The notes below the pieces were generated by a model. The model saw only the letters and a list, made by a program, of their open reading frames with translations, searched no databases and had not been told where the DNA came from. DNA of 64,000 bases from Natrinema halophilum. Its GTDB lineage: Archaea > Halobacteriota > Halobacteria > Halobacteriales > Natrialbaceae. The DNA lies in contig NZ_CP058601.1 in NCBI RefSeq assembly GCF_013402815.2, positions 434,001-498,000 of the forward strand, given 5' to 3'. The position numbers were made by a program, and so were the translations under genes. Shown here one piece after another: positions 1-64,000 of this stretch; the first letter of the stretch is position 1; each line of letters starts with the position of its first letter.

Positions 1-705
1 TCCCGATTCGAAATCGACACCCGAAACGAAGAACAGTATTGCGATCGGGAAAATCGCTGCACCCCACCGGAACGAGGTGAGAGCGTACAGCAGGAGTTCT
101 TTCATCTCGAGTTCGAAGAGGAGGACCGGTCCGCCCTGGTCTCGAGTTCGCTCGGCCTGGTCGGGGTTGCTGATGCCGTCAGCATCGACTGCGTCAATTG
201 CCTCGGCGGTAGCGGTCCGTCGGTCATCCGTCGTCCGCCCGCTGGCATCAGCCGTCCGACCGTCGGCAGCGGCAGTTCGGTGGCGGATCTCGGTTCGAAG
301 CCGCTCGGCTTCGTCCTCGCTTACGAAGTTCAGAGTGGCCTCCGTCTCGCCGCCTCCTGCGGTCTCTATGGAGACGACGGCGAGCCCAAGAACCCGCTGG
401 AGGACCCCCTGGGAGACGTCGACGTTCTGAATGCGGCGGTACGGGATCTCACGGGAACGCCGCGAGAGGACACCCGAGGAGACGTCGAACGTGCTCGGGG
501 TGACTTCGTACGAAAACCGATAGTAGTACGCGATGCCGTACCCGATACCGGCGACGAGTCCGACCGGGGACAGCACGAACAATAGGCCGATATCGAGGTC
601 GAAAATACTCGACCCGATACCCACGAGAAAAAACGGGATCGAGAACCCGGTAACCCCTCGCTGGAGGGCCAGCGTCACCGCACTCAACGGATGCAGCCGG
701 TTCAT
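1..705 (-). CDS. PH-domain membrane protein, YdbT-like (C-terminus outside window)
   Basis: The minus strand is open from an ATG at 705 to the window edge, giving about 235 residues. Two hydrophobic segments (about residues 19-30 and 38-53) precede a bacterial-PH-like domain containing YRFSYEVTPSTF and an EIPYRRIQNVDVSQGVLQR motif (about residues 94-112), typical of the bPH2/YdbT family. A polar Ala/Asp/Thr-rich linker and a further hydrophobic stretch follow, as expected if the PH unit is repeated. The start lies one base after the stop of the upstream PH gene, so the two are cotranslated, as YdbS/YdbT pairs are. The biochemical role is unknown; a membrane-associated function is inferred. 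Confidence 0.75.
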   Translation of the reverse strand, partial: MNRLHPLSAVTLALQRGVTGFSIPFFLVGIGSSIFDLDIGLLFVLSPVGLVAGIGYGIAYYYRFSYEVTPSTFDVSSGVLSRRSREIPYRRIQNVDVSQGVLQRVLGLAVVSIETAGGGETEATLNFVSEDEAERLRTEIRHRTAAADGRTADASGRTTDDRRTATAEAIDAVDADGISNPDQAERTRDQGGPVLLFELEMKELLLYALTSFRWGAAIFPIAILFFVSGVDFESG

Positions 706-706
706 T

Positions 707-1168
707 TCAGACCGCGTCCTCCGCATCGCTTTCGACCGCCAGTTCGCGGAGCGTGTCCTGCAGATCGCGGGCTCGAGACGGTGTCAATCCCGGTATTCGA
801 ACGTCCGCGTTTCGGGAGCCGGCCGTATACACGACGACGCTCGAGAGGCCGAGCACCCGCTCGACCGGGCCGAACTGCGTATCGACGTGCTGGACGCGGA
901 CGAACGGGACGGCGGTTTCGACGAAGGTGACGACGCCCCGCTCGAGGTAGAGGGCGTCGTCCTGCAGTTCGAATCGCCAGATCTGGTACAGTCGAACGGC
1001 GTAGACTGCCCCGAAACCGAGTCCTACCAGGACGACCGCGACGACGATCGGCGTCGGTACGGCCAGTAGCAATTGATCGACCGCGACGAGAGCAACCCCG
1101 AGGAGGATCGCGACGAGTGCACCCCGGGCAATCCAGAGCAACCTGATGCGGGGATGGAGGGATTCCAT
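707..1168 (-). CDS. PH-domain membrane protein, YdbS-like
   Basis: This 153-residue protein has two N-terminal membrane helices (about residues 10-30 and 37-57) and one bPH2 domain. The motif VPFVRVQHVDTQFGPVER sits near residue 90 and resembles the YdbS signature. The start at 1168 is supported by a TATA-like TTTATCC at 1193-1199, 25-31 bases upstream, as in leaderless haloarchaeal mRNAs. It is the first gene of a two-gene unit; the second gene starts one base after its stop. The family is widespread and its function is not established. Confidence 0.8.
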   Translation of the reverse strand: MESLHPRIRLLWIARGALVAILLGVALVAVDQLLLAVPTPIVVAVVLVGLGFGAVYAVRLYQIWRFELQDDALYLERGVVTFVETAVPFVRVQHVDTQFGPVERVLGLSSVVVYTAGSRNADVRIPGLTPSRARDLQDTLRELAVESDAEDAV

Positions 1169-1509
1169 ACCCGTGATGTGTCAGCACTGATGGATAAATT
1201 TACGGTTCTGTGCGAGCGCAATTGGGTGACGCAGTCGGTCACACGCACGATGGGTATCCGAGGGTGACGGTATCGTATTCCGCCGAACGAGCGGTGAGAC
1301 TGCTCGATCGCTCGTGCCAGACCGGCGGTTCCGACGAGGACCGGCGATCACAGGGCGGTCAATCGCCCCGTACCTGTCCACGGCGGCTGCTGCGGGGACG
1401 GTCAACTGTGTTCGACCCTCGTGATCGCGGAGGTCGGACCCCTCCTCCCGAATCGGTCTCGAAACACTTTGCAGGGGCATTTAATAGCAGTACCGGCTAC
1501 CAACCACAC
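1169..1509. promoter_or_regulatory. Divergent promoter region, otherwise empty
   Basis: No convincing gene is visible in this 341-bp gap. It holds a TATA-like TTTATCC on the minus strand at 1193-1199 serving the PH gene and TTTAATA on the plus strand at 1480-1486 serving the enoyl-CoA hydratase gene, 24-30 bases before its ATG. Nothing else in the gap is recognised. Confidence 0.6.
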
Positions 1510-2322
1510 ATGGCTTCTGATCCATCAGACACCGAACGCTGGGAAAACGTCGAAATCGGACGCGACGGGCACGTCGGCAGAATTACGCTGTCTCGACCCG
1601 AGGCGATGAATACCTTCAGTACCGGACTCGCACGGGACCTCGACGCTGCGCTTCATACCCTCGACGAGGAATCCGACGTGCGGGCGATCGTGGTCGACGG
1701 GTCGGGCGAAACGTTCTCGGCCGGAATCGATCTGTCGGAACACGACGACCATGAGGGGACGAACGAGTACGAGGAGTGGGTGACACGGATGGAAGAACCC
1801 TTCCACACGGTGACCGAGATGCGGACGCCCGTCGTTGCCGCGGCCCACGGTCACGCAGCCGCCAACGGGATCGGGCTGGTCGCGGCCTGCGACCTGGCCG
1901 TCGCCGCTGAAAACACGCAGTTCGGGGCGACGGCGCCGAAAGTCGGACTGTTCTGCATGGGCCCTGCCGTACCACTGATGAAGGCACTCACCAGAAAACG
2001 ATGCCTCGAACTCATTTTGACCGGCGAGTTGATCGACGCGGAAACGGCTCTCGAGTGGGGACTGATCAACCGCGTTGTTCCCGAGGGCGATCACCTGGAG
2101 GCAGCGATGGGACTGGCCGAAACGATGGCAGCGAAGAGCCCGATGGCGGTGCAGATGGGAAAGCAAGCGTTCTACGAGATGGTCGAACTGGACTACGACG
2201 AGGCCCTCGACTACTCGAACGAGCAGTTCGCCGCGCTCTGTACCACGGACGATGCAAACGCCGGGATCGAGGCCTTCCTCGACGGGACGCCCCTCTCGGC
2301 CGAGGAGTGGCCCGAATCGTAA
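1510..2322 (+). CDS. Enoyl-CoA hydratase/isomerase family protein
   Basis: This 270-residue protein has the crotonase fold. The oxyanion-hole segment FSAGIDLSEH lies near residues 70-80 and the second conserved segment AAHGHAAANGIGLVAACDLA near 112-131. The family stabilises an acyl-CoA enolate and typically hydrates or isomerises enoyl-CoA. The usual catalytic glutamates are not obvious around residues 130-155 (PKVGLFCMG), so hydratase activity is uncertain and another crotonase reaction is possible. The start at 1510 fits the TATA box 24-30 bases upstream; a longer in-frame extension to 1210 would run through the promoter and is rejected. Confidence 0.85.
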   Translation: MASDPSDTERWENVEIGRDGHVGRITLSRPEAMNTFSTGLARDLDAALHTLDEESDVRAIVVDGSGETFSAGIDLSEHDDHEGTNEYEEWVTRMEEPFHTVTEMRTPVVAAAHGHAAANGIGLVAACDLAVAAENTQFGATAPKVGLFCMGPAVPLMKALTRKRCLELILTGELIDAETALEWGLINRVVPEGDHLEAAMGLAETMAAKSPMAVQMGKQAFYEMVELDYDEALDYSNEQFAALCTTDDANAGIEAFLDGTPLSAEEWPES

Positions 2323-2365
2323 CAGCTCCCGTCTGCCGCCGAACGCGACGAATCAGCGGATCTGG

Positions 2366-2626
2366 TCACCCGTCGGTCTCGAGGTCGTCGTACTCCGCGG
2401 GCGTGTACGTCGAGAGTTCGAGGGCATGGATGTCGGTCGTCATGTGATCGCCGAGGCTGTCGTACACTTTCTGATGTTGCTGAACCAGCGGTAGTCCGTC
2501 GAAAACCGGAGAGACGACCGTCGCGGCGAGGTGGTCCTCGTCGTGCTTGTCGCGTGCGTGCGTAACCGTGGCCTCTGCATCCTCGAGATTCGATTCGATG
2601 ATCTCCTCGACAGCGACTGGTTTCAT
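2366..2626 (-). CDS. BolA family protein
   Basis: This 86-residue protein has the BolA stress-protein fold: an N-terminal helix (VEEIIESNLEDAEATV), the central HDEDHLAATVVSPVFDGL region and a C-terminal helix with VQQHQKVYDSLGDHM and DIHALELST. BolA proteins pair with monothiol glutaredoxins or Fe-S scaffolds in iron handling. The ATG at 2626 was preferred because upstream residues are not BolA-like and the family begins just before the first helix. The neighbouring minus-strand NifU-type gene points to a shared role in Fe-S metabolism, which is inference from context. Confidence 0.85.
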   Translation of the reverse strand: MKPVAVEEIIESNLEDAEATVTHARDKHDEDHLAATVVSPVFDGLPLVQQHQKVYDSLGDHMTTDIHALELSTYTPAEYDDLETDG

Positions 2627-2719
2627 GGAAAGAAGATGCGGGGCTCGCGGCAAAAACGCAGCGGTCTCGCCAGCAGAGCACTTCACGGTATCGTGGCCGA
2701 CTCGAACGGAGACATCCGC

Positions 2720-3046
2720 TCAGAACGGGGTGTCGGGCGGGACGTCGGGGCCTGAGGACCCCTGTTCGGCCAGTCCGTCGAGCCCGGTGCTGACGGAAAC
2801 GTGATCGATAGCATCGATCTCCGCCGGAAGTCGTTGTCGAATCGCCTGAGTCGTCATTGGACTGATCCCGCAGCCGCTGCACGCGCCGCTTAAGTTGATC
2901 GAAACGCGGCGTTCGTCGAGATCGATCTCGGTGATCGAGGAGTCACCGCCGTGCATCTCTATCTGGGGAAAGTTCCGTCGGAGAAACAACGAGACGTCTT
3001 CGCGGACGGAATCTTCCGCGGACTGCTCCTGATCGGACTCGCTCAT
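2720..3046 (-). CDS. NifU C-terminal domain Fe-S scaffold protein
   Basis: This 108-residue protein corresponds to the NifU C-terminal (Nfu) domain. It contains the GGDSSITEIDL strand and the cluster-binding GACSGCG motif with Cys56 and Cys59. Nfu proteins assemble or carry a [4Fe-4S] cluster for delivery to apoproteins. The C-terminal 20 residues are a polar tail rich in Gly, Ser and Pro. A TATA-like ATATATTATC lies about 23-33 bases upstream of the ATG on the minus strand. The next gene on the same strand encodes BolA, a common partner of Fe-S carriers. Confidence 0.88.
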   Translation of the reverse strand: MSESDQEQSAEDSVREDVSLFLRRNFPQIEMHGGDSSITEIDLDERRVSINLSGACSGCGISPMTTQAIRQRLPAEIDAIDHVSVSTGLDGLAEQGSSGPDVPPDTPF

Positions 3047-3150
3047 GGATGTTTCGAAGGGCCAGAGCGGTATATATTATCGGACGAATCTAGCGCCCGG
3101 GCGGGGCCGATGACGGCGGCTTTATGCCGATTCGAGACACCGTCCACGAT

Positions 3151-3675
3151 ATGTCACTGGCAGCCGAGACCCGCAGGGAGATCGACCGCCACCCGTTTCT
3201 ACTGACGGCGATGCGGGCCGGCGTCCTCAACTACACCGCTGCTGCCCGCTACCTCGAGATCGACGGTGAGACCGATGCGATCGCAACGGCGTTGCGGCGG
3301 TACGCCGACGAACTACCGGCCTACGAGACCGAGTCGCGTGACGTTCGCGTCCGGATGGAAAGCGGGATCGGGCCGCTCGAAGACGACCAGGACGGTGTCG
3401 AGACGGAAAGCGAGGGCGACGCTGCACTCGTTACTGTCGGCGACACGGCCTTCGGGGCCGGCGGCGACAGAACCGCAATCGTAGCGACCGGCGACGTCGA
3501 TACCACGGCGCTCGCTGCGACGCTCACCCGACTGTCGGTCGAAGACATCTCGTCGGATGCGGCCGCCGTTTCCAGCGAGACGATGGTCGTCGTTGTCAAA
3601 CGACGCGACGGTGCGAACGCACTCCGGGCAGTCGAGGCCGCGCTCGAACGTGTTGGCACACGAATTGCTCAGTAA
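3151..3675 (+). CDS. Conserved haloarchaeal protein of unknown function
   Basis: The 174-residue product begins with a predicted helical segment (ETRREIDRHPFLLTAMRAG, then VLNYTAAARYLEI) that looks like a small HTH-type module. A Glu/Asp-rich linker follows, then a Gly/Ala-rich alpha/beta half ending in an amphipathic helix. The start at 3151 follows a TTTATG element at about 3120-3125 at leaderless distance; a start at 3124 would lie inside the promoter. The 3' end overlaps the convergent histidine kinase gene by 7 bases. I do not recognise a function; transcription-factor-like activity is a guess from the N-terminus. Confidence 0.7.
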   Translation: MSLAAETRREIDRHPFLLTAMRAGVLNYTAAARYLEIDGETDAIATALRRYADELPAYETESRDVRVRMESGIGPLEDDQDGVETESEGDAALVTVGDTAFGAGGDRTAIVATGDVDTTALAATLTRLSVEDISSDAAAVSSETMVVVVKRRDGANALRAVEAALERVGTRIAQ

Positions 3676-4640
3676 AATTCGAACCGAGCACCGCCCTCCG
3701 GTGATTCGGCGAGCGACACGTCGAGGTCGTGGTCCGCTGCGATTCGGCGGACGATCGTCAGTCCGACCCCACTCCCGCCATATCCCGTCGTAAACCCGTA
3801 CTCGAACACCTGCTCTTTCGTTTCCGGTGGAATCCCATCCCCGGTATCCTCGACGAAAAATCCGCCTTCAAGTGGGCCGACTCGGACCGTCACGTCCATC
3901 CCGCCGTGGCCCACCGCGTTCCGAAATAGGTTTTCGAAAAGTGCCTGCAGTTGGCTCCTGTCGGCTTCGATCGTGCAATCTTGCGTTTCTAGGGACGCGG
4001 ACTGCGTGTCGATCAGCTCCCACGCGTCCCGAGAGATCTCGGTCAACGAGACGGACTCGTGTTCCTCGGACGGAGTGTTTGAACGTGCAAGCGTTGTGAG
4101 ATCCACGATGATTTCATCTATTCGCCCCAACGCGTCCTCGACGCCGTCCAGATAGGCGTCGTCACCCGTTTCGCGATATCGTTCGAGTTCGCCCACTGCG
4201 ATCGACAACGGGTTCCGAAGGTCGTGGGACAACATGCTTGCAAACTGGTCTAAGCGCTCGTTCTGTTCCTCGAGGTCTGTTGCCGTTTGGCGAGCGTCCG
4301 TTACTTCTTGCGTGACCAGAACGCCATACGGTTCACCGTCGATATGAACTGGTCTCGTCTCGATGTGGTGAATTCGATCTCCGTATTCCGAATCGAACGA
4401 TTGGGGCGTTCCTTCGATCGTCGCTCGAAGCTTCGGTTCGAGTTCGGTTACGGTTTCCTCGGGGAAGAGTTCGGAGAGATGGGCGCCGGCCATCTCGCTC
4501 GCGTTCCTCCCCGAAAACGGGAGCGAATCGGGGCCAACAATACGGTAGTAGAGATCAGCGTCGAACAAAACCAAGACGCCATTCGGGAAGCGTTCGATCA
4601 GGGCCCGATGACCACCCGACGGCGGACGGGGAGATTTCAT
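3669..4640 (-). CDS. PAS-domain histidine kinase
   Basis: This 323-residue cytoplasmic sensor kinase has an N-terminal PAS fold (about residues 15-115) and a HisKA dimerisation helix with the H-box SHDLRNPL, in which His139 is the phosphoacceptor. The HATPase domain shows the N-box ENLFRNAVGHG, the G1 box VEDTGDGIPP and the G2 box GGSGVGLTIV. No membrane helix is visible, so it should sense a soluble or redox cue. No response regulator is adjacent, which is common for haloarchaeal kinases. A candidate TATA lies near 4668-4674. Confidence 0.9.
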   Translation of the reverse strand: MKSPRPPSGGHRALIERFPNGVLVLFDADLYYRIVGPDSLPFSGRNASEMAGAHLSELFPEETVTELEPKLRATIEGTPQSFDSEYGDRIHHIETRPVHIDGEPYGVLVTQEVTDARQTATDLEEQNERLDQFASMLSHDLRNPLSIAVGELERYRETGDDAYLDGVEDALGRIDEIIVDLTTLARSNTPSEEHESVSLTEISRDAWELIDTQSASLETQDCTIEADRSQLQALFENLFRNAVGHGGMDVTVRVGPLEGGFFVEDTGDGIPPETKEQVFEYGFTTGYGGSGVGLTIVRRIAADHDLDVSLAESPEGGARFEFY

Positions 4641-4919
4641 TTATAGGAAGTGGTTTCAGAAACGATTTATTGCTGGTTAAAGATATTGGCCTCAATCTGG
4701 ACAGTCTTGGAGTTTGACTTGCACGTTCTATCAGCCGGGAAGCGACGTCCGATTCGTCACGGGTGCCGACCGTCCACGATACCGATGCGCGATCGGCGAC
4801 TCCTCGCATGCCCGTCCAGTGAACGAACGATGACTTCAAATCGCGCGCTCGCCGAACTGGAAAAGACGCGTTCGGGCGGCATCACACGCTTTAACTGTCG
4901 TCCGGAGGAAATACGGGTA

Positions 4920-6437
4920 ATGACCCTACACGTGACGAACACGTTGACGGGCGAAAAAGAACCGTTCGAGCCACGGGATCCCGAGAACGTTCTCCTCTAC
5001 TACTGTGGCCTGACGGTCTCCGACCCGCCCCATCTGGGCCACGCACGGTCGTGGGTCCACGTCGACGTCATGCACCGCTGGCTCGAGCACCTCGGTTACG
5101 ACGTCCGTCACGTCGAGAATTTCACGGACGTCAACGAGAAGATCGTCGCCCGTATCGGCGAGGACGATCTCGGCGAGAGCGAATCCGCCGTCGCGAAGAC
5201 ATACATCCAGCGGACGATCGACGACATGCGCTCGCTGAACCTCCTCCGAACGGAAGTCTACCCCCGCGTTTCGGAACACGTCCCCGAAATCATCGACCTC
5301 GTGGAGACCTTGATCGAGAAGGACTACGCTTACGAATCCAACGGCTCGGTTTACTTCGACGTCGCTCGCTTCGACGAGTACGGCAAACTTTCGAACCAGG
5401 AACTCGCCGAAATCGAGTCCCAGGGCAACCCTGACGAGCGCTCCGAGAAACGCAATCCGGCGGACTTCGCGCTCTGGAAAGCCGGCGGCGTCGATCTGGA
5501 TGCCGTCGAGGAACACCGCCACGAAGGCGTCGACCACGGAGACAGGCCACCCGAAGGGCTGACGTGGGACTCCCCGTGGGGCGAGGGCAGACCGGGCTGG
5601 CACATCGAGTGTTCGGCGATGAGCATGACCCACCTCGACGAGACGCTCGACGTTCACGTCGGCGGCCGAGACCTGGTCTTTCCCCACCACGAAAACGAAA
5701 TCGCCCAATCCGAGGCGGCCACCGGCAAGGAGTTCGCGAGGTACTGGCTCCACTGCGAGCTCTTCCAGATGGACGACGAGAAAATGTCCTCGAGTCTGGG
5801 CAACTTCGTTACGGTCGACGAGGCCATCGAACGGTGGGGAACGAACGTGGTGCGAACCTTCTTGACGGCCGGTTCGTACAACAGCAAACAACTCTATTCG
5901 GACGAGACGATTGCCGAAGCCGAAGAGCGCTGGGATCGACTCGAGCGTGGCTACGAGGCGGCCGTCGAGGCGCTCGACTCTCCAGACTCGAGTTCGAAGG
6001 CCGTCGACGACGCCTTCCGCGATGAGATCGCGAGCGCACGCGAGGCATTTGCCACCGCGATGAACGACGATTTCAACACCCGTGAGGCACAGTCCGCGCT
6101 GCTTTCGCTCGTCACGGCGGTCAATCGACACCTCGAGGCAACTGGTGTCGGCGACGAAGACGCCGCTGCCGGCTACGACTACCGCAGTCTCCGGCGGGCT
6201 ATCGAGACCTTCGAAGAACTGGGCGGTATCCTCGGCCTCTCTTTTACCGGCGACACGACCGGTACCGCAGACCTCGCCGGCGACGTCGTCGATCTGGTCC
6301 TCGAGATACGGACCCGGGAACGTGAGGCTGGCAACTACGAGCGCGCCGACGAATTGCGCGACGAACTCGAGGCGCTGGGTATCGAGGTGCAGGATACGGA
6401 CGACGGACCGACTTACCGGCTGCCCTCGGGCGAATAG
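4920..6437 (+). CDS. cysS: Cysteine--tRNA ligase
   Basis: This 505-residue class I aminoacyl-tRNA synthetase charges tRNA-Cys. Visible hallmarks are the zinc ligand in YYCGLTV (Cys29), the HIGH-type motif PPHLGHARS, zinc-site residues in WHIECSAM and FPHHENE, and the KMSKS-type loop EKMSSSLGN. The C-terminal region carries the helical DALR-like domain and a final ERADELRDELEALGIEVQD segment typical of CysS. The ATG at 4920 was chosen because it begins MTLHVTNTLTG, has a GGAGG 11 bases upstream and a TTTAACT box near 4890. An in-frame extension to 4650 is rejected as non-homologous. Confidence 0.95.
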   Translation: MTLHVTNTLTGEKEPFEPRDPENVLLYYCGLTVSDPPHLGHARSWVHVDVMHRWLEHLGYDVRHVENFTDVNEKIVARIGEDDLGESESAVAKTYIQRTIDDMRSLNLLRTEVYPRVSEHVPEIIDLVETLIEKDYAYESNGSVYFDVARFDEYGKLSNQELAEIESQGNPDERSEKRNPADFALWKAGGVDLDAVEEHRHEGVDHGDRPPEGLTWDSPWGEGRPGWHIECSAMSMTHLDETLDVHVGGRDLVFPHHENEIAQSEAATGKEFARYWLHCELFQMDDEKMSSSLGNFVTVDEAIERWGTNVVRTFLTAGSYNSKQLYSDETIAEAEERWDRLERGYEAAVEALDSPDSSSKAVDDAFRDEIASAREAFATAMNDDFNTREAQSALLSLVTAVNRHLEATGVGDEDAAAGYDYRSLRRAIETFEELGGILGLSFTGDTTGTADLAGDVVDLVLEIRTREREAGNYERADELRDELEALGIEVQDTDDGPTYRLPSGE

Positions 6438-6511
6438 TAGCCGTCGGTTCGCCGGTCGCGAGGGCCACGTTGGCCGACCCTCTCAAGTAGGAAGGAATCT
6501 TCTATCCGCCA

Positions 6512-7693
6512 ATGGATACGTTCGGATCGTTCGTTACCGCCGGGTTCGATGCCTTGCCCGCACAGGTTGCGATCCTCGACGGTACCGGGACGATCGTCTA
6601 TACGAACCGCTCGTGGGACTCGTTCGGGAATGCACAGGGGATGCCCGACGACGCCGGTGGAGTTGGGAGCAACTATCTCGCGGTCTGTGATGCAACCGAC
6701 GACGAGGGTGCATCCGAAACGGCCCGGGGTATTCGCGCGGTCACAGCGGGTGATCGAGACGAGTTCTCGCTCGAGTATCCGTGCCACACGCCGGAACGCG
6801 ACCGATGGTTCATGATGCAGGCGTCACCGTACGAACACGGCGGTGAGCGGTTCGTCCTCGCCATGCACGTCGACATCACCGAGCGACGGTTGCTCGAGCA
6901 ACGAACGCAGGAACAGGCGGACCAAATGGAAGGATTCGCAAAATTGCTCTCGCACGACTTGCGAAACCCGCTGTCCGTTGCGCTCGCGCAGGCGGAGATG
7001 CTCGAACTGGACGACGACATCGATCTCGATAGCTCGAACGGGGGCCGAAGCTCGTTGCGCGCCTCGCTCGAGCGAATGGAGACGATCATCGACGATGCGC
7101 TGGTACTCGTTACGGCTGATGCCGTCGAAGAGCCCGACCTACATCCGCTTGCTACCGTCGTCGAAACCGCGTGGGGCCACGTCCGTACGGAATCGGCAAT
7201 GGTGTCAGTGGTGGACGACGTCGCGATCCGTGCCGATTCGACGCTCGTGAGCCACCTCTTCGAGAACCTGTTTCGGAACGCGGTCGAACACGCAGGCGAA
7301 GACGTACATCTCGAGATCGGAGTGCTCGAGCGGGCGACCGAGAGCGATTCGGCGGTCGATCGATCGACGGAAGCGGAACCTCCCGACCGGGCGTCCACCG
7401 ATAAAGAGCGGGAAACCGGCGACGGAAACGGATTCTACGTCGAGGATGACGGGCCCGGGATTCCGGCAGCCGAGCGGGAGCGGGTATTCGAATCCGGCTA
7501 TTCGTTCGGGATCGATGCGCCAAACGATGAGAGCCGATCCACAGCGGAGAACGATTCAGACGGCGGGTCCGGGCTGGGCCTCGCGATCGTTCAACACGTC
7601 GTCGACGCTCACGGGTGGTCGATTTCCGTCGTGGCAGGTTCCGACGGCGGCGCTCGGTTCGAGGTTCGGGACGTTACAGTGTATCAGTTGTAG
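6512..7693 (+). CDS. PAS-domain histidine kinase
   Basis: This 393-residue sensor kinase begins with a PAS domain (about residues 10-125, including AILDGTGTIVYTNRSW and the PAC-like FVLAMHVDITERR). The H-box LSHDLRNPL follows with His148 as the likely phosphoacceptor. The HATPase domain shows ENLFRNAVEHAG, VEDDGPGIP and GSGLGLAIV, with an acidic low-complexity insert of about 40 residues before the G1 box. It has no membrane segments. It resembles the kinase at 3669-4640 in architecture, and the two flank cysS on opposite strands. The signal and partner are not visible. Confidence 0.9.
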   Translation: MDTFGSFVTAGFDALPAQVAILDGTGTIVYTNRSWDSFGNAQGMPDDAGGVGSNYLAVCDATDDEGASETARGIRAVTAGDRDEFSLEYPCHTPERDRWFMMQASPYEHGGERFVLAMHVDITERRLLEQRTQEQADQMEGFAKLLSHDLRNPLSVALAQAEMLELDDDIDLDSSNGGRSSLRASLERMETIIDDALVLVTADAVEEPDLHPLATVVETAWGHVRTESAMVSVVDDVAIRADSTLVSHLFENLFRNAVEHAGEDVHLEIGVLERATESDSAVDRSTEAEPPDRASTDKERETGDGNGFYVEDDGPGIPAAERERVFESGYSFGIDAPNDESRSTAENDSDGGSGLGLAIVQHVVDAHGWSISVVAGSDGGARFEVRDVTVYQL

Positions 7694-7781
7694 GCGTGAA
7701 GATTGACCATACCGTAACGGTCATCACGGAGTGAAGACCACCGCGTCGCTTATTTTCTCTAGTCTGGTCGGAATTGGTGAT

Positions 7782-8477
7782 ATGAATCGACGGCTGTTCA
7801 TCGGTACGCTCGGCGCGGGGGCTCTCGGCACAGTTGCCGGTTGTGTCAGCGGTCTCGCCGACGACGTAGCAACGTTTTCGGCAACGCCGGCGCGCGTCTC
7901 CGAGGATGCGGCTGCGGAGGCCGACTACAAGTATCAGGGGACGAGAGAGCGAATCGATTCAGAGGTGGTGGGGGGCCAGGACGTCGAGGTGACGAGCTAC
8001 ATCAGCGTCTACGATCGGGCTATCGACCTGACCGGCGAGCGGTTCGGAGGGGACGCACTGAAAGCGAGCGTGTTCGGCGTGATCGCGACCCCGCAGGTAT
8101 CCGTCGACGGTGAAGATTTCGATCCCGTCGGCGACCTCTCGAACAGAGAGCTCGCCGAACGGGTACAGAGCCACTACTCGGGGATCGAAGTCGATCGAGC
8201 CGTCGGCGGCCGTGCGCTCCAGGCGCTTGGCCAACGATTTTCCTTCCAGTCGTACGAGGGAATCGCGACGCTGCAAGCGGAGTACGACGTCAGCGTTCAT
8301 CTCGATGTCGCCCAGCGCGATCACGAGGACGACCACGTGGTCGTTGCTGCCGTCTATCCGACCGACAGTATACTCTCGGAGGGGTCAGAACAGGGTAGAA
8401 TCGATACCCTCACGCGGGGACTCGAACAGTACGAGGGGATCGATGTGAAATTAGAATCCGAGCGCAGCGGTGAGTGA
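7782..8477 (+). CDS. Haloarchaeal lipoprotein, DUF6517-like
   Basis: The 231-residue precursor starts MNRRLFIGTLGAGALGTVAGC, a twin-arginine-type signal ending in a lipobox (VAGC), so a membrane-anchored exported lipoprotein is predicted. The mature part has beta-rich segments such as VEVTSYISVYDRAID and VSVHLDVAQRDHEDDHVV. It resembles haloarchaeal DUF6517 lipoproteins, but that assignment is from memory of the N-terminus and length. The ATG at 7782 lies about 26-32 bases after a TTATTTTC element. The 3' end overlaps the convergent presenilin gene by 27 bases. The function is unknown. Confidence 0.78.
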   Translation: MNRRLFIGTLGAGALGTVAGCVSGLADDVATFSATPARVSEDAAAEADYKYQGTRERIDSEVVGGQDVEVTSYISVYDRAIDLTGERFGGDALKASVFGVIATPQVSVDGEDFDPVGDLSNRELAERVQSHYSGIEVDRAVGGRALQALGQRFSFQSYEGIATLQAEYDVSVHLDVAQRDHEDDHVVVAAVYPTDSILSEGSEQGRIDTLTRGLEQYEGIDVKLESERSGE

Positions 8478-9575
8478 GAGCCCGCTCGCGAGCGCACCGA
8501 GCAGATAGCCGCCGATGGCACCGCCATTGAGTAAGGGTAATCCTGCGTGGGGTCGTCCCTTGAGCACCATGTGCATGAGAACGAGCAATCCGACGAGGGT
8601 TCCGATCAGTGCCCCGAGCGCCGGCAGATTCACCGTGATTCCCGGGACTGCGGCTGTCGGAAGATCGAGAAATGAGGCCGCACTGGCGACGAGAACCGTC
8701 GGAATAACCGCATCCCCCAGACCGATGAACAGGGCATCTCGCTCGAGGGCGGTCGACTCGCTGTCGTCGTCGGCCGAATCGGTACCGGTAGCGGTCCCGG
8801 CTGCATCTGTGTCATCGACCGAATCGGTACCGGTAGCGGTCGTGGCTGCATCTGTGTCGTCGAGTGCAGCATCGTCCGCAGCGTTAGCTTCGCTGACTGG
8901 TTCGTCCTCGACGGTCGTTTCTTCGCCCCCGTTCTCGAGGACGTCGTCGGTACTGCCCGCGGCGAGATAGGAGTACGAGAGCGTCGTCGGGACGACGAGG
9001 ACGACTGGGATCTTGAGGTCCATGACGCCTTCGGCGAGGTCAAGCATGTGTTCGGTTCCGTAGACGCTGATGGCGTCGTAAACGGCCAATACCGTAAGCA
9101 ACAGGAGAGACGGAAGAATGCCGAAGCTGATTCCGAACAGGGCCGCAGCGCCCGCCCCCATCACGATTCCTGCGCTGTCGATCACGTACCACTCTGGGTA
9201 CCACAGGAGGGCGACTCCGACGGCGAGCGAGGCGACGATCGCAAGGCCGTCTGCGATTCCGTCCGAGACAAATGGGCCCGCTACGGGTGGCACGAGTTCT
9301 GCGAAGACGTACCACGAGATCATTACGCTGACCCCGACGAGCAAGAGCTTGATGAGCCACTCGAGATCGTATCTGAACGCCGCGAGCATGAGGCCGGTCG
9401 CCGCGAGCATGACCGCGAAGTAGAGAATGCTGTTGGTCGGATTCTGGGGATTTTCGACGGCCTGTCGATCAGATTCGGTGAACGGCTCGATCAGCGCCAG
9501 TGCACCGAGTTGGACCCCCAGGAACAACAGTATCGTCAGGCCCACAGCAGCGACAACCCGCGTCCGATCGTTCAT
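8451..9575 (-). CDS. Presenilin-family intramembrane aspartyl protease (PSH)
   Basis: This 374-residue polytopic protein shows the defining catalytic pair: YD in VLAVYDAISVYG (Asp167) and GxGD in FIGLGDAVIP (Asp288), plus the PAL-type motif in GLPLLNGG (residues 347-349). Family members cleave transmembrane segments inside the membrane. About nine hydrophobic helices are visible. The loop between the catalytic halves (about residues 205-280) is long, acidic and contains a perfect 15-residue-period duplication. The start at 9575 (MNDRTRVV) was preferred over an in-frame start at 9614. The substrate is unknown. Confidence 0.9.
   Translation of the reverse strand: MNDRTRVVAAVGLTILLFLGVQLGALALIEPFTESDRQAVENPQNPTNSILYFAVMLAATGLMLAAFRYDLEWLIKLLLVGVSVMISWYVFAELVPPVAGPFVSDGIADGLAIVASLAVGVALLWYPEWYVIDSAGIVMGAGAAALFGISFGILPSLLLLTVLAVYDAISVYGTEHMLDLAEGVMDLKIPVVLVVPTTLSYSYLAAGSTDDVLENGGEETTVEDEPVSEANAADDAALDDTDAATTATGTDSVDDTDAAGTATGTDSADDDSESTALERDALFIGLGDAVIPTVLVASAASFLDLPTAAVPGITVNLPALGALIGTLVGLLVLMHMVLKGRPHAGLPLLNGGAIGGYLLGALASGLSLTAALGF
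8776..8865. repeat. Tandem 45-bp duplication inside the presenilin loop
   Basis: Two adjacent 45-bp units (8776-8820 and 8821-8865) differ at only a few positions. They stay in frame and encode two copies of an Asp/Thr/Ala/Gly-rich 15-residue unit (for example DDTDAAGTATGTDSA) in the hydrophilic loop of the protease. Confidence 0.85.
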
Positions 9576-9689
9576 GACGCGGCGTTCGTACCCAGCTCCT
9601 ATTGGTTTTTCCACTCCGATTCCGCGACAATTCTGCGACGGATCGACCCCCTCGTGTTCCTCGAGACGTGCCAGGAACTCGAGTCGGTG

Positions 9690-9938
9690 CTAGCGCGCGT
9701 ACAGCGTCGATCCGACCAGCGACGGCAGGTGGACCCCGTCGTTCGGCGTAACAGCCAGATACGGATGCGACACGGGACCGAAAACGTCGACGACCCGACC
9801 GACTTCCTCGAGGGAATCGTCGAGGACTGTCGTTCCGATCTCGTCGCGGTACTCGTCTCCCTCTTCATCGGCTGCCTCCGCAGCCCGCAGGACGGCGAGC
9901 CCCTGTGCAGTGCGAACGACCGCGCCGACTCGGCGCAC
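9690..9938 (-). CDS. gar1: H/ACA ribonucleoprotein subunit Gar1-like
   Basis: This 82-residue protein has the Gar1/Naf1 beta-barrel pattern: GAVVRTAQGLAVLRA at the start, IGTTVLDDSLEEVGRVVDVFG in the middle and VSHPYLAVTP followed by the VGSTLYAR end. Gar1 joins Cbf5, Nop10 and L7Ae in H/ACA particles that convert uridine to pseudouridine in rRNA. The start is a GTG one base after the stop of srp19, so the two are translationally coupled. A longer in-frame reading to 10187 crosses srp19 antisense to its frame and is rejected. Confidence 0.88.
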   Translation of the reverse strand: MRRVGAVVRTAQGLAVLRAAEAADEEGDEYRDEIGTTVLDDSLEEVGRVVDVFGPVSHPYLAVTPNDGVHLPSLVGSTLYAR

Positions 9939-9939
9939 G

Positions 9940-10221
9940 TTATTCGCGCATCGCGGCGACGTACGCCGCGACGGCCTGGACGAGGTCGTTTTTCGACGAG
10001 TCGTCAGCACCGCGGACGACGACACGACCGCGGTCAGCCCACGGCTCCCGCGAGTACGCCTTGTCCCGTTCGATGGTGGCATCGTACCCGATCTGCTGGA
10101 CGGCTTTCGCGATTTCCTCGACCGTCGGCTCATCGACTGCCAGTTCCTCCGACACACGTCGTCCCTCGGCCCGTGAAAGGGTGACATCGAGATAGGCGGG
10201 CCAGATGACGTTTTCGACCAT
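9940..10221 (-). CDS. srp19: Signal recognition particle subunit SRP19
   Basis: This 93-residue protein has the SRP19 pattern: [20 protein letters not shown] at the N-terminus, then [18 protein letters not shown] and [19 protein letters not shown]19 binds 7S RNA and promotes SRP54 assembly for membrane targeting. The ATG at 10221 was chosen over 10260 because homology begins there. A TTTACT element lies on the minus strand about 20-25 bases upstream. The gene is followed directly by gar1; linkage of the two RNA-binding genes is frequent in haloarchaea. Confidence 0.92.
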
Positions 10222-10313
10222 GCACTTTGCTGAGTGGTCAGGCGAGTAAACGCTTTTCAAAGCGAGACGGCCCTTCGAACGGAGAAACGAGAATACGAAA
10301 CGGAGGTGTCTTG

Positions 10314-11447
10314 TTACCGACGCCCAGCGACGGCACTCACTGCGGCCAGCAGGGCTACGAGGGCGGCGGGAACGCCGAACCCGGGGATGGCGCTTTCGTT
10401 GTCCCCGTCGTTTGGCGATTCGCTGTCCGAGGTGTTCCCCTCGTCGCTGTATTTTTCGTCGACTGCCTCGAGGTCGCCTTCTATCTCGGCGTACACGTCG
10501 GGGTGGACCTGTTCGACGATCGATTCGATCGCATAGACGACGTTCGGGCCGGGTTGACTCATCGCGTTGTTATCGACGGCCACGACGTTGTTCTCCTGAA
10601 CGGCGGTCGTCTCATCGAGCCCGCCCGGCATCGGTGGCGAATCGGCCCTGTCGGGGTAGACAATCCATTTCGGGTCTCGATCGACGACGACTTCCGAGTT
10701 GATCTGCACCCAGCCCGTCTCGCCCGCTTCGGCGGCCAGGTTCGTGAGTCCCGCAGTGGTCAACACGTCGTGCTGGAACGTCTCAGACCCGAACGTCGCG
10801 CCATCTTCGCCACTCGCATAGTACGCGAGCGGCTTCTCTTCACCTTCGAGCGCGCTGTCGTAGATCTCCAGCCGTTCGTTCATCCACTGAATCGTCTCTT
10901 GAGCTCCCGCGCAGTGGCCGGTCACGTTGCCTGTTACGCGGACGTTCGTGCGAACGCCGTCCATCGAGTTCGCCGTGTCGAGGACGACGACGGTGATGCC
11001 GGCGTTCTCGAGTGTGTCGAGGAGGCCCTGGTTGTACGTCGCGACGTTCGCGGCGAGGACGACGTCCGGGTCGAGCCGCACGATCTTTTCGGCGACCGGA
11101 GTGACGCCGTCGTCTTTGGTGATGTCGGTTCGATCGCCGGCGTCGAGCGACTCGGTATACTTACTGACGGGCATCCCGACGACTTTCCCCTCCGCACCGA
11201 TCGAGTAAGCGAGTTGTGCGTCACCTGGATAGAGCGTCACGATGGACTCCGGTTCGCTCTCGAGCGTGACCTCCATCCCCCTCGCGTCGGTCATCGTCAG
11301 CGGGTATTCACACTGACCGTTCGATTCCTGTAGTGCGTTCGTCTCCTGTACAGCCGGCCCCGTCGCGCCACTCGTGGTGACCACGGCGGGTCCGACAACA
11401 CTGCTGACCAATAAAACCGCCATCAAAGCGGTTACTCGATGTCGCAT
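10314..11447 (-). CDS. btuF: PGF-CTERM-anchored ABC substrate-binding protein, BtuF-like
   Basis: The 377-residue precursor has a Sec-type signal (about residues 1-28) and a class III binding-protein body. Visible segments include [36 protein letters not shown] and [18 protein letters not shown] Ser/Asp/Glu/Asn-rich stalk leads to [17 protein letters not shown] and two terminal arginines, the PGF-CTERM signal for archaeosortase processing and lipid anchoring. It is divergent from btuC and btuD, so it should feed that importer. The ligand could be a corrinoid or ferric siderophore; corrinoid is favoured by the similarity of all three subunits to the haloarchaeal Btu system. Confidence 0.88.
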
Positions 11448-11471
11448 CGTCTTCGAGGTGCGCGTACTCCA

Positions 11472-11483
11472 ACAAATATTTGT
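11472..11483. promoter_or_regulatory. Shared palindromic TATA element of btuF and btuC
   Basis: The 12-bp perfect palindrome ACAAATATTTGT has its centre 30.5 bases from the first base of both the btuF ATG (11447, minus) and the btuC ATG (11508, plus). It can therefore act as the TATA region of two leaderless divergent transcripts. Confidence 0.7.
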
Positions 11484-11507
11484 CTACTGCAATCGAGGTT
11501 GTGGTAC

Positions 11508-12611
11508 ATGGAGCGTCCGGTCCGTACGGCGGTGTGGTCGACGGGGCTTGGAGCGCTACTCGTTGTCGTCGTGGTGGGAAGCGCAGCGCTCGGACCGGTT
11601 CCTATCGATCCGGTGACGGTCGCCATGGCCATCATGAACGCCATCGCCGTCCCGGCAGGGCTCGAGATCGGTACCGAAACCCTGCCGCTGCTCGGCTGGC
11701 CCGTTCCAGTGCCGGGCCTCGAGTTCGCGTCCGCGTTCTCGTACGACGTGCCGAAAACGCACCAGTTCATCATCACCCAGATTCGATTGCCCCGCATCGC
11801 GCTGGCTGCGACGGTCGGATTCGCGCTCGCTGCGGCGGGGACGGTGATGCAGGGATTCTTTCGGAACCCGCTCGCCGATCCGTCGATTATCGGCGTCTCC
11901 TCCGGTGCCGCGGCCGGTGCGGTCGCTTCCATCGCGTTTCCCACGCTCGTTCCGTTCGGCAGCCTCCACCTCGCGGCGTTCGGCGGCGCGCTCGTGACCG
12001 CATTTCTCGTTTACGCGATCGCGACCGACGGCGGCCGTACGCCAGTTGCGACGCTGTTGCTCGCGGGGGTCGCCGTGCAAGCGTTTCTCGGGGCCGTCAT
12101 TTCGTACATGCTCATTCACAGCGGCGACGGGCTCAGGGAAGCCGTGGTCTGGCTGATGGGCAGCCTGCGAGACCGCGGCTGGAGCGATGTCGCGTTTGCA
12201 CTCCCGTTTATTCTCCTCGGCGTTGTCGTACTGGGTGCGTACGCTCGAGAACTCAACGTGCTTCTCCTCGGTGAGGAGGATGCCCATCACCTCGGCGTCG
12301 AAGTCGAACGGACCAAGCTGCTGTTGCTCGCGCTGGCGAGCGTGGTCACAGCCGCCGGCGTCGCCGTCACCGGCGTTATCGGCTTCGTCGGACTCGTCGT
12401 TCCCCACGTCATGCGCCTGCTGGTCGGGCCGGACCACCGCATCCTGTTTCCGACCAGCGCCCTCGCCGGCGCGTCGTTTCTGGTCGTCACCGATACGCTC
12501 GCACGATGGCCAGCCGGGCCGACCGAAGTCCCCGTCGGCATAGTCACCGCGGCACTGGGCGCCCCGTTCTTCCTGTTCTTGCTTACCCGTCGGGAGGTGC
12601 ACTCGGTATGA
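11508..12611 (+). CDS. btuC: FecCD/BtuC-type ABC transporter permease
   Basis: This 367-residue polytopic permease has about ten membrane helices. Family segments visible are ITQIRLPRIALAATVGFALA, GTVMQGFFRNPLADPSIIG and ITGxxGFVGLVVPHxxR-type VTGVIGFVGLVVPHVMR near residue 285. FecCD permeases form dimers that carry vitamin B12 or iron-siderophore complexes across the membrane. The ATG at 11508 sits at leaderless distance from the palindromic TATA; an in-frame extension to 11439 would cross that promoter. The stop overlaps the btuD start in an ATGA junction. Confidence 0.92.
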   Translation: MERPVRTAVWSTGLGALLVVVVVGSAALGPVPIDPVTVAMAIMNAIAVPAGLEIGTETLPLLGWPVPVPGLEFASAFSYDVPKTHQFIITQIRLPRIALAATVGFALAAAGTVMQGFFRNPLADPSIIGVSSGAAAGAVASIAFPTLVPFGSLHLAAFGGALVTAFLVYAIATDGGRTPVATLLLAGVAVQAFLGAVISYMLIHSGDGLREAVVWLMGSLRDRGWSDVAFALPFILLGVVVLGAYARELNVLLLGEEDAHHLGVEVERTKLLLLALASVVTAAGVAVTGVIGFVGLVVPHVMRLLVGPDHRILFPTSALAGASFLVVTDTLARWPAGPTEVPVGIVTAALGAPFFLFLLTRREVHSV

Positions 12612-13972
12612 CCCGAACTGAACGAGCCGACAACCCGGACACGTCACGAAAGGATCCCGATTCCGACGCCGGTCGCGGTGTGCCCGACCCGGCGACGATC
12701 GCAATCGAACGCTGTTCGCTTTCGTTCGGCGACCTCCCCGTCCTCGAGGACGTTTCTCTTTCGATCGAGCCGGGGGAATTCGTCGGCCTCGTCGGCCCCA
12801 ACGGAGCCGGGAAGACGACGCTGCTGCGGACGATCAGCGGCGTGCTCGAGCCCGCCTCTGGGACGGTGATGGTCGATGGTGTAGACGTCCACGACGTTTC
12901 CTCTCGCCGCTCGAGCCAACTTGTGTCAGTCGTTCCTCAGGATACGGCGTTGTCGTTTTCGTTCCCCGTCCGCGACGTCGTCGAGATGGGGCGCCATCCC
13001 CACCGCTCACGGTTTTCGCCGCCGACTGTAGACGACCGCAAAGCAGTCGAGCACGCCCTCGAGCGGACCCGGACGGCCAAGTTCGCAAATCGACCGATCG
13101 ACGAGGTCAGCGGGGGACAGCGTCAACGGGTAATTATCGCGCGTGCGATCGCACAGGAGACGCCCGCATTGTTACTCGACGAGCCGACGGCCAGTCTCGA
13201 CATCGCCCATCAGGTGGAGACGCTCGAACTGGTCCGCGAACTGGTCGACGACGGTCGAACGGTCGTCGCGGCGATTCACGACCTGGATCTAGCCGCGCGG
13301 TACTGCGATCGACTCGTATTGCTCGCCGACGGAGAAATCCGCCGAGACGGAGTGCCGTCGACCGTCTTGACCAGCGAGACGCTCGCCGATTCGTTCGACG
13401 CGAACGCCGTCGTCGCACCGAACCCGGTGACCGGTTCCGAAACGGTGACCGCGTTGGCGGACGCACGAGACACCGATTCGCTCCCGAAGAGAGTTCACGT
13501 TCTGGGGACGGGAGCCGCTGCGGCCGGCGTCGTTGCACGTCTCGACGCTGCTGGAATCGAGGTAACCCTCGGTCCGGTCTCGAGCGGCGACGGGGCGGCA
13601 GAAACTGCCCGATCGCTCGGCGTCGAGGCGATCGAAGTGGAGCCGTTTGCCCGACTGTCGACCGATGTCCGGACGACCGCCGAACGGCGAGTTCGCGAGG
13701 CCGACGTTACCGTGCTGGCGGATCACGTCCTCGGCGCGGGCAATCAGACGATACTAGATGCACTCGAAGAATCCGATGCGCTGGCTGTCGTCGAAACCCG
13801 ACCGCTCGCCGACCGCAACTTTGCGGGGACGGCCGCTCGGAAGCGATACAGCGCGTGTCGGGAACGGGCGGTGGAAACGTCGCCCCAGTCGATTCTTGCA
13901 GCGATCAGGGAGGCATCCGCTCGCCAGCAGCGGTCGCAATCGGCGGAATCGGCCGATCCGCCGACCGAGTAA
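12608..13972 (+). CDS. btuD: ABC transporter ATP-binding protein, BtuD-like, with C-terminal extension
   Basis: The 454-residue product has a normal ABC ATPase (about residues 35-275): Walker A GPNGAGKTT, signature VSGGQRQRV, Walker B ALLLDEPTAS and switch histidine in AAIHDLDLA. It energises the BtuC permease. Beyond it lies an extra domain of about 170 residues beginning VHVLGTGAAAAGVVARL, with alternating strands and helices reminiscent of a Rossmann-like nucleotide or cobamide fold. This extension occurs in haloarchaeal BtuD proteins but not in bacterial ones, as far as I recall. The start at 12608 overlaps the btuC stop by four bases. Confidence 0.92.
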   Translation: MTRTERADNPDTSRKDPDSDAGRGVPDPATIAIERCSLSFGDLPVLEDVSLSIEPGEFVGLVGPNGAGKTTLLRTISGVLEPASGTVMVDGVDVHDVSSRRSSQLVSVVPQDTALSFSFPVRDVVEMGRHPHRSRFSPPTVDDRKAVEHALERTRTAKFANRPIDEVSGGQRQRVIIARAIAQETPALLLDEPTASLDIAHQVETLELVRELVDDGRTVVAAIHDLDLAARYCDRLVLLADGEIRRDGVPSTVLTSETLADSFDANAVVAPNPVTGSETVTALADARDTDSLPKRVHVLGTGAAAAGVVARLDAAGIEVTLGPVSSGDGAAETARSLGVEAIEVEPFARLSTDVRTTAERRVREADVTVLADHVLGAGNQTILDALEESDALAVVETRPLADRNFAGTAARKRYSACRERAVETSPQSILAAIREASARQQRSQSAESADPPTE

Positions 13973-14192
13973 CGGCCGTCAGCCGTCCAAGACGGGTTTA
14001 CGCGGGCGGCCCGAGGCGCGTTCCGCAATCTATTACCGCGACATCGCTCGCCGAAATTTCCGATTACGCGACTCCTGCTGTGAGTACGGCGGATGCCATA
14101 GGCCTCGACGGCTGTTACGCCCGGCTAACAGCACACTGCCTCGGGGAACCGGAGCGTGGTTTTTTCTCCATTTTGAGCGTCGAACAGGGTGT

Positions 14193-14771
14193 ATGACGAC
14201 GTTCGAACTGACGCGACGGACGGCGCTCAGGCTCGCCGGTGCGACAGTCGGAGCCGCCGGATTGACCCTCCCGGTGACCGCCCAGGAGAACGAAACCGGG
14301 GACGACGAGGACGAAGACGACGACCGCGACGGCGGTGGCACCGACCGACAACCGATCATTCTCGCAGGTCGAGCCGAGTACTGGTACGGCGTCGCCCCAG
14401 CGGAGATCGAAGGAAGAGAGAATCCGCAGTTGACCCTCGAGGCCGATCGGGAGTACGATCTCGTCTGGATCAATGCCGACGGCGAAGAACACGAACTGCT
14501 CCTCGAAAGCGACGATGGCGACGAGCTCGAGCGCTCGGATTCGTCGGCAACGGCGGGTGAGACGGTGACGATGACGTTCGAGGCGACCGAAGAGATAGCC
14601 GAGTATTTCTGCGAATACCATCCCGAGGCCATGCGGGGCGACGTCGAATTCGACGGTGGCGTTGATCACGCGGCCCACGGTCACGACCACCACGGCAATG
14701 AGACCGGTGGGTCGAACGCGACCGATGGGCAAGTGGATCACGAGACGACAGGGTCCGATGCTGGATACTGA
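14193..14771 (+). CDS. Cupredoxin-like exported protein with His-rich tail
   Basis: The 192-residue precursor has a Tat-type signal with RRTALRLAG and a hydrophobic core ending near residue 30. A run of Asp/Glu follows, then a plastocyanin-like beta domain. Likely type 1 copper ligands are His in GEEHELLL and the Cys, His and Met of FCEYHPEAM near the end of the domain. The tail is rich in His, Asp and Gly (HAAHGHDHHGNE), which could bind extra metal. Related halocyanins carry electrons outside the cell membrane. No membrane anchor or lipobox is visible, so secretion is predicted. Confidence 0.82.
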   Translation: MTTFELTRRTALRLAGATVGAAGLTLPVTAQENETGDDEDEDDDRDGGGTDRQPIILAGRAEYWYGVAPAEIEGRENPQLTLEADREYDLVWINADGEEHELLLESDDGDELERSDSSATAGETVTMTFEATEEIAEYFCEYHPEAMRGDVEFDGGVDHAAHGHDHHGNETGGSNATDGQVDHETTGSDAGY

Positions 14772-14863
14772 CTTCAGACACCCGCGCGGGGTCGGACGGA
14801 CCTGCTCTCGGACGTGAGTCGGACTGGACGGTTTTTTACCCCTCCGTCACCGAGTGCTCGGCA

Positions 14864-16732
14864 ATGACGGAGTACGATTACGAGGCCCTCGGACTCGTCG
14901 CCGGGCTGGAAATCCACCAGCAACTCGATACGGCGACGAAACTGTTCTGCCAGTGTCCGACGACCCTCCGCGAACCCGAGGAGTCGACGCGTTCGTTTTC
15001 GCGATACCTCCATCCCACTCGAAGTGAACTGGGCGAACTCGACGACGCCGCCGTCGAGGAGAGCATGGTCGAGCGCGAATTCGAGTATCTCGCCTACGAC
15101 ACGACATGTCTCGTCGAGGAGGACGACGAACCCCCCCACGAACTCGATGCCGAAGCCCTCGAGACGACGCTCGAAGTTGCGCAACTCATGAACATGAGCC
15201 CGGTCGATCAGGCCCACGTCATGCGCAAGATCGTCGTCGACGGCTCAAACACCACGGGATTCCAGCGGTCGACGCTGATCGCAACCGACGGCGAAATCGA
15301 GACCAGCGACGGCGCCGTCGGGATCGAAGATCTGCTGCTCGAGGAAGAAAGCGCACAGCGCGTTGCAGAGACGGAAGCCGGCGTCCGCTACAGCCTCGAC
15401 CGACTCGGCATTCCGCTGGTCGAGATCGGCACGAGCCCAGACATTTCCACGCCGGAACAGGCACTCGAGGCGGCCGAACGGATCGGCATGCTGCTCCGGT
15501 CGACGGGCAAAGTCAAACGCGGTCTGGGGACGATTCGTCAGGACGTGAACGTCTCCATTGCGGAGGGAGCCCGCGTCGAGATTAAAGGCGTCCAGAGCCT
15601 CGACGATATCGACGACATCGTTCGGAACGAGGTCGCGCGCCAGGTGGAACTCGTCGACATCCGGGATGAACTCGCGGACCGCGACGCATCCATCGGCAAC
15701 GTCCGGGACGTAACCGACGTCTTCGAGGACACCGAAAGCAGCGTTATCGGCGGGGCACTCGAATCGGGCGGCTCCGTGATGGCGGTTCCGCTGTTCGGCT
15801 TCGACGGTCTCGTCGGCCGCGAAATCGCCCCTGACCGACGTCTTGGAACCGAGTTCTCGGACCACGCGAAACGCCACGGGGCTGGCGGAATCTTCCACAC
15901 GGACGAGCTCCCCGCATACGGGGTCACCGAAGACGAGGTTACCGCGCTACGAGACGCGGTGGGCGTCAGCCCGGAGGACGCCGTCGCTATCGTCGCCGCA
16001 GAAACAGACACCGCCGAAACGGCAATCGATGCCGTCGCGGCGCGCGCAGCGACTGCACTCGAGGGTGTCCCCGAAGAGACCCGTGGTGCGAACGACGACG
16101 GAACGACTCGCTACCTGCGGCCGCTTCCCGGTGCAGCGCGAATGTATCCGGAGACCGACGTCCCGCCCGTCGAACCCGATCCGAGCGAGGTGTCCGAACC
16201 CGAGTTGCTGACCGAGAAGGTCGAGCGCTATCAGGACGAATACGGCCTCGGTGAGGGGCTGGCCGAACAGGTCGCGTACGGCGAATACATGCCGTTGTTC
16301 GAGGACGTCGTCGACGATGGAATCGATCCGACCCTAGCCGCGACGACCCTCGAATCGACGATGACCGAACTTCGGCGCGACGGCGTCGCGGTCGCAAACA
16401 TCTCCCGTGAACACCTCGAGGAAGTGTTCGCGATGGCCGACGGCGGCGACCTCGCGCGAGAGGGTGTTCCAGACCTGTTGCGCGCACTGGCGGATGATCC
16501 CGACCAGTCTGCCGAGGCGGCCGCCGAAGCTGCCGGACTCGGATCGGCAGGCGAGGAGGAAGTTCGGGAGGCGGTCGTCGAAGTCGTCGAACGAAACGAA
16601 GACCAGGTCGAAGCGGAGGGCATGCAGGCCTTTTCCGGATTGATGGGTGAGTGTATGGGAGCACTCCGCGGGAAAGCCGACGGCGACCTGGTGAGCGAAC
16701 TCCTGCGCGAAGAGATTCAGAAGCGAGCGTAA
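14864..16732 (+). CDS. gatE: Glutamyl-tRNA(Gln) amidotransferase subunit E
   Basis: This 622-residue protein is the archaea-specific GatE, which with GatD converts Glu-tRNA(Gln) to Gln-tRNA(Gln). The N-terminal cradle shows GLVAGLEIHQQLDTATKLFC, then the kinase-like domain with IVVDGSNTTGFQRS and GTIRQDVNVSIAEGARVEIK. An AspRS-like insertion (residues about 280-410) includes FGFDGLVGREIAPDRRLGTE, and a helical YqeY-like tail follows. The gene has its own TTTTTTACC promoter about 28-33 bases upstream. gatD is not adjacent in this window. Confidence 0.95.
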   Translation: MTEYDYEALGLVAGLEIHQQLDTATKLFCQCPTTLREPEESTRSFSRYLHPTRSELGELDDAAVEESMVEREFEYLAYDTTCLVEEDDEPPHELDAEALETTLEVAQLMNMSPVDQAHVMRKIVVDGSNTTGFQRSTLIATDGEIETSDGAVGIEDLLLEEESAQRVAETEAGVRYSLDRLGIPLVEIGTSPDISTPEQALEAAERIGMLLRSTGKVKRGLGTIRQDVNVSIAEGARVEIKGVQSLDDIDDIVRNEVARQVELVDIRDELADRDASIGNVRDVTDVFEDTESSVIGGALESGGSVMAVPLFGFDGLVGREIAPDRRLGTEFSDHAKRHGAGGIFHTDELPAYGVTEDEVTALRDAVGVSPEDAVAIVAAETDTAETAIDAVAARAATALEGVPEETRGANDDGTTRYLRPLPGAARMYPETDVPPVEPDPSEVSEPELLTEKVERYQDEYGLGEGLAEQVAYGEYMPLFEDVVDDGIDPTLAATTLESTMTELRRDGVAVANISREHLEEVFAMADGGDLAREGVPDLLRALADDPDQSAEAAAEAAGLGSAGEEEVREAVVEVVERNEDQVEAEGMQAFSGLMGECMGALRGKADGDLVSELLREEIQKRA

Positions 16733-16920
16733 TACCTGCTATCACGGAGAGTACCCTCCGAAGACGTCACTCGAACGGTTCCCTGACTGATCGAGTTTTC
16801 ACGAAATTACGCCTGTGCGTTCCTGAAGCCGTTGTGGATAGTCACTCTGACCGGACGGAGATGAATAACTGCACCGTCGATAACCTTTATCAACACACAC
16901 GTTGGCCGATTACGTGACCA

Positions 16921-17583
16921 ATGACTGAGACGATAGATACCGAAACAGCGGCGCTTACAGCGGTCTGCCACGTACGCGCACCGCTTTTGCTCGAACCGGT
17001 CGACGAGCAGATTGAGACGCTTCAGGCCTGCGAGTCCGAGGGGAAAGTCGACGACTTGCTCCTTCGGAGTTGGCCCAAGGAAGTCACACTCACCGATGAA
17101 AGCCCCTATCAGGAGGTCCTCGAAAATTACAACCGATTCTCTCAGTGGGCCGATGACCACGGTGTGAACATCCGCCCGCCGTTTCGAGAGCGCTCGACGA
17201 CCTCGCAGGTGACCGGGACCACGCGTGAACGGCTCGTCACCCCGCTTTTGTGTCTCGAGTTATACGCCGACGACGAGTTGATCGGCGTGTTTCCCCACTC
17301 GACCGAGGAAACGGACGAGACGTATACGACCGATGAGGCGATCGCAACCATTCGAACTGGGGAAATGCCGACGCCGCTTACGACGGTCGAAACGGATGCG
17401 GCTGGTGAGTTAGCCACACCGCCTACCTGCCCGGACTGCGGCGGCTTTCTGATCGACGGTCAGGGCTTGTTCGCGTGCAGTGATTGTGGGTGGATCGGAA
17501 CGGTGAGCGTGACCGGACGGTGCGAATCCGATTCGGAACGACCGGCACGAAATCGCGAGGCAACGCCCGTCGAATCACGGTAG
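16921..17583 (+). CDS. Haloarchaeal zinc-ribbon protein of unknown function
   Basis: The 220-residue acidic protein starts with a conserved-looking alpha/beta segment (AVCHVRAPLLLEPVDEQIET, then LLLRSWPKEVTL). It ends in a zinc ribbon with two CxxC knuckles, CPDCGGF and CSDCGW, around residues 165-190. The distal tail is polar and arginine-rich. A TTTATC element at about 16887-16893 is at leaderless distance. The family is one I have seen only in haloarchaea; the zinc ribbon suggests nucleic-acid or protein binding, but the function is not known. Confidence 0.7.
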   Translation: MTETIDTETAALTAVCHVRAPLLLEPVDEQIETLQACESEGKVDDLLLRSWPKEVTLTDESPYQEVLENYNRFSQWADDHGVNIRPPFRERSTTSQVTGTTRERLVTPLLCLELYADDELIGVFPHSTEETDETYTTDEAIATIRTGEMPTPLTTVETDAAGELATPPTCPDCGGFLIDGQGLFACSDCGWIGTVSVTGRCESDSERPARNREATPVESR

Positions 17584-17670
17584 CGGACCGGAACGGCTAC
17601 TGACTCGAGAGTGGACGACCATCCAGTCGATCGTTGTTTGTCTACTCGACCGACTCGAATCCCCGAATCC

Positions 17671-17751
17671 GACATTCTGCTTCGAGTTGCCTTCTGCGAC
17701 ATTCTGCTTCGAGTTGCCTTCTGCGACATTCTGCTTCGAGTTGCCTTCTGC
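17671..17751. repeat. Three perfect tandem copies of a 27-bp unit
   Basis: The 27-bp unit starting GACATTCTGCTTCGAG occurs three times without spacers or mismatches (17671-17697, 17698-17724, 17725-17751). It lies between two convergent genes. The period is a multiple of three and all three repeats are open on both strands, but no credible gene spans them. Confidence 0.95.
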
Positions 17752-17854
17752 GAAAGTGACTCACGGGAACCATCAGTCGCATTCGAATGGGTGTTCGTCC
17801 AGTTGCGTCCAGTCGTACTTTTGTCGCTGCGATTGACTAATCGTCCGCCCGTAG

Positions 17855-18619
17855 TCACTCGTCCGCCGGCCGTTCGGTTGCTCGTCGGAGGAGCCCGAGC
17901 AGCGTGTTCGCCTCGCGTTCGGTCAGATCGGCCCGACCGAACACGCGACGTACCATCCGCATCGTCTTCTCGCGTTTTTCTTTCGGGTGATTGATTTCCT
18001 CGAGCAGCGCAGCCCACTGGTCGTAGAACCGTTCGAGAGTCGGTTCGGGTGCGCGGACGCGCTCTATGTCAGGCAACTGCGTCTCGTCTCCGAGCGTGAG
18101 CGTGCGAAGTTCGTACAAGGTAATCGTAGCGGCCTGTCCGAGATTCAAAACGGGGTAGTCGGCATTCGCGGGAATCGAGCAAATTTCGTCGATTCGGGCG
18201 AGTTCCTCGTTCGTCAATCCGACGCGCTCGCGACCGAACACGAGCGCAGTCGATGCCTCGACAGATGGCAATCGGTCGGCCAGGTCGGCCGGGGTCGTGT
18301 ACGGAAACCGAACGTGGCTGCTGTCGTCCTCGTTCGTCACTGCCGTACAGCCGACCGTATGGTAGTTCTCGACGAGGGACTCGAAACTGATCTCGTCGGC
18401 ACCGGGGAGCACGTCCTCTCGAGCGTGGCCTGCGAAGCCGTAGGCTTCGCCGTCGGGGTCGAGTTCGGGGGGATCGACCAGCAACAGTTCCTCGAAGCCG
18501 AAATTCTTCATGGCGCGAGCGATTGTCCCGACGTTTCCGGGCGACTGGGCGTCGACGACTGCAACGGCAGGCGACGTTCGATCCGTGATGTTGAGGGCGG
18601 TGGACGGTTCCTCAGTCAT
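17855..18619 (-). CDS. SpoU-family RNA 2'-O-methyltransferase, TrmJ-like
   Basis: This 254-residue protein has the SPOUT knot fold with the three SpoU motifs: motif 1 VVDAQSPGNVGTIARAMKNFG, motif 2 ALVFGRERVGLTNEE and motif 3 IPANADYPVLNLGQAATITL. The C-terminal helical extension of about 80 residues (TLERFYDQWAALLEEINH) matches TrmJ/TrmH-like enzymes. Archaeal TrmJ methylates the ribose at position 32 of tRNA. There is no TATA directly upstream; the small ORF before it overlaps its start by eight bases, suggesting a shared transcript. Confidence 0.9.
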   Translation of the reverse strand: MTEEPSTALNITDRTSPAVAVVDAQSPGNVGTIARAMKNFGFEELLLVDPPELDPDGEAYGFAGHAREDVLPGADEISFESLVENYHTVGCTAVTNEDDSSHVRFPYTTPADLADRLPSVEASTALVFGRERVGLTNEELARIDEICSIPANADYPVLNLGQAATITLYELRTLTLGDETQLPDIERVRAPEPTLERFYDQWAALLEEINHPKEKREKTMRMVRRVFGRADLTEREANTLLGLLRRATERPADE

Positions 18620-18740
18620 TGGTACTCGGTCGTCGATCCGACGGCTGGAGCGGATACGAGTGTCCGACTATTGGTTCCAGTGCTGATACGATGGCTGCTG
18701 CGAACGCTGAGAAAGACGTCGTGGCGATACGTGCGAACAT
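18612..18740 (-). CDS. Possible 42-residue small protein upstream of the TrmJ-like gene
   Basis: An ATG at 18740 opens a 42-codon frame ending at 18612, overlapping the methyltransferase start by eight bases. The product begins MFARIATTSFSAFAAAIV, a short hydrophobic helix, and ends in a polar tail. A TTTTTTGCG element at about 18767-18776 lies at leaderless distance, whereas the methyltransferase has no visible TATA of its own. The arrangement supports a coupled small ORF, but there is no recognised family. Confidence 0.35.
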   Translation of the reverse strand: MFARIATTSFSAFAAAIVSALEPIVGHSYPLQPSDRRPSTND

Positions 18741-18891
18741 ACTCTGACTGATACTCAAAACGGGAGCGCAAAAAAGAGCGCGTTCGCGACCTAGCGTATC
18801 TCGACGGCTCCTGATTTCCGACCCGATGTCCCTCGAATTCTTATTTCTCTCTCTGCGCAAGTTGAATCATTTCGATGATCGCTGCAACACT

Positions 18892-18943
18892 TTGCGAACA
18901 GTTCCAGTTAGTAGCTGCACTTGCGAACAGTTCTAGTTACTAG
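18892..18943. repeat. Imperfect 23-bp direct repeat at the origin edge
   Basis: Copies at 18892-18914 and 18921-18943 share TTGCGAACAGTTC, then one variable base, AGTTA, one variable base and TAG. They lead straight into the AT-rich block. Confidence 0.75.
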
Positions 18944-19010
18944 TTAGTATCCTAGTTGAAACTAGTAGTTGAATGTATACTAGTTATACTATACTACAGT
19001 AATGCGATTT
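18931..19010. other. AT-rich candidate DNA-unwinding element
   Basis: About 80 bases are strikingly AT-rich for this genome and built of recurring CTAGTT, ACTAGT and TATACT words. No promoter-gene pair explains it. Position beside the orc1-linked repeats suggests an unwinding element. Confidence 0.5.
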
Positions 19011-19200
19011 GAGCATGTTAGATGCGTGTGATTATCATACACGTTAATTGAGACGGATTGTCGATCGCACTGTCTCGTTAGTTGTGTTGTGTGAGGGCGT
19101 GTGGTGGATATGATCTTCGGATGTGAAGAGAGATACTGATGAAGCGATGCTGAGAGATATTTGATGGATACAACTAACTGCCGCAATAGAAATGCCGTCC

Positions 19201-19245
19201 GACACATTTGCTGTGAATAGCTGTTCGACACATTTGCTGTGAATA
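19201..19245. repeat. Perfect 19-bp direct repeat
   Basis: GACACATTTGCTGTGAATA occurs at 19201-19219 and again at 19227-19245, a 26-base period, between the AT-rich block and the first G-string repeat. Confidence 0.85.
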
Positions 19246-19281
19246 CCGGTGCCCGTCGATCGGATCGAAACGGGTGGGACA

Positions 19282-19307
19282 CGGACACACCCCCCTCGCG
19301 TTTGTAA
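19282..19307 (-). repeat. ORB-like element 1 (inverted)
   Basis: Read on the minus strand this is TTACAAACGCGAG, a G run, then TGTGTCCG. It matches element 2 in opposite orientation. Confidence 0.7.
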
Positions 19308-19432
19308 GGCTTCTCATGGACGGAGGTGGTGATGTGGAACACACCTGTATCGCGGGTGAAAAAAGTCGTCTGTGATGGGGGTACACGTCACACTACGGAC
19401 GAATAACTTCTGCCACCACCCCCTGTTCACCG

Positions 19433-19461
19433 TTACAAACGCGACGGGGGTGTGTGTCCCG
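19433..19461 (+). repeat. ORB-like element 2
   Basis: The sequence is TTACAAACGCGAC, a G run and TGTGTGTCCCG on the plus strand. The conserved core followed by a G string resembles archaeal origin recognition boxes. Confidence 0.7.
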
Positions 19462-19618
19462 TAATCATAACCGGTTTGTCGTGAACGCGGTACGTCGACG
19501 TTCGTTCTACAATCGGTATTTCGACGCCTTCGAGAGAGACTGTCCACGTAACCGGAGCGGAACGCAGACCGTGGAACCGGCTGAAGTGTGGCGATTTCTA
19601 GATTGAGACGATCCGGCT

Positions 19619-19647
19619 TTACATCCGCGACGGGGGTGTCCGTCCCG
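19619..19647 (+). repeat. ORB-like element 3
   Basis: The sequence is TTACATCCGCGAC, a G run and TGTCCGTCCCG, the same layout as element 2 with two core changes. Confidence 0.7.
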
Positions 19648-19748
19648 CTTCTCTCCATTCCTCGGCGTTAGAAGCGCGAGGGCAGCGAACCGTTACTCTC
19701 ACAGCCACGCGCCCGCGGTTCCCGACTCGAGTCGCTCTGACGGTGAAT

Positions 19749-19760
19749 TTACATCCGCGA
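19749..19760 (+). repeat. ORB-like half element at the orc1 promoter
   Basis: TTACATCCGCGA repeats the core of element 3 but lacks the G string. It ends about ten bases before the CCTTTATTCC TATA region of orc1, where bound Orc1 could repress its own gene. Confidence 0.5.
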
Positions 19761-19810
19761 TCGATCTCCACACCTTTATTCCAATCCGGTTGGTAGGGCG
19801 GGATACTGCA

Positions 19811-21037
19811 ATGTCCGCCAACGACGATCGAGACCCGCTCTTTCGGTACGACGATCCCGTCTTCGCCGACGAGCGCCTGCTCGAGATCACGCACCTTCCA
19901 GGTCCAGACCGGATCGTCGGTCGTGACGAGCAAATGCAACGGGTTGCGGACGCCCTGAATCCGGCAATTTTCGGGAGCGAGCCCAACCACTTGTTTATAT
20001 TCGGCAAGACCGGCACCGGTAAATCGCTTATCTCGCGGTCGGTTACCCAGCGGGTGATAACCGAAGCCCAGCACGACGACGTCACCGTGAAGTACGCTTT
20101 CATCGATTGCGGCGAACAGAATACGGAGGCGTCGATAGTCAAGACGATCGCTCAGATCGTCAACGTCTCGGAGACGAGCGGGGTTACGGTCCCCGACCGC
20201 GGCCTCGGAACTGGCGATTATTACAAGCGCCTTTGGCAGGCCATCGACCACTGCACTGACGTCACCATCGTTATCCTCGACGAAATCGATATGCTCGAGG
20301 ACGACGAGGTCCTCCGAAAGCTCTCTCGGGCCGGCGAAAACCGGCGTATCTCCGACTCGAGCATCGGTATCATCGGTATCTCGAACAAGATCGATTTTCC
20401 GGATCACCTTTCGGAGCGCGTGAAATCGAGCCTCTCGCGGGATGAGCTCGTCTTTTCGCCGTACGACGCCAACCAGCTCGTCGAAATCCTCGAGAAACGT
20501 CGCGACGCCTTTCACGACGGGGTGTTATCCGACGACGTCATTCCACTGACGGCCGCTCTAGCGGCCCAGGAACACGGTGACGCACGCAAAGCGATCGACA
20601 TTCTTCGTAACGCAGGTCGGATCGCAAAGAAACGAAACGACACCCGTGTGACCGCAGATCACGTCCGAGATGCAAAGGAAAAGACCGAAGCCGACCGTTT
20701 CAACGAGTTGATCGAAGGGTCACCGCAGCAAGCGAAAGCGATACTCTATTCGTTGACTCTGCTTACCGAAAACAGCTCCGAGAAGGAGTTTCCGACGAAG
20801 ATCATCTACAACCAGTACAAGGAGGTCGCTCGCCAGCTCGACTTCGACGTCCTCTCGGAACGTCGCGTCCAGGAAATCCTCCAGGAACAAAACTTCCTCA
20901 ACGTGATCCAGTCCGAGCGAGAGGGGCGCGGTCGCGGACGCGGTGCACACGCGAAACACCGCTTGCTCGAGAACCCGTCGATCGTCAAGAAGGTCCTCCT
21001 TCGTGATTCACGGCTGGCCGTCCTCGAGGACGAGTAA
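19811..21037 (+). CDS. orc1: Orc1/Cdc6 replication initiator
   Basis: This 408-residue AAA+ ATPase recognises and opens replication origins. Visible are Walker A FGKTGTGKS, Walker B VILDEIDML, sensor 1 IGIIGISNKIDFP, sensor 2 in EHGDARKAIDILRNAG and a C-terminal winged-helix region (about residues 300-405) with YNQYKEVARQLD. The ATG at 19811 follows a CTTTATT element about 33-40 bases upstream. The G-string repeats directly upstream make it the likely cognate initiator of that origin. Haloarchaea carry several paralogues; which class this is cannot be settled here. Confidence 0.95.
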   Translation: MSANDDRDPLFRYDDPVFADERLLEITHLPGPDRIVGRDEQMQRVADALNPAIFGSEPNHLFIFGKTGTGKSLISRSVTQRVITEAQHDDVTVKYAFIDCGEQNTEASIVKTIAQIVNVSETSGVTVPDRGLGTGDYYKRLWQAIDHCTDVTIVILDEIDMLEDDEVLRKLSRAGENRRISDSSIGIIGISNKIDFPDHLSERVKSSLSRDELVFSPYDANQLVEILEKRRDAFHDGVLSDDVIPLTAALAAQEHGDARKAIDILRNAGRIAKKRNDTRVTADHVRDAKEKTEADRFNELIEGSPQQAKAILYSLTLLTENSSEKEFPTKIIYNQYKEVARQLDFDVLSERRVQEILQEQNFLNVIQSEREGRGRGRGAHAKHRLLENPSIVKKVLLRDSRLAVLEDE

Positions 21038-21090
21038 GACTGGTTCGCCGGAATCGCGGGGCCTTTTTGCTTCGCCTTCACAGACGAGGT

Positions 21091-22284
21091 ATGAACAGCG
21101 TCGATGCCGCCGGCCTGGGGATCGGTGACGACTACCCGCCCCGGATTATGGGCGTGTTGAACGTCAGCGAGGAGTCCCCCTACGATCCGAGCGTCTACGA
21201 CGATCCAGGCGAGGCGGCGCGCTACGTCGACGAGGACTTGATCGGCGAAGGCGCTGACATCGTCGATATCGGCCTCGAATCGGCCAACAAGCGATTCGAT
21301 GTACTTTCCGCCGACGAAGAACTCGAACGACTTCACGTTGCACTCGAAACGATCGAGAGCGTGTCGGGGGATGCGATCTTCTCGATCGAGACGCGCTACG
21401 CTGCGGTGGCCGACGAGGCGCTCTCGCAGGGGTTCGACATGGTCAACGACATTTGCGGGTTCGCTGACCCCGCAATGCCGACCGTTTGCGAGGAGTACGA
21501 CGTTGCCGTCGCGAAGATGGCGAGTCCGCCGGACCTCGAACGGCCGGGTGCCGTCGAGGAAACCGACTGGTCATCTCGAAAGTCGCCAACGTGGGCGAGA
21601 CGTTCGGACTACGTCGACGCCGTTTTCGAAGCGCTCAAACAAAACGGACTAACGGACAAGACGATCGTCGACCCCGCTTTCGGCAGCTGGAGCGACGCGA
21701 AGACGCTCGAGGACGATCGGAACACCTTCCGTCGTCTTCGAGAATTCCGAGCGCTCGGCCAACCGATGCTCGTCTCGATCAACCGAAAGAATTTCTTGGG
21801 CGAAATAGCGGACCGCGAGACGGATAAACGGTTGCCGGTCAGTCTCGCAGCGACTTCGATGGCCATCGAGCGAGGCGCACACGTGATCAGGACCCACGAC
21901 GTGGCCGAAACGCGAGATGCGGCTCTCGTGGGTGAAGCGTTTACTGCGCGCTCGAGTGCATCCGCCGACGGAATTACGCTCTCGCAACTTGACGTCCAAT
22001 CGACGCGCGAATTCAGGTCTCAGCTTCGAGAGCGAGGTATCGATCCCGCCTTCGCTGACGAACGGCAGTCGCAATTGATAGAGATAGACAGTCTCGGTTT
22101 GGACGCGAGCGATCGATTGCGGTCGGTCGCCGCGGAACACGATACGGTCGTCCGTCGTGTGGGTGATGACCGGCTCTTACTCGTGGGTTCGACGAAAGCC
22201 GTTTCCGATATCGCAGGTCGGTTCGCCGCTGAGAGGGGGACTCTCGGTAAGCTCGGTGCGAAGCTATCAGAAGTACTGCGTTAA
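21091..22284 (+). CDS. folP: Dihydropteroate synthase family protein
   Basis: The 397-residue protein has a pterin-binding TIM barrel. Hallmarks are RIMGVLNVSEESPY near residue 20 and GADIVDIGLESAN near 55, corresponding to the DHPS motifs that bind phosphate and pterin; VNDICGF and MLVSINRKNF follow. About 100 C-terminal residues form an extra domain beyond classic DHPS length. Haloarchaea make folates, and mptE for the pterin precursor follows downstream, which supports a folate or methanopterin-like role. The start at 21091 is about 30 bases after CCTTTTTGC. Confidence 0.85.
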   Translation: MNSVDAAGLGIGDDYPPRIMGVLNVSEESPYDPSVYDDPGEAARYVDEDLIGEGADIVDIGLESANKRFDVLSADEELERLHVALETIESVSGDAIFSIETRYAAVADEALSQGFDMVNDICGFADPAMPTVCEEYDVAVAKMASPPDLERPGAVEETDWSSRKSPTWARRSDYVDAVFEALKQNGLTDKTIVDPAFGSWSDAKTLEDDRNTFRRLREFRALGQPMLVSINRKNFLGEIADRETDKRLPVSLAATSMAIERGAHVIRTHDVAETRDAALVGEAFTARSSASADGITLSQLDVQSTREFRSQLRERGIDPAFADERQSQLIEIDSLGLDASDRLRSVAAEHDTVVRRVGDDRLLLVGSTKAVSDIAGRFAAERGTLGKLGAKLSEVLR

Positions 22285-22312
22285 GAGAAAGCTTATACCG
22301 GATGCTTAGAAA

Positions 22313-22399
22313 AGAGGGAGTGGACGCCGGGCGGCCTCCCGGGTAGGGGTACTTTGGAGGCGACCCCCGGCCCACAACACGGAATTATTGCGGACCTCT
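22313..22399 (+). ncRNA. Candidate structured small RNA between folP and mptE
   Basis: A TTATA box at 22293-22297 follows the folP stop and lies about 20-25 bases before the structure. The core 22320-22375 folds into one long hairpin: GTGG with CCAC (22320-22323/22372-22375), GCCGGG with CCCGGC (22326-22331/22366-22371), CCTCC with GGAGG (22335-22339/22356-22360), and a GTA/TAC-closed GGGG loop. An outer AGAGG/CCTCT pairing (22313-22317/22395-22399) may close it. It could be a guide-type sRNA or an attenuator/terminator; I cannot assign a family. Confidence 0.4.
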
Positions 22400-22511
22400 G
22401 TCGATCAGTGACGACTACCGAGCCTCGTCGTCGTGATCGGAACCGATTGGGTGTGCCACCGCGTGACACCGAACACACAAACCGATAGCGCGACGATAAT
22501 CGACAATACAC

Positions 22512-23216
22512 ATGGAGTTCGACGAGTGGGAACCCGTCTACGAGGCAATTCTCGACGATTTCGGCTACGATCGAACCGGCGACGAACGAGGACGGGAGCG
22601 TCTCGAATCGCTTCTCGAGGAAACCTACGATCCCGCCGAACTGGCGATTCTTCGAGATGCAACCGTCGCCGTAGCGGGAGCCGGTCCGTCGCTCGAGACG
22701 GACCGAAACCTCGACCGTGTACGCGATGCCGACGTCGTCCTCGCGGCGTCGACCGCCGTGGACGTCCTCGTATCCGAGGATATCGACGTCGAGTGCATGG
22801 TGACGGACCTCGACAAGAACCCGGAAACCGTCGAACGACTCACCGACGCGGGCGTTCCGGTCGCGGTCCACGGCCATGGTGACAACCTCGACGCGATTCG
22901 GAACGTCGTCCCGAACTGCCGTCACGAGTACGTTCTGCCGACGACTCAGACCGAACCTCGCGGGATCGTCCGAAACTTTGGCGGCTTCACCGACGGTGAT
23001 CGAGCGGCGTTTCTCGCGGACCACTTCGGCGCCGCCGAACTCGTTTTCGTCGGCTGGGATTTCGACGACCCCACGGTAGACCGGACGAAGGCTCGCAAGC
23101 TCGAGTGGGCTGAACGACTCCTCTACTGGCTCGAAACGCGGCGGATGGATCACTTTTCGATACTAGACGGACGACGAGACGGGATCGTGACCGATGGAAT
23201 CCCGATCGAGTCGTGA
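22512..23216 (+). CDS. mptE: 6-hydroxymethylpterin diphosphokinase MptE-like
   Basis: This 234-residue protein matches archaeal MptE, which pyrophosphorylates 6-hydroxymethyl-7,8-dihydropterin in folate or methanopterin synthesis. Visible segments include VAVAGAGPSLETD near residue 50, VECMVTDLDKNPE near 95 and AELVFVGWDFDDPTVDR near 180, the DUF115-type fold. It follows folP on the same strand, separated by 227 bp that hold the candidate RNA. The start at 22512 gives the full conserved N-terminus MEFDEWEPVYEAIL. Confidence 0.9.
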   Translation: MEFDEWEPVYEAILDDFGYDRTGDERGRERLESLLEETYDPAELAILRDATVAVAGAGPSLETDRNLDRVRDADVVLAASTAVDVLVSEDIDVECMVTDLDKNPETVERLTDAGVPVAVHGHGDNLDAIRNVVPNCRHEYVLPTTQTEPRGIVRNFGGFTDGDRAAFLADHFGAAELVFVGWDFDDPTVDRTKARKLEWAERLLYWLETRRMDHFSILDGRRDGIVTDGIPIES

Positions 23217-23293
23217 GCGAATCCCACCGACTCGTGAACAAACCCCGATCGAGTCGCGAGTAAATCCCAACCGAATCGTCGAGGATAAATCCC
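23209..23293. repeat. Degenerate 21-22 bp tandem repeats
   Basis: Four imperfect units on the pattern GAGTCGTGAGTAAATCCCA run from the last codons of mptE into the convergent intergenic space. The units diverge at several positions, so this is an older array than the perfect 27-bp one at 17.7 kb. Confidence 0.65.
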
Positions 23294-23352
23294 ATTGGGT
23301 TACCGCGAGTGAATTGTCGTTCTCGTCACCGCTTTGCTGACTGACGGGGCGT

Positions 23353-23544
23353 TTACTTGATACGATATTTCGCGATGTCACGTGCGCCACATGCAGGACA
23401 CGCCGACTGCGTCGACTCGAGTGTCATCCCACACCGTCGACACTCTTCGATGACCGTTCCGTCGCTGCGGCGACAAAACACCGTCTCGAGCGCGTTCAGT
23501 ATCGTCGTTCGCGCGGTATCGGTTTTTCTCTCCTGACCCCTCAT
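23353..23544 (-). CDS. Small double-CxxC zinc-finger protein
   Basis: The 63-residue protein carries two zinc knuckles, CRRCG and CPACG, in its second half, plus a lone Cys in TVFCRRSDG. It belongs to the class of haloarchaeal small CPxCG-type zinc-finger proteins, many of which affect regulation or stress responses. An AATAATAAC element lies about 28 bases upstream of the ATG on the minus strand. Its partner is unknown. Confidence 0.75.
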   Translation of the reverse strand: MRGQERKTDTARTTILNALETVFCRRSDGTVIEECRRCGMTLESTQSACPACGARDIAKYRIK

Positions 23545-23672
23545 AGCCGTTCAGTTGCGAATATCACAATTCGTTATTATTCGATTACCAAGAGAATCAC
23601 GCGATCTGATAGTCCGTCAAAATCCGTTTTCGGAGGTAATCAGACCTTATAGTTCCGGTGCAGTCTCACGGT

Positions 23673-24659
23673 TTACGAGCGCGTGACGGTGAGTCCGTAC
23701 CGAACCGGATCGTTTGTAGCCCGCTCGACTCTCCCTTCGCGCTCGAGTGCCTGCAGGTGTGCTGCTGCTTCGCCAGCGCCGAACTTGACGTGGATCCCCT
23801 CGAGGTCGCCGAACAGATCGCAAGCGATGTCCCACGGCGTCGCCTGTTTTCGAGCCTCGAGCGCCTCGAACACCCGTCGGGAGCGGGCTCGATGGTGATC
23901 AAGAATTTCCGACACCCGGGCGGGTTCGACTGTGGCTCCGTGGCCGGGCAGGAGCCGCTCGGGCCGATTCGCGAGACGGTTCAACGTCGTCCGGAATGCC
24001 GCAAGCGGATCGCGATCGATCAGTCTGTCGTCGCCGCCCCGGACCGACGGCGACCCGCTCACCTCTGGTTGGAGGGTTCGAGTGTCGCTGCCTCCGACGT
24101 TCGGAGTCGTCGTCGGCAATATGGCGTCGCCGACCAGCAGGAATCCGTCCCCTGCGAAGGCAGTGTGGCCAAGCGTGTGGCCGGGCGTCGCGACGACGTC
24201 GAGCCCCGCGACGGTCTCTCCATCCCTGAGTCGTTCGACGGGCGTTCTGTCGGGAATCGCGGATACGGTGTCGTTCGCGATGACGTTCGCGACAATACGT
24301 TCTGGCACCCCGAGACGTCGCATCACCGACCCATCTCGCTCGAGGCGGCGCTCGCGCGCGCCAGCGTAGTCGCCGATCAGCGGCGCGTCGTCGGCACCCA
24401 TGGCGAGGGTCGCATCCGCTTCCTCGGCGAGTCTGGGAGCGAGGCCTGCGTGATCGGCGTGCCAGTGCGTGACGAGAACGTACTCGATATCGAGGCGGTC
24501 GACGTCGGCCCGGTCGAGTCCATTCTGTAACGTGTGCCAGGCGTGGTCAGTCGGCGGACCGGGATCAACGATAACACGGTCGTCGACGAGGTACGCACTG
24601 TTGGCTCCCTCCGGCACATCCCCGCCGATGGCGATCCGCGAAACGGTCTCGACAGTCAT
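23673..24659 (-). CDS. MBL-fold metallohydrolase, LACTB2-like
   Basis: This 328-residue protein has the metallo-beta-lactamase fold. Metal ligands are visible in THWHADHAG (about residue 66), TPGHTLGHTAF (about 160) and the later Asp in LLVGDAILPTT, with LLPGHGATV near 240. The C-terminal 80 residues form a winged-helix-like domain (HHRARSRRVFEALE, then WDIACDLFG) as in LACTB2-type hydrolases. The substrate may be a thioester or an RNA. The ATG at 24659 follows GCATAAGG at leaderless distance; an extension to 24737 is not supported. Confidence 0.85.
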   Translation of the reverse strand: MTVETVSRIAIGGDVPEGANSAYLVDDRVIVDPGPPTDHAWHTLQNGLDRADVDRLDIEYVLVTHWHADHAGLAPRLAEEADATLAMGADDAPLIGDYAGARERRLERDGSVMRRLGVPERIVANVIANDTVSAIPDRTPVERLRDGETVAGLDVVATPGHTLGHTAFAGDGFLLVGDAILPTTTPNVGGSDTRTLQPEVSGSPSVRGGDDRLIDRDPLAAFRTTLNRLANRPERLLPGHGATVEPARVSEILDHHRARSRRVFEALEARKQATPWDIACDLFGDLEGIHVKFGAGEAAAHLQALEREGRVERATNDPVRYGLTVTRS

Positions 24660-24769
24660 CGGTCGTCTTTCTCGCTCGTGATGCCTTATGCGTCCCGCTC
24701 GGCCGCCGCCGGTGGTGACCACGTCGGATCTCGCCACGGTTTCTCGGTTGTCTGGTAATAACAGTTAAG

Positions 24770-25228
24770 ATGAACAGGTCACCAGGATACGACGTGGATC
24801 AACGAATCATCGTCACGACGCCATTTCTCATCTATCTGGCGCTCTGTGGATTGTTCGGGCTCGCCCAGTCGATGGTGGGTACGTCGTTTACGCAGGGACA
24901 ACCCGCGTTTATGGCTATCGTCGGTTTCGTCGGGCCGTCGATCGCGATCGGTCTGATCTGGGTCAGGAACTTTGCGTATGGCCCACCGGTGCTCGTCTCG
25001 ACGATGCTTACGAACGCCTGGTTCGTGACGTACTTCTTTTTCATTCACGACAATCCGGCGAACGTCTTTGCGGTTTCGGGCGACGGTGCGACGGCATATC
25101 TTTCCGCATCACTCGGTATCGTAGCGGGTTCGTTGTTCACCGCAGCCGTCGGTTGCTGGCTGTGGTACCGCACGAGTCAGGGATTCCGCTCGGCGGTCGA
25201 CCGACTCGTGGGACCATCTGAGACGTAG
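24770..25228 (+). CDS. Four-helix membrane protein of unknown function
   Basis: The 152-residue protein has four clear hydrophobic helices: about residues 14-34, 45-65, 72-93 and 110-132. Loops are short and the tail is polar. No enzyme motif is visible and the family is not recognised. It stands between divergent and codirectional genes without an obvious operon partner. Confidence 0.7.
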   Translation: MNRSPGYDVDQRIIVTTPFLIYLALCGLFGLAQSMVGTSFTQGQPAFMAIVGFVGPSIAIGLIWVRNFAYGPPVLVSTMLTNAWFVTYFFFIHDNPANVFAVSGDGATAYLSASLGIVAGSLFTAAVGCWLWYRTSQGFRSAVDRLVGPSET

Positions 25229-25367
25229 ACTCGAGATTCCGCAACTCACGTTGCCGTTTCCTCGGTCCGCTGGACCGATTCTCCGAGTCCGATTGTGCCG
25301 GGGCGGCTGCGTAATTGACTTCGCAGGTACCGTACATTCTTTCCTCACTCGGACGTCCAGTGTAACC

Positions 25368-26777
25368 GTGATCGTTCATTGGCACCGTCGGGATCTCCGT
25401 ACGACGGACAACCGCGGACTCGCACGAGCTGCGGCGACCGACGAGCCGGTCGTCCCGCTATTCGTTTTCGATCCAACCGTTCTCGAATACGCTTCGCCCG
25501 TCCGCATCGCATGTTTGTGCGAGGCTCTCGAGGCGCTCCGGATGCGATACCGGGAACTCGGGAGCGATCTCGTCGTCGTCGAGGGTGAGGCGAGCGGAGC
25601 CGTGCCACGAATCGCCGCTGAGTACGACGCATCGAGGGTCGTCTGGAATGCCGATTACAGCGGCCTCGCACGTGACCGCGACCGAGCGGTGCGCGCCGCG
25701 CTTGAGGACGCTTTCGTTACGTATGAGTCGGTTCACGACGCGGTTCATCACGAACCGGGCACGATTACGCCGAATCAGGGTGACCACTACTCGGTGTTTT
25801 CTTACTTCTGGAAGAAGTGGCGAGACAGGGACAAACGGGATCCTGTCGATGAACCCGATGCGGACGATCTCGCGGACGTGACGGGTGACCCGCTTCCGAC
25901 GCTCGACGATCTCGAATTCGACGAACCGGACGCGACGCCCCAGCCCGTAACCATGGCGGCCGCACGCGATCGGGTCGCCGACTTTTGCTCCGGGCAGATC
26001 TATCGATACGCCGACGAACGCGAGTATCCAGCTGCTACGGGGACGTCGCGTCTTTCACCACACCTCAAGTGGGGGACGATCGGCCCGCGGGTGCTGTACG
26101 CGGCGACCGAGCGAGCCGTCGCCGAAACGGACTCCGACGGGGACCGCGAGAGCGTCCGCGAGTTCCAGCGCCAGCTCGCCTGGCGGGAGTTCTACGTACA
26201 CGTTCTGGCGTTCAATCCGGAGATAGTCTCCGACAACTTCAGCGGCTATGCGAACGACATCGAGTGGCGCGACGATCCAACCGCGCTCGAGGCGTGGAAG
26301 GCCGGCGAGACGGGATATCCGATCGTCGATGCTGGGATGCGTCAGCTCCGAGAGGAGGGCTGGATGCACAATCGCGTTCGCATGCTGGTCGCCTCGTTTC
26401 TAACCAAAGACCTCCTGCTCGACTGGCGCCTGGGGTACGACTGGTTCCGGCAACTACTCGCTGATCACGACACCGCGAGCGACGTCGGCGGTTGGCAATG
26501 GGCGGCGTCGACCGGCACGGACGCTCAGCCGTACTTTCGCGTGTTCAACCCCCTGAAACAGGGTGGCGAGTACGATCCGGACGCCAAGTACGTTCGCGAA
26601 TACGTCGCCGAACTGTCCGACGTACCGACTGATGCAATCCACGGGTGGCACGACCTCGAGTCGGCCGAACGAGAACGACTCGCCCCAGAATACCCGGCTC
26701 CGATCGTCGATCATGCCGCTCGACGAATCCAAGCGATCGAAATGTTCGAGCGAGCTCGAGGCGAGACGCCCGAGTAA
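25368..26777 (+). CDS. phr: Deoxyribodipyrimidine photolyase (cryptochrome/photolyase family)
   Basis: This 469-residue flavoprotein splits cyclobutane pyrimidine dimers using light. The N-terminal antenna domain begins VIVHWHRRDLRTTDNRGL. The FAD-binding domain shows TSRLSPHLKWGTI, FQRQLAWREFYVHVL, GYPIVDAGMRQLREEGWMHN and WQWAASTGTDAQPYFRVFNP, all class I photolyase signatures. The GTG at 25368 is the only start that gives a normal N-terminus; an in-frame ATG at 25251 would add 39 unrelated residues. Strong light in saline ponds makes this gene nearly universal in haloarchaea. Confidence 0.93.
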   Translation: MIVHWHRRDLRTTDNRGLARAAATDEPVVPLFVFDPTVLEYASPVRIACLCEALEALRMRYRELGSDLVVVEGEASGAVPRIAAEYDASRVVWNADYSGLARDRDRAVRAALEDAFVTYESVHDAVHHEPGTITPNQGDHYSVFSYFWKKWRDRDKRDPVDEPDADDLADVTGDPLPTLDDLEFDEPDATPQPVTMAAARDRVADFCSGQIYRYADEREYPAATGTSRLSPHLKWGTIGPRVLYAATERAVAETDSDGDRESVREFQRQLAWREFYVHVLAFNPEIVSDNFSGYANDIEWRDDPTALEAWKAGETGYPIVDAGMRQLREEGWMHNRVRMLVASFLTKDLLLDWRLGYDWFRQLLADHDTASDVGGWQWAASTGTDAQPYFRVFNPLKQGGEYDPDAKYVREYVAELSDVPTDAIHGWHDLESAERERLAPEYPAPIVDHAARRIQAIEMFERARGETPE

Positions 26778-26864
26778 TGCGTTTCTGCACGATATATTAC
26801 CAGCGTTTATCAGATTGGGATATTTGCCATCACCCTTATCCGCTAGACTATTCTAGACGATAGT

Positions 26865-27173
26865 ATGTCCTCACAGGACGACCTATCGCCCACCGATGGT
26901 TCGGTTCCACCGTCCCGGGCCATCGTCGAGTCAATCGCTGTGCACGAGGGCGTCGATGTGACTGCGATCGAACCCCCGGCGTACGACCCGTTGTTTACGG
27001 TCGTCAACCCCGAGGCACTCGATGAACTGTTCCGGACGACCGGCGATACCGCCAGTAACGTGGTTGTAACGCTCGAGTACGAGGGGTACGAGATTGTCGT
27101 CCGTAACGGAACAGATGTCGAAGTTCGGGAACAGTCGTCGAGCGACTCGGTCAACAATCCCATCGAGGAGTAA
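26865..27173 (+). CDS. HalOD1 output-domain protein
   Basis: This 102-residue protein resembles the HalOD1 domain, a haloarchaeal output module of signal-transduction proteins. Segments are IVESIAVHEGVDVTAIEPPAY, FTVVNPEALDELF and VTLEYEGYEIVVRNGTDVEV. Here it stands alone without a receiver. The upstream TATA is weak (ATTCTAGACGATAGT, 10-30 bases before). The role is presumably signalling; the partner is unknown. Confidence 0.8.
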   Translation: MSSQDDLSPTDGSVPPSRAIVESIAVHEGVDVTAIEPPAYDPLFTVVNPEALDELFRTTGDTASNVVVTLEYEGYEIVVRNGTDVEVREQSSSDSVNNPIEE

Positions 27174-27225
27174 TCGACACGGGATTTACACGCGGTGATC
27201 GCACTGCTTTAACTGTGTGCGGACG

Positions 27226-28194
27226 TCAGTCGGTCCAGTATGCTTCGTCTGGTCGCGTTTCGAATACCGCCCGTTCGAGCAGATCGATCGCCTTCTCGAG
27301 CCCTTCGCAGGAACTGGTCAGCGAGTCTTCGTGTTCGATGCTCATCGTGCCGTCGTAGCCGACCATCCTGAGCGTCGAAACGATGTCCTTCCAGTGGGAT
27401 TCATCGTGACCGTACCCGACGGTCCGGAACAGCCACGATCGGTTCGGCTCGTCTTGATACGACGTCGTATCCAGGACGCCCTTCTCGCGGGACTGTGCCT
27501 CGTAGATCATGGTATCTTTGGCGTGTACGTGATGGATCGCATCCCGCTCACCCAGATAACGGATCGCATCGGTGATCGTGATACCCTGCCAGTATAGATG
27601 GGAGGGATCGAAGTTCGATCCGATCCGTTTACCGGTCTCCTCTCGGAGTCGCGCCATCCCGTGTGGCTCGTAGATCAGCATGTTCGGGTGCATCTCGATC
27701 GCGACGTCCACCTCGTGGTCGTCGGCGTAGTCGGCGATCTCGCTCCAGTACTCGATAGCTCGTTCCCACTGGTAGTCGAGGGCCTCGTCGTGTTCGGGCG
27801 GCCAAGGTGCCGTGATCCAGTTTGGCACCTCGTCGTCCGGACTGCCGGCCGGGAGGCCCGAAAAACAGGTGACTGCGTCGACCTCGAGCTGGGCGGCCAG
27901 CCGTATCGCCTCGCGGAGTTCGGTGTCCGACCGCGTCGCCCGTTCTTCGTCGGGATGGAGCGGGTTGTTGTGGGTAGCCAGCGCGCTAATGTGCATATCG
28001 TATTCGTCGAGCAGATCGCGTAGCTCGGCCTGTTCGCTCTCATCGTCGAGGTATTCGGATCGGACGAGGTGGTCCTGTCCCGGATGGCCGCCGACGCCCG
28101 GTTCTATCGCGCTGACGCCTTGCTCGTCGAGATATGGCAGCGCACTCTCGAGCGGTTCGTCGGCGAGTGGCGGGGTGTGAACGCCGATATCCAT
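27226..28194 (-). CDS. Sugar phosphate isomerase/epimerase-like TIM-barrel protein
   Basis: This 322-residue protein has the xylose-isomerase-like TIM barrel. Probable metal ligands are Glu in AIEMHPNML, Asp and His in NFDPSHLYW, His in HHVHAKD and Glu in MSIEHED. Members isomerise or epimerise sugars and inositols. It lies just downstream of an oxidoreductase and a sugar ABC importer on the same strand, so a step in catabolism of the imported sugar or polyol is likely. The exact substrate is not visible. Confidence 0.88.
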   Translation of the reverse strand: MDIGVHTPPLADEPLESALPYLDEQGVSAIEPGVGGHPGQDHLVRSEYLDDESEQAELRDLLDEYDMHISALATHNNPLHPDEERATRSDTELREAIRLAAQLEVDAVTCFSGLPAGSPDDEVPNWITAPWPPEHDEALDYQWERAIEYWSEIADYADDHEVDVAIEMHPNMLIYEPHGMARLREETGKRIGSNFDPSHLYWQGITITDAIRYLGERDAIHHVHAKDTMIYEAQSREKGVLDTTSYQDEPNRSWLFRTVGYGHDESHWKDIVSTLRMVGYDGTMSIEHEDSLTSSCEGLEKAIDLLERAVFETRPDEAYWTD

Positions 28195-28245
28195 GGGAGA
28201 TGCGACGACAGCCGGGGAAATAAAACGGGTGCAGGAACCGGTCGA

Positions 28246-28491
28246 TCAATCCCTGATCGTCAGAACGCCGTCGTTGACGGCCACGTCGCTCGCATCCGCC
28301 GGAACGTCGAACTCGAATTGCCTTTCATCGACGGTGACGATCGCCGTTCCTCCGACGACGTCGACCGACGGTTCGCCGGCAATTGGGCCGAAATCGACGG
28401 CGATGATGCTTTCGTCTTCGTACTCTCGGTTGCTGATCGCGATGTCATCCTGGCCGCTCACCGCATCTTCCAGTTCGGGTGGGGTTTCCAT
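28246..28491 (-). CDS. Small Hsp20-like beta protein
   Basis: This 81-residue acidic protein has a beta-strand pattern ending FEFDVPADASDVAVNDGVLT, which recalls the alpha-crystallin/Hsp20 fold in a compact haloarchaeal form. The ATG at 28491 begins METPPELEDAV; a longer frame to 28554 adds unrelated residues. A chaperone-like role would be inference only. It sits between two sugar-metabolism genes on the same strand. Confidence 0.65.
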   Translation of the reverse strand: METPPELEDAVSGQDDIAISNREYEDESIIAVDFGPIAGEPSVDVVGGTAIVTVDERQFEFDVPADASDVAVNDGVLTIRD

Positions 28492-28766
28492 GGACGGACC
28501 TACGCGGCACCCGTCCGTAAACGTCGTGCACGAAACTGCTCCTTCGAACGCCACCGGCCGGAACGGCCGATATCACGACATTTTCCCGAGTCCTGTCTAC
28601 CGCCGTCCCGTGGTGCGAACGGCGTCGATCGAAAGACGATGTCTTTCGGACGACGTCGGCAGCCATCAGGGGGCGTGGACGCCCCGACCGCCCGAGCGGA
28701 ACACTCGTTTCTGTGATTCTCCGCCTTCCACAGTGATTTGTCGCCTCTTTCTCCCGTGAGAAGCAC

Positions 28767-29834
28767 TCACTCGTCGATCGTAATCGTTCGGCCTTCCTCG
28801 CTCGAGTCGTAGATAGCACCGATGACTGATTGGACGGTAAGCGCCTCCTCGACGGTACTTCCCCCGTCTTGCTTTCCGAGGATTCGGTCGAAAAACGCCC
28901 GCTGTTCGTCCGAGTGCGTATCGTTCTGGCGCGTTTCGATGGTCGTATCCTCGAGGTGGTCGGCACCGGCTTTGCTCGCAGAATAGATGGAGAGATCTCC
29001 CTCGAGGAGGTCGAACCGGGCCGCCGCATCGGTCCCGCGGGCGATGAATTCGTGGGTTGCAGGCCGGTTCGTTGCCCACGCAACCTCGAGCGAAATCGTT
29101 CGGTTTTCCGCACAACGGATGAAGGCGGTGGCGGAATCGTCGACGTCGAACCCATCCGGGCCAGCGTCGTCGGCCCACATGTCGAGGTAGGCGTATTCCT
29201 CGCGGCTTCCGAACTCGCTGCGGGTGACGCCGCTTACTTCCGTAACGTCGGGGTAATCGAGCAGATACAGTGCGAGGTCGATTGCGTGGACCCCGAGATC
29301 GATTAGCGCCCCGCCGCCCGCGATCTGGCGGCGGGTGAACCACGATCCCCGTCCGGGGATCCCTCGCCGCCGGACGTAGTTCGCCTCGATGTGGGAGACG
29401 GTTCCGAGGGCGCCCCTATCCATCCTGTTTTTGACAATTTCGACGGTGTTCGCGAATCGGTTGTTAAACCCTACCATGGAGAACCCGTTCGACTGCTCGG
29501 CAGCGTCGGCGATCCGCTGTGCGCTCTCTATCGAGTGGCCCAGCGGCTTCTCGAGCAAGACGTGGAGGTCCTGTTCGAACGCGTCGACCGCGTACTTCTC
29601 GTGATACTTGTTCGGCGTTGTGATGATAACGGCGTCGATGGTATCGTACAGTTCCTGATGGTCGTCGTAAACGTCAACGTCGTACCGGCGGGCAAATCGC
29701 GTCCTCGCTTCGGCGGCGACGTCCATCCCACCGGCGAGTGTCACGCCGAGATCGACGAGCCTCTCGGCGTGGTACTGGCCGATGTTGCCGAGGCCAACGA
29801 TGCCGGTTTCGATGTCGGATCGATCTCGCATCAT
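28767..29834 (-). CDS. Gfo/Idh/MocA family oxidoreductase
   Basis: The 355-residue enzyme has an N-terminal NAD(P)-binding Rossmann domain (GIVGLGNIGQYHAERL) and the family EKPLGHSIESAQ motif near residue 95. The C-terminal half carries the substrate-site GGGALIDLGVHAIDLALYL with the likely catalytic Asp and His. Such enzymes oxidise the hydroxyl of sugars, inositols or related compounds. The upstream sugar ABC importer and the downstream TIM-barrel isomerase suggest a pathway of dehydrogenation followed by isomerisation. Two consecutive ATGs (29834 and 29831) are possible starts. Confidence 0.9.
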   Translation of the reverse strand: MMRDRSDIETGIVGLGNIGQYHAERLVDLGVTLAGGMDVAAEARTRFARRYDVDVYDDHQELYDTIDAVIITTPNKYHEKYAVDAFEQDLHVLLEKPLGHSIESAQRIADAAEQSNGFSMVGFNNRFANTVEIVKNRMDRGALGTVSHIEANYVRRRGIPGRGSWFTRRQIAGGGALIDLGVHAIDLALYLLDYPDVTEVSGVTRSEFGSREEYAYLDMWADDAGPDGFDVDDSATAFIRCAENRTISLEVAWATNRPATHEFIARGTDAAARFDLLEGDLSIYSASKAGADHLEDTTIETRQNDTHSDEQRAFFDRILGKQDGGSTVEEALTVQSVIGAIYDSSEEGRTITIDE

Positions 29835-29987
29835 GTAACTGTGATCATGGTCGTCTGCGATGGTCTCGAATCGGTCAAATACACCCCTCCTCTAGCTATA
29901 GTAGAGCTTTTCGCTCGAGCGACTTCCGTCCATCGCCGACCGAAACAGATCGGCCCGAGAACGGCCTGGCCGGTAGCATCGTACGAC

Positions 29988-31172
29988 TCAGTCGGCTTCT
30001 GACCTGGTTGTACCAGGCTCTCCGCTCGGTAGATCTGTCAGACCGTGGACCAGCGCATCGCCCGTGGCCGAATCGAATAGGTGTATCTTCGACCGGTCGA
30101 GCACGACCTCGACGTCCTGTTCCGCCTCGATTTCCGTGTCGGGAGTGACACTCATCAGTAACTGGTTCGGCGACGTGGCGGGATCTTCTTCCATCGATCC
30201 TGCTGCGCCTTCGGAAAGCAGGAGGTAGATGAACACCTCGTCACCCATCGGTTCGAGCACGTCCGTGCGGGCGTCGATCGGACTCGTTGCGGAGGCGAGC
30301 GAGTCCGCGTACCTGGTAAGGTGGACGTCCTCTGGTCTAACGCCCAGTGTGACGGCGTCGCCGACAGACAGACTCTGGAGACGTGTCGGATCGAGCTCCA
30401 CGGTGAAGTTTCTCGTCTCGAGACCGTCCTCGACCAGTTCTCCCTCGATGAAGTTCATCGATGGCGAGCCGATAAACCCGGCGACGAACAGGTTCGCCGG
30501 TTGATTGTAACAGGTCAGTGGGGGGGCGATCTGCTGGAGTCTCCCGTCGTTGAGGACGGCGATCCGGTTGGACATCGTCATCGCCTCGGCCTGGTCGTGG
30601 GTGACGTAGATGATCGTAGTCCCCAGCTCCCGGTGGAGGCGCTGGAGCTCGGTCCGCATGTGGACCCGTAGCTTCGCGTCTAAGTTGGCCAGCGGCTCGT
30701 CCATCAGGAAGACGTCGGGATTCCGTACGATCGCGCGGGCGATCGCGACTCGCTGGCGCTGGCCGCCGGACATCTCGTCGGGCATGCGATCGAGCATCCC
30801 CTCGAGCTGGACGATGTCGGCGGCTTGCTCGACGCGTCGACGGACCTCTTCGTCGTCGTACTTGCGAAGTCGAAGCCCGAACGAGATGTTCTCGTAGACG
30901 TCCATGTGCGGGAACAGCGCGATGTTCTGGAAGACCATCGCGACGCCTCGATCCTTCGGCGCGAGGTTCGTCACGTCGTCGTCGCCGATGTACACGCGCC
31001 CCTCGGTCGGCTGTGTGAGCCCGGCGACCGCTTCCATCGTCGTCGACTTCCCACAGCCAGAGGGACCGACGAAGGTGACGAATTCCCCGTCTTCGATCTC
31101 CATACTTACGTCGTCGACCGCGGTGACGTCATCGTAGCGTTTCGTTACGTTCTCGAGTCGTACTCGTGCCAT
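29988..31172 (-). CDS. Sugar ABC transporter ATP-binding protein, UgpC/MalK-like
   Basis: The 394-residue ATPase shows Walker A GPSGCGKST, signature MSGGQRQRV, Walker B VFLMDEPLANLDA and switch YVTHDQAEAM. Its C-terminal half (about residues 235-375) is an OB/TOBE domain with GVRPEDVHL, as in MalK-type ATPases that serve two sugar permeases. It lies four bases after the MalG-type gene and completes the transporter. It may also exchange regulatory contacts through the TOBE domain. Confidence 0.93.
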   Translation of the reverse strand: MARVRLENVTKRYDDVTAVDDVSMEIEDGEFVTFVGPSGCGKSTTMEAVAGLTQPTEGRVYIGDDDVTNLAPKDRGVAMVFQNIALFPHMDVYENISFGLRLRKYDDEEVRRRVEQAADIVQLEGMLDRMPDEMSGGQRQRVAIARAIVRNPDVFLMDEPLANLDAKLRVHMRTELQRLHRELGTTIIYVTHDQAEAMTMSNRIAVLNDGRLQQIAPPLTCYNQPANLFVAGFIGSPSMNFIEGELVEDGLETRNFTVELDPTRLQSLSVGDAVTLGVRPEDVHLTRYADSLASATSPIDARTDVLEPMGDEVFIYLLLSEGAAGSMEEDPATSPNQLLMSVTPDTEIEAEQDVEVVLDRSKIHLFDSATGDALVHGLTDLPSGEPGTTRSEAD

Positions 31173-31176
31173 TGTC

Positions 31177-32238
31177 TTACTCTTTGAGTGCGCCCGCGGT
31201 GAGCCCGCTGACGATCTTTTCCTGTGCGATGACCACGAGAATCGCGACGGGGATCACCCCGAGGATGCTCGCTGCGGCCATGAGGTTGTACAACACCTGG
31301 TACTGGCCCTGATAGGCCAGGATGCCGTCGAGTATCGGTGCCCAGTTTTCGGGCTGACCGTCCGTCATGAGAAACGAGAAGAAGAACTCGTTGTAGACCG
31401 CGATGAAGGTCAACACGCCCGCAGTGGCTACGCCGGGTGCCGACAGGGGAATGATGACCCGGAACAGCGCGCCCAGACGAGTCGTTCCCTCGACGCGCGC
31501 GGCGTCCTCCAGACCGTCGGGAATCTGTCCATAGAACGTCGTCAGAATGAAGATCGCGAGCGGCATGAAGATGGCCGACAGTGGCGTCACGAGGGCGAAC
31601 GGCGTGTTGTAGAGGGTTCCGTCGCCGGTGATCGGTCTGAGGAACGCGAAGGAGGTATTGAAGAGGTCGTTCAGCGGAATGAAGAAGGCCGCCGGTGGGA
31701 AAAAGGAAATAACCAGTACCAGCAGCATGAGCGGCGTTCGGCCGGGGAACTGGAGGCGGCCGAAGGCGTAGCCGGCGAGGCTGGCGATGACGAGGACGAC
31801 GATGGTCGACCCGAGCGCGATCACGAAGCTGTTGAACATGTACACGTGGAAGGGGATGACCTGGAACACTTCCACGAACGCGCCGGGATTGAAGCCGTTC
31901 GGCGTGAAGACGATGTCCTGAAGCTGCCCTTCCGGCGTCAGTGCGACCATCAGCAGCCAGTAGAACGGGAACAGCGTCGTGAAGAGGAAGAAGATCGCCG
32001 CTACGTAGAACATCGCGCGGTACACCCGCTCAGGGTGGGAGATGGAATTGGCCGCCCACTGCTGGAGCGGGCCGCGGTCGAGTTCCGCGTCGCGGTCGTC
32101 CTCGAGGACCGTGGTCCCGCCGTCGGGTCGGTGAAGCGTCGGATCACGTGGCGGATCACCTCCGCCGTCGCCGATACCGTCAGTGTCGTTCGATTCTGTG
32201 TCGTTCGTCGGATCAGTGGAATCGTTTCGATCAGGCAT
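31177..32238 (-). CDS. Carbohydrate ABC transporter permease, MalG-like
   Basis: The 353-residue membrane protein has an unusually long acidic N-terminal tail (about 75 residues rich in Asp, Asn, Gly and Thr) before the first helix. The six-helix permease core ends with the EAA loop [19 protein letters not shown], the coupling site for the ATPase, and the typical KIVSGLTAGALKE end. The start overlaps the upstream permease stop by one base (TGATG). It forms the channel with the MalF-type partner. Confidence 0.92.
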   Translation of the reverse strand: MPDRNDSTDPTNDTESNDTDGIGDGGGDPPRDPTLHRPDGGTTVLEDDRDAELDRGPLQQWAANSISHPERVYRAMFYVAAIFFLFTTLFPFYWLLMVALTPEGQLQDIVFTPNGFNPGAFVEVFQVIPFHVYMFNSFVIALGSTIVVLVIASLAGYAFGRLQFPGRTPLMLLVLVISFFPPAAFFIPLNDLFNTSFAFLRPITGDGTLYNTPFALVTPLSAIFMPLAIFILTTFYGQIPDGLEDAARVEGTTRLGALFRVIIPLSAPGVATAGVLTFIAVYNEFFFSFLMTDGQPENWAPILDGILAYQGQYQVLYNLMAAASILGVIPVAILVVIAQEKIVSGLTAGALKE

Positions 32239-33335
32239 CAGTACATTCCTCCTTCGGTGTCACGGAAGAGCAGTACGTAGATCGAGATGATCAGGCCGAT
32301 GACGAGCGCCGTCGCGAAGGCGACGGCGGCGGCCGTCGCGAAAATTCGGGTCCCGCCGAACATCGCCTCGACGACCAGACACGTAAGCGACGGGACCGTC
32401 GTACAGCCGGCGGTCGACTCGATCAGGCCGAACACCCGCATCGCGTCCATCGTGCGGAACAGCATCGCGACCAGCAACGCCGGCATCACCAGCGGGAGCG
32501 TTATCATCTTGAACCGCTGCCACGGCGAGGCCCCTGCCACACGTGCGACGTCGTACAGACTTCGGTCGATGCTTTGGAGTCCGGCCAGGATCAGCAGCGC
32601 CATGAACGCCGACGACTTCCAGATGTCGGCCACGAGGATGATGATGAAGGCGTCCCTGCTGTTCGCGAGCGGTGTCGCGCTAAAGATGCCGAGACTCTGC
32701 ATGAGGTCGGAGCCGAACCCGACTGTCGGCTGGAACAACAGGAAGAAGATCATCCCCTGAATGACGATCGGGACTGCCCACGGAAGGATGATTGCGACGC
32801 GGACCCAGCGTCGGCCTCTGAAATCCTGGTCGAGCACGTATGCTTGCCCGAACCCAATCACCGTCTCGAGGACGACGCTGATAACTGCGAACGCGAGCGT
32901 GACGAAAAGCGCCTGCTGGAAGAACTGAGTCCCGAGTTCGACGAAGGGAAACGACGACGTCAGCCCCACGTCGAGGAACTGCCGGGCCAGCCGGGCGTTG
33001 CCGGTGAGGATGTCGACGTAGTTTTCGACGCCCACGAACGCACCGAGCGGATCTATGCCACGCGTCTGGTCGGCGCGCAACGACATGACGAACGTTCGGA
33101 GCAGCGGGTAGAACGCGATCAGCGCTAGCAGCGCGAACGCGGGAAGCAACAGGAGGTACGCGTAGGCCGCCTCGCTCAGGTTCTCCATCCAGTTGATGAC
33201 TGCGTTGCCGGTCCGATCGCGCTCTCTGCTCCTTTCCATGTCACCACCGGTCAACGTCCCGCCATCGGTGATCGTTTCGGCGCCGGTCTCCGGTTCGGCG
33301 CCGGACTGCGCCCCGTCGGTTGGCTCAGTTGTCAT
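32238..33335 (-). CDS. Carbohydrate ABC transporter permease, MalF-like
   Basis: This 365-residue permease has a polar N-terminal tail and about seven hydrophobic helices. Its EAA-like loop is SIDRSLYDVARVAGASPWQR near residue 255, followed by ITLPLVMPALLVAM. It overlaps the solute-binding-protein gene by 11 bases upstream and the MalG-type gene by one base downstream, so the four transporter genes are clearly one operon. Confidence 0.92.
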   Translation of the reverse strand: MTTEPTDGAQSGAEPETGAETITDGGTLTGGDMERSRERDRTGNAVINWMENLSEAAYAYLLLLPAFALLALIAFYPLLRTFVMSLRADQTRGIDPLGAFVGVENYVDILTGNARLARQFLDVGLTSSFPFVELGTQFFQQALFVTLAFAVISVVLETVIGFGQAYVLDQDFRGRRWVRVAIILPWAVPIVIQGMIFFLLFQPTVGFGSDLMQSLGIFSATPLANSRDAFIIILVADIWKSSAFMALLILAGLQSIDRSLYDVARVAGASPWQRFKMITLPLVMPALLVAMLFRTMDAMRVFGLIESTAGCTTVPSLTCLVVEAMFGGTRIFATAAAVAFATALVIGLIISIYVLLFRDTEGGMY

Positions 33336-34794
33336 TCGTTTGTACCTCCGCTTCGCTCTGTTTGAGTTCGGTCGCGAGGTCGTTCATCGCCGACGTCGGC
33401 GATTGTTCGCCGCGGTAGGCCGAATTCACGGCCTGATAGATCAGAGCCGACTGCTCCGGCCAGAGATCGGTGGCCGGCCGGGGGATCGCGTTCTCGCTGG
33501 CCGACTGAACGACGTCGCCGTAGCGGGCGACGGGTCCGACCTCGTCCGTACTTGCCTCGGCGACCAGATCGAGGTTCGGCGGGAGGAACCCGCCGAGTTC
33601 GAAGATCGTGAGCATGACCTCCTCGTTGGCGAACGCCTCGAGGACCTGCAGGGCCTCCTCCGTGCGCTCCGAAAACGGGCTCACAGCGAGGTTCCAGCCG
33701 CCCAGCGCTGAAGCCGTTCCGCCGACGCCCTGATATTCGGCTTCTTGTTCGGAAACCGCGGACGGCGTCGTCATTACGCCGAGGTCCTCACCGAAGGCCT
33801 CCTCCGTTCCGGTCTCGGCGATCGCGTACGACCAGTTTCGGTTCGAGACGGCGTTACCCGCGGAAAACGGACTGAGTGATTCCTGTTCGGTCCACTGGAC
33901 GATCGCCGACGGACTGATCTGGGGGTACCCGTCCAGCGTGTTCTCCGATTCGCCCTCGATGAACGAGCGCATCATTCGGATCGCATCGATTGCGCGCTCG
34001 CCGTCGACGGTGATCGGGCGCTCGCCTGCGGTGAAAAGGTTGTTCGCCCCACCGTAGTATGCGCCTCCCCACGACGTCATCACCTCGTTGAACGTGCAAC
34101 AGGACAGCCCTTCGTAGGCGTTCGCTTGTGTAGTGTACCCGTAGCCCAGGTTGGCCTGGTCCCTCGCATCGCGGACAGCCGTGGAGAACTCCTCCCAACT
34201 CGGCGGATCCGTTCCCCAGCCGCCCGTATCGTATCCGGCGTCCGCTATGAGATCCTTTCGGTAGAGGGTAAACCCCAGATCGGGGAACAACGGGAGGGCG
34301 TGGAGGTCTCCGGTTTCCGGATGGCGAGCCGTCTCGAGGATGGCTCCGAGATAATTGTTGTTGACATATTCGAGTACGTCGTTCGGGAATTGGTCGGACA
34401 GGTTGACCGTTTGTTCGCGCAGGATAAAGGGGACCGTCCAACCGCTGTCCATCATGTGAATATCGGGCGGGGAGCGGCCCGCCTCCAGCGCGGACTGGGC
34501 TGTCTGCATCCGCGTTGCTGAGTCGCTGACGACTGTCTGGATCTCGACGCGGATGTCTTCGTCCAGACCGGCCTCCCACAGCGCTTTCTGAATCGAGGAT
34601 TTGTCGCCGCCGCTATGCATGATCCCCGCGATATCCGAGGCGGCGGTCATCACCACCGTCCCCGGCTTGCGCCCCCGAGCGAGGCAACCGGTGACGGCGA
34701 TGGACCCGACCGCTGCCGATGCCGCCGTGGTTTTCAGAAGGGACCGACGTCCGAGGCGAGGGCGGTCACGTCGACCGGCGATATCGCGTCCCAT
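33325..34794 (-). CDS. Extracellular sugar-binding lipoprotein of ABC importer
   Basis: The 489-residue precursor has a twin-arginine signal (LGRRSLLKTTAA) and a lipobox ending VTGC, so it is a Tat-exported lipoprotein anchored outside the cell. The mature domain is a type 1 solute-binding protein: PPDIHMMDSGWTVPFI, LHALPLFPDLGFTLYRKDL and a later ALGGWNLAVSPFSE are typical. It delivers a sugar or oligosaccharide to the downstream permeases. ATG at 34794 was preferred to the GTG at 34800. A TTTATTACC element lies about 30-40 bases upstream. Confidence 0.92.
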   Translation of the reverse strand: MGRDIAGRRDRPRLGRRSLLKTTAASAAVGSIAVTGCLARGRKPGTVVMTAASDIAGIMHSGGDKSSIQKALWEAGLDEDIRVEIQTVVSDSATRMQTAQSALEAGRSPPDIHMMDSGWTVPFILREQTVNLSDQFPNDVLEYVNNNYLGAILETARHPETGDLHALPLFPDLGFTLYRKDLIADAGYDTGGWGTDPPSWEEFSTAVRDARDQANLGYGYTTQANAYEGLSCCTFNEVMTSWGGAYYGGANNLFTAGERPITVDGERAIDAIRMMRSFIEGESENTLDGYPQISPSAIVQWTEQESLSPFSAGNAVSNRNWSYAIAETGTEEAFGEDLGVMTTPSAVSEQEAEYQGVGGTASALGGWNLAVSPFSERTEEALQVLEAFANEEVMLTIFELGGFLPPNLDLVAEASTDEVGPVARYGDVVQSASENAIPRPATDLWPEQSALIYQAVNSAYRGEQSPTSAMNDLATELKQSEAEVQTNDN

Positions 34795-35123
34795 GACCAC
34801 TGATCAGTGTACGTTCTAGAACTTAGTTTTTGGTAATAAATATTGTAATAAATGGAAACTGTCTGGATTTTGCGTACGTTACGCTGTGCCTGTCTACGGG
34901 CGCGTCAACCGCGACAACTTTGCACGCGTTCGTAACACTCTCACACTGGCGTACAATCCACTATTGCTTCCCGAGGGGTGGCAGCTGCCAGCAGACGAAC
35001 GATACGTCGGCGGTGAGAATTGTACTGGACCATCGCCACGACCGATTCATTTTCGGAATCGATACCGGAGCCGAAACGGATTCGAAACCGGGTACCATTA
35101 CCGATGGCAGCAGCAACAGAAGA
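34795..35123. promoter_or_regulatory. Promoter region of the sugar importer operon
   Basis: The gap of about 330 bp is AT-rich at 34820-34860, where TATTTATTACC on the minus strand is the likely TATA. No gene is credible in the remainder (34870-35123). Confidence 0.5.
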
Positions 35124-36191
35124 TCAGTCGTCTTCGAGCGTCGGCGGCTTGTTCCGCCCGATGTGTATCTCGTGGGCTTCGACGTCCTCGAGAGCGGCGA
35201 CTCGGCCGCCGACGGAGACCTCGTCGCCCGCTTCGGTTTCGATCGTGAGGCTGGCGACCTCTTCGCTGACTTCGAAGGAGATATCGAGGATTCGACCGCG
35301 GATAATCCGATGACCGCCGACTTCGACGTCTCTTCCCTCGATCGTCGCATAGAACTCACCACCTTCGTCCATGAGGTCTTTCACGCACCGCCGAATGGAG
35401 GCGTACTTCCGGGGATACGATCTGGGGCTGTCGTCCTCACCGAGCATTCGTTCGGCGGTCGTCCAGAGAACGGTTCCGAAGAAGCCGGAAATGAGAAAGC
35501 CAAGCGCCGAGCGGTTGAAGATGACTCCGTATCGGTCCTGGTCGTCGCGTAGGGCGTCCTGAGTCGCATAGACCGAGTAGTTGCCGTCCGCGACGGCGAG
35601 GACGGGCGTCGTGATCCCTCGCCGGGCACGGGCAGTCGATGCAACGTCGCCGTACGCGAACTCGGCTGGATCGGGGGCCTCACTCGCCGGCGTCACGATC
35701 AGATCGACGCTCACACCGGATTCGACTGCCGCACGCAACTCTGCCTCGAATCGTGTCAGTAGATCCGGCGTAAGCGACAGCGCGAGTTCGAATTCCGCGC
35801 CGTCGATAACCTCCTCGAGATAGCGGAGGATCGTCGATCTGGACTTTACCAGAGAGACGGCCTCCGTGTCACGAGCCGGCGCGGTGTAGCGCGCCTCGAG
35901 TTCCTGTATCATCTGTTCGAAGGACGTCTGGACGTCGTCGAATGATTCTGCGGGATCGATCGCGACCACCTTCATCGGGCGAGATTCACGGAGTTCGACC
36001 AGCCCACGATCGCTCAGACTACGGACGGTGTCGTACACTCGAGGTTGGGGAATTTCAGTCCGGTCTGCGATCTCGCTGGCCGTGAGTTGTCCCTGTTCTA
36101 AGACGGTGAGATAGGCGTCGATTTCGTACTCGCCGAGATTGAATCGGTCTCCGACGCGCTCGACGGTCGAGCGGAGTTCGTCTGGTGCCAT
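35124..36191 (-). CDS. trmB: TrmB-family sugar-sensing transcriptional regulator
   Basis: The 355-residue protein has an N-terminal winged HTH ([38 protein letters not shown]) and a C-terminal TrmB sugar-binding region (about residues 110-350). TrmB proteins bind operators near sugar transporter genes and respond to the sugar. It lies upstream of the importer operon on the same strand. The ATG at 36191 (MAPDELRS) has a TATATAATAAATC box about 25-37 bases before it; an extension to 36701 would run through that box and the divergent mscS. Confidence 0.92.
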
Positions 36192-36330
36192 AGAAGCCAG
36201 TACGGTCCCACCGGCTAAATGATTTATTATATACCGAGTAGCACCTGTTTTCGAAATCAGGTTGTCCCGAAACCAGTGACCGAATCTGAGGGTCAGAACC
36301 CTTAACAACTCCGGGCCAGAGTGTGTTGCC

Positions 36331-37344
36331 ATGCGCGAGGTCGGACAGGTAAACGAAAGCGCCGCCGAGAGTTCGGCGACCGAGGCGATCCAGGAGATGC
36401 TTCCCGGAGACGTTCCCCCCGACGTGATCGAACTCGTCCTCGCACTCGTCGTCCTCGTCGTCGGCTGGTATCTCTCGAAGCTCGCCGTACGCTTTGCAGG
36501 TCGCACGGTCGCACGCCGAATCGAGCGACCGAGCGTCACACGGACCGTCCTGCGCGGCGTCCGACTCGCCGTTTTCCTGTGGGCGGGTACCATCGCTGCG
36601 GGTATCATCGGCGTCGGGAACACGCAGATTCTCCTATCAGTGACCGTCATCTCAGCAGTGGTCGCGATCGTTCTCGCACCCCTGGTCGGCAGCCTGATCA
36701 ACGGCCTCTACGTGCTTGCGGATCGGCCCTACGAGATCGGCGATATGATAGAAGTCACCGACGCCGGTCACCGGGGATTCGTCGAAGACATCACGATCCG
36801 ATACACCAAGATCTTCACCCTTCAGAACTCCTTCATCGTTATTCCTAACTCCGAGATTCACGCGCGCGACGTCATAAATTACTCCGCGGAGGACGAACGG
36901 ACACGGATTTCGGTTGGCTTCGAGATCACCTACGAGAGCGATCTCGAGGCGGCCCGGCGGGCCGCCGAACGGGCCGCCCGCAACGTCGACAACGTCATCT
37001 CCGGCGGCCCGGACATCAGAATCGGGAGCGCTCGATACGTGGCTGCGCCGAACTGCCTCATTCGGGAGTACGGCGACCACGGTGTCGTCCTCGACGTATA
37101 CTTCTGGATAAAACACCCCTACAAACAGGCCGTGGCCCGATCGGCGGTCCAGGAGGCGATCGGGACGCGCTTTGCGGAACTCGACGTCGAGTTTGCGTAT
37201 CCGCACCGTCATCACGTATTCGACGGAACCAGCGGCGTCGCGCGACTGGCCGTCGACGATTCTGGCTTCGAGCGCCAGACCGCGGATTCGCCGGGCGAGC
37301 CGGCTAATCCGGACGAGAACCGCGCGAATTCGGCCGATCGGTGA
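36331..37344 (+). CDS. Mechanosensitive ion channel, MscS family
   Basis: This 337-residue protein has three membrane helices (about residues 33-52, 72-92, 98-125), the third ending in the pore-lining region. The cytoplasmic beta domain follows with [22 protein letters not shown] and the [14 protein letters not shown] motif typical of MscS. It opens on membrane tension to release solutes after osmotic downshock. A CCCTTAACA box lies about 28-35 bases upstream. The C-terminal 40 residues are polar and disordered-looking. Confidence 0.92.
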
Positions 37345-37469
37345 CTCCGATGCTGCTCGAGTAACCTCGTCGCGAACAACCCGGCGTCCGGCAGAACCGA
37401 GTTCGGCACACCGCGCCCGCTACCTGTCGACTCAGCGCCGTTTCGTTCCCGTGAGCCGGCACTGTGGGG

Positions 37470-37483
37470 GTGATTTATATCAC
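37470..37483. promoter_or_regulatory. Palindrome over the uspA TATA box
   Basis: GTGATTTATATCAC has inverted arms GTGAT/ATCAC around the TTTATAT core, 30-43 bases before the uspA ATG at 37513. A regulator binding here would block TATA recognition. Confidence 0.55.
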
Positions 37484-37512
37484 ACCCGATCCAAGTCGAT
37501 CACAGCTGAGAG

Positions 37513-37956
37513 ATGTACGACGATATTCTCATTCCCACCGACGGTAGCGACACGATTTCTGAGACGCTCGCACACGGGTTGCCGATCGCGACGAACAACG
37601 ACGCAACGATTCACGGACTGTACGTAGTCGACAGTCGCGTCACCGCTGCAGCCGGCGAGGATACCAGTACGGATCTCGAGCGCTCGCTCGAAAACGAGGG
37701 GCGACAGGCCGTGTCGGACGTCGAAGAGCAAGCGGTGGCCGAAGGTCTCGAAGCAATCACCGAGGTCCGGACGGGAACGCCCGCAAAGACGATCCTCGAG
37801 TACGCCGACGAACGTGGGATCGATCTGATCGTCATCGGCACTCGAGGCAAAAGTCCTCGCGAGAAGGTGACTTCGCTGGGAAGCGTCTCGGAACGCGTCG
37901 TCGACAATGCGCCCATTCCGGTGTTCGTCGTCCGAAATGCGGGCGAAACGGAATAA
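37513..37956 (+). CDS. UspA-family universal stress protein
   Basis: The 147-residue protein has the Usp alpha/beta fold. It begins MYDDILIPTDGSDTI and holds the ATP-binding signature GTRGKSPREKVTSLGSVSERV near residues 113-133. ATP-binding Usp proteins respond to starvation or stress. The promoter carries a palindrome over the TATA box. A second Usp gene lies convergent 71 bp downstream. Confidence 0.93.
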   Translation: MYDDILIPTDGSDTISETLAHGLPIATNNDATIHGLYVVDSRVTAAAGEDTSTDLERSLENEGRQAVSDVEEQAVAEGLEAITEVRTGTPAKTILEYADERGIDLIVIGTRGKSPREKVTSLGSVSERVVDNAPIPVFVVRNAGETE

Positions 37957-38027
37957 CGCCGTCCTGGTTTCCTCGGAACCTCGTCGTCGAACGTCGTTCG
38001 AAGGTGGTTCTTCCCCTGCTAGTACAG

Positions 38028-38438
38028 CTAGACCTGTGCGCTTTCGACCGTGATGACCTCACAGTCGAGGTGGCTCCGCAAATACTGGTCAATGTCAGGG
38101 TTGTCGGTAAAGCGCTGAAAGATTCGTCGAAGCCGACTCGCTTGCTTGCTCCCGATGACCACGGCGTCGGCCCTCTCTGCGCCAACTTCGTCGAGAATAC
38201 TTTCTTCGACGAGAAAGCCCGTCCGAACCACGTAGCGAGTGTTCTCGAGACGTCCGAACGTCCGCTCGACGGCGTTTTTCAGGTCGATTCGCGTTACTTT
38301 TTTCCCGTTCTGGTAGAGGTCGACGTGCAGAATCGTCAGCGCTGCGTCTCGTTCGCGGGCGACTTCAATCGCCTGTTCGAGCGTTCGGCGCGAGTGTCTT
38401 GTTAACGGATATCGAACGGGGACCACGACCAGCGACAT
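38028..38438 (-). CDS. UspA-family universal stress protein
   Basis: This 136-residue protein begins MSLVVVPVRYPLTRHSRRTL and has a Usp-like fold with AVVIGSKQASRLRRIF near residue 97. The ATP-binding G-x2-G-x9-G-S/T pattern is incomplete, so it may not bind ATP like its neighbour. The ATG at 38438 has a TTTACCC element about 26-32 bases upstream; a longer frame to 38486 is not supported. Confidence 0.85.
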   Translation of the reverse strand: MSLVVVPVRYPLTRHSRRTLEQAIEVARERDAALTILHVDLYQNGKKVTRIDLKNAVERTFGRLENTRYVVRTGFLVEESILDEVGAERADAVVIGSKQASRLRRIFQRFTDNPDIDQYLRSHLDCEVITVESAQV

Positions 38439-38624
38439 TAGGAGTCCGAACGATTTCCGAGCGGGTAAACCTTTCAGTACGGACACTCACCACTGAGAAC
38501 TTATCACACACACCCGAAGAAATCGGCGAACGACCGTATAGCCACGCGATTCCCGCTGGCTGCTCGATGTGGAGAATCGGCCTGGAAGGACAGCCATTTA
38601 CCCTGAGCAACAATACGAACTGGC

Positions 38625-38864
38625 ATGCAATCCAGGTCGACCTCCGCTGGTGATACCGTCTATATTTCGGAGACGGACGGTGACAAAGGATCGAAGGGAC
38701 CGTTTCTCGTCGCGTACGAAACCGCCGACACTGAGCGCCGGTACGGCTGGTTCTGTACGAACTGCGAAAGTCTCGACATCGCGATGGACGCGATGGGTCG
38801 AATCAAGTGCAATCAGTGTGGGAACTTCCGCAAGCCGACCGAGTGGGACGCCGCTCACGAATAA
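38625..38864 (+). CDS. Small zinc-binding protein, DUF5816-like
   Basis: The 79-residue protein has a short beta-rich body with GWFCTNCESLD and CNQCGNFRKP, two CxxC pairs fit to bind one zinc. It resembles haloarchaeal DUF5816 proteins in length and the GWFCxNC motif, from memory. A CCATTTACC element is 20-30 bases upstream of the ATG. Function unknown. Confidence 0.8.
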   Translation: MQSRSTSAGDTVYISETDGDKGSKGPFLVAYETADTERRYGWFCTNCESLDIAMDAMGRIKCNQCGNFRKPTEWDAAHE

Positions 38865-39062
38865 CCTCGGCAATCGTCAATCGGAGGAATACGCCGTCGC
38901 AAATCGCTGCGACTCAATAATAGACAATTACTGACTGGTAATCCACACTACTTGGTCACAGCCTAATCAAAATCCCAACACAGTTCAGGATGATTGAGAA
39001 GTATCCAGGTATTCTTGTCATGTACTAACATTTATGGTGGATGCCGACATAGATCGTAGCGA

Positions 39063-39386
39063 ATGGGTCCTGTTAACATGCGACTCGTCGAGCAGGCCAG
39101 GTCGATCTTCGCAGAGTTGGGTTACACCGTCGAAGGCAACGGCCCCGAGTTCCGCGCAGAACGCGCATGGAAAGTCGTCCACGTCAATACCGTTCTCGAG
39201 GCCGAAGAGTTCCCGTCGTCGTCGTCGGGTCAGTTCCACTGTTTCGTCGCCGAACCCGACGATGTGGACGACCTCGAGACTCAACTCGAGCGAATCGAGC
39301 CGGAGTACGAATGGGCGATTATCGTCGTCGACGGGGAAGACTATCAGGTCGAACGAGCTCCACCGGGACCCCGAGTTTCGGCATAA
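39063..39386 (+). CDS. Conserved haloarchaeal protein, DUF7116-like
   Basis: The 107-residue acidic protein starts MGPVNMRLVEQARSIFAELG and contains GPEFRAERAWKVVHVNTV and EPEYEWAIIVVDGEDYQVER. The alpha/beta pattern suggests a compact single domain. The start at 39063 lies about 28-35 bases after CATTTATGG, favouring it over the internal ATG at 39078. I know of no function for this family. Confidence 0.72.
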   Translation: MGPVNMRLVEQARSIFAELGYTVEGNGPEFRAERAWKVVHVNTVLEAEEFPSSSSGQFHCFVAEPDDVDDLETQLERIEPEYEWAIIVVDGEDYQVERAPPGPRVSA

Positions 39387-39412
39387 AAACGGCAGCACGA
39401 ACGCCGCATCCC

Positions 39413-40624
39413 CTACTTTTTGAGCGCGCGTCGCGTCGCGGTCACGCCGGCACCTGGATCGACGTCTGCGCCCATCGACTCGAGGACGTCACCGAGCGCC
39501 GTCACGACGTAGATCACGTTTTCGGAACGCGCGGAGTGGCCCATACAACCGATTCGGAAAATCTCACCCGCGAGATCGCCCAGCCCGCCGGCGATCTCGA
39601 GATCGTACTGCTCGAGTAGTCGGTCGCAGACGTCCCCGTCATCGATACCCTCGGGGATGCTCACGGCGTTCAAACTCGGAAGCCAGTACTCGTCGGGGGC
39701 GTTCATTGCGAGCCCCATGGCTTCGACGCCAGCTTTCAGGGCGCCTGCCAGGCGCTCGTGTCGATTCCAACGGTTTTCGATACCCTCTTCGGCGACGAGC
39801 CGAAGGGCCTCGCGGATCGCGTACACGTTCGTAATCGGTGCCGTATGATGGTACGCTCGTTCTTCGCCCCAGTACCCCTCGAGCAATGAAAGATCGAGAT
39901 ACCAGGACCGAGGGTCCTCATCGCGCGAGAGGACTTTCTCCATCGCCTGCTCCGAGAGCGTGAGGGGACTCGCACCAGGTGGACAGGAGAGACATTTTTG
40001 CGGGCCTGAATAGGCGACGTCGATGTCCCAGTCGTCGACCCGGAGTTCGACGCCGCCCAGTGAGGTAACGCTATCTGCGACGACGAGCGCGTCGTGATCG
40101 TGGGCCGCGGCGGTGAGTTCGGGGACGTCGGGCTGCAAGACGCCCGTACTCGTCTCGGCGTGTACGAATCCGAAGACGTCGGGGTCGTGCTCACTTAGCG
40201 CGTCCGCGACGTCTTCGGGATCGAGCGGTTCGCCCCACGGCGCATCGACCTCGACGACCTCGCCGCCGGCCCGACGTGCCATCGAGGCCATCCGGCCACC
40301 GAAGTAACCGTTCGTCGGGACGAGCATCGTATCGCCCGGTTCGACGACGTTTCCTATCGCCGCTTCCATCGCGGCCGAGCCGGTCCCCGAGACCGGGATG
40401 GTCCACTTGTTGTCCGTCCGGAACGTGTACCGTAACAACTCCTGAACCTCGTTCATAATCTCGATGAACGACGGATCGAGGTGCCCAACGAGGGGCGTGC
40501 TCATCGCCCGGAGAACGCGGGGGTTGACGTCGCTCGGACCGGGTCCCATCAGGATGCGATCCGGCGGTGTGAGTTCCCCAACTGCTGGCGCTCGAACCCT
40601 CTCGGTTGGCGGTTCCTGAGCCAT
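39413..40624 (-). CDS. PLP-dependent aminotransferase, alanine-glyoxylate/serine type
   Basis: This 403-residue class V aminotransferase opens with ILMGPGPSDVNPRVLRAM. It has the PLP phosphate-binding SGTGSAAMEAAI, the Asp in VVADSVTSLGGVEL and the Schiff-base lysine in AYSGPQKCLSCPPG. Family members transaminate alanine, serine or purine-derived ureidoglycine with glyoxylate or pyruvate. The ATG at 40624 (MAQEPPTER) was chosen over 40651. It stands alone, so the substrate is not fixed by context. Confidence 0.9.
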   Translation of the reverse strand: MAQEPPTERVRAPAVGELTPPDRILMGPGPSDVNPRVLRAMSTPLVGHLDPSFIEIMNEVQELLRYTFRTDNKWTIPVSGTGSAAMEAAIGNVVEPGDTMLVPTNGYFGGRMASMARRAGGEVVEVDAPWGEPLDPEDVADALSEHDPDVFGFVHAETSTGVLQPDVPELTAAAHDHDALVVADSVTSLGGVELRVDDWDIDVAYSGPQKCLSCPPGASPLTLSEQAMEKVLSRDEDPRSWYLDLSLLEGYWGEERAYHHTAPITNVYAIREALRLVAEEGIENRWNRHERLAGALKAGVEAMGLAMNAPDEYWLPSLNAVSIPEGIDDGDVCDRLLEQYDLEIAGGLGDLAGEIFRIGCMGHSARSENVIYVVTALGDVLESMGADVDPGAGVTATRRALKK

Positions 40625-40838
40625 AGGCGTGTGCTCGCGTGCCACTTGCAAAGAGGTATCGACAGCGGCGAAGTTGCTGACGGGTTCGACGGAATCCGCC
40701 GTTCTCGTCTGATCAGCTAACTGAGCTTCGTCGGTACGGTGCTCGTGTGGTCGCTCTCATTCTCGGTCGCGCACTGTGCAGTGGTATCGTTCGACACTGC
40801 GAGTCGCTTAAGAGCACTCGTTGCGTAATCGAAACGCT

Positions 40839-41828
40839 ATGTTCATCGGCCACGCCCTTATCGCGTTCGCCGTCGCGGCTCTGGTCGCCGACTGGCGTGG
40901 CTGGGATCGCCGGCCTGCCCTCATCGCAGGTGGTGTCGCCGGGGCGTTTGCTGCTATTCCTGATATCGACGTCGCGTACGCGCTCGTCGGACTCGCGAAT
41001 GCTGCAAACGGCTCAGTCGGTGCACCGAGGGCGTTCTGGGATGCGAGCCGAGCCGTTCACCGCTCGGTCACTCATTCGCTGGTCGTGGGCGCGGTCGCAG
41101 CGCCAGCGTTCGGTCTTCTCGCAGTCAACGGCTCGAGCTACCATCGCCTCGCCCGCCTCGCTGGTAGCGCCCTCCTCGTGGCACTCGTCGCGATCGCATT
41201 CGTCTTCGGTGGCCCACTTGCTGCCGTCGTCACGGGACTGTTTGTCGTAAGCGGCGCCTTCGTCGCTACGGTGTCCGCACGGTGGACGTCTCTCTCGGCG
41301 CCGACAGTTGCTGTCGCGGCGTTCTGGGGACTCTGGTCGCATCCCTGGGGAGACCTCGTCACCGGCTCGCCGCCGGATTTACTTTTCCCCTTCGGCTCGC
41401 CGGTTTTCGGGTCGCGTGTCGTCCTTCATAGCGATCCGACGCTACATCTACTGGGCGCATTCGCGATCGAACTCGCCGCGATCTGGCTCGCGTTCGTCGC
41501 GATCTGTCGTCTCACCGACCGATCGATCGTCGCTACCATCAACCGTCGGGCGGCCGTCGGTGTGGCCTACGGCGTCGCCGCTCTCGCAGTGACGCCGCCG
41601 ACGCTCGAGGTTTCGTATCACTTCGTCTACTCCATCCTCGCCGTCGGGTTTCTCTGTGGTGCCGTGCGGGGAACGCCGGCCCCGTCAACCGGCCGATTTC
41701 GCACGTATTATTCCGGCCGACCGACGTTCAGCGGAACTCTCGAGGTCGCACTCACGATGCTAATGGCTATCACGCTCGCGCTCGCGGCGTATGCGACCGT
41801 ATACATCTTCCTCGTTGCACCGGCGTAG
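40839..41828 (+). CDS. YdjM-like membrane-bound metal-dependent hydrolase
   Basis: This 329-residue membrane protein begins MFIGHALIAFAVAALVADW and has the YdjM/DUF457 pattern: IPDIDVAYA near residue 50, HRSVTHSLVVG near 75 and WGLWSHPWGDLVTG near 172, whose Asp and His residues could bind metal. About eight helices are predicted. A CTTAAGAGC element lies about 25-33 bases upstream. A shorter relative is encoded at 49771-50373. The substrate is unknown. Confidence 0.85.
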   Translation: MFIGHALIAFAVAALVADWRGWDRRPALIAGGVAGAFAAIPDIDVAYALVGLANAANGSVGAPRAFWDASRAVHRSVTHSLVVGAVAAPAFGLLAVNGSSYHRLARLAGSALLVALVAIAFVFGGPLAAVVTGLFVVSGAFVATVSARWTSLSAPTVAVAAFWGLWSHPWGDLVTGSPPDLLFPFGSPVFGSRVVLHSDPTLHLLGAFAIELAAIWLAFVAICRLTDRSIVATINRRAAVGVAYGVAALAVTPPTLEVSYHFVYSILAVGFLCGAVRGTPAPSTGRFRTYYSGRPTFSGTLEVALTMLMAITLALAAYATVYIFLVAPA

Positions 41829-41905
41829 CAACGGCGGACGTGGCGCGATCGAACCGCGCCAGCTAGCCACGTACGTTTTTGTGAGAACGCTTAGTACGGT
41901 TCACT

Positions 41906-42523
41906 GTGTCTCAGACTACACTCGAGGGGCTGATCGCGGACGGCCGAACCAACGCGACGGTCGGGTGGGTTCTGATCGCCGTGATCGGAAGCATCGGTCT
42001 CGCCGAACTACTGACGGGGGGAATTCTGTGGATGACGTTTGCGGCGACGCTCGTTACGCTCGCGTTGCTCCCGCCAGTCGCGTTTCGGTCGCCGTTAGCG
42101 ATGCTTCCCTGGGAGGTATTGCTATTGGCGGCCTTCCCGGTCCTCGGAATGGCGATCGATGCTGATCGACTGACCGGTCACTTCGCCGCATACCTCTCGG
42201 TCGCGGCCATCGCGCTCGTTCTCGCCGTCGAACTCCAGTCGTTCACGTCGGTTCGAATGACTCCCAGTTTCGCCGTGGTCCTCGTTGCCGTCGGAACGAT
42301 GGCCGCTGCGGGGCTGTGGGCCCTGTTTCGATGGAGCGCGGCACAAATGCTCGGCGTCCCCTTTACGGCCGATCACGATGCGGTGATGTGGGAGTTCGTC
42401 TACTCAGCCGTTGCCGGGATCGGTGCTGGCGTCGTCTTCGAACTGTACTTCAGACGACTCGCCCGCCCCGAACAGCGCATTCCCGAAGTCACCCCCTCGG
42501 AGCCGGAGGTGAACGATGCGTAG
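41906..42523 (+). CDS. Six-helix membrane protein of unknown function
   Basis: This 205-residue protein starts at a GTG (SQTTLEGLIADG) and has about six hydrophobic helices between residues 20 and 185. No catalytic motif is seen. Its end overlaps the next membrane-protein gene by eight bases, so the two are cotranslated and may form a complex. Confidence 0.75.
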   Translation: MSQTTLEGLIADGRTNATVGWVLIAVIGSIGLAELLTGGILWMTFAATLVTLALLPPVAFRSPLAMLPWEVLLLAAFPVLGMAIDADRLTGHFAAYLSVAAIALVLAVELQSFTSVRMTPSFAVVLVAVGTMAAAGLWALFRWSAAQMLGVPFTADHDAVMWEFVYSAVAGIGAGVVFELYFRRLARPEQRIPEVTPSEPEVNDA

Positions 42524-43175
42524 TCTAGCGAGTGGATTTCCTTCTCAACACCGCCAGCGTCAACTCACCTATCTCATGGAAGTCGGACTGATCGGCATGC
42601 TATTCGTCGGAATCGATCGCGGCAACGGCGGCATCGTGATCAACACTGCCGTAGCGCTGGCCGTCACCCAGCTTCCGCCGATCCTCGAGCGCGATTACGA
42701 GATTCCGATGGACCCTCGCCTTACGCTGTGGATCACCACCGCCGTCTTCCTCCATGCGTTCGGCACCGTCGGACTGCCGGGAGCAACGACGACGCTCTAC
42801 ACCGATATCGGCTGGTGGGATCACCTGACCCACGCACTGTCAGCGTCGCTCGTCGCGGGCGCAGGATACGCCACCGTCCGGGCGTTCGATGAACACGCAG
42901 AGGGTGTCCACCTCCCCCAACGGTTCATCGCGGTGTTTATCCTGCTTTTCGTCCTTGCGTTCGGCGTCCTCTGGGAGATTCTCGAGTTCGCTATCGCGCT
43001 GTCAGCCGACGCATTTGGTATCGATGCCGTCCTCACCCAGTACGGACTCGGTGACACGATGCTCGATTTCGTCTTCAACTCGATCGGTGCATTAATCGTT
43101 GCGCTGTGGGGTGGCGCCTACCTCGCTGACGTCTCCGGAGCCATCCGCGAGCGCCTCGAGTCGAGGACCAACTGA
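42516..43175 (+). CDS. DUF2238/YjdF-like membrane protein
   Basis: The 219-residue protein has about six helices and the family signatures GWWDHLTHALSASLVAG near residue 98 and AFGVLWEILEFAIAL near 150. The polar residues in those helices (Asp, His, Glu) recall DUF2238. The start overlaps the preceding gene by eight bases. Function unknown; a membrane complex with the upstream protein is a guess from the coupling. Confidence 0.82.
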   Translation: MRSLASGFPSQHRQRQLTYLMEVGLIGMLFVGIDRGNGGIVINTAVALAVTQLPPILERDYEIPMDPRLTLWITTAVFLHAFGTVGLPGATTTLYTDIGWWDHLTHALSASLVAGAGYATVRAFDEHAEGVHLPQRFIAVFILLFVLAFGVLWEILEFAIALSADAFGIDAVLTQYGLGDTMLDFVFNSIGALIVALWGGAYLADVSGAIRERLESRTN

Positions 43176-43259
43176 CACCCGCGCCGTCGGCGGAATGTCG
43201 CCTTATCTTCGAAACTGGCGGAGAGTTTTACATCGCTCCGCGGTGTAGCAAGTCGAGCC

Positions 43260-43460
43260 ATGGTCTTCAAAAAAATAACACTCATCGGCACCAGTCCCGA
43301 GAGCTTCGACGCAGCAGCCGACAACGCCATCGACCGCGCGGAAGCGACCCTCGAGAACGTCCACTGGATCGAGGTAGACGAACTCGGCGTCGAAATCGCA
43401 AGCGCCGACGACCGTGAGTATCAGGCCGAAGTAACAGTCGCTTTCCGGCTCGAGGAGTAG
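43260..43460 (+). CDS. Dodecin family flavin-binding protein
   Basis: This 66-residue protein matches dodecin: [21 protein letters not shown], then the flavin-stacking Trp in [14 protein letters not shown] and an [11 protein letters not shown] end. Dodecins form 12-subunit shells that bind riboflavin or lumichrome and buffer flavins. A GTTTTACATC element is about 30-38 bases upstream. It is a single-gene unit. Confidence 0.93.
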
Positions 43461-43636
43461 CCGATCACAGCGTCACGCGACAGTGTCACACCCGCTGTCA
43501 TAGAACGTCTTTTTTGAACGCGGCCCCCAGCCGAGTTTCTCCACAGCGGGGTCTCCGGCACAACTCGAAGCTGCGAGATCGGTTCGAAAGAGTACACGAA
43601 CGGCCTGAGATGGTGAGATTGCGGCTGGTACCATCC

Positions 43637-44011
43637 TTACGTCCGGAACGACTCTCCGCATCCGCACTCGCTAACGACGTTCGGGTTGTCGACGTGGAAC
43701 CCTTCGGCTTGCAAACCGTCTTCGTAGTCGAGGATGCTGCCTTCGATGTACTTCAGACTTGCCGGATCGACGAACACGCGCAGGTCGTGGTGTTCGTAAA
43801 TCGTATCGTCTTCGTCCGGTGCGTCGTCGAATCGCATGCCATACGAGAGGCCAGCGCATCCGCCCTGCTGGACGAACAGGCGGAGGCCGGCTTCCGTCGG
43901 GTCGAGACCCTCTCCCTCGAGCAACGAAAGGGCTTGCTCAGCCGCGTTTTCGGTTACCTCGATTTCCGGTCGCGTGTCCGCGTTCCCGCCATCCATACTG
44001 TCCGTACTCAT
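43637..44011 (-). CDS. IscA/HesB-type iron-sulfur carrier
   Basis: The 124-residue protein has the A-type carrier fold with three conserved cysteines: Cys52 in GGCAGLSYGM and Cys116 and Cys118 in SECGCGESF. The VDNPNVVSECGCG end is characteristic. It carries Fe-S clusters to target enzymes. The ATG at 44011 (MSTDSMDGG) lies about 25 bases after CAGTTAACA. Together with NifU and BolA at 2.4-3.0 kb it belongs to the cell's Fe-S assembly set, though not clustered with them. Confidence 0.92.
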   Translation of the reverse strand: MSTDSMDGGNADTRPEIEVTENAAEQALSLLEGEGLDPTEAGLRLFVQQGGCAGLSYGMRFDDAPDEDDTIYEHHDLRVFVDPASLKYIEGSILDYEDGLQAEGFHVDNPNVVSECGCGESFRT

Positions 44012-44141
44012 GCCCGTACCTTTCCGCGCAACGATGTTAACTGTGACGCCCTTCGGTTGTTGTCCAACTAGCCGTTTTCGGTTTCGAAGCGTCTCGCCAC
44101 AGCTTCTCCTCGGCCCGCACGCCCACTTTGTCACGTTTCCG

Positions 44142-44354
44142 CTAGTAGTTCGTTCGGCGCTTGAGCGACCGATAGCACGTTCCAAATTGACGCCTATCGT
44201 TGCGCGAAAGCTCGATGTCGTGTTTCGCCAGCAACTCGAGCATCCGCGGTACGTCGCAGTCGTACCAGGCAGAGAGGAGCTGCACGTTCTTCTGTGCGTA
44301 ATCGTAATTGCGCTCGAGGACACGACCGTCCGTCGGGTCGACACGCGGTTCCAT
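44142..44354 (-). CDS. Small haloarchaeal protein of unknown function
   Basis: The 70-residue charged protein starts MEPRVDPTDGRVLERNYDYA and appears mostly helical, with RMLELLAKHDIELSRND in the middle. A TTTTACATAG element lies about 27-36 bases upstream of the ATG, supporting expression. No motif or family is recognised. Confidence 0.6.
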   Translation of the reverse strand: MEPRVDPTDGRVLERNYDYAQKNVQLLSAWYDCDVPRMLELLAKHDIELSRNDRRQFGTCYRSLKRRTNY

Positions 44355-44456
44355 CTCGGGACCTACTCCGCGCTCTAGCTATGTAAAACTGGTTTGTCAT
44401 TTGGGTCGCCGACTCCATCCCGCTATCGGCGATTCCGATCCGAAACAACTCGTTCG

Positions 44457-45749
44457 CTACGGGCCCGTTTCGTCCTCGAGTCGAATTCGAACGCTTTCGG
44501 CGTGGGCCTCGAGGCCCTCGGCGTCGGCGAGAGTGGTGATCGTCTCACCGAGCTCGGCGATCCCCTCGTCGGTGAGCCGCTGGACCGTCGTCGACCGGAG
44601 GAACGTTTCGACCGAAAGTCCGCCGGTTACCTGCGCACCGCCGTTGGTCGGCAGGACGTGGTTGGTGCCGCTTGCGTAGTCGCCGGCCGCGACGGGCGTG
44701 TTCGGCCCGAGGAAGACGCTGCCGGCGCTGTCTATCCGGTCGAGGATCGACTCGTCGTCGGTTGCGACGATCGAGAGGTGTTCGGGTGCGTACGCCTCGG
44801 TGAAGAGGATAGCCTCGCTCATCGAGCGGGCCTTGAGGACGCCGCTCGCGTCGTTCGAGAGGGCCTGGCGGATCACGTCGTCGCGCTCTCGCTCGTTCGT
44901 CTGTTCGTCGACAGCCCCAGCCACGGCATCGGCAGTTCCCTCGTCGTCGGTGACGGCCACGACCGATGCGTTTGGATCGTGTTCGGCCTGAGCGACCAGT
45001 TCCGCTGCGACCAGGTCGGGGGCAGCGCTCTCGTCTGCGATCACGACGACCTCGCTCGGTCCCGCGAGGAAGTCGATCTCGACGTCACCCCGAACTACGG
45101 CTTTGGCAGCCGTCACCCACTTGTTCCCGGGACCGACGATCTTCTGGACCCGATCGATCGTCTCCGTCCCGTAGGCCAGCCCCGCGATAGCTTGCGCACC
45201 ACCGACGCCGTAAACGACGTCCGCGCCAGCTGCGTGGATCGCCGCCAACGTGACCGGATTTAGTTCCTCGGCCGGCGGCGTGACGACCGCGACGTGGTCG
45301 ACTCCAGCGACGACAGCCGGAACGATTCCCATGATCGCGCTCGAGGGATACGCTGCTGAGCCGCCGGGGACGTACACCCCCACGCGCTCGAGCGGCCGAA
45401 ACCGTCGACCTAGCGTCCGACCGGTGGCGAACTCCCGCCGCCAGTCCTCCGGGAGCTGGGCCTCGTGGAACTCGCGGACGTTCGACGCTGCGGTCTCTAT
45501 CGCCGTTCGAATCCCTTCGTCGATCTCCTCGTCGGCTCGCTCGCAGCGATCGGTGATCTCTACGTTGCCGAGTTCGACCCCGTCGAACTCGCTCGTAAAC
45601 TCGCGGATGGCAACGTCACCCTCCTCGCGAACGCGGCCGACGATCTCACGAACGTCTTCCGTGACCCCCTCGATACCGGCGTCGCGCTCGAAAAAGGCCG
45701 CGCGGTCGGCCGGCCCGAGGTCAGCGATCGCCTGGACGTCGATTGTCAT
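44457..45749 (-). CDS. hisD: Histidinol dehydrogenase
   Basis: This 430-residue enzyme catalyses the final two oxidations of histidine biosynthesis with NAD+ and zinc. Visible family segments include [52 protein letters not shown], the zinc-site [10 protein letters not shown] and [21 protein letters not shown]. It is a stand-alone gene here; haloarchaeal his genes are scattered. Length is normal. Confidence 0.96.
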
Positions 45750-45881
45750 AGATCCGGATTCGCGCGGCGGTCGAAAAACGGTTTCCTTCCGCCCGGACGG
45801 TCGACCGGAGACCCGATCCCGTCATGGTCAGATCGCTTCGGACCGGTGCGTTCGGTCGGGAGACGACGGCAGCCGGCCGAC

Positions 45882-46103
45882 TCACGTCTCGGTGTTCTTG
45901 ACTTCCCAGATGCCCACGGCGTCGAGGGTCGCCCGCACGAAGAGGTAGACGAGAAGGCCGAACCCGACGACGGCGAACGGCGCTTGCAGGAGGTTCGCGA
46001 GTTCCACCTCGAAAACGATCCGGCTGAGCCCGCGGACGACGAAACTCACGACCACGAGTCCGAACGCGATAAGCGAGAGTCTGACGAATCCCGATCGGTC
46101 CAT
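45882..46103 (-). CDS. Small two-helix membrane protein
   Basis: The 73-residue protein has two membrane helices (about residues 7-25 and 40-62) and ends in a polar EVKNTET tail. No family is recognised. It sits downstream of the ABC-2 exporter genes on the same strand with an 81-bp gap and may be coexpressed. Confidence 0.65.
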   Translation of the reverse strand: MDRSGFVRLSLIAFGLVVVSFVVRGLSRIVFEVELANLLQAPFAVVGFGLLVYLFVRATLDAVGIWEVKNTET

Positions 46104-46184
46104 GTTTCTCCGTACGACCGCGGTCGCTAAACGATGTCGGTTAGTTCGCAGTACACGTTCCGCGCCGGGAACCGCCGCCGATAG

Positions 46185-47027
46185 TCACCGAACGTCGGCG
46201 CTGGCGGCGCGACCGATCGCGTAAATGGCTACCGAACCAAACAACAGCGCGAGCCCGACGAGGACTATCAGTGCGGGGACGAGCGTGTTCCACATACCCT
46301 CGAACCGTGTAACCTCGACGACCGTCATCGTATCCTGGCCCAGCATCACGGCACGGGCAGCGTCGACGCCGTAGGTGATCGGGTTGAACGTCGCAACCGT
46401 CTGAATCCACTCCGGAAGCGCCGGCAGCGGTAGAAACGCGCTCGAGACGAACAGTAAGGGTAACTGTAGCAGGTTCGCCCCGATTATCGTCGACTCCTCG
46501 TCGCGGGTCACGACGGCCAACACGTTCGAGAACGCGGTAAACCAGATCGAAAACACGACGCAGATACCGGCGATCGCGACGGCCCCGATCAGCCCAGTCT
46601 CGATCTCGGCCCCGAGCAAGACGCCGAGCCCTAGAACGATCGCGACCTGCGCGACGATTCGGACGACCTCGGCCAGCGTCTTCCCCAGAAAGACGGCGGT
46701 TCGATTCATCGGACTCACCAGGATCTTCTCGAACATGCCGGTTTCGATGTCGTTGACGAGCCCGATCCCGGACGTTGCAGCCGCGACCAGCGCTACCTGG
46801 ATCACGATCGCCGGCACGAGATAGGTCTCGTACGTGATCCCCTCGAGGGCGCCCGTCGCAACGCCGCCGAACACCTGGGTAAACAACACGAGGAAAATAA
46901 TCGGTTGGACGAGCGAGACGACGAGGACGAACGGGTTTCGAACCGACTTGATCGTCCACCGGACGAACGTAACCCAGACGTCGCTCGCGAACCCGCCGCC
47001 GTAACGGTCGACGTTCGGCGTACTCAT
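46185..47027 (-). CDS. ABC-2 type transporter permease (DrrB-like)
   Basis: The 280-residue protein has six membrane helices and ABC-2 signatures such as VQPIIFLVLFTQVFGG near residue 40 and LQLPLLFVSSAFLPLPALP near 190. It forms the channel of an export system for drugs, lipids or other hydrophobic compounds. It overlaps the upstream ATPase gene by four bases. The long flat FNPITYGVDAARAVMLG segment is typical of daunorubicin-type permeases. Confidence 0.92.
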   Translation of the reverse strand: MSTPNVDRYGGGFASDVWVTFVRWTIKSVRNPFVLVVSLVQPIIFLVLFTQVFGGVATGALEGITYETYLVPAIVIQVALVAAATSGIGLVNDIETGMFEKILVSPMNRTAVFLGKTLAEVVRIVAQVAIVLGLGVLLGAEIETGLIGAVAIAGICVVFSIWFTAFSNVLAVVTRDEESTIIGANLLQLPLLFVSSAFLPLPALPEWIQTVATFNPITYGVDAARAVMLGQDTMTVVEVTRFEGMWNTLVPALIVLVGLALLFGSVAIYAIGRAASADVR

Positions 47028-48097
47028 CGGTTACCTCCCGTTCCACCGGTTTCCGCCCCTTCGCCGTCTACGGTACCGCCGTCACCGGTGGGCTTCGATC
47101 GCACGGCTTCGGCCGCCGTCGACTCTCCCCCGACCCCCTCCACAGAGTTCGGCCGTTCGTCAGTTACGGCGAGGAACACGTCGTCGAGAGTCGGCGCGCG
47201 GACGTCGAACCCAACCACTTCGATACCAGCGTCGCGCAGCGCGACCAATAAATCCGTCCCGCGCGTCCGCGCGTCGCGTGCGGTCACCTCGATCCCCGAC
47301 TCGGTCCGCTCGATCGTCGCACCCTCCGCGAACAATTCCTCGTCGCGCGCGACCGTCGCCGCTCGATCGCTCGCGGCGGGATCTGCCAGATCGACGCCGA
47401 GGATCTCGCCGCCGACGCGGCGCTTCAACTCGGCGGGCGACCCGTCGGCGACGACCCGGCCGCGCTGGATGACCGACAGCCGATCGCACAGTTGGTCGGC
47501 CTCCTCTAAGTACTGCGTCGTCAGGAAGACGGTCGTCCCTTCGTCGTTGATCCGCCGGAAGTACTCCCAGAGTCGGTTTCGCGCCGCCGGATCGAGCCCG
47601 GTCGTCGGTTCGTCGAGGAACACCAGTTGCGGTCGGTGGACCAGCGCCGTCGCCGCGTCGAGGCGTTTCTTCATTCCGCCCGAGAAGTCGTCGGCGACCT
47701 TGTCCGCCACGTCGGTCAGTTCGACGAGCTCGAGCAACTCGTCGATTCGCTCCGTTCGATCCGCTTTCGGCACCCCGTAGGCGTCGCAGGCGAATCGGAG
47801 GTTCTCGTAGGCGGTCAGCTCCGGATCGATGCTCGTCTCCTGGGCCATGTAGCCGACCGTCGCCCGCACGCTGTGTGGGTCGGCGATGGCGTCGAAGCCG
47901 TTGACCTCCACCGAGCCGGCCGTCGGGCGCAACAGCGTCACCAGCGTCTTGATCACCGTCGTCTTCCCCGCGCCGTTCGGGCCGAGGAAGCCGAAGAACT
48001 CGCCCTCGTCGACGAGCAGGTCGACGCCCCGGACCGCCTCGGTCCCGTCCGCGTACGTCACCGCCACGTCTCGAGCCTCGATTGCGTAGTCGGTCAC
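47024..48097 (-). CDS. ABC transporter ATP-binding protein (DrrA-like)
   Basis: This 357-residue ATPase shows Walker A GPNGAGKTT, signature FSGGMKKRLD, Walker B LVFLDEPTTGLDP and the switch region TTQYLEEAD. A C-terminal domain (about residues 225-315) precedes a disordered Ser/Gly/Thr tail. The GTG at 48097 gives the start VTDYAIEARDV and lies about 25-33 bases after GCTATATCC, so a longer start at 48145 upstream of that TATA is rejected. It pairs with the ABC-2 permease that overlaps its 3' end. Confidence 0.92.
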   Translation of the reverse strand: MTDYAIEARDVAVTYADGTEAVRGVDLLVDEGEFFGFLGPNGAGKTTVIKTLVTLLRPTAGSVEVNGFDAIADPHSVRATVGYMAQETSIDPELTAYENLRFACDAYGVPKADRTERIDELLELVELTDVADKVADDFSGGMKKRLDAATALVHRPQLVFLDEPTTGLDPAARNRLWEYFRRINDEGTTVFLTTQYLEEADQLCDRLSVIQRGRVVADGSPAELKRRVGGEILGVDLADPAASDRAATVARDEELFAEGATIERTESGIEVTARDARTRGTDLLVALRDAGIEVVGFDVRAPTLDDVFLAVTDERPNSVEGVGGESTAAEAVRSKPTGDGGTVDGEGAETGGTGGNR

Positions 48098-48179
48098 AGT
48101 CGTGTTTGGGCGAGCAACTGGATATAGCTGTGAGTTCGAAATCACTTCGCAACTTCGGAGTTCGAACTATCGGCGCTCG

Positions 48180-48735
48180 TCACTCTTCGACGGGCTCGAG
48201 GTCGTGCTCGATGGCCCACGCGTGCAGGTGGCCGAACGCCGGGAACGCCGCTCGGCCCTTCTCGGGCGGTTCGTACTCGACCCGTGGCGGAACCTCGTCG
48301 TAGGCTTTTCGCCGAGCAACCCGGCCGCGACTATCTCTTTGAGCCGCTCGGAGAGGGTGTTCGCCGGCACCTCGAGGCGCTCCTCGAGCTCCGAGAAGCG
48401 AAGTGGCTCGTCGGCGAACGCGAACGCCGAGAGGATCGCCATCGCGTGGGCCTTCCCGAGGAGGTCGAGCAACCGGGCGACGGTCCGCTCGACTCGCTCG
48501 CGCTCTTCTGGCTCGAGGCGGTCGCGGATCGCTCGCGCGGTGCTCGAGGACGCCGACGCTCACGTCGGGCGAGTAAATCGGACAGCCCTCGCATGGACCG
48601 TCGTCCGTGCACCACGGCTCACCGAGGGCGATCCGGCGGGCGAGTACCGCGCCGGTGACCTCGCGCTGGGTTTCGATCGACCGCGCCGACGTCGCACGGT
48701 TCGTCCTCGACTGTCTCGAGGGTGAGCAGTTCGTT
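48180..48735 (-). pseudogene. HxlR-like winged-HTH regulator broken by three single-base indels
   Basis: Good HTH-regulator sequence is spread over three frames. The first part (ELLTLETVEDEPCDVGAV) ends near 48680. The second (SIETQREVTGAVLARR, then WCTDDGPCEGCPIYSPD) ends near 48550. The third (LLDLLGKAHAMAILSAFAFAD, then FSELEERLEVPANTLSERL) ends near 48320, and the product closes in the second frame with KAYDEVPPRVEYEP to FGHLHAWAIEHDLEPVEE. Two one-base insertions and one deletion explain it. No start codon is visible; a stop at 48744-48742 lies just upstream. It may be real decay or sequencing error. Confidence 0.75.
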
Positions 48736-48761
48736 CGCGAACTACCGAAGGTGGGTCCCGC

Positions 48762-49601
48762 GTGAACGTCCTCGTCACGGGCGCAACCGGAACCGACGGC
48801 TGCCGCGGCGTCGACGGCCTCCGCGACGCACCCGACGTCACAGTCGCTGCCGCGAGTCGCCATCCCGCCCGCGCCCGTGATCGGCTGAACTGCGCGACCG
48901 TCGCCTTCGACTTCACCGACCCGACGTCCTATCGGGATGCGTTCGCCGACGTCGACGCGATGTTTCTCGTTCGCCCACCGGCGCTATCTCGAGTCCGACG
49001 AGACGTCGTTCCGGCCCTTGCGGCTGCCGTCGGAGCCGGGGTCGAACGCGTCGTCTTCCTCTCTGTCATCGGTGCCGATCGGAACCCGCTCGTCCCCCAC
49101 GCGCGTATCGAATCGTGGCTCGCCGACGCCGGCCTCGAGACGACGTTCCTGCGCGCCTCGTTTTTCATGCAGAACCTCTCTACGACCCACCGCGAGGAGA
49201 TCCGCGACGGTCGGCTGGCAGTCCCCGCCGGTGACGGAAAGACGAGTCTGGTAGAGGCTCGAGACGTCGCCGCCGTCGCGGTCCGAGCGCTTTGCGAGGG
49301 GATTACCGGCGCGTCCGATCTCACCGGTCCGGACGCGCTCTCGTACGCCGAGGTCTGTGCGGTGCTCTCGGCGGCACTCGAGCGTGAGGTCGAGTACACT
49401 GCTCCCTCGCTCCCTCGGTTTTTGATCTCGCGGTACCGACTCGAGGGCAATCTCGCGAAGACCGGTGTGATGGCCGCGATCTACACCACTGCTCGACTCG
49501 GACTGGCAAACCGAGTGACCGACGACGTTCGCTCGCTCCTCGGCCGTCCGCCGACGGACTTTCGCACGTTCGTCCGGGATAATCGCACAGTCTGGACGTA
49601 G
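48762..49601 (+). CDS. NmrA-like NAD(P)-binding protein
   Basis: The 279-residue protein is an atypical short-chain dehydrogenase of the NmrA type. It begins at a GTG with NVLVTGATGTDGCRGVDGL, a slightly unusual dinucleotide-binding loop. RVVFLSVIGAD, ESWLADAGLETTFLRASFFMQN and VEARDVAAVAVRAL follow. Such proteins bind NAD(P) and may act as redox sensors or reductases. It is divergent from the broken HTH gene, sharing the region with the palindrome GTTCGCGAAC (48733-48742). Confidence 0.85.
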   Translation: MNVLVTGATGTDGCRGVDGLRDAPDVTVAAASRHPARARDRLNCATVAFDFTDPTSYRDAFADVDAMFLVRPPALSRVRRDVVPALAAAVGAGVERVVFLSVIGADRNPLVPHARIESWLADAGLETTFLRASFFMQNLSTTHREEIRDGRLAVPAGDGKTSLVEARDVAAVAVRALCEGITGASDLTGPDALSYAEVCAVLSAALEREVEYTAPSLPRFLISRYRLEGNLAKTGVMAAIYTTARLGLANRVTDDVRSLLGRPPTDFRTFVRDNRTVWT

Positions 49602-49770
49602 CCGGTCAGCACCGACGATGTATGCAGTCAGTAACAGGCTTTTTCTCGGTTTCGAACCGGCTATCGAGAGTATTTTCGTTCCGCCCCGCTTCGAAGAAAC
49701 AGCGTAGCCACGCTTGTCCGCTGTCGGCAAGTCCTGCATAACTATTCCGCGTCCACTGCACCACCGTCCT

Positions 49771-50373
49771 ATGTGGCCATGGGAACACGCGATCGTCGGC
49801 TATCTTGCATATTCGGTGGGCTGTCACCTCGTCTTCCGCGACTCGCCCAGCGGGCTCGAGGCATTCGCCGTCGTGCTTGCGTCGACCCTCCCCGACCTGA
49901 TCGACAAGCCCCTCGCGTGGGAATACGGCGTTTTCGATTCCGGATACGCCGTCGGTCATTCCGTGTTCTTCATCGTTCCGCTGTCGGTCGCAATCGCTGT
50001 CATCGCATACGCGATCGGGCGTCCACGAACCGGCCTCGCATTCGGAGTCGGCGCCCTCCTTCACCCTCCGGCCGACGTCCTCTACTCCTACGTCAGTCAG
50101 GGGATCGTCCAGTTCGAACTCATGCTCTGGCCGGTCGTGACCGTTCCCGGCTCTTCGCCCAGTCGGGGATTCCTCGAATCGTTCGACCTGCTGTTCGGCC
50201 GCTATCTCTCCCAACTCCTCGCGGGAGATATTTCGACGTACGTCTGGCTCCAGTTCGGACTCGCCGCCTTCGCGTTCCTGCTGTGGCTCTACGACGGTCT
50301 GCCGGTTCTTCGTGAGTGTCTGGTAGGGTGGAAGCGACTACTTCCTGGACCCAGTAATTCGAGTTCGAAGTGA
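49771..50373 (+). CDS. YdjM-like membrane protein, short form
   Basis: The 200-residue protein starts MWPWEHAIVGYLAYSVGCHL and has about five helices with ASTLPDLIDKPLAWE near residue 47 and GHSVFFIVP near 70. The placement of Asp and His is that of the membrane-bound metal-dependent hydrolase family, as at 40839-41828. A CATAACTATTCC element is about 25-35 bases upstream. Function unknown. Confidence 0.82.
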   Translation: MWPWEHAIVGYLAYSVGCHLVFRDSPSGLEAFAVVLASTLPDLIDKPLAWEYGVFDSGYAVGHSVFFIVPLSVAIAVIAYAIGRPRTGLAFGVGALLHPPADVLYSYVSQGIVQFELMLWPVVTVPGSSPSRGFLESFDLLFGRYLSQLLAGDISTYVWLQFGLAAFAFLLWLYDGLPVLRECLVGWKRLLPGPSNSSSK

Positions 50374-50980
50374 CGGGATTCCCTCGAGGGCGAGACCCCG
50401 TCCCCTGCTGTAACAGTCGCCCTCGAACCGATGGGTCATCTTCTGTTCGCCGCCATCGACGCCGAACGCTCTGTGTGATCCGAGGAGTCTCCGCTGACCG
50501 ACGCCGCTGGTGTGCGGTCCGTAGCCACCGCTTTAGACGGCCCGGAGTCGACCCTCTGGCCACGAGGGCCCGATTCGCACTCGAGGTTTCACCGCGACCG
50601 CTTCAGACGATCGCGGTACCCGAAAGACGGATATGCCGATTGGGCTCCCAAAGCCGGCAATTTTCGGGAGTCATCGCTGTGCCAGCAGTCGCTGCAACCG
50701 AACGGTCGTGGGATGAAATGGTGGGAGACCGTCACCCTCGTGAATACGTAACGTAGAACAACGAACGACCGAGACGACGGCCTTATGTAGGAGCCAGGGT
50801 TTCCACATTAATGCGAACGACGTGGCACACGCCGCCACGTTCCCTCCGGCCGCATCCCGGCACGGAGGCAGGATATAATCCATTACCTCGCTTCGATCGT
50901 CGACTCGTTCGACGGCGTCTCTGAGGTAGCCGGGTCGATCGTGACCAACGTCGGATTACCGGCGATACAGTACGATGCCC
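50374..50980. other. Intergenic region upstream of the rRNA promoters
   Basis: This stretch of about 600 bp holds no gene I can support. A TATA-like CCTTATG at 50781-50787 may be a distal rRNA promoter. The rest shows no recognisable structure. Confidence 0.4.
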
Positions 50981-51384
50981 TTATATAGTCCGGGCGCGTA
51001 TTGTTGGTTGCACGAAAGCTCTCGCCGGATGCGGTTTTCGGCGCGGGTTCGATCCGACGCCCTTATATGTACGAGGGCAGTTGGATATGAACGCAACAAA
51101 CGCGTGATCGACGGGCCGTTCAACCCGGTCCGTCATCTCGGACGCCGCGAGTTCGAAGGGGTTATGTATCCCTGACGGCTTACGAATACGTCCGAAGGAA
51201 ATGAGGATCCTACCCCTGCGGTCCGCCGTACAGATGGGATCTGATGTTAGCCTTGGTAGTTCGGTGACGCCCGACCGGTCGTCGCGACCGGCTGTCGTCA
51301 GCGAACGTGGACCATTTATGTGTGAGTGTGTACCAACATTCACCGCCAATCTCCCCGGCTTCGCCGGGGAAACTTATAGCATTC
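50981..51384 (+). promoter_or_regulatory. Tandem rRNA operon promoters and 16S leader
   Basis: Two near-identical TATA regions, CGATGCCCTTATATAG and CGACGCCCTTATATG, are centred near 50993 and 51065. A third, GGTTATGTATCC, is near 51165, and TTTATG near 51316 may be a fourth. A leader hairpin CCCCGGC/GCCGGGG (51353-51369) lies just before the 16S gene. Multiple tandem promoters are established for haloarchaeal rRNA operons. Confidence 0.7.
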
Positions 51385-52857
<1,473 letters not shown>

Positions 52858-52994
52858 ACAGACCGAGACCAGGCCGTCGCGCCTGGCTCACTGCGGATCG
52901 CGGTTTTCGAACCGCACCCCACGTTCGATCGAGACAGTCACTCGACTGGCCGATCGGGCACCCTAGAACTACCGAGGCTAACACCCAACTCCCT

Positions 52995-53016
52995 GCCCGC
53001 CTCTCCTGAGGCGGGC
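52995..53016 (+). other. Spacer hairpin before tRNA-Ala
   Basis: GCCCGCCTC and GAGGCGGGC form a 9-bp stem with a TCCT loop two bases before the tRNA. It may guide processing of the 16S-tRNA spacer. Confidence 0.6.
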
Positions 53017-53018
53017 GT

Positions 53019-53090
53019 GGGCCCATAGCTCAGTGGTAGAGTGCCTCCTTTGCAAGGAGGATGCCCAGGGTTCGAATCCCTGTGGGTCCA
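53019..53090 (+). tRNA. tRNA-Ala (anticodon TGC)
   Basis: The 72-nt gene folds as a complete tRNA with acceptor GGGCCCA paired to TGGGTCC (one G-T pair), D-arm AGCTCAGTGGTAGAG and anticodon stem CCTCC/GGAGG with TGC at 53051-53053. The T-arm is CAGGGTTCGAATCCCTG. The discriminator is A and CCA is not encoded. Its place between 16S and 23S is the usual archaeal one. Confidence 0.98.
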
Positions 53091-53319
53091 TGTCTCGGAG
53101 GAAATCTCGGATCGTGTCCCTTAAGTGGGGGACGGCCCGACGATTGAATCCGAACGAACCGATGCACCACCCCGCGCAAGTGCGGGTGGGAAGGGTTAAT
53201 GCAGGCCAGCTGTCTACTGGCGTGCAGATGAGACCGTGTGTACGTGTAGTCCAGGCGTCCACTGGACCCGTTCCCGGGTCACGATGTTGCGACTTTGTCG
53301 CAACGCCGATCCGATGAAC

Positions 53320-56238
<2,919 letters not shown>

Positions 56239-56338
56239 AACTACATAACGCATTGGATCCGTGACGCGAGAACGGGTCCGGACGCAAACTGGACTACACG
56301 TACACAACGGTCAGACGCCATAGGCAACGACGCCACGA

Positions 56339-56379
56339 CCGATACTGGTATTACGACGGTTCGAATCCGTTGATCGGCA
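56339..56379 (+). other. tRNA-like processing element before 5S rRNA
   Basis: CGACGG and CCGTTG enclose a TTCGAAT loop exactly like a tRNA T-arm, and CCGAT (56339-56343) pairs with ATCGG (56373-56377) as a short acceptor stem. The element ends directly at the 5S start. In Haloferax volcanii such a tRNA-like element upstream of 5S is cut by tRNase Z and RNase P. Confidence 0.65.
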
Positions 56380-56502
56380 TTACGGCGGCCACAGCGGCGA
56401 GGTACCTCCCGTACCCATCCCGAACACGGAAGATAAGCTCGCCTGCGTTACGGTCAGTACTGGAGTGGGCGACCCTCTGGGAACCCCGTTTCGCCGCCGA
56501 CC
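56380..56502 (+). rRNA. rrf: 5S ribosomal RNA
   Basis: About 123 nt run from TTACGGCGGCCACAGCGG to the closing GCCGCC strand. The internal CCCGTACCCATCCCGAACAC is the universal 5S loop. The terminal helix GGCGGC/GCCGCC is intact. It is the last gene of the operon; no distal tRNA-Cys follows. Confidence 0.97.
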
Positions 56503-56521
56503 ATTCATACTCCACCCATTA

Positions 56522-56564
56522 CCCCCACGGAGCGACTGCATCGGGCAGTCGCCGTGGGGGTTTT
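56522..56564 (+). terminator. rRNA operon terminator hairpin
   Basis: CCCCCACGG pairs with CCGTGGGGG, with an inner CGACTGC/GCAGTCG helix, followed directly by TTTTCTCT. This is a strong stem-loop and T-run 20 bases after 5S. Confidence 0.75.
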
Positions 56565-56691
56565 CTCTATTGCAACCCGGCGGGCGGAGACGATTACGAA
56601 TAACCGATCAGTGTATTCGAATCCGCCTCGTGGCTCCGACCAAATATTTTTGGGATGTGACTTATCCAACTGTCTATGAAAGAGATAAACC

Positions 56692-57108
56692 ATGGACACA
56701 GGTAGTAACGCGATGGATCTCGACACCCTTTACGATATTTTATCCGAATCCCAACGACGATACGTTTTGTATTACTTCTTTGACTGCGACCACGCAACCG
56801 TCGACTCACTAGCCCGGCAAATTGCCGCCTGGGAACGTGACATAGCGCCCGAATCCGTCTCTACTGAGCAGAAGAAACAAACCCAGCTGTCCTTACTCCA
56901 CAACCATCTTCCGCGACTCGAGGAACAGCGACTCGTAGCGTTCGATCACCGAAGCGGCGACGTCGTCAGTGGAAACAACTTCGAGGCGATTCGGTCGACG
57001 ATCGAGCGTGCACGAGAGCGGGACGGAATCGGACCAGTCGCCCGCACCACGACCGAGACGTTTCTATACAGCGATTTATTGACGGAATCGACGAGTACCG
57101 ATCGGTAA
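56692..57108 (+). CDS. Haloarchaeal HTH-type protein (DUF7344-like)
   Basis: The 138-residue protein begins with LDTLYDILSESQRRYVLYYF, typical of the winged-helix DUF7344 group that handles transcription control in haloarchaea. A VDSLARQIAAWERD helix, HNHLPRLEEQRLVAFDHR and a VVSGNNFEAIRSTIERAR stretch follow. ATG at 56692 or 56713 could be the start. It stands alone between the rRNA terminator and the MITE-like element. Targets unknown. Confidence 0.78.
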   Translation: MDTGSNAMDLDTLYDILSESQRRYVLYYFFDCDHATVDSLARQIAAWERDIAPESVSTEQKKQTQLSLLHNHLPRLEEQRLVAFDHRSGDVVSGNNFEAIRSTIERARERDGIGPVARTTTETFLYSDLLTESTSTDR

Positions 57109-57264
57109 CTCGGTAGCGAGGGGGCCGTTTCGAACGACCGACCGGAAGGGAAACCGATCTACCAGCCACGACGATTGAAGCTACCTGATGCGATTGACTG
57201 TCGTTGCGGGAATCCGTGTAGTGCGACGCAAAACTGGCCATTTACTCGCCCGTTTGTCTCGACT

Positions 57265-57378
57265 CTATAGTAGTCGTTGAAACGATTTACCCACCGCTCG
57301 CACTGCTGCGGCGGGCGAATGCTCGCTGGCCGCGAACTCGCGAGCGGGGTATGCAATGACGTTCAACGACTACTATAG
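57265..57378. mobile_element. 114-bp MITE-like element
   Basis: The ends are inverted repeats: CTATAGTAGTCGTTGAA at 57265-57281 and its exact complement at 57362-57378. Inner arms CCGCTCGC (57294-57301) and GCGAGCGG (57340-57347) are also complementary, so the whole element can fold back. It has no coding capacity. Target duplications are not evident. Small elements of this kind are usually moved by a related IS transposase elsewhere in the genome; none is in this window. Confidence 0.6.
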
Positions 57379-57399
57379 TTCAGACGGCGTCGTCAAAAT

Positions 57400-57583
57400 G
57401 TGCGCCCGGAACACTAACGTCCAGCCTCATCCCGTGGCGGCGTGCCGCGTCGGCTGGCTAACCCTCGTGCCGGGCGGAAGAACTCGAGAGAGTTCTCCAG
57501 TGTGGTGTTGTTGCGTGCCCGGGTTCGCCGTGCTGTCATCGCACCCGAATGGGTTTGCTCGGACGGGGACTAAAGGCACGCAG
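57400..57583 (-). ncRNA. Possible structured RNA downstream of coxB
   Basis: No protein gene fits this GC-rich stretch. It carries an AGAACTC/GAGTTCT stem with a GAGA tetraloop (57479-57496), CCAGCC/GGCTGG (57421-57457) around a GCGG/CCGC hairpin, CCGGGC/GCCCGG (57470-57522) and GCGTGCC/GGCACGC (57513-57581). A GTTAAACG box at 57603-57610 on the minus strand would start a transcript near 57583. RNase P and SRP RNA signatures are absent. The strand is a best guess. Confidence 0.3.
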
Positions 57584-57641
57584 TTTGTCTAGGCAGGTCG
57601 GGCGTTTAACTCTTCTACTCCGTCGACTGCGCGCGGCTCAC

Positions 57642-58415
57642 TTACCCAGGATTCGGCGCCGTGGTAACGTTGCCCTCGTTCTCCTGGAGCCACCGATCGT
57701 AGGTTTCCGACTCGACGACGACGACTTCGGCATCCATCCGCGAGTGGCCGGCGCCGCAGAACTCGGCACAGACCGCGTCGTAGCGCCCGGGTTCGTAGGC
57801 AACAGTCCGAGCCCGAGTGTAGCGGCCCGGGAATGCGTCCTGTTTGACGCCGAGATCAGGAACGAAAAGCGAGTGGATGACGTCGTCGCTTGTAAGCCAG
57901 ATCGTCACGTTCTCGTCGGCCGGGATCACGATCGCGTCCTCGGTCGTGACGTTGGCTCCAGCGTACGTCGCTTGCCACTCCCACTGGTATCCAGTGACGT
58001 ATATCTCCTCGTCGTCGGTTTCGGGGAGATCATCGAACGACTCAAATTCCCCTTGACTGCGGTTGTCACCACCCTCGAGGGCCTGTGATGGAGACACGTA
58101 CGGGCTGACGAGGACGCTGTAGCCGGAAAGCCCGACGAACAGGAGGATAATCGCCGTCGCAGCAGTCCACGTGATTTCGAGGGCGGGATCTTCCGTCGTC
58201 GGCTGGGGATCGTCGTTGTCGTGGAACTTGACGGCTGCGTAGACCAGAATCAGGAGGACGAACAACGTCAGCGGCAGTGCAACGTAGAGTAGTTGATACT
58301 CGAGACCGTCGATCAACTCACGGTTTGTCGATTGGGCGACGACAGTTCCGGTCGATGCGAGGAGACTCGAGAGCGCCGAGACAAGCAGTGTCACGGTCGT
58401 TCGGCGGCTACCCAT
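57642..58415 (-). CDS. coxB: Cytochrome c oxidase subunit II (heme-copper oxidase)
   Basis: The 257-residue precursor has a cleavable-type signal (MGSRRTTVTLLVSALSSLLA), two membrane helices (about residues 45-67 and 88-110) and the CuA domain outside. The binuclear CuA ligands are complete: His in DVIHSLFVPDLG and CAEFCGAGHSRM with two Cys, His and Met. It passes electrons from a halocyanin-type donor to subunit I. It is divergent from coxA. The ATG at 58415 was chosen over 58451. Confidence 0.94.
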   Translation of the reverse strand: MGSRRTTVTLLVSALSSLLASTGTVVAQSTNRELIDGLEYQLLYVALPLTLFVLLILVYAAVKFHDNDDPQPTTEDPALEITWTAATAIILLFVGLSGYSVLVSPYVSPSQALEGGDNRSQGEFESFDDLPETDDEEIYVTGYQWEWQATYAGANVTTEDAIVIPADENVTIWLTSDDVIHSLFVPDLGVKQDAFPGRYTRARTVAYEPGRYDAVCAEFCGAGHSRMDAEVVVVESETYDRWLQENEGNVTTAPNPG

Positions 58416-58583
58416 TGGCAGTGATTGGGCAGCCGGAGTGAAATACGGCATCCATAGATCGATGAACTGTCACGAATTCGTATCCGTTATGCGGCTGTAT
58501 CCACGGGCACAATGCATCAATAGGGATGACACTCTCTAAACTGTCAGTTCAACTTTATTGGGGTCGGTGATGACCCCACCGCT

Positions 58584-58631
58584 ATGCACGGCGACGAGCG
58601 GTGCAGTCGATCGGCACGGGGTGAGGTGTGA
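58584..58631 (+). CDS. Possible 15-residue leader ORF before coxA
   Basis: An ATG at 58584 opens 15 codons (MHGDERCSRSARGEV) ending two bases before the coxA ATG. A CTTTATTGG TATA region at about 58551-58559 lies 25-33 bases before this ATG, the leaderless distance, whereas coxA's own ATG is 75 bases from it. A short peptide translated first could couple coxA translation. No homology is claimed. Confidence 0.4.
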   Translation: MHGDERCSRSARGEV

Positions 58632-58633
58632 CG

Positions 58634-60922
58634 ATGGACCGTGCAATCGTGGAGGTCTCGTTGTTCGTGGGCATTCTCGTGAGCTGTGCCGTGACGGTCG
58701 TGCTGGCGCGCCGGTTACGAACCGATCCGTCGCCGGATGGGGGGTATATTGCTGGCCGCGAGCGTCGGTTCAGTCTCTCCGATGCCAGGGCGGCTGCCGT
58801 CCGCTGGACGACGACGACGAACCACCGCGAGATCGGCTTGCTCTACATCGCGTTCGGTACAGTCGCGGCGATATGGGGCGGAATCGACGCGATGATGATT
58901 CGAACGCATCTGTTGACGCCGGAGGCCAACCTCTGGACCGAACAGACGTACAACGAGCTGTTTACGATGCACGGGTTGACGATGTTGATCTTCTTCGTTA
59001 CGCCGCTTTTCTTCGGGATCGGAAACTACTTCCTGCCGCTGTTGATCGGCGCAGACGACATGGCGTTTCCGCGGCTCAACGCCGTCGGGTTCTGGACGTT
59101 GCCACCTGCACTTTTGCTCGCGCGGCTGGGAATCGTCGCCGAAGTGACGGGAAAAGTGCTCGCGCTGCTGGTTCCAGCGGACTGGCTTACGGCGCTGTTT
59201 GCGTTACGCGAACCGGCGATCGGCTGGTACCTGTATCCGCCACTGTCTCTCGCGCCGAACCCGCAGACGAATTTCCTCATACTCGGGCTCCACCTGAGTG
59301 GCATCGCGACCACGATCGGGGCGATCAACTTCATCACGACGGTCGTCTACGAGCGCGACGAGTCGATCGGGTGGGCGAACCTCGACATCTTTTCGTGGAA
59401 CATGCTCGTTACGAGCGCAATCGTTCTCTTTGCGTTCCCGCTGCTCGGCACGGCGCTGCTCATGTTGTTGTTCGATCGCAACTTCGGGACGACGTTCTTC
59501 GCGGTCGAGGGCGGCGGCCCCATCCTCTGGCAGCACCTCTTTTGGTTCTGGGGCCATCCGGAGGTATACATCATTTTCCTCCCCGCGACGGGGTTGATGA
59601 GTCTTATACTACCGAAGTTCGTCGGTCGAAAACTGTTCGGATTCAAGTTCATCGTCTACTCGACGATCGCGATCGGCGTTCTTTCCTTTAGCGTCTGGGC
59701 TCACCACATGTTCGTAACCGGTGTCGATCCCCGAGTTCGAGCGAGCTTTATGGCGACCTCGGTCGCGATTGCCGTCCCCAGTGCGATCAAGGTATTCAAC
59801 TGGATCACCACTATGTGGAACGGCGACGTCAGGCTCGCTGCCCCGACGATACTCTGCGTCGGCTCGATCGGCCTGTTCATCGTCGGCGGCGTCACCGGTA
59901 TCTTTCTCGCGGTGATCCCGGTCGATATTATGTACCACGGCACCTACTACGTCGTCGGTCACTTCCACCTCATTCTCATGGGGATCATCCCGCTCATGAT
60001 GTTCGCTGCCAGTTACTACTGGTATCCGCTTCTTACCGGCCGGATGTACGACCGACGGCTCGCGCTGTTTCAATCGTCACTGCTGGTCGCCGGTTCCGCG
60101 CTTACCTTCATGACGCTGATGGCTCTCGGGTTCCTCGAGTTGCCCCGCCGGTACGCGACCTACCCGCCGCAGTACTCGGCCCTGCAGGTCGTCGCGACCG
60201 TCGGTGCGTTCATCATCGGCATCAGCGTCCTGATGTGGCTGTACAATATGCTCTGGTCGTACTTTCAGGGGACGCCGATCGAGACCAGCGACCCCTGGGA
60301 GCTGAAAGCGACCGGGCAGTTCACGCCCGAATGGCAGTGGTTCGAGGACCGACTCGAGCGCGAACGCGGCATCCCCCCGAGCGAACCGGAGGAGGTCAGA
60401 CCGTCGTACGTTCCCGCACGCGAGGAGCGCCCGCCGTCGCTTTACGGCCGCATTTGGCCTGTCGCTCGCACCGTCGCGAACGACGCCGGGGCGGGTGCGA
60501 CCGGGGGCTTCGTCGGTACGATGCTCATGTCCGGCGTTCTCTTCGGGGCAGTAATATTGGGCGTGTTCGATCTCGAGTCCTTCGCGAATCTCGCAACGTT
60601 CATCGGACTTCCGTCGAGCGTCGCACTCGGCTACACGCTGTTCCTCGTCGGCGGGATGACGGTCTGGTCGCTGTTGTTCCTCTCACTGGGCGAGTATCTG
60701 CCGGGTGAACTCACCCTCGTCACGGGACTGTGGTACGCGACGGTCATCGCCTCCGGATTCGCGATCGCGTTTTACACCGGCCAGACCGATCTCGAGTTGG
60801 TCGCGTACCTCGTCTTCGTCTTGCTCGCCCACTGGCTCTACGGACTCGGCCTCGCGGGGACGATTGCGTATCTCGGCGGCCGTCAGCGCCGGCCGTCGAC
60901 GGGGGAGACAGATCAGGAATGA
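58634..60922 (+). CDS. coxA: Cytochrome c oxidase subunit I with extra C-terminal membrane domain
   Basis: The 762-residue catalytic subunit reduces oxygen to water and pumps protons. Low-spin heme ligands are in FTMHGLTMLIFF and HFHLILMG. CuB ligands are in FWGHPEVYIIFLP (with the cross-linked Tyr) and WAHHMFVTG, and the heme a3 ligand is in GHFHLIL. After about residue 600 comes an additional four-helix membrane segment (residues about 625-755) absent from standard subunits, a feature of haloarchaeal fused oxidases. The start at 58634 or a GTG six bases earlier is possible. Confidence 0.95.
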   Translation: MDRAIVEVSLFVGILVSCAVTVVLARRLRTDPSPDGGYIAGRERRFSLSDARAAAVRWTTTTNHREIGLLYIAFGTVAAIWGGIDAMMIRTHLLTPEANLWTEQTYNELFTMHGLTMLIFFVTPLFFGIGNYFLPLLIGADDMAFPRLNAVGFWTLPPALLLARLGIVAEVTGKVLALLVPADWLTALFALREPAIGWYLYPPLSLAPNPQTNFLILGLHLSGIATTIGAINFITTVVYERDESIGWANLDIFSWNMLVTSAIVLFAFPLLGTALLMLLFDRNFGTTFFAVEGGGPILWQHLFWFWGHPEVYIIFLPATGLMSLILPKFVGRKLFGFKFIVYSTIAIGVLSFSVWAHHMFVTGVDPRVRASFMATSVAIAVPSAIKVFNWITTMWNGDVRLAAPTILCVGSIGLFIVGGVTGIFLAVIPVDIMYHGTYYVVGHFHLILMGIIPLMMFAASYYWYPLLTGRMYDRRLALFQSSLLVAGSALTFMTLMALGFLELPRRYATYPPQYSALQVVATVGAFIIGISVLMWLYNMLWSYFQGTPIETSDPWELKATGQFTPEWQWFEDRLERERGIPPSEPEEVRPSYVPAREERPPSLYGRIWPVARTVANDAGAGATGGFVGTMLMSGVLFGAVILGVFDLESFANLATFIGLPSSVALGYTLFLVGGMTVWSLLFLSLGEYLPGELTLVTGLWYATVIASGFAIAFYTGQTDLELVAYLVFVLLAHWLYGLGLAGTIAYLGGRQRRPSTGETDQE

Positions 60923-61500
60923 GTGACGGCGATGCACCCGGGAAGCCGACCGATCCGCCAGCTACCGACGAAACGGGACCGATAGAGCCGACGGCAGAAT
61001 CGGAGTCGTTGGTGTTGACCTATGCCGCACCGTTTCTCGGCGTCCTCCTGATTGCCGTCGGACTCCCGCTCTCGATCGTCGGCGGTTACGTCGTCGTTCA
61101 GGATAGCGTTGGACTCTGTGGTGATCCCACGATCACTGCGACGCCAGTCGACGAGTACGACGGCGTCCCGGAATCAGTCGACGAACTCCCCGTCGAGGAT
61201 CTCACGACCGCAGAGCAGCGGGCCCTCGAAGAGGCGACTGCGAGCCCGTTTCGGGAGGGGACGATCGAGGGTGACGTCGCGAACCTGGACGTACTGCTCG
61301 ATGGGGCAGTCGTAGCCTACGAGGGTGACCGATATTACGTTCAAATCGCATCTCAGAACTCCTGTCTCGAGGCCGAGCCGCTGTTGTTCCCGGTCGGTGG
61401 AATCGCGATCCTGGTGGGTATCGCAGGTGTTCTGACGCCGCCGATTTATCGGAAAATGGCAGGCTTCGAGGAACGGATGCGAGGCGATAACCAGGAGTGA
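60919..61500 (+). CDS. Two-helix protein cotranslated with coxA
   Basis: This 193-residue protein starts in an ATGA overlap with the coxA stop. It has a polar Pro/Thr/Glu N-terminus, one helix at about residues 35-57, an outer region with EDLTTAEQRALEEA and GDRYYVQIASQNSC, and a second helix near 160-182. The pairing suggests a subunit or assembly factor of the oxidase. I cannot name the family with certainty. Confidence 0.75.
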   Translation: MSDGDAPGKPTDPPATDETGPIEPTAESESLVLTYAAPFLGVLLIAVGLPLSIVGGYVVVQDSVGLCGDPTITATPVDEYDGVPESVDELPVEDLTTAEQRALEEATASPFREGTIEGDVANLDVLLDGAVVAYEGDRYYVQIASQNSCLEAEPLLFPVGGIAILVGIAGVLTPPIYRKMAGFEERMRGDNQE

Positions 61501-61681
61501 TCGATCTGTCGGAATGGGTACCGGGGATACGAGTAGCAACGGCAAAGAGTGTAGTCGTCGCTCCGATGCGGGCGATCCGTCCGGGAGAACGCCGTGGCCT
61601 GCGAAAGGAGAGCGCCGGATCTATTGTCGGCCGTTGGCACGCAAGGAGCCTAGTCGTCGGTTTCGCTCGGCTCGTCGTGGG

Positions 61682-62471
61682 TCAGGGATCGGGGTTGGGG
61701 GCGATCTCTTTTCCACCACCTGGCTGCTGGATGTGGACGAAAACTGTCCTTTGCCATCCGGCGAGTCGCCCTGCGTCCACGGAAGGCCCGGATCGGGCTG
61801 TTCGACCCGTCTGGTAGACATGAACGTGTAGTTGTACTCCTGGTTTTCTTCTTCTTGCGGGAAGCTTGCCGGCACCGAAACCGGATCGTCCAGCGTTTCT
61901 AGCGCCTGAAGCCACTGGTTCTGGTGTTGGGTGTCGCGGGCGATAAGATACGAGAGCATGTCCTTCATACCCGGATCGTCGGTGTATTCCCGGAGGCGCG
62001 TTGCGAGGGTGCGGCCGGTCGATTCGGCCATTACGTTCGCATAGAGGTCGCCAGCGAGGTTGCCCGATGCGGCTATGTACGCGCCAGTAAATGGGACGCC
62101 GTTGCTATCGACTGGCATCGCGGAGAGCCCCGACGAGAGGAACTGGCGTGCGTTCTGTCCAGTTATCGACGCCGCGGCATCAGCCGCCCGCTTTGCCTCG
62201 TCGTCGATGCGCCTGGGCGAACCGCGGAAATTCTTCGTGACGGCTGTCGCGAGCATTTCGATGTGGCCGAGTTCTTCCGCGGCGGTTTCCATCAGCAGAG
62301 TCCGGTATCCCTCGTGTTCATCTGGCACCGCCCAGGCCTGAAACATGTACTGTAGCGCGACTCGCATTTCGCCTTCCTGTCCACCGATCGCTTGCTGGAG
62401 GAGCTTCGCGAAGTGGGGGTCAGGATCTTCGACGGTAACTTCGTACTGGACTCCGGTTCCTGAAAGAACAT
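61682..62471 (-). pseudogene. Manganese catalase broken by two single-base deletions
   Basis: The dimanganese catalase signature is clear: AKLLQQAIGGQEGEMRVALQ, METAAEELGHIEMLAT and QNARQFLSSGLSAMPVDSNG. Metal ligands are Glu in GGQEGE and in AEELGHIE and His in GHIE. The canonical start MFFQEPE lies at 62471 in another frame and joins VQYEVTVEDPDPHF if one base is restored near 62452. At the 3' end, restoring one T near 61743 gives FVHIQQPGGGKEIAPNPDP and a stop at 61682. The central frame runs 61621-62637 uninterrupted. H2O2 disproportionation is the expected role. Confidence 0.8.
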
Positions 62472-62527
62472 CACTGTCGCCTGCCCAGACCGAGCGGGAG
62501 AAACGACTGTTGAGGCTATCGCTGAAA

Positions 62528-62552
62528 TTCGGATCGGTTGGTACTATCCGAA
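62528..62552. promoter_or_regulatory. Inverted repeat upstream of the catalase gene
   Basis: TTCGGAT and ATCCGAA (62528-62534/62546-62552) are separated by 11 bases, about 57-80 bases upstream of the catalase ATG. An operator is possible; no regulator is identified. Confidence 0.3.
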
Positions 62553-62765
62553 ACGAAATCGGATCGAGAAGTCGACGACCGGGGTTTTTCTTCGCTCGGC
62601 GTGGTACCGGTGTACTGAGTTCGGTCAAATGGTCCACCAGAACTCACCGCTTTCGTCATCGGGTGTACGCGGAGGGCTTACGTTGTCCGCAAGCCTGTGG
62701 GACGTGCGTGAGGCCAGCGGAAAGTGCCGACGACCTCGTAATTGCTGGGGGACCATCTGTCCTGC

Positions 62766-62798
62766 TGACCTCGCGGGTGCGACGCTCCCGCGAGGTCA
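62766..62798. other. Perfect 12-bp inverted repeat hairpin
   Basis: TGACCTCGCGGG and CCCGCGAGGTCA flank a 9-base loop. No T-run follows, so a classic terminator is not indicated. It lies in a 403-bp gap (62472-62874) with no other gene. Confidence 0.6.
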
Positions 62799-62874
62799 GT
62801 CACTGGAGACCGACGGCCTTCCGACCGAACCAGTGCCACTCGATTCGCTCCGCCTGCAGACCCTCGAGGTAACT

Positions 62875-63057
62875 ATGAGAGGTACCGACGACGAGAGTAA
62901 ACGAGCGGCAGCGACGTGCAAACGATGCAGCGAGATCGGAGTCGTCAAGGTGTGGCCCGACGGCAGGCTACGGCCGCTCGGTCGGTCGAACTTCTGTGAC
63001 TGCGACTCGCCGACGCTCGAGGTGTTCGAAAGCGATCTCGACCACGAGCTACCGTGA
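62875..63057 (+). CDS. Small Cys-rich protein
   Basis: The 60-residue protein has CKRCSEIG and FCDCDS, two Cys pairs that could hold zinc, and an acidic tail ending DHELP. The ATG at 62875 (MRGTDDESKRA) is the shortest reading consistent with the zinc motif; the frame runs open back to 62629 but upstream residues cross a perfect hairpin. Such small proteins are common in haloarchaea; function unknown. Confidence 0.6.
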   Translation: MRGTDDESKRAAATCKRCSEIGVVKVWPDGRLRPLGRSNFCDCDSPTLEVFESDLDHELP

Positions 63058-63084
63058 AACCGCGTGCTGAGTTGATCTCGGTCG

Positions 63085-64000
63085 TCACGCAGACACCGAC
63101 GCGCCGACGTAGAGGACGACCACGAGGAAGAGCCAGACGAAATCGACGAAATGCCAGTACAGCGAGACCGTCGCGATGGACGTGTCACGGTCCGGTCCGT
63201 AGTGCCCTCGAAGCGCGCGCCAGCAAAGCGTTGCGATTCCGCCGACGCCCAGTGTAACGTGAAGGCCGTGGAGACCAGTAAGGCCGAAAAATGCGCTTCC
63301 GAAGACGCCGCTCGAAAGGGTAAATCCCTCCGCGGTGATGAACTCGTAGTACTCGACAGCTTGGCCGAGAAGAAAGACGACGCCGAGCGCGAGCGTCGTT
63401 CCGAGCAAGCCGAGGAAGCGCCGCCCGTTGTCTCCCTCGAGTGCTTCGTGTGCGTAATGGAAGGTGACGCTGCTGGCGAGTAACAACGCGGTGTTGATGA
63501 GGACGAGCGAGCCCAGAAGCGGCGGTAGTTCCTCCGGCGGCCACGTCCCGATCCTGACGAAGAAGTAATAGATGAACAACGCACCGAACGTCGAAACGTC
63601 GGTTGCGAGAAAGAGTATCGTCGTCGAAACGTAGGATCGGCGGGAGTTCCGGTCGGCATGTGCACTTCGCGTGGGTGCCAGAAACGCCTGATCGACCCAG
63701 CCCGCGATGCCGGCCAGCAGGACGATCGTTCCGACGACGGCGAGGGCGACGCCAGTCAGTGGTGGGACGATGGCAGTCTCGTTCCCGAAGATGTAGATCG
63801 CAAATCCGGCGTAGAGCCCTGCGGCTCCGACGGCTGCGATCAGCGGCCAGCGGCTTCGATGATGATCGTGATCGTCGTGATCGCCGCCGCCACGATGATC
63901 GCCATATTCCTCGGGTGCTTGCCTTGCGGGAACCCGATGACTCGAGCCATCGGTCCGAGACCCGTTCTCGCCGGGTGGCCCCCCGGGTTCACCAGCGTCC
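63085..64000 (-). CDS. coxC: Cytochrome c oxidase subunit III (N-terminus outside window)
   Basis: About 305 residues are visible on the minus strand, open to the window edge. After a His/Asp/Gly-rich soluble stretch (GDHDDHDHHRSRWP) come two helices, then the subunit III core: TILFLATDVSTFGALFIYYFF, LLASSVTFHYAHEAL, GVVFLLGQAVEYYEF, LTGLHGLHVTLGVGG and SLYWHFVDFVWLFLVV, all typical. It stabilises the oxidase and its oxygen path. It forms a cluster with coxA and coxB, interrupted by the catalase gene. Confidence 0.93.
   Translation of the reverse strand, partial: DAGEPGGPPGENGSRTDGSSHRVPARQAPEEYGDHRGGGDHDDHDHHRSRWPLIAAVGAAGLYAGFAIYIFGNETAIVPPLTGVALAVVGTIVLLAGIAGWVDQAFLAPTRSAHADRNSRRSYVSTTILFLATDVSTFGALFIYYFFVRIGTWPPEELPPLLGSLVLINTALLLASSVTFHYAHEALEGDNGRRFLGLLGTTLALGVVFLLGQAVEYYEFITAEGFTLSSGVFGSAFFGLTGLHGLHVTLGVGGIATLCWRALRGHYGPDRDTSIATVSLYWHFVDFVWLFLVVVLYVGASVSA

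What the first reader, a model, noticed from the sequence alone, without database searches (positions are those of the whole stretch)
18892..19810. Candidate replication origin with three ORB-like G-string repeats in both orientations
Element 1 (19282-19307, minus) and element 2 (19433-19461, plus) share TTACAAACGCGA plus a G run and TGTGT. Element 3 (19619-19647) repeats the layout and a half copy sits at 19749-19760 by the orc1 TATA. An AT-rich block and two direct-repeat pairs lie on the left. Orc1-linked ORBs with a G string are established for archaeal origins; the core motif here looks specific to this Orc1 class.
Basis: partly seen in the sequence, partly recalled or inferred. Interest (0 to 1): 0.6.

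Follow-up and report, generated by a model that had tools for sequence, protein, structure and literature searches.

The report
Second chromosomal replication origin, haloarchaeon Natrinema
This stretch is almost certainly a real DNA-replication start site of a salt-loving archaeon (genus Natrinema), with at least four binding boxes for its neighbouring Orc1 initiator; it belongs to a known kind, its close relative has already been predicted and weakly tested in a sister strain, and the new part is a precise map of a widespread Orc1/box pair that also runs whole plasmids.

Summary
Shuffles give 0.10 expected in 64 kb. Consensus: TTACA-NN-CGCGA-N4-GGTGT. Array and spacing are conserved through Natrialbaceae; all 29 Natrinema genomes carry it here. 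It is not oriC1: that lies at 2.797 Mb, nearly opposite. This Orc1 forms its own clade and is the only Orc gene on two Haloprofundus plasmids (48-49 kb) and four Haloferax-type replicons (195-395 kb), each with the same boxes, so the pair very probably drives replicons; it probably includes Hfx. volcanii orc6/ori-pHV3 (sequence not held). Already known: the orthologue in Natrinema sp. J7 was predicted as 'oriC9' and tested as pFJ5, giving few transformants. The left direct repeats are not conserved; the AT-rich block is conserved only in composition and lies outside the box pairs. No local GC-skew switch. Most likely a bona fide second chromosomal origin; whether it fires in wild type is untested. 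Verdict: new member of a known kind.

The parts
17855..18619 (-). trmJ-type RNA methyltransferase, left border of the intergenic origin region
   Evidence: TIGR00050 above cut-off; same neighbour in Natrinema thermotolerans
18890..19060 (.). AT-rich block, candidate duplex-unwinding region lying outside the box pairs; holds direct repeat pair 18892-18914/18921-18943
   Evidence: AT-richest 100 nt of the window; most AT-rich 100 nt lies left of box 1 in 47 of 50 relatives; sequence itself not conserved
19189..19240 (+). 26-nt tandem direct repeat, lineage-specific, function not supported
19287..19307 (-). ORB 1, exact match to family consensus
   Evidence: conserved in relatives
19341..19361 (-).
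19362..19432 (.). 71-bp core between inverted ORB 2 and ORB 3: length nearly fixed (68-72 bp) in most Natrialbaceae while sequence varies; GGGGG at 19377-19381 and CCACCACCCCC at 19413-19423, of which only the C-rich tract is kept in relatives
19433..19453 (+). ORB 3, exact match
19619..19639 (+). ORB 4, exact match
19668..19688 (+). degenerate ORB-like element TTAGAAGCGCGAGGGCAGCG at about -143
   Evidence: conserved block in Natrinema; found with 2-3 mismatches in many relatives
19748..19760 (+). half box TTTACATCCGCGA just upstream of the putative TATA (TTTATT 19775-19780) of orc1; possible autoregulatory site
   Evidence: near-invariant 19749-19800 in Natrinema alignment
19811..21037 (+). 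orc1/cdc6 initiator gene, 408 aa (AAA+, lid, winged helix)
   Evidence: Pfam PF22703, PF09079; TIGR02928 414 bits; nearest solved structures 2v1u and S. solfataricus Cdc6-1 2qby_A
21091..22284 (+). folP dihydropteroate synthase, downstream neighbour
   Evidence: TIGR01496 above cut-off
51385..56502 (+). rRNA operon (16S, tRNA-Ala, 23S, 5S) about 32 kb downstream, transcribed away from the origin
   Evidence: Rfam; same arrangement in all genomes where both lie on one contig

Best explanation
The 1.2-kb gap between trmJ and orc1 is an Orc1-dependent chromosomal replication origin, the second one of this Natrinema chromosome beside the canonical oriC1. The neighbouring Orc1 monomers bind four boxes (TTACA-NN-CGCGA-N4-GGTGT) set in two outward-facing groups (two minus, two plus); the winged helix reads the TTACA..CGCGA half and the AAA+ domain the GGTGT side (inferred from solved relatives). 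Orc1 on the inverted boxes 2 and 3 loads MCM at or next to the fixed 71-bp core; strands open in the core or in the AT-rich block to the left (inferred). A half box over the orc1 promoter probably lets Orc1 repress its own gene (inferred). Shown: anatomy, conservation, Orc1/box co-occurrence, family use as sole Orc system on other replicons. Inferred: binding, loading, opening, firing in the wild-type chromosome.
For: Four boxes against 0.10 expected. Layout, 54-bp and about 71-bp spacings kept across about 50 Natrialbaceae while the intervening sequence changes. Present in 29/29 Natrinema; Orc1 orthologue in 86 of 292 sampled class genomes at E<=1e-150. Chromosomal orc loci at 3009k, 3732k, 624k and 1738k show no G-string repeats; only oriC1 and this locus do. 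Orc1 clade 100/100 with plasmid members. Sole TIGR02928 gene on Haloprofundus plasmids of 48,463 and 49,319 bp and on four Haloferax-type replicons of 195-395 kb, all with the same boxes. rRNA operon 29-39 kb downstream and co-directed away in all 16 informative Natrinema genomes, as described for active haloarchaeal origins (PMC4441112). Orthologous fragment pFJ5 gave transformants and was recovered as plasmid from Natrinema J7.
Against: pFJ5 gave fewer than 10 cfu per microgram, so autonomous replication is weak or integration not excluded; but the oriC1 fragment pFJ2 gave none, so that assay is poorly calibrated. No GC-skew change within 150-300 kb (rank 0.41-0.44; 0.03 at 500 kb, from about 46% of the chromosome). 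The AT-rich block is not between the inverted boxes as in textbook origins. No binding, marker-frequency or deletion data.
Confidence: 0.83

Rival explanations
1. It is a competent but dormant origin: the Orc1/box pair can initiate but loses to oriC1 in wild type and fires only when oriC1 is missing, as oriC4-cdc6H does in Haloferax mediterranei. (This is a sub-case of the best explanation that differs only on wild-type activity.)
For: Weak ARS of the orthologue; no local skew switch; dormancy is documented in haloarchaea (PMC4595724).
Against: The known dormant origin sits in a variable, recently acquired region; this one is in conserved context in Natrinema, nearly opposite oriC1 and next to an rRNA operon.
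Confidence: 0.22
2. The boxes serve only to regulate orc1 or to titrate Orc1 and there is no initiation here.
For: Half box over the promoter; an ORB-rich region without origin activity exists downstream of H. hispanica oriC2 (PMC3936714).
Against: Inverted pair with fixed core spacing, 470-520 bp from the gene; no other box cluster in the genome for Orc1 to act on; sole-Orc plasmids keep the same kind of array.
Confidence: 0.06
3. It is the scar of an integrated plasmid that used this Orc1 system (pHV3-like), now decaying.
For: The family is on plasmids or megaplasmids in Haloferax, Haloprofundus, Haladaptatus and some Natrialbaceae.
Against: Boxes and the 97-99% identical Orc1 are strongly conserved across the genus; the chromosomal context is stable. 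Ancient plasmid ancestry remains possible and does not conflict with present function.
Confidence: 0.05
4. Chance repeats in a GC-rich intergenic region.
For: None found.
Against: 0 of 100 shuffles reach four sites; 29/29 genomes conserve them.
Confidence: 0.005

Closest known systems
Natrinema sp. J7 predicted oriC9 / ARS-5 (plasmid pFJ5), PMC5350488
   Same: Same locus: both PCR primers match Natrinema gari JCM 14663 exactly around the orthologous trmJ-origin-orc1 segment (L036 4008 to 6330)
   Different: That work listed one ORB, did not dissect the sequence and reported fewer than 10 cfu per microgram; here four boxes, consensus and family are defined
Haloferax volcanii ori-pHV3 with orc6 (HVO_B0001)
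   Same: pHV3 has one Orc-dependent origin (PMC6063281); orc6 spans 201-1433 (1233 bp, PMC2841640), the length of the Hfx. larsenii family member; all 15 genomes of the Haloferax genus held carry the family
   Different: Extrachromosomal there, chromosomal here; the orc6 sequence itself was not held, so identity is inferred
Haloarchaeal oriC1-cdc6A (H. hispanica, H. volcanii oriC1)
   Same: Inverted ORBs with G-strings pointing outward, G/C-rich tracts inside, orc gene adjacent (PMC3936714)
   Different: Different Orc1 clade, different box 5' half, different gene neighbourhood; AT-rich block outside the box pairs
Haloarcula oriC2-cdc6E
   Same: Second chromosomal origin with an rRNA operon about 20 kb away and directed outward (PMC4441112)
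   Different: Reported as restricted to Haloarcula; orthology to the window Orc1 not tested

Membership tests
Archaeal Orc1/Cdc6-dependent origin with ORBs | orc1/cdc6 gene directly adjacent | tested here: met
   19811-21037, TIGR02928 414 bits
Archaeal Orc1/Cdc6-dependent origin with ORBs | two or more ORBs in inverted orientation | tested here: met
   two minus and two plus boxes
[quoted passage not shown]
   three of four boxes here have GGGGG; in relatives only GG at positions 17-18 is near invariant and 14-15 are G-biased; box 2 has ACAGG
[quoted passage not shown]
   inner 71 bp is 55% GC; the AT-rich block lies left of all boxes in 47 of 50 relatives
Archaeal Orc1/Cdc6-dependent origin with ORBs | Orc1 binds the ORBs; replication starts there (footprint, 2D gel, MFA, ARS) | not testable with these tools
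   only the weak pFJ5 result for the orthologue
oriC1-cdc6A family | Orc1 is the conserved Cdc6A orthologue | tested here: not met
   separate clade; Cdc6A-type protein is at C1:2.797 Mb
oriC1-cdc6A family | classic ORB TTCCAGTnGAAACGAA plus G-string, polD nearby | tested here: not met
   found at L127 (TTCCAGTTGAAACGAAGGGGTGGGGGG; DP1-like gene at 14008-15609), not here
Hfx. volcanii ori-pHV3/orc6 family | Orc1 orthologous to HVO_B0001 and same boxes | tested here: inconclusive
   Haloferax-type replicons with a single Orc carry the family; HVO_B0001 itself not held

The most novel reading that the evidence does not exclude
A single copy of exactly this chromosomal Orc1 box is carried, near a ParA module, by virus-like extrachromosomal elements of about 49-61 kb (own genome C3:1869-1889, three other Natrinema contigs and one IMG/VR contig), with the fixed positions kept and the free positions varying. 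These elements may recruit the host's second-origin Orc1 to start or time their own replication or segregation.
Probability: 0.22. Interest if true: 0.6.

Novelty: new member of a known kind. Interest (0 to 1): 0.36.

Why it matters
It gives a precise, family-wide initiator/box pair that is chromosomal in most Natrialbaceae examined and in Halorussus but runs plasmids and megaplasmids elsewhere, a clean system for asking how archaeal chromosomes gain and keep extra origins. It also supplies a box consensus with which origins of this class can be found automatically, and a specific 71-bp core and off-side AT-rich block to test where opening starts.

Tried and rejected
Looked for oriC1 identity and rejected it. 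Considered Haloferax mediterranei dormant oriC4-cdc6H as the orthologue because Hfx. larsenii has both; dropped as unlikely since the family is in all 15 Haloferax genomes held while cdc6H is reported in three species. The 987-kb N. thermotolerans replicon as a natural fission test was dropped because it holds several other Orc genes. Off-locus single-mismatch sites examined mostly overlap open frames and may be coding coincidences. No Orc1 relative in phages. Two of three IMG/VR box hits lack the ParA context and look unrelated.

Full report
What is there. The window lies on the 4.36-Mb contig C1 of a three-contig Natrinema genome (nearest named relatives are Natrinema). Between a trmJ-type methyltransferase (17855-18619, minus) and an orc1/cdc6 gene (19811-21037, plus) is a 1.2-kb gap. 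With the pattern learned from relatives, TTACANNCGCGANNNNGGTGT, there are four boxes: 19287-19307(-), 19341-19361(-), 19433-19453(+), 19619-19639(+). Dinucleotide shuffles of the window give 0.10 sites on average, never four.

Phylogenetic footprint. One genome-collection scan returned 72 loci. In about 50 Natrialbaceae the array is two minus boxes mostly 54-56 bp apart, a spacer of about 68-72 bp in most, then two plus boxes, the last near -190 to -220 from orc1 in most. In the Natrinema alignment the conserved blocks are the boxes, a C-rich tract beside box 3, a degenerate box at about -143, and the orc1 promoter with its half box; the stretch 18820-19250, with the direct repeats, is not conserved. 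Counts over 252 sites show positions 1-5, 8-12 and 17-20 near fixed, the G run at 13-16 only a bias (the sites were picked with this pattern, so the fixed positions are favoured by construction).

AT-rich block. In 47 of 50 loci (the window and 49 relatives) the most AT-rich 100 nt of the 1.4 kb upstream of orc1 lies left of box 1, mostly 150-350 bp out, although its sequence differs. In about half of the loci (25 of 49) it is also the AT-richest 100 nt of the whole fetched region. The core between the inverted boxes is only about half AT. So either the core opens, or this class opens beside the box cluster. This is left open.

Specificity. All 29 Natrinema genomes have sites with at most one mismatch, 112 of 142 at this locus by my count, against 2 for the reversed pattern. 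Other own-genome orc loci either have no such repeats or have repeats with a similar GGGGTG 3' part but other 5' halves: TTCACTCTGGAC at one C2 paralogue, ACACTTCGATAG at another, TTCCAGTTGAAACGAA at the 2.797-Mb locus. That last locus is the canonical oriC1: long Cdc6A-type Orc, a DP1-like PolD subunit gene nearby, classic ORBs. The window Orc1 is a distinct clade, 100/100 support, with its orthologues from chromosomes and plasmids.

Position. The two box-bearing orc loci of the chromosome are nearly opposite. In six genomes with known contig length the shorter arc is 0.41-0.46 of the circle. A 16S gene lies 29-39 kb downstream of this orc1 and points away in all 16 genomes where both are on one contig (the window's own operon). 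Paired origin and rRNA operon placement of this kind was described for Haloarcula (PMC4441112). Because gene order is inherited, these are not independent events.

Natural test of function. On Haloprofundus circular plasmids of 48,463 and 49,319 bp, and on four Haloferax-type replicons of 195-395 kb, the member of this family is the only TIGR02928 gene found and carries the same kind of boxes upstream. All 15 genomes of the Haloferax genus held have it. Hfx. volcanii pHV3 has a single Orc-dependent origin (PMC6063281), with orc6 = HVO_B0001 of 1233 bp (PMC2841640; PMC7776575), matching the family's 410 aa; I infer, but could not show, that ori-pHV3 belongs here.

Prior work. Primers PARS-5 of PMC5350488 match Natrinema gari exactly at both ends of the orthologous segment. 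That segment, predicted oriC9, was cloned as pFJ5: transformants were obtained and plasmid recovered, but below 10 cfu per microgram. The likely oriC1 fragment of the same study (pFJ2; forward primer matches the own oriC1 locus with 3 mismatches) gave none, so low numbers there do not exclude activity.

Skew. From stretches covering about 46% of C1 no local change of GC or keto skew is seen at the locus (ranks 0.41-0.75 at 150-300 kb); at 500 kb the GC change is in the lowest 3%. This neither supports nor refutes.

Mechanism and verdict. By analogy with solved Orc1-ORB complexes (general knowledge; nearest solved sequences 2v1u and 2qby_A) Orc1 monomers would bind each box with the AAA+ domain toward GGTGT and, from the inverted pair, load MCM. 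Function as an origin is likely (0.83, which includes the case that it is dormant in wild type, put at 0.22). It is a new, well-defined member of a known kind.

Noticed in passing
own genome C3:1869-1889 (L134), L255:1969, L256:1472, L257:1541, L261:5340: Single exact copy of the chromosomal Orc1 box on virus-like or plasmid contigs (own C3 is 57 kb with a ParA related to those of PhiCh1, ChaoS9 and phiH), followed by a conserved TATATATCGTAT-like stretch; a ParA gene is near in L134, L255, L257 and L261, and L261 also has a tyrosine-recombinase-like gene beside it.
   Followed up: partly
window 51385-56502: Complete rRNA operon with tRNA-Ala spacer about 32 kb downstream of the origin, pointing away; conserved across Natrinema.
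   Followed up: yes
L127:11466-11560: 19-bp tandem repeat (TAGACAGGCTATCCGCCCA) just downstream of the canonical oriC1 Orc gene.
   Followed up: no
L262 (CP031304.1, 987,326 bp): In Natrinema thermotolerans A29 the trmJ-orc1-folP locus is recorded on a circular 987-kb 'plasmid' with several other Orc genes; box 1 there has one C fewer in its C run than in DSM 11552. Natural chromosome split or an assembly matter.
   Followed up: partly
window 19377-19381 and 19413-19423: G-rich and C-rich tracts just inside the inverted boxes resemble the enhancer repeat of H. hispanica oriC1; only the right one is conserved in relatives.
   Followed up: partly
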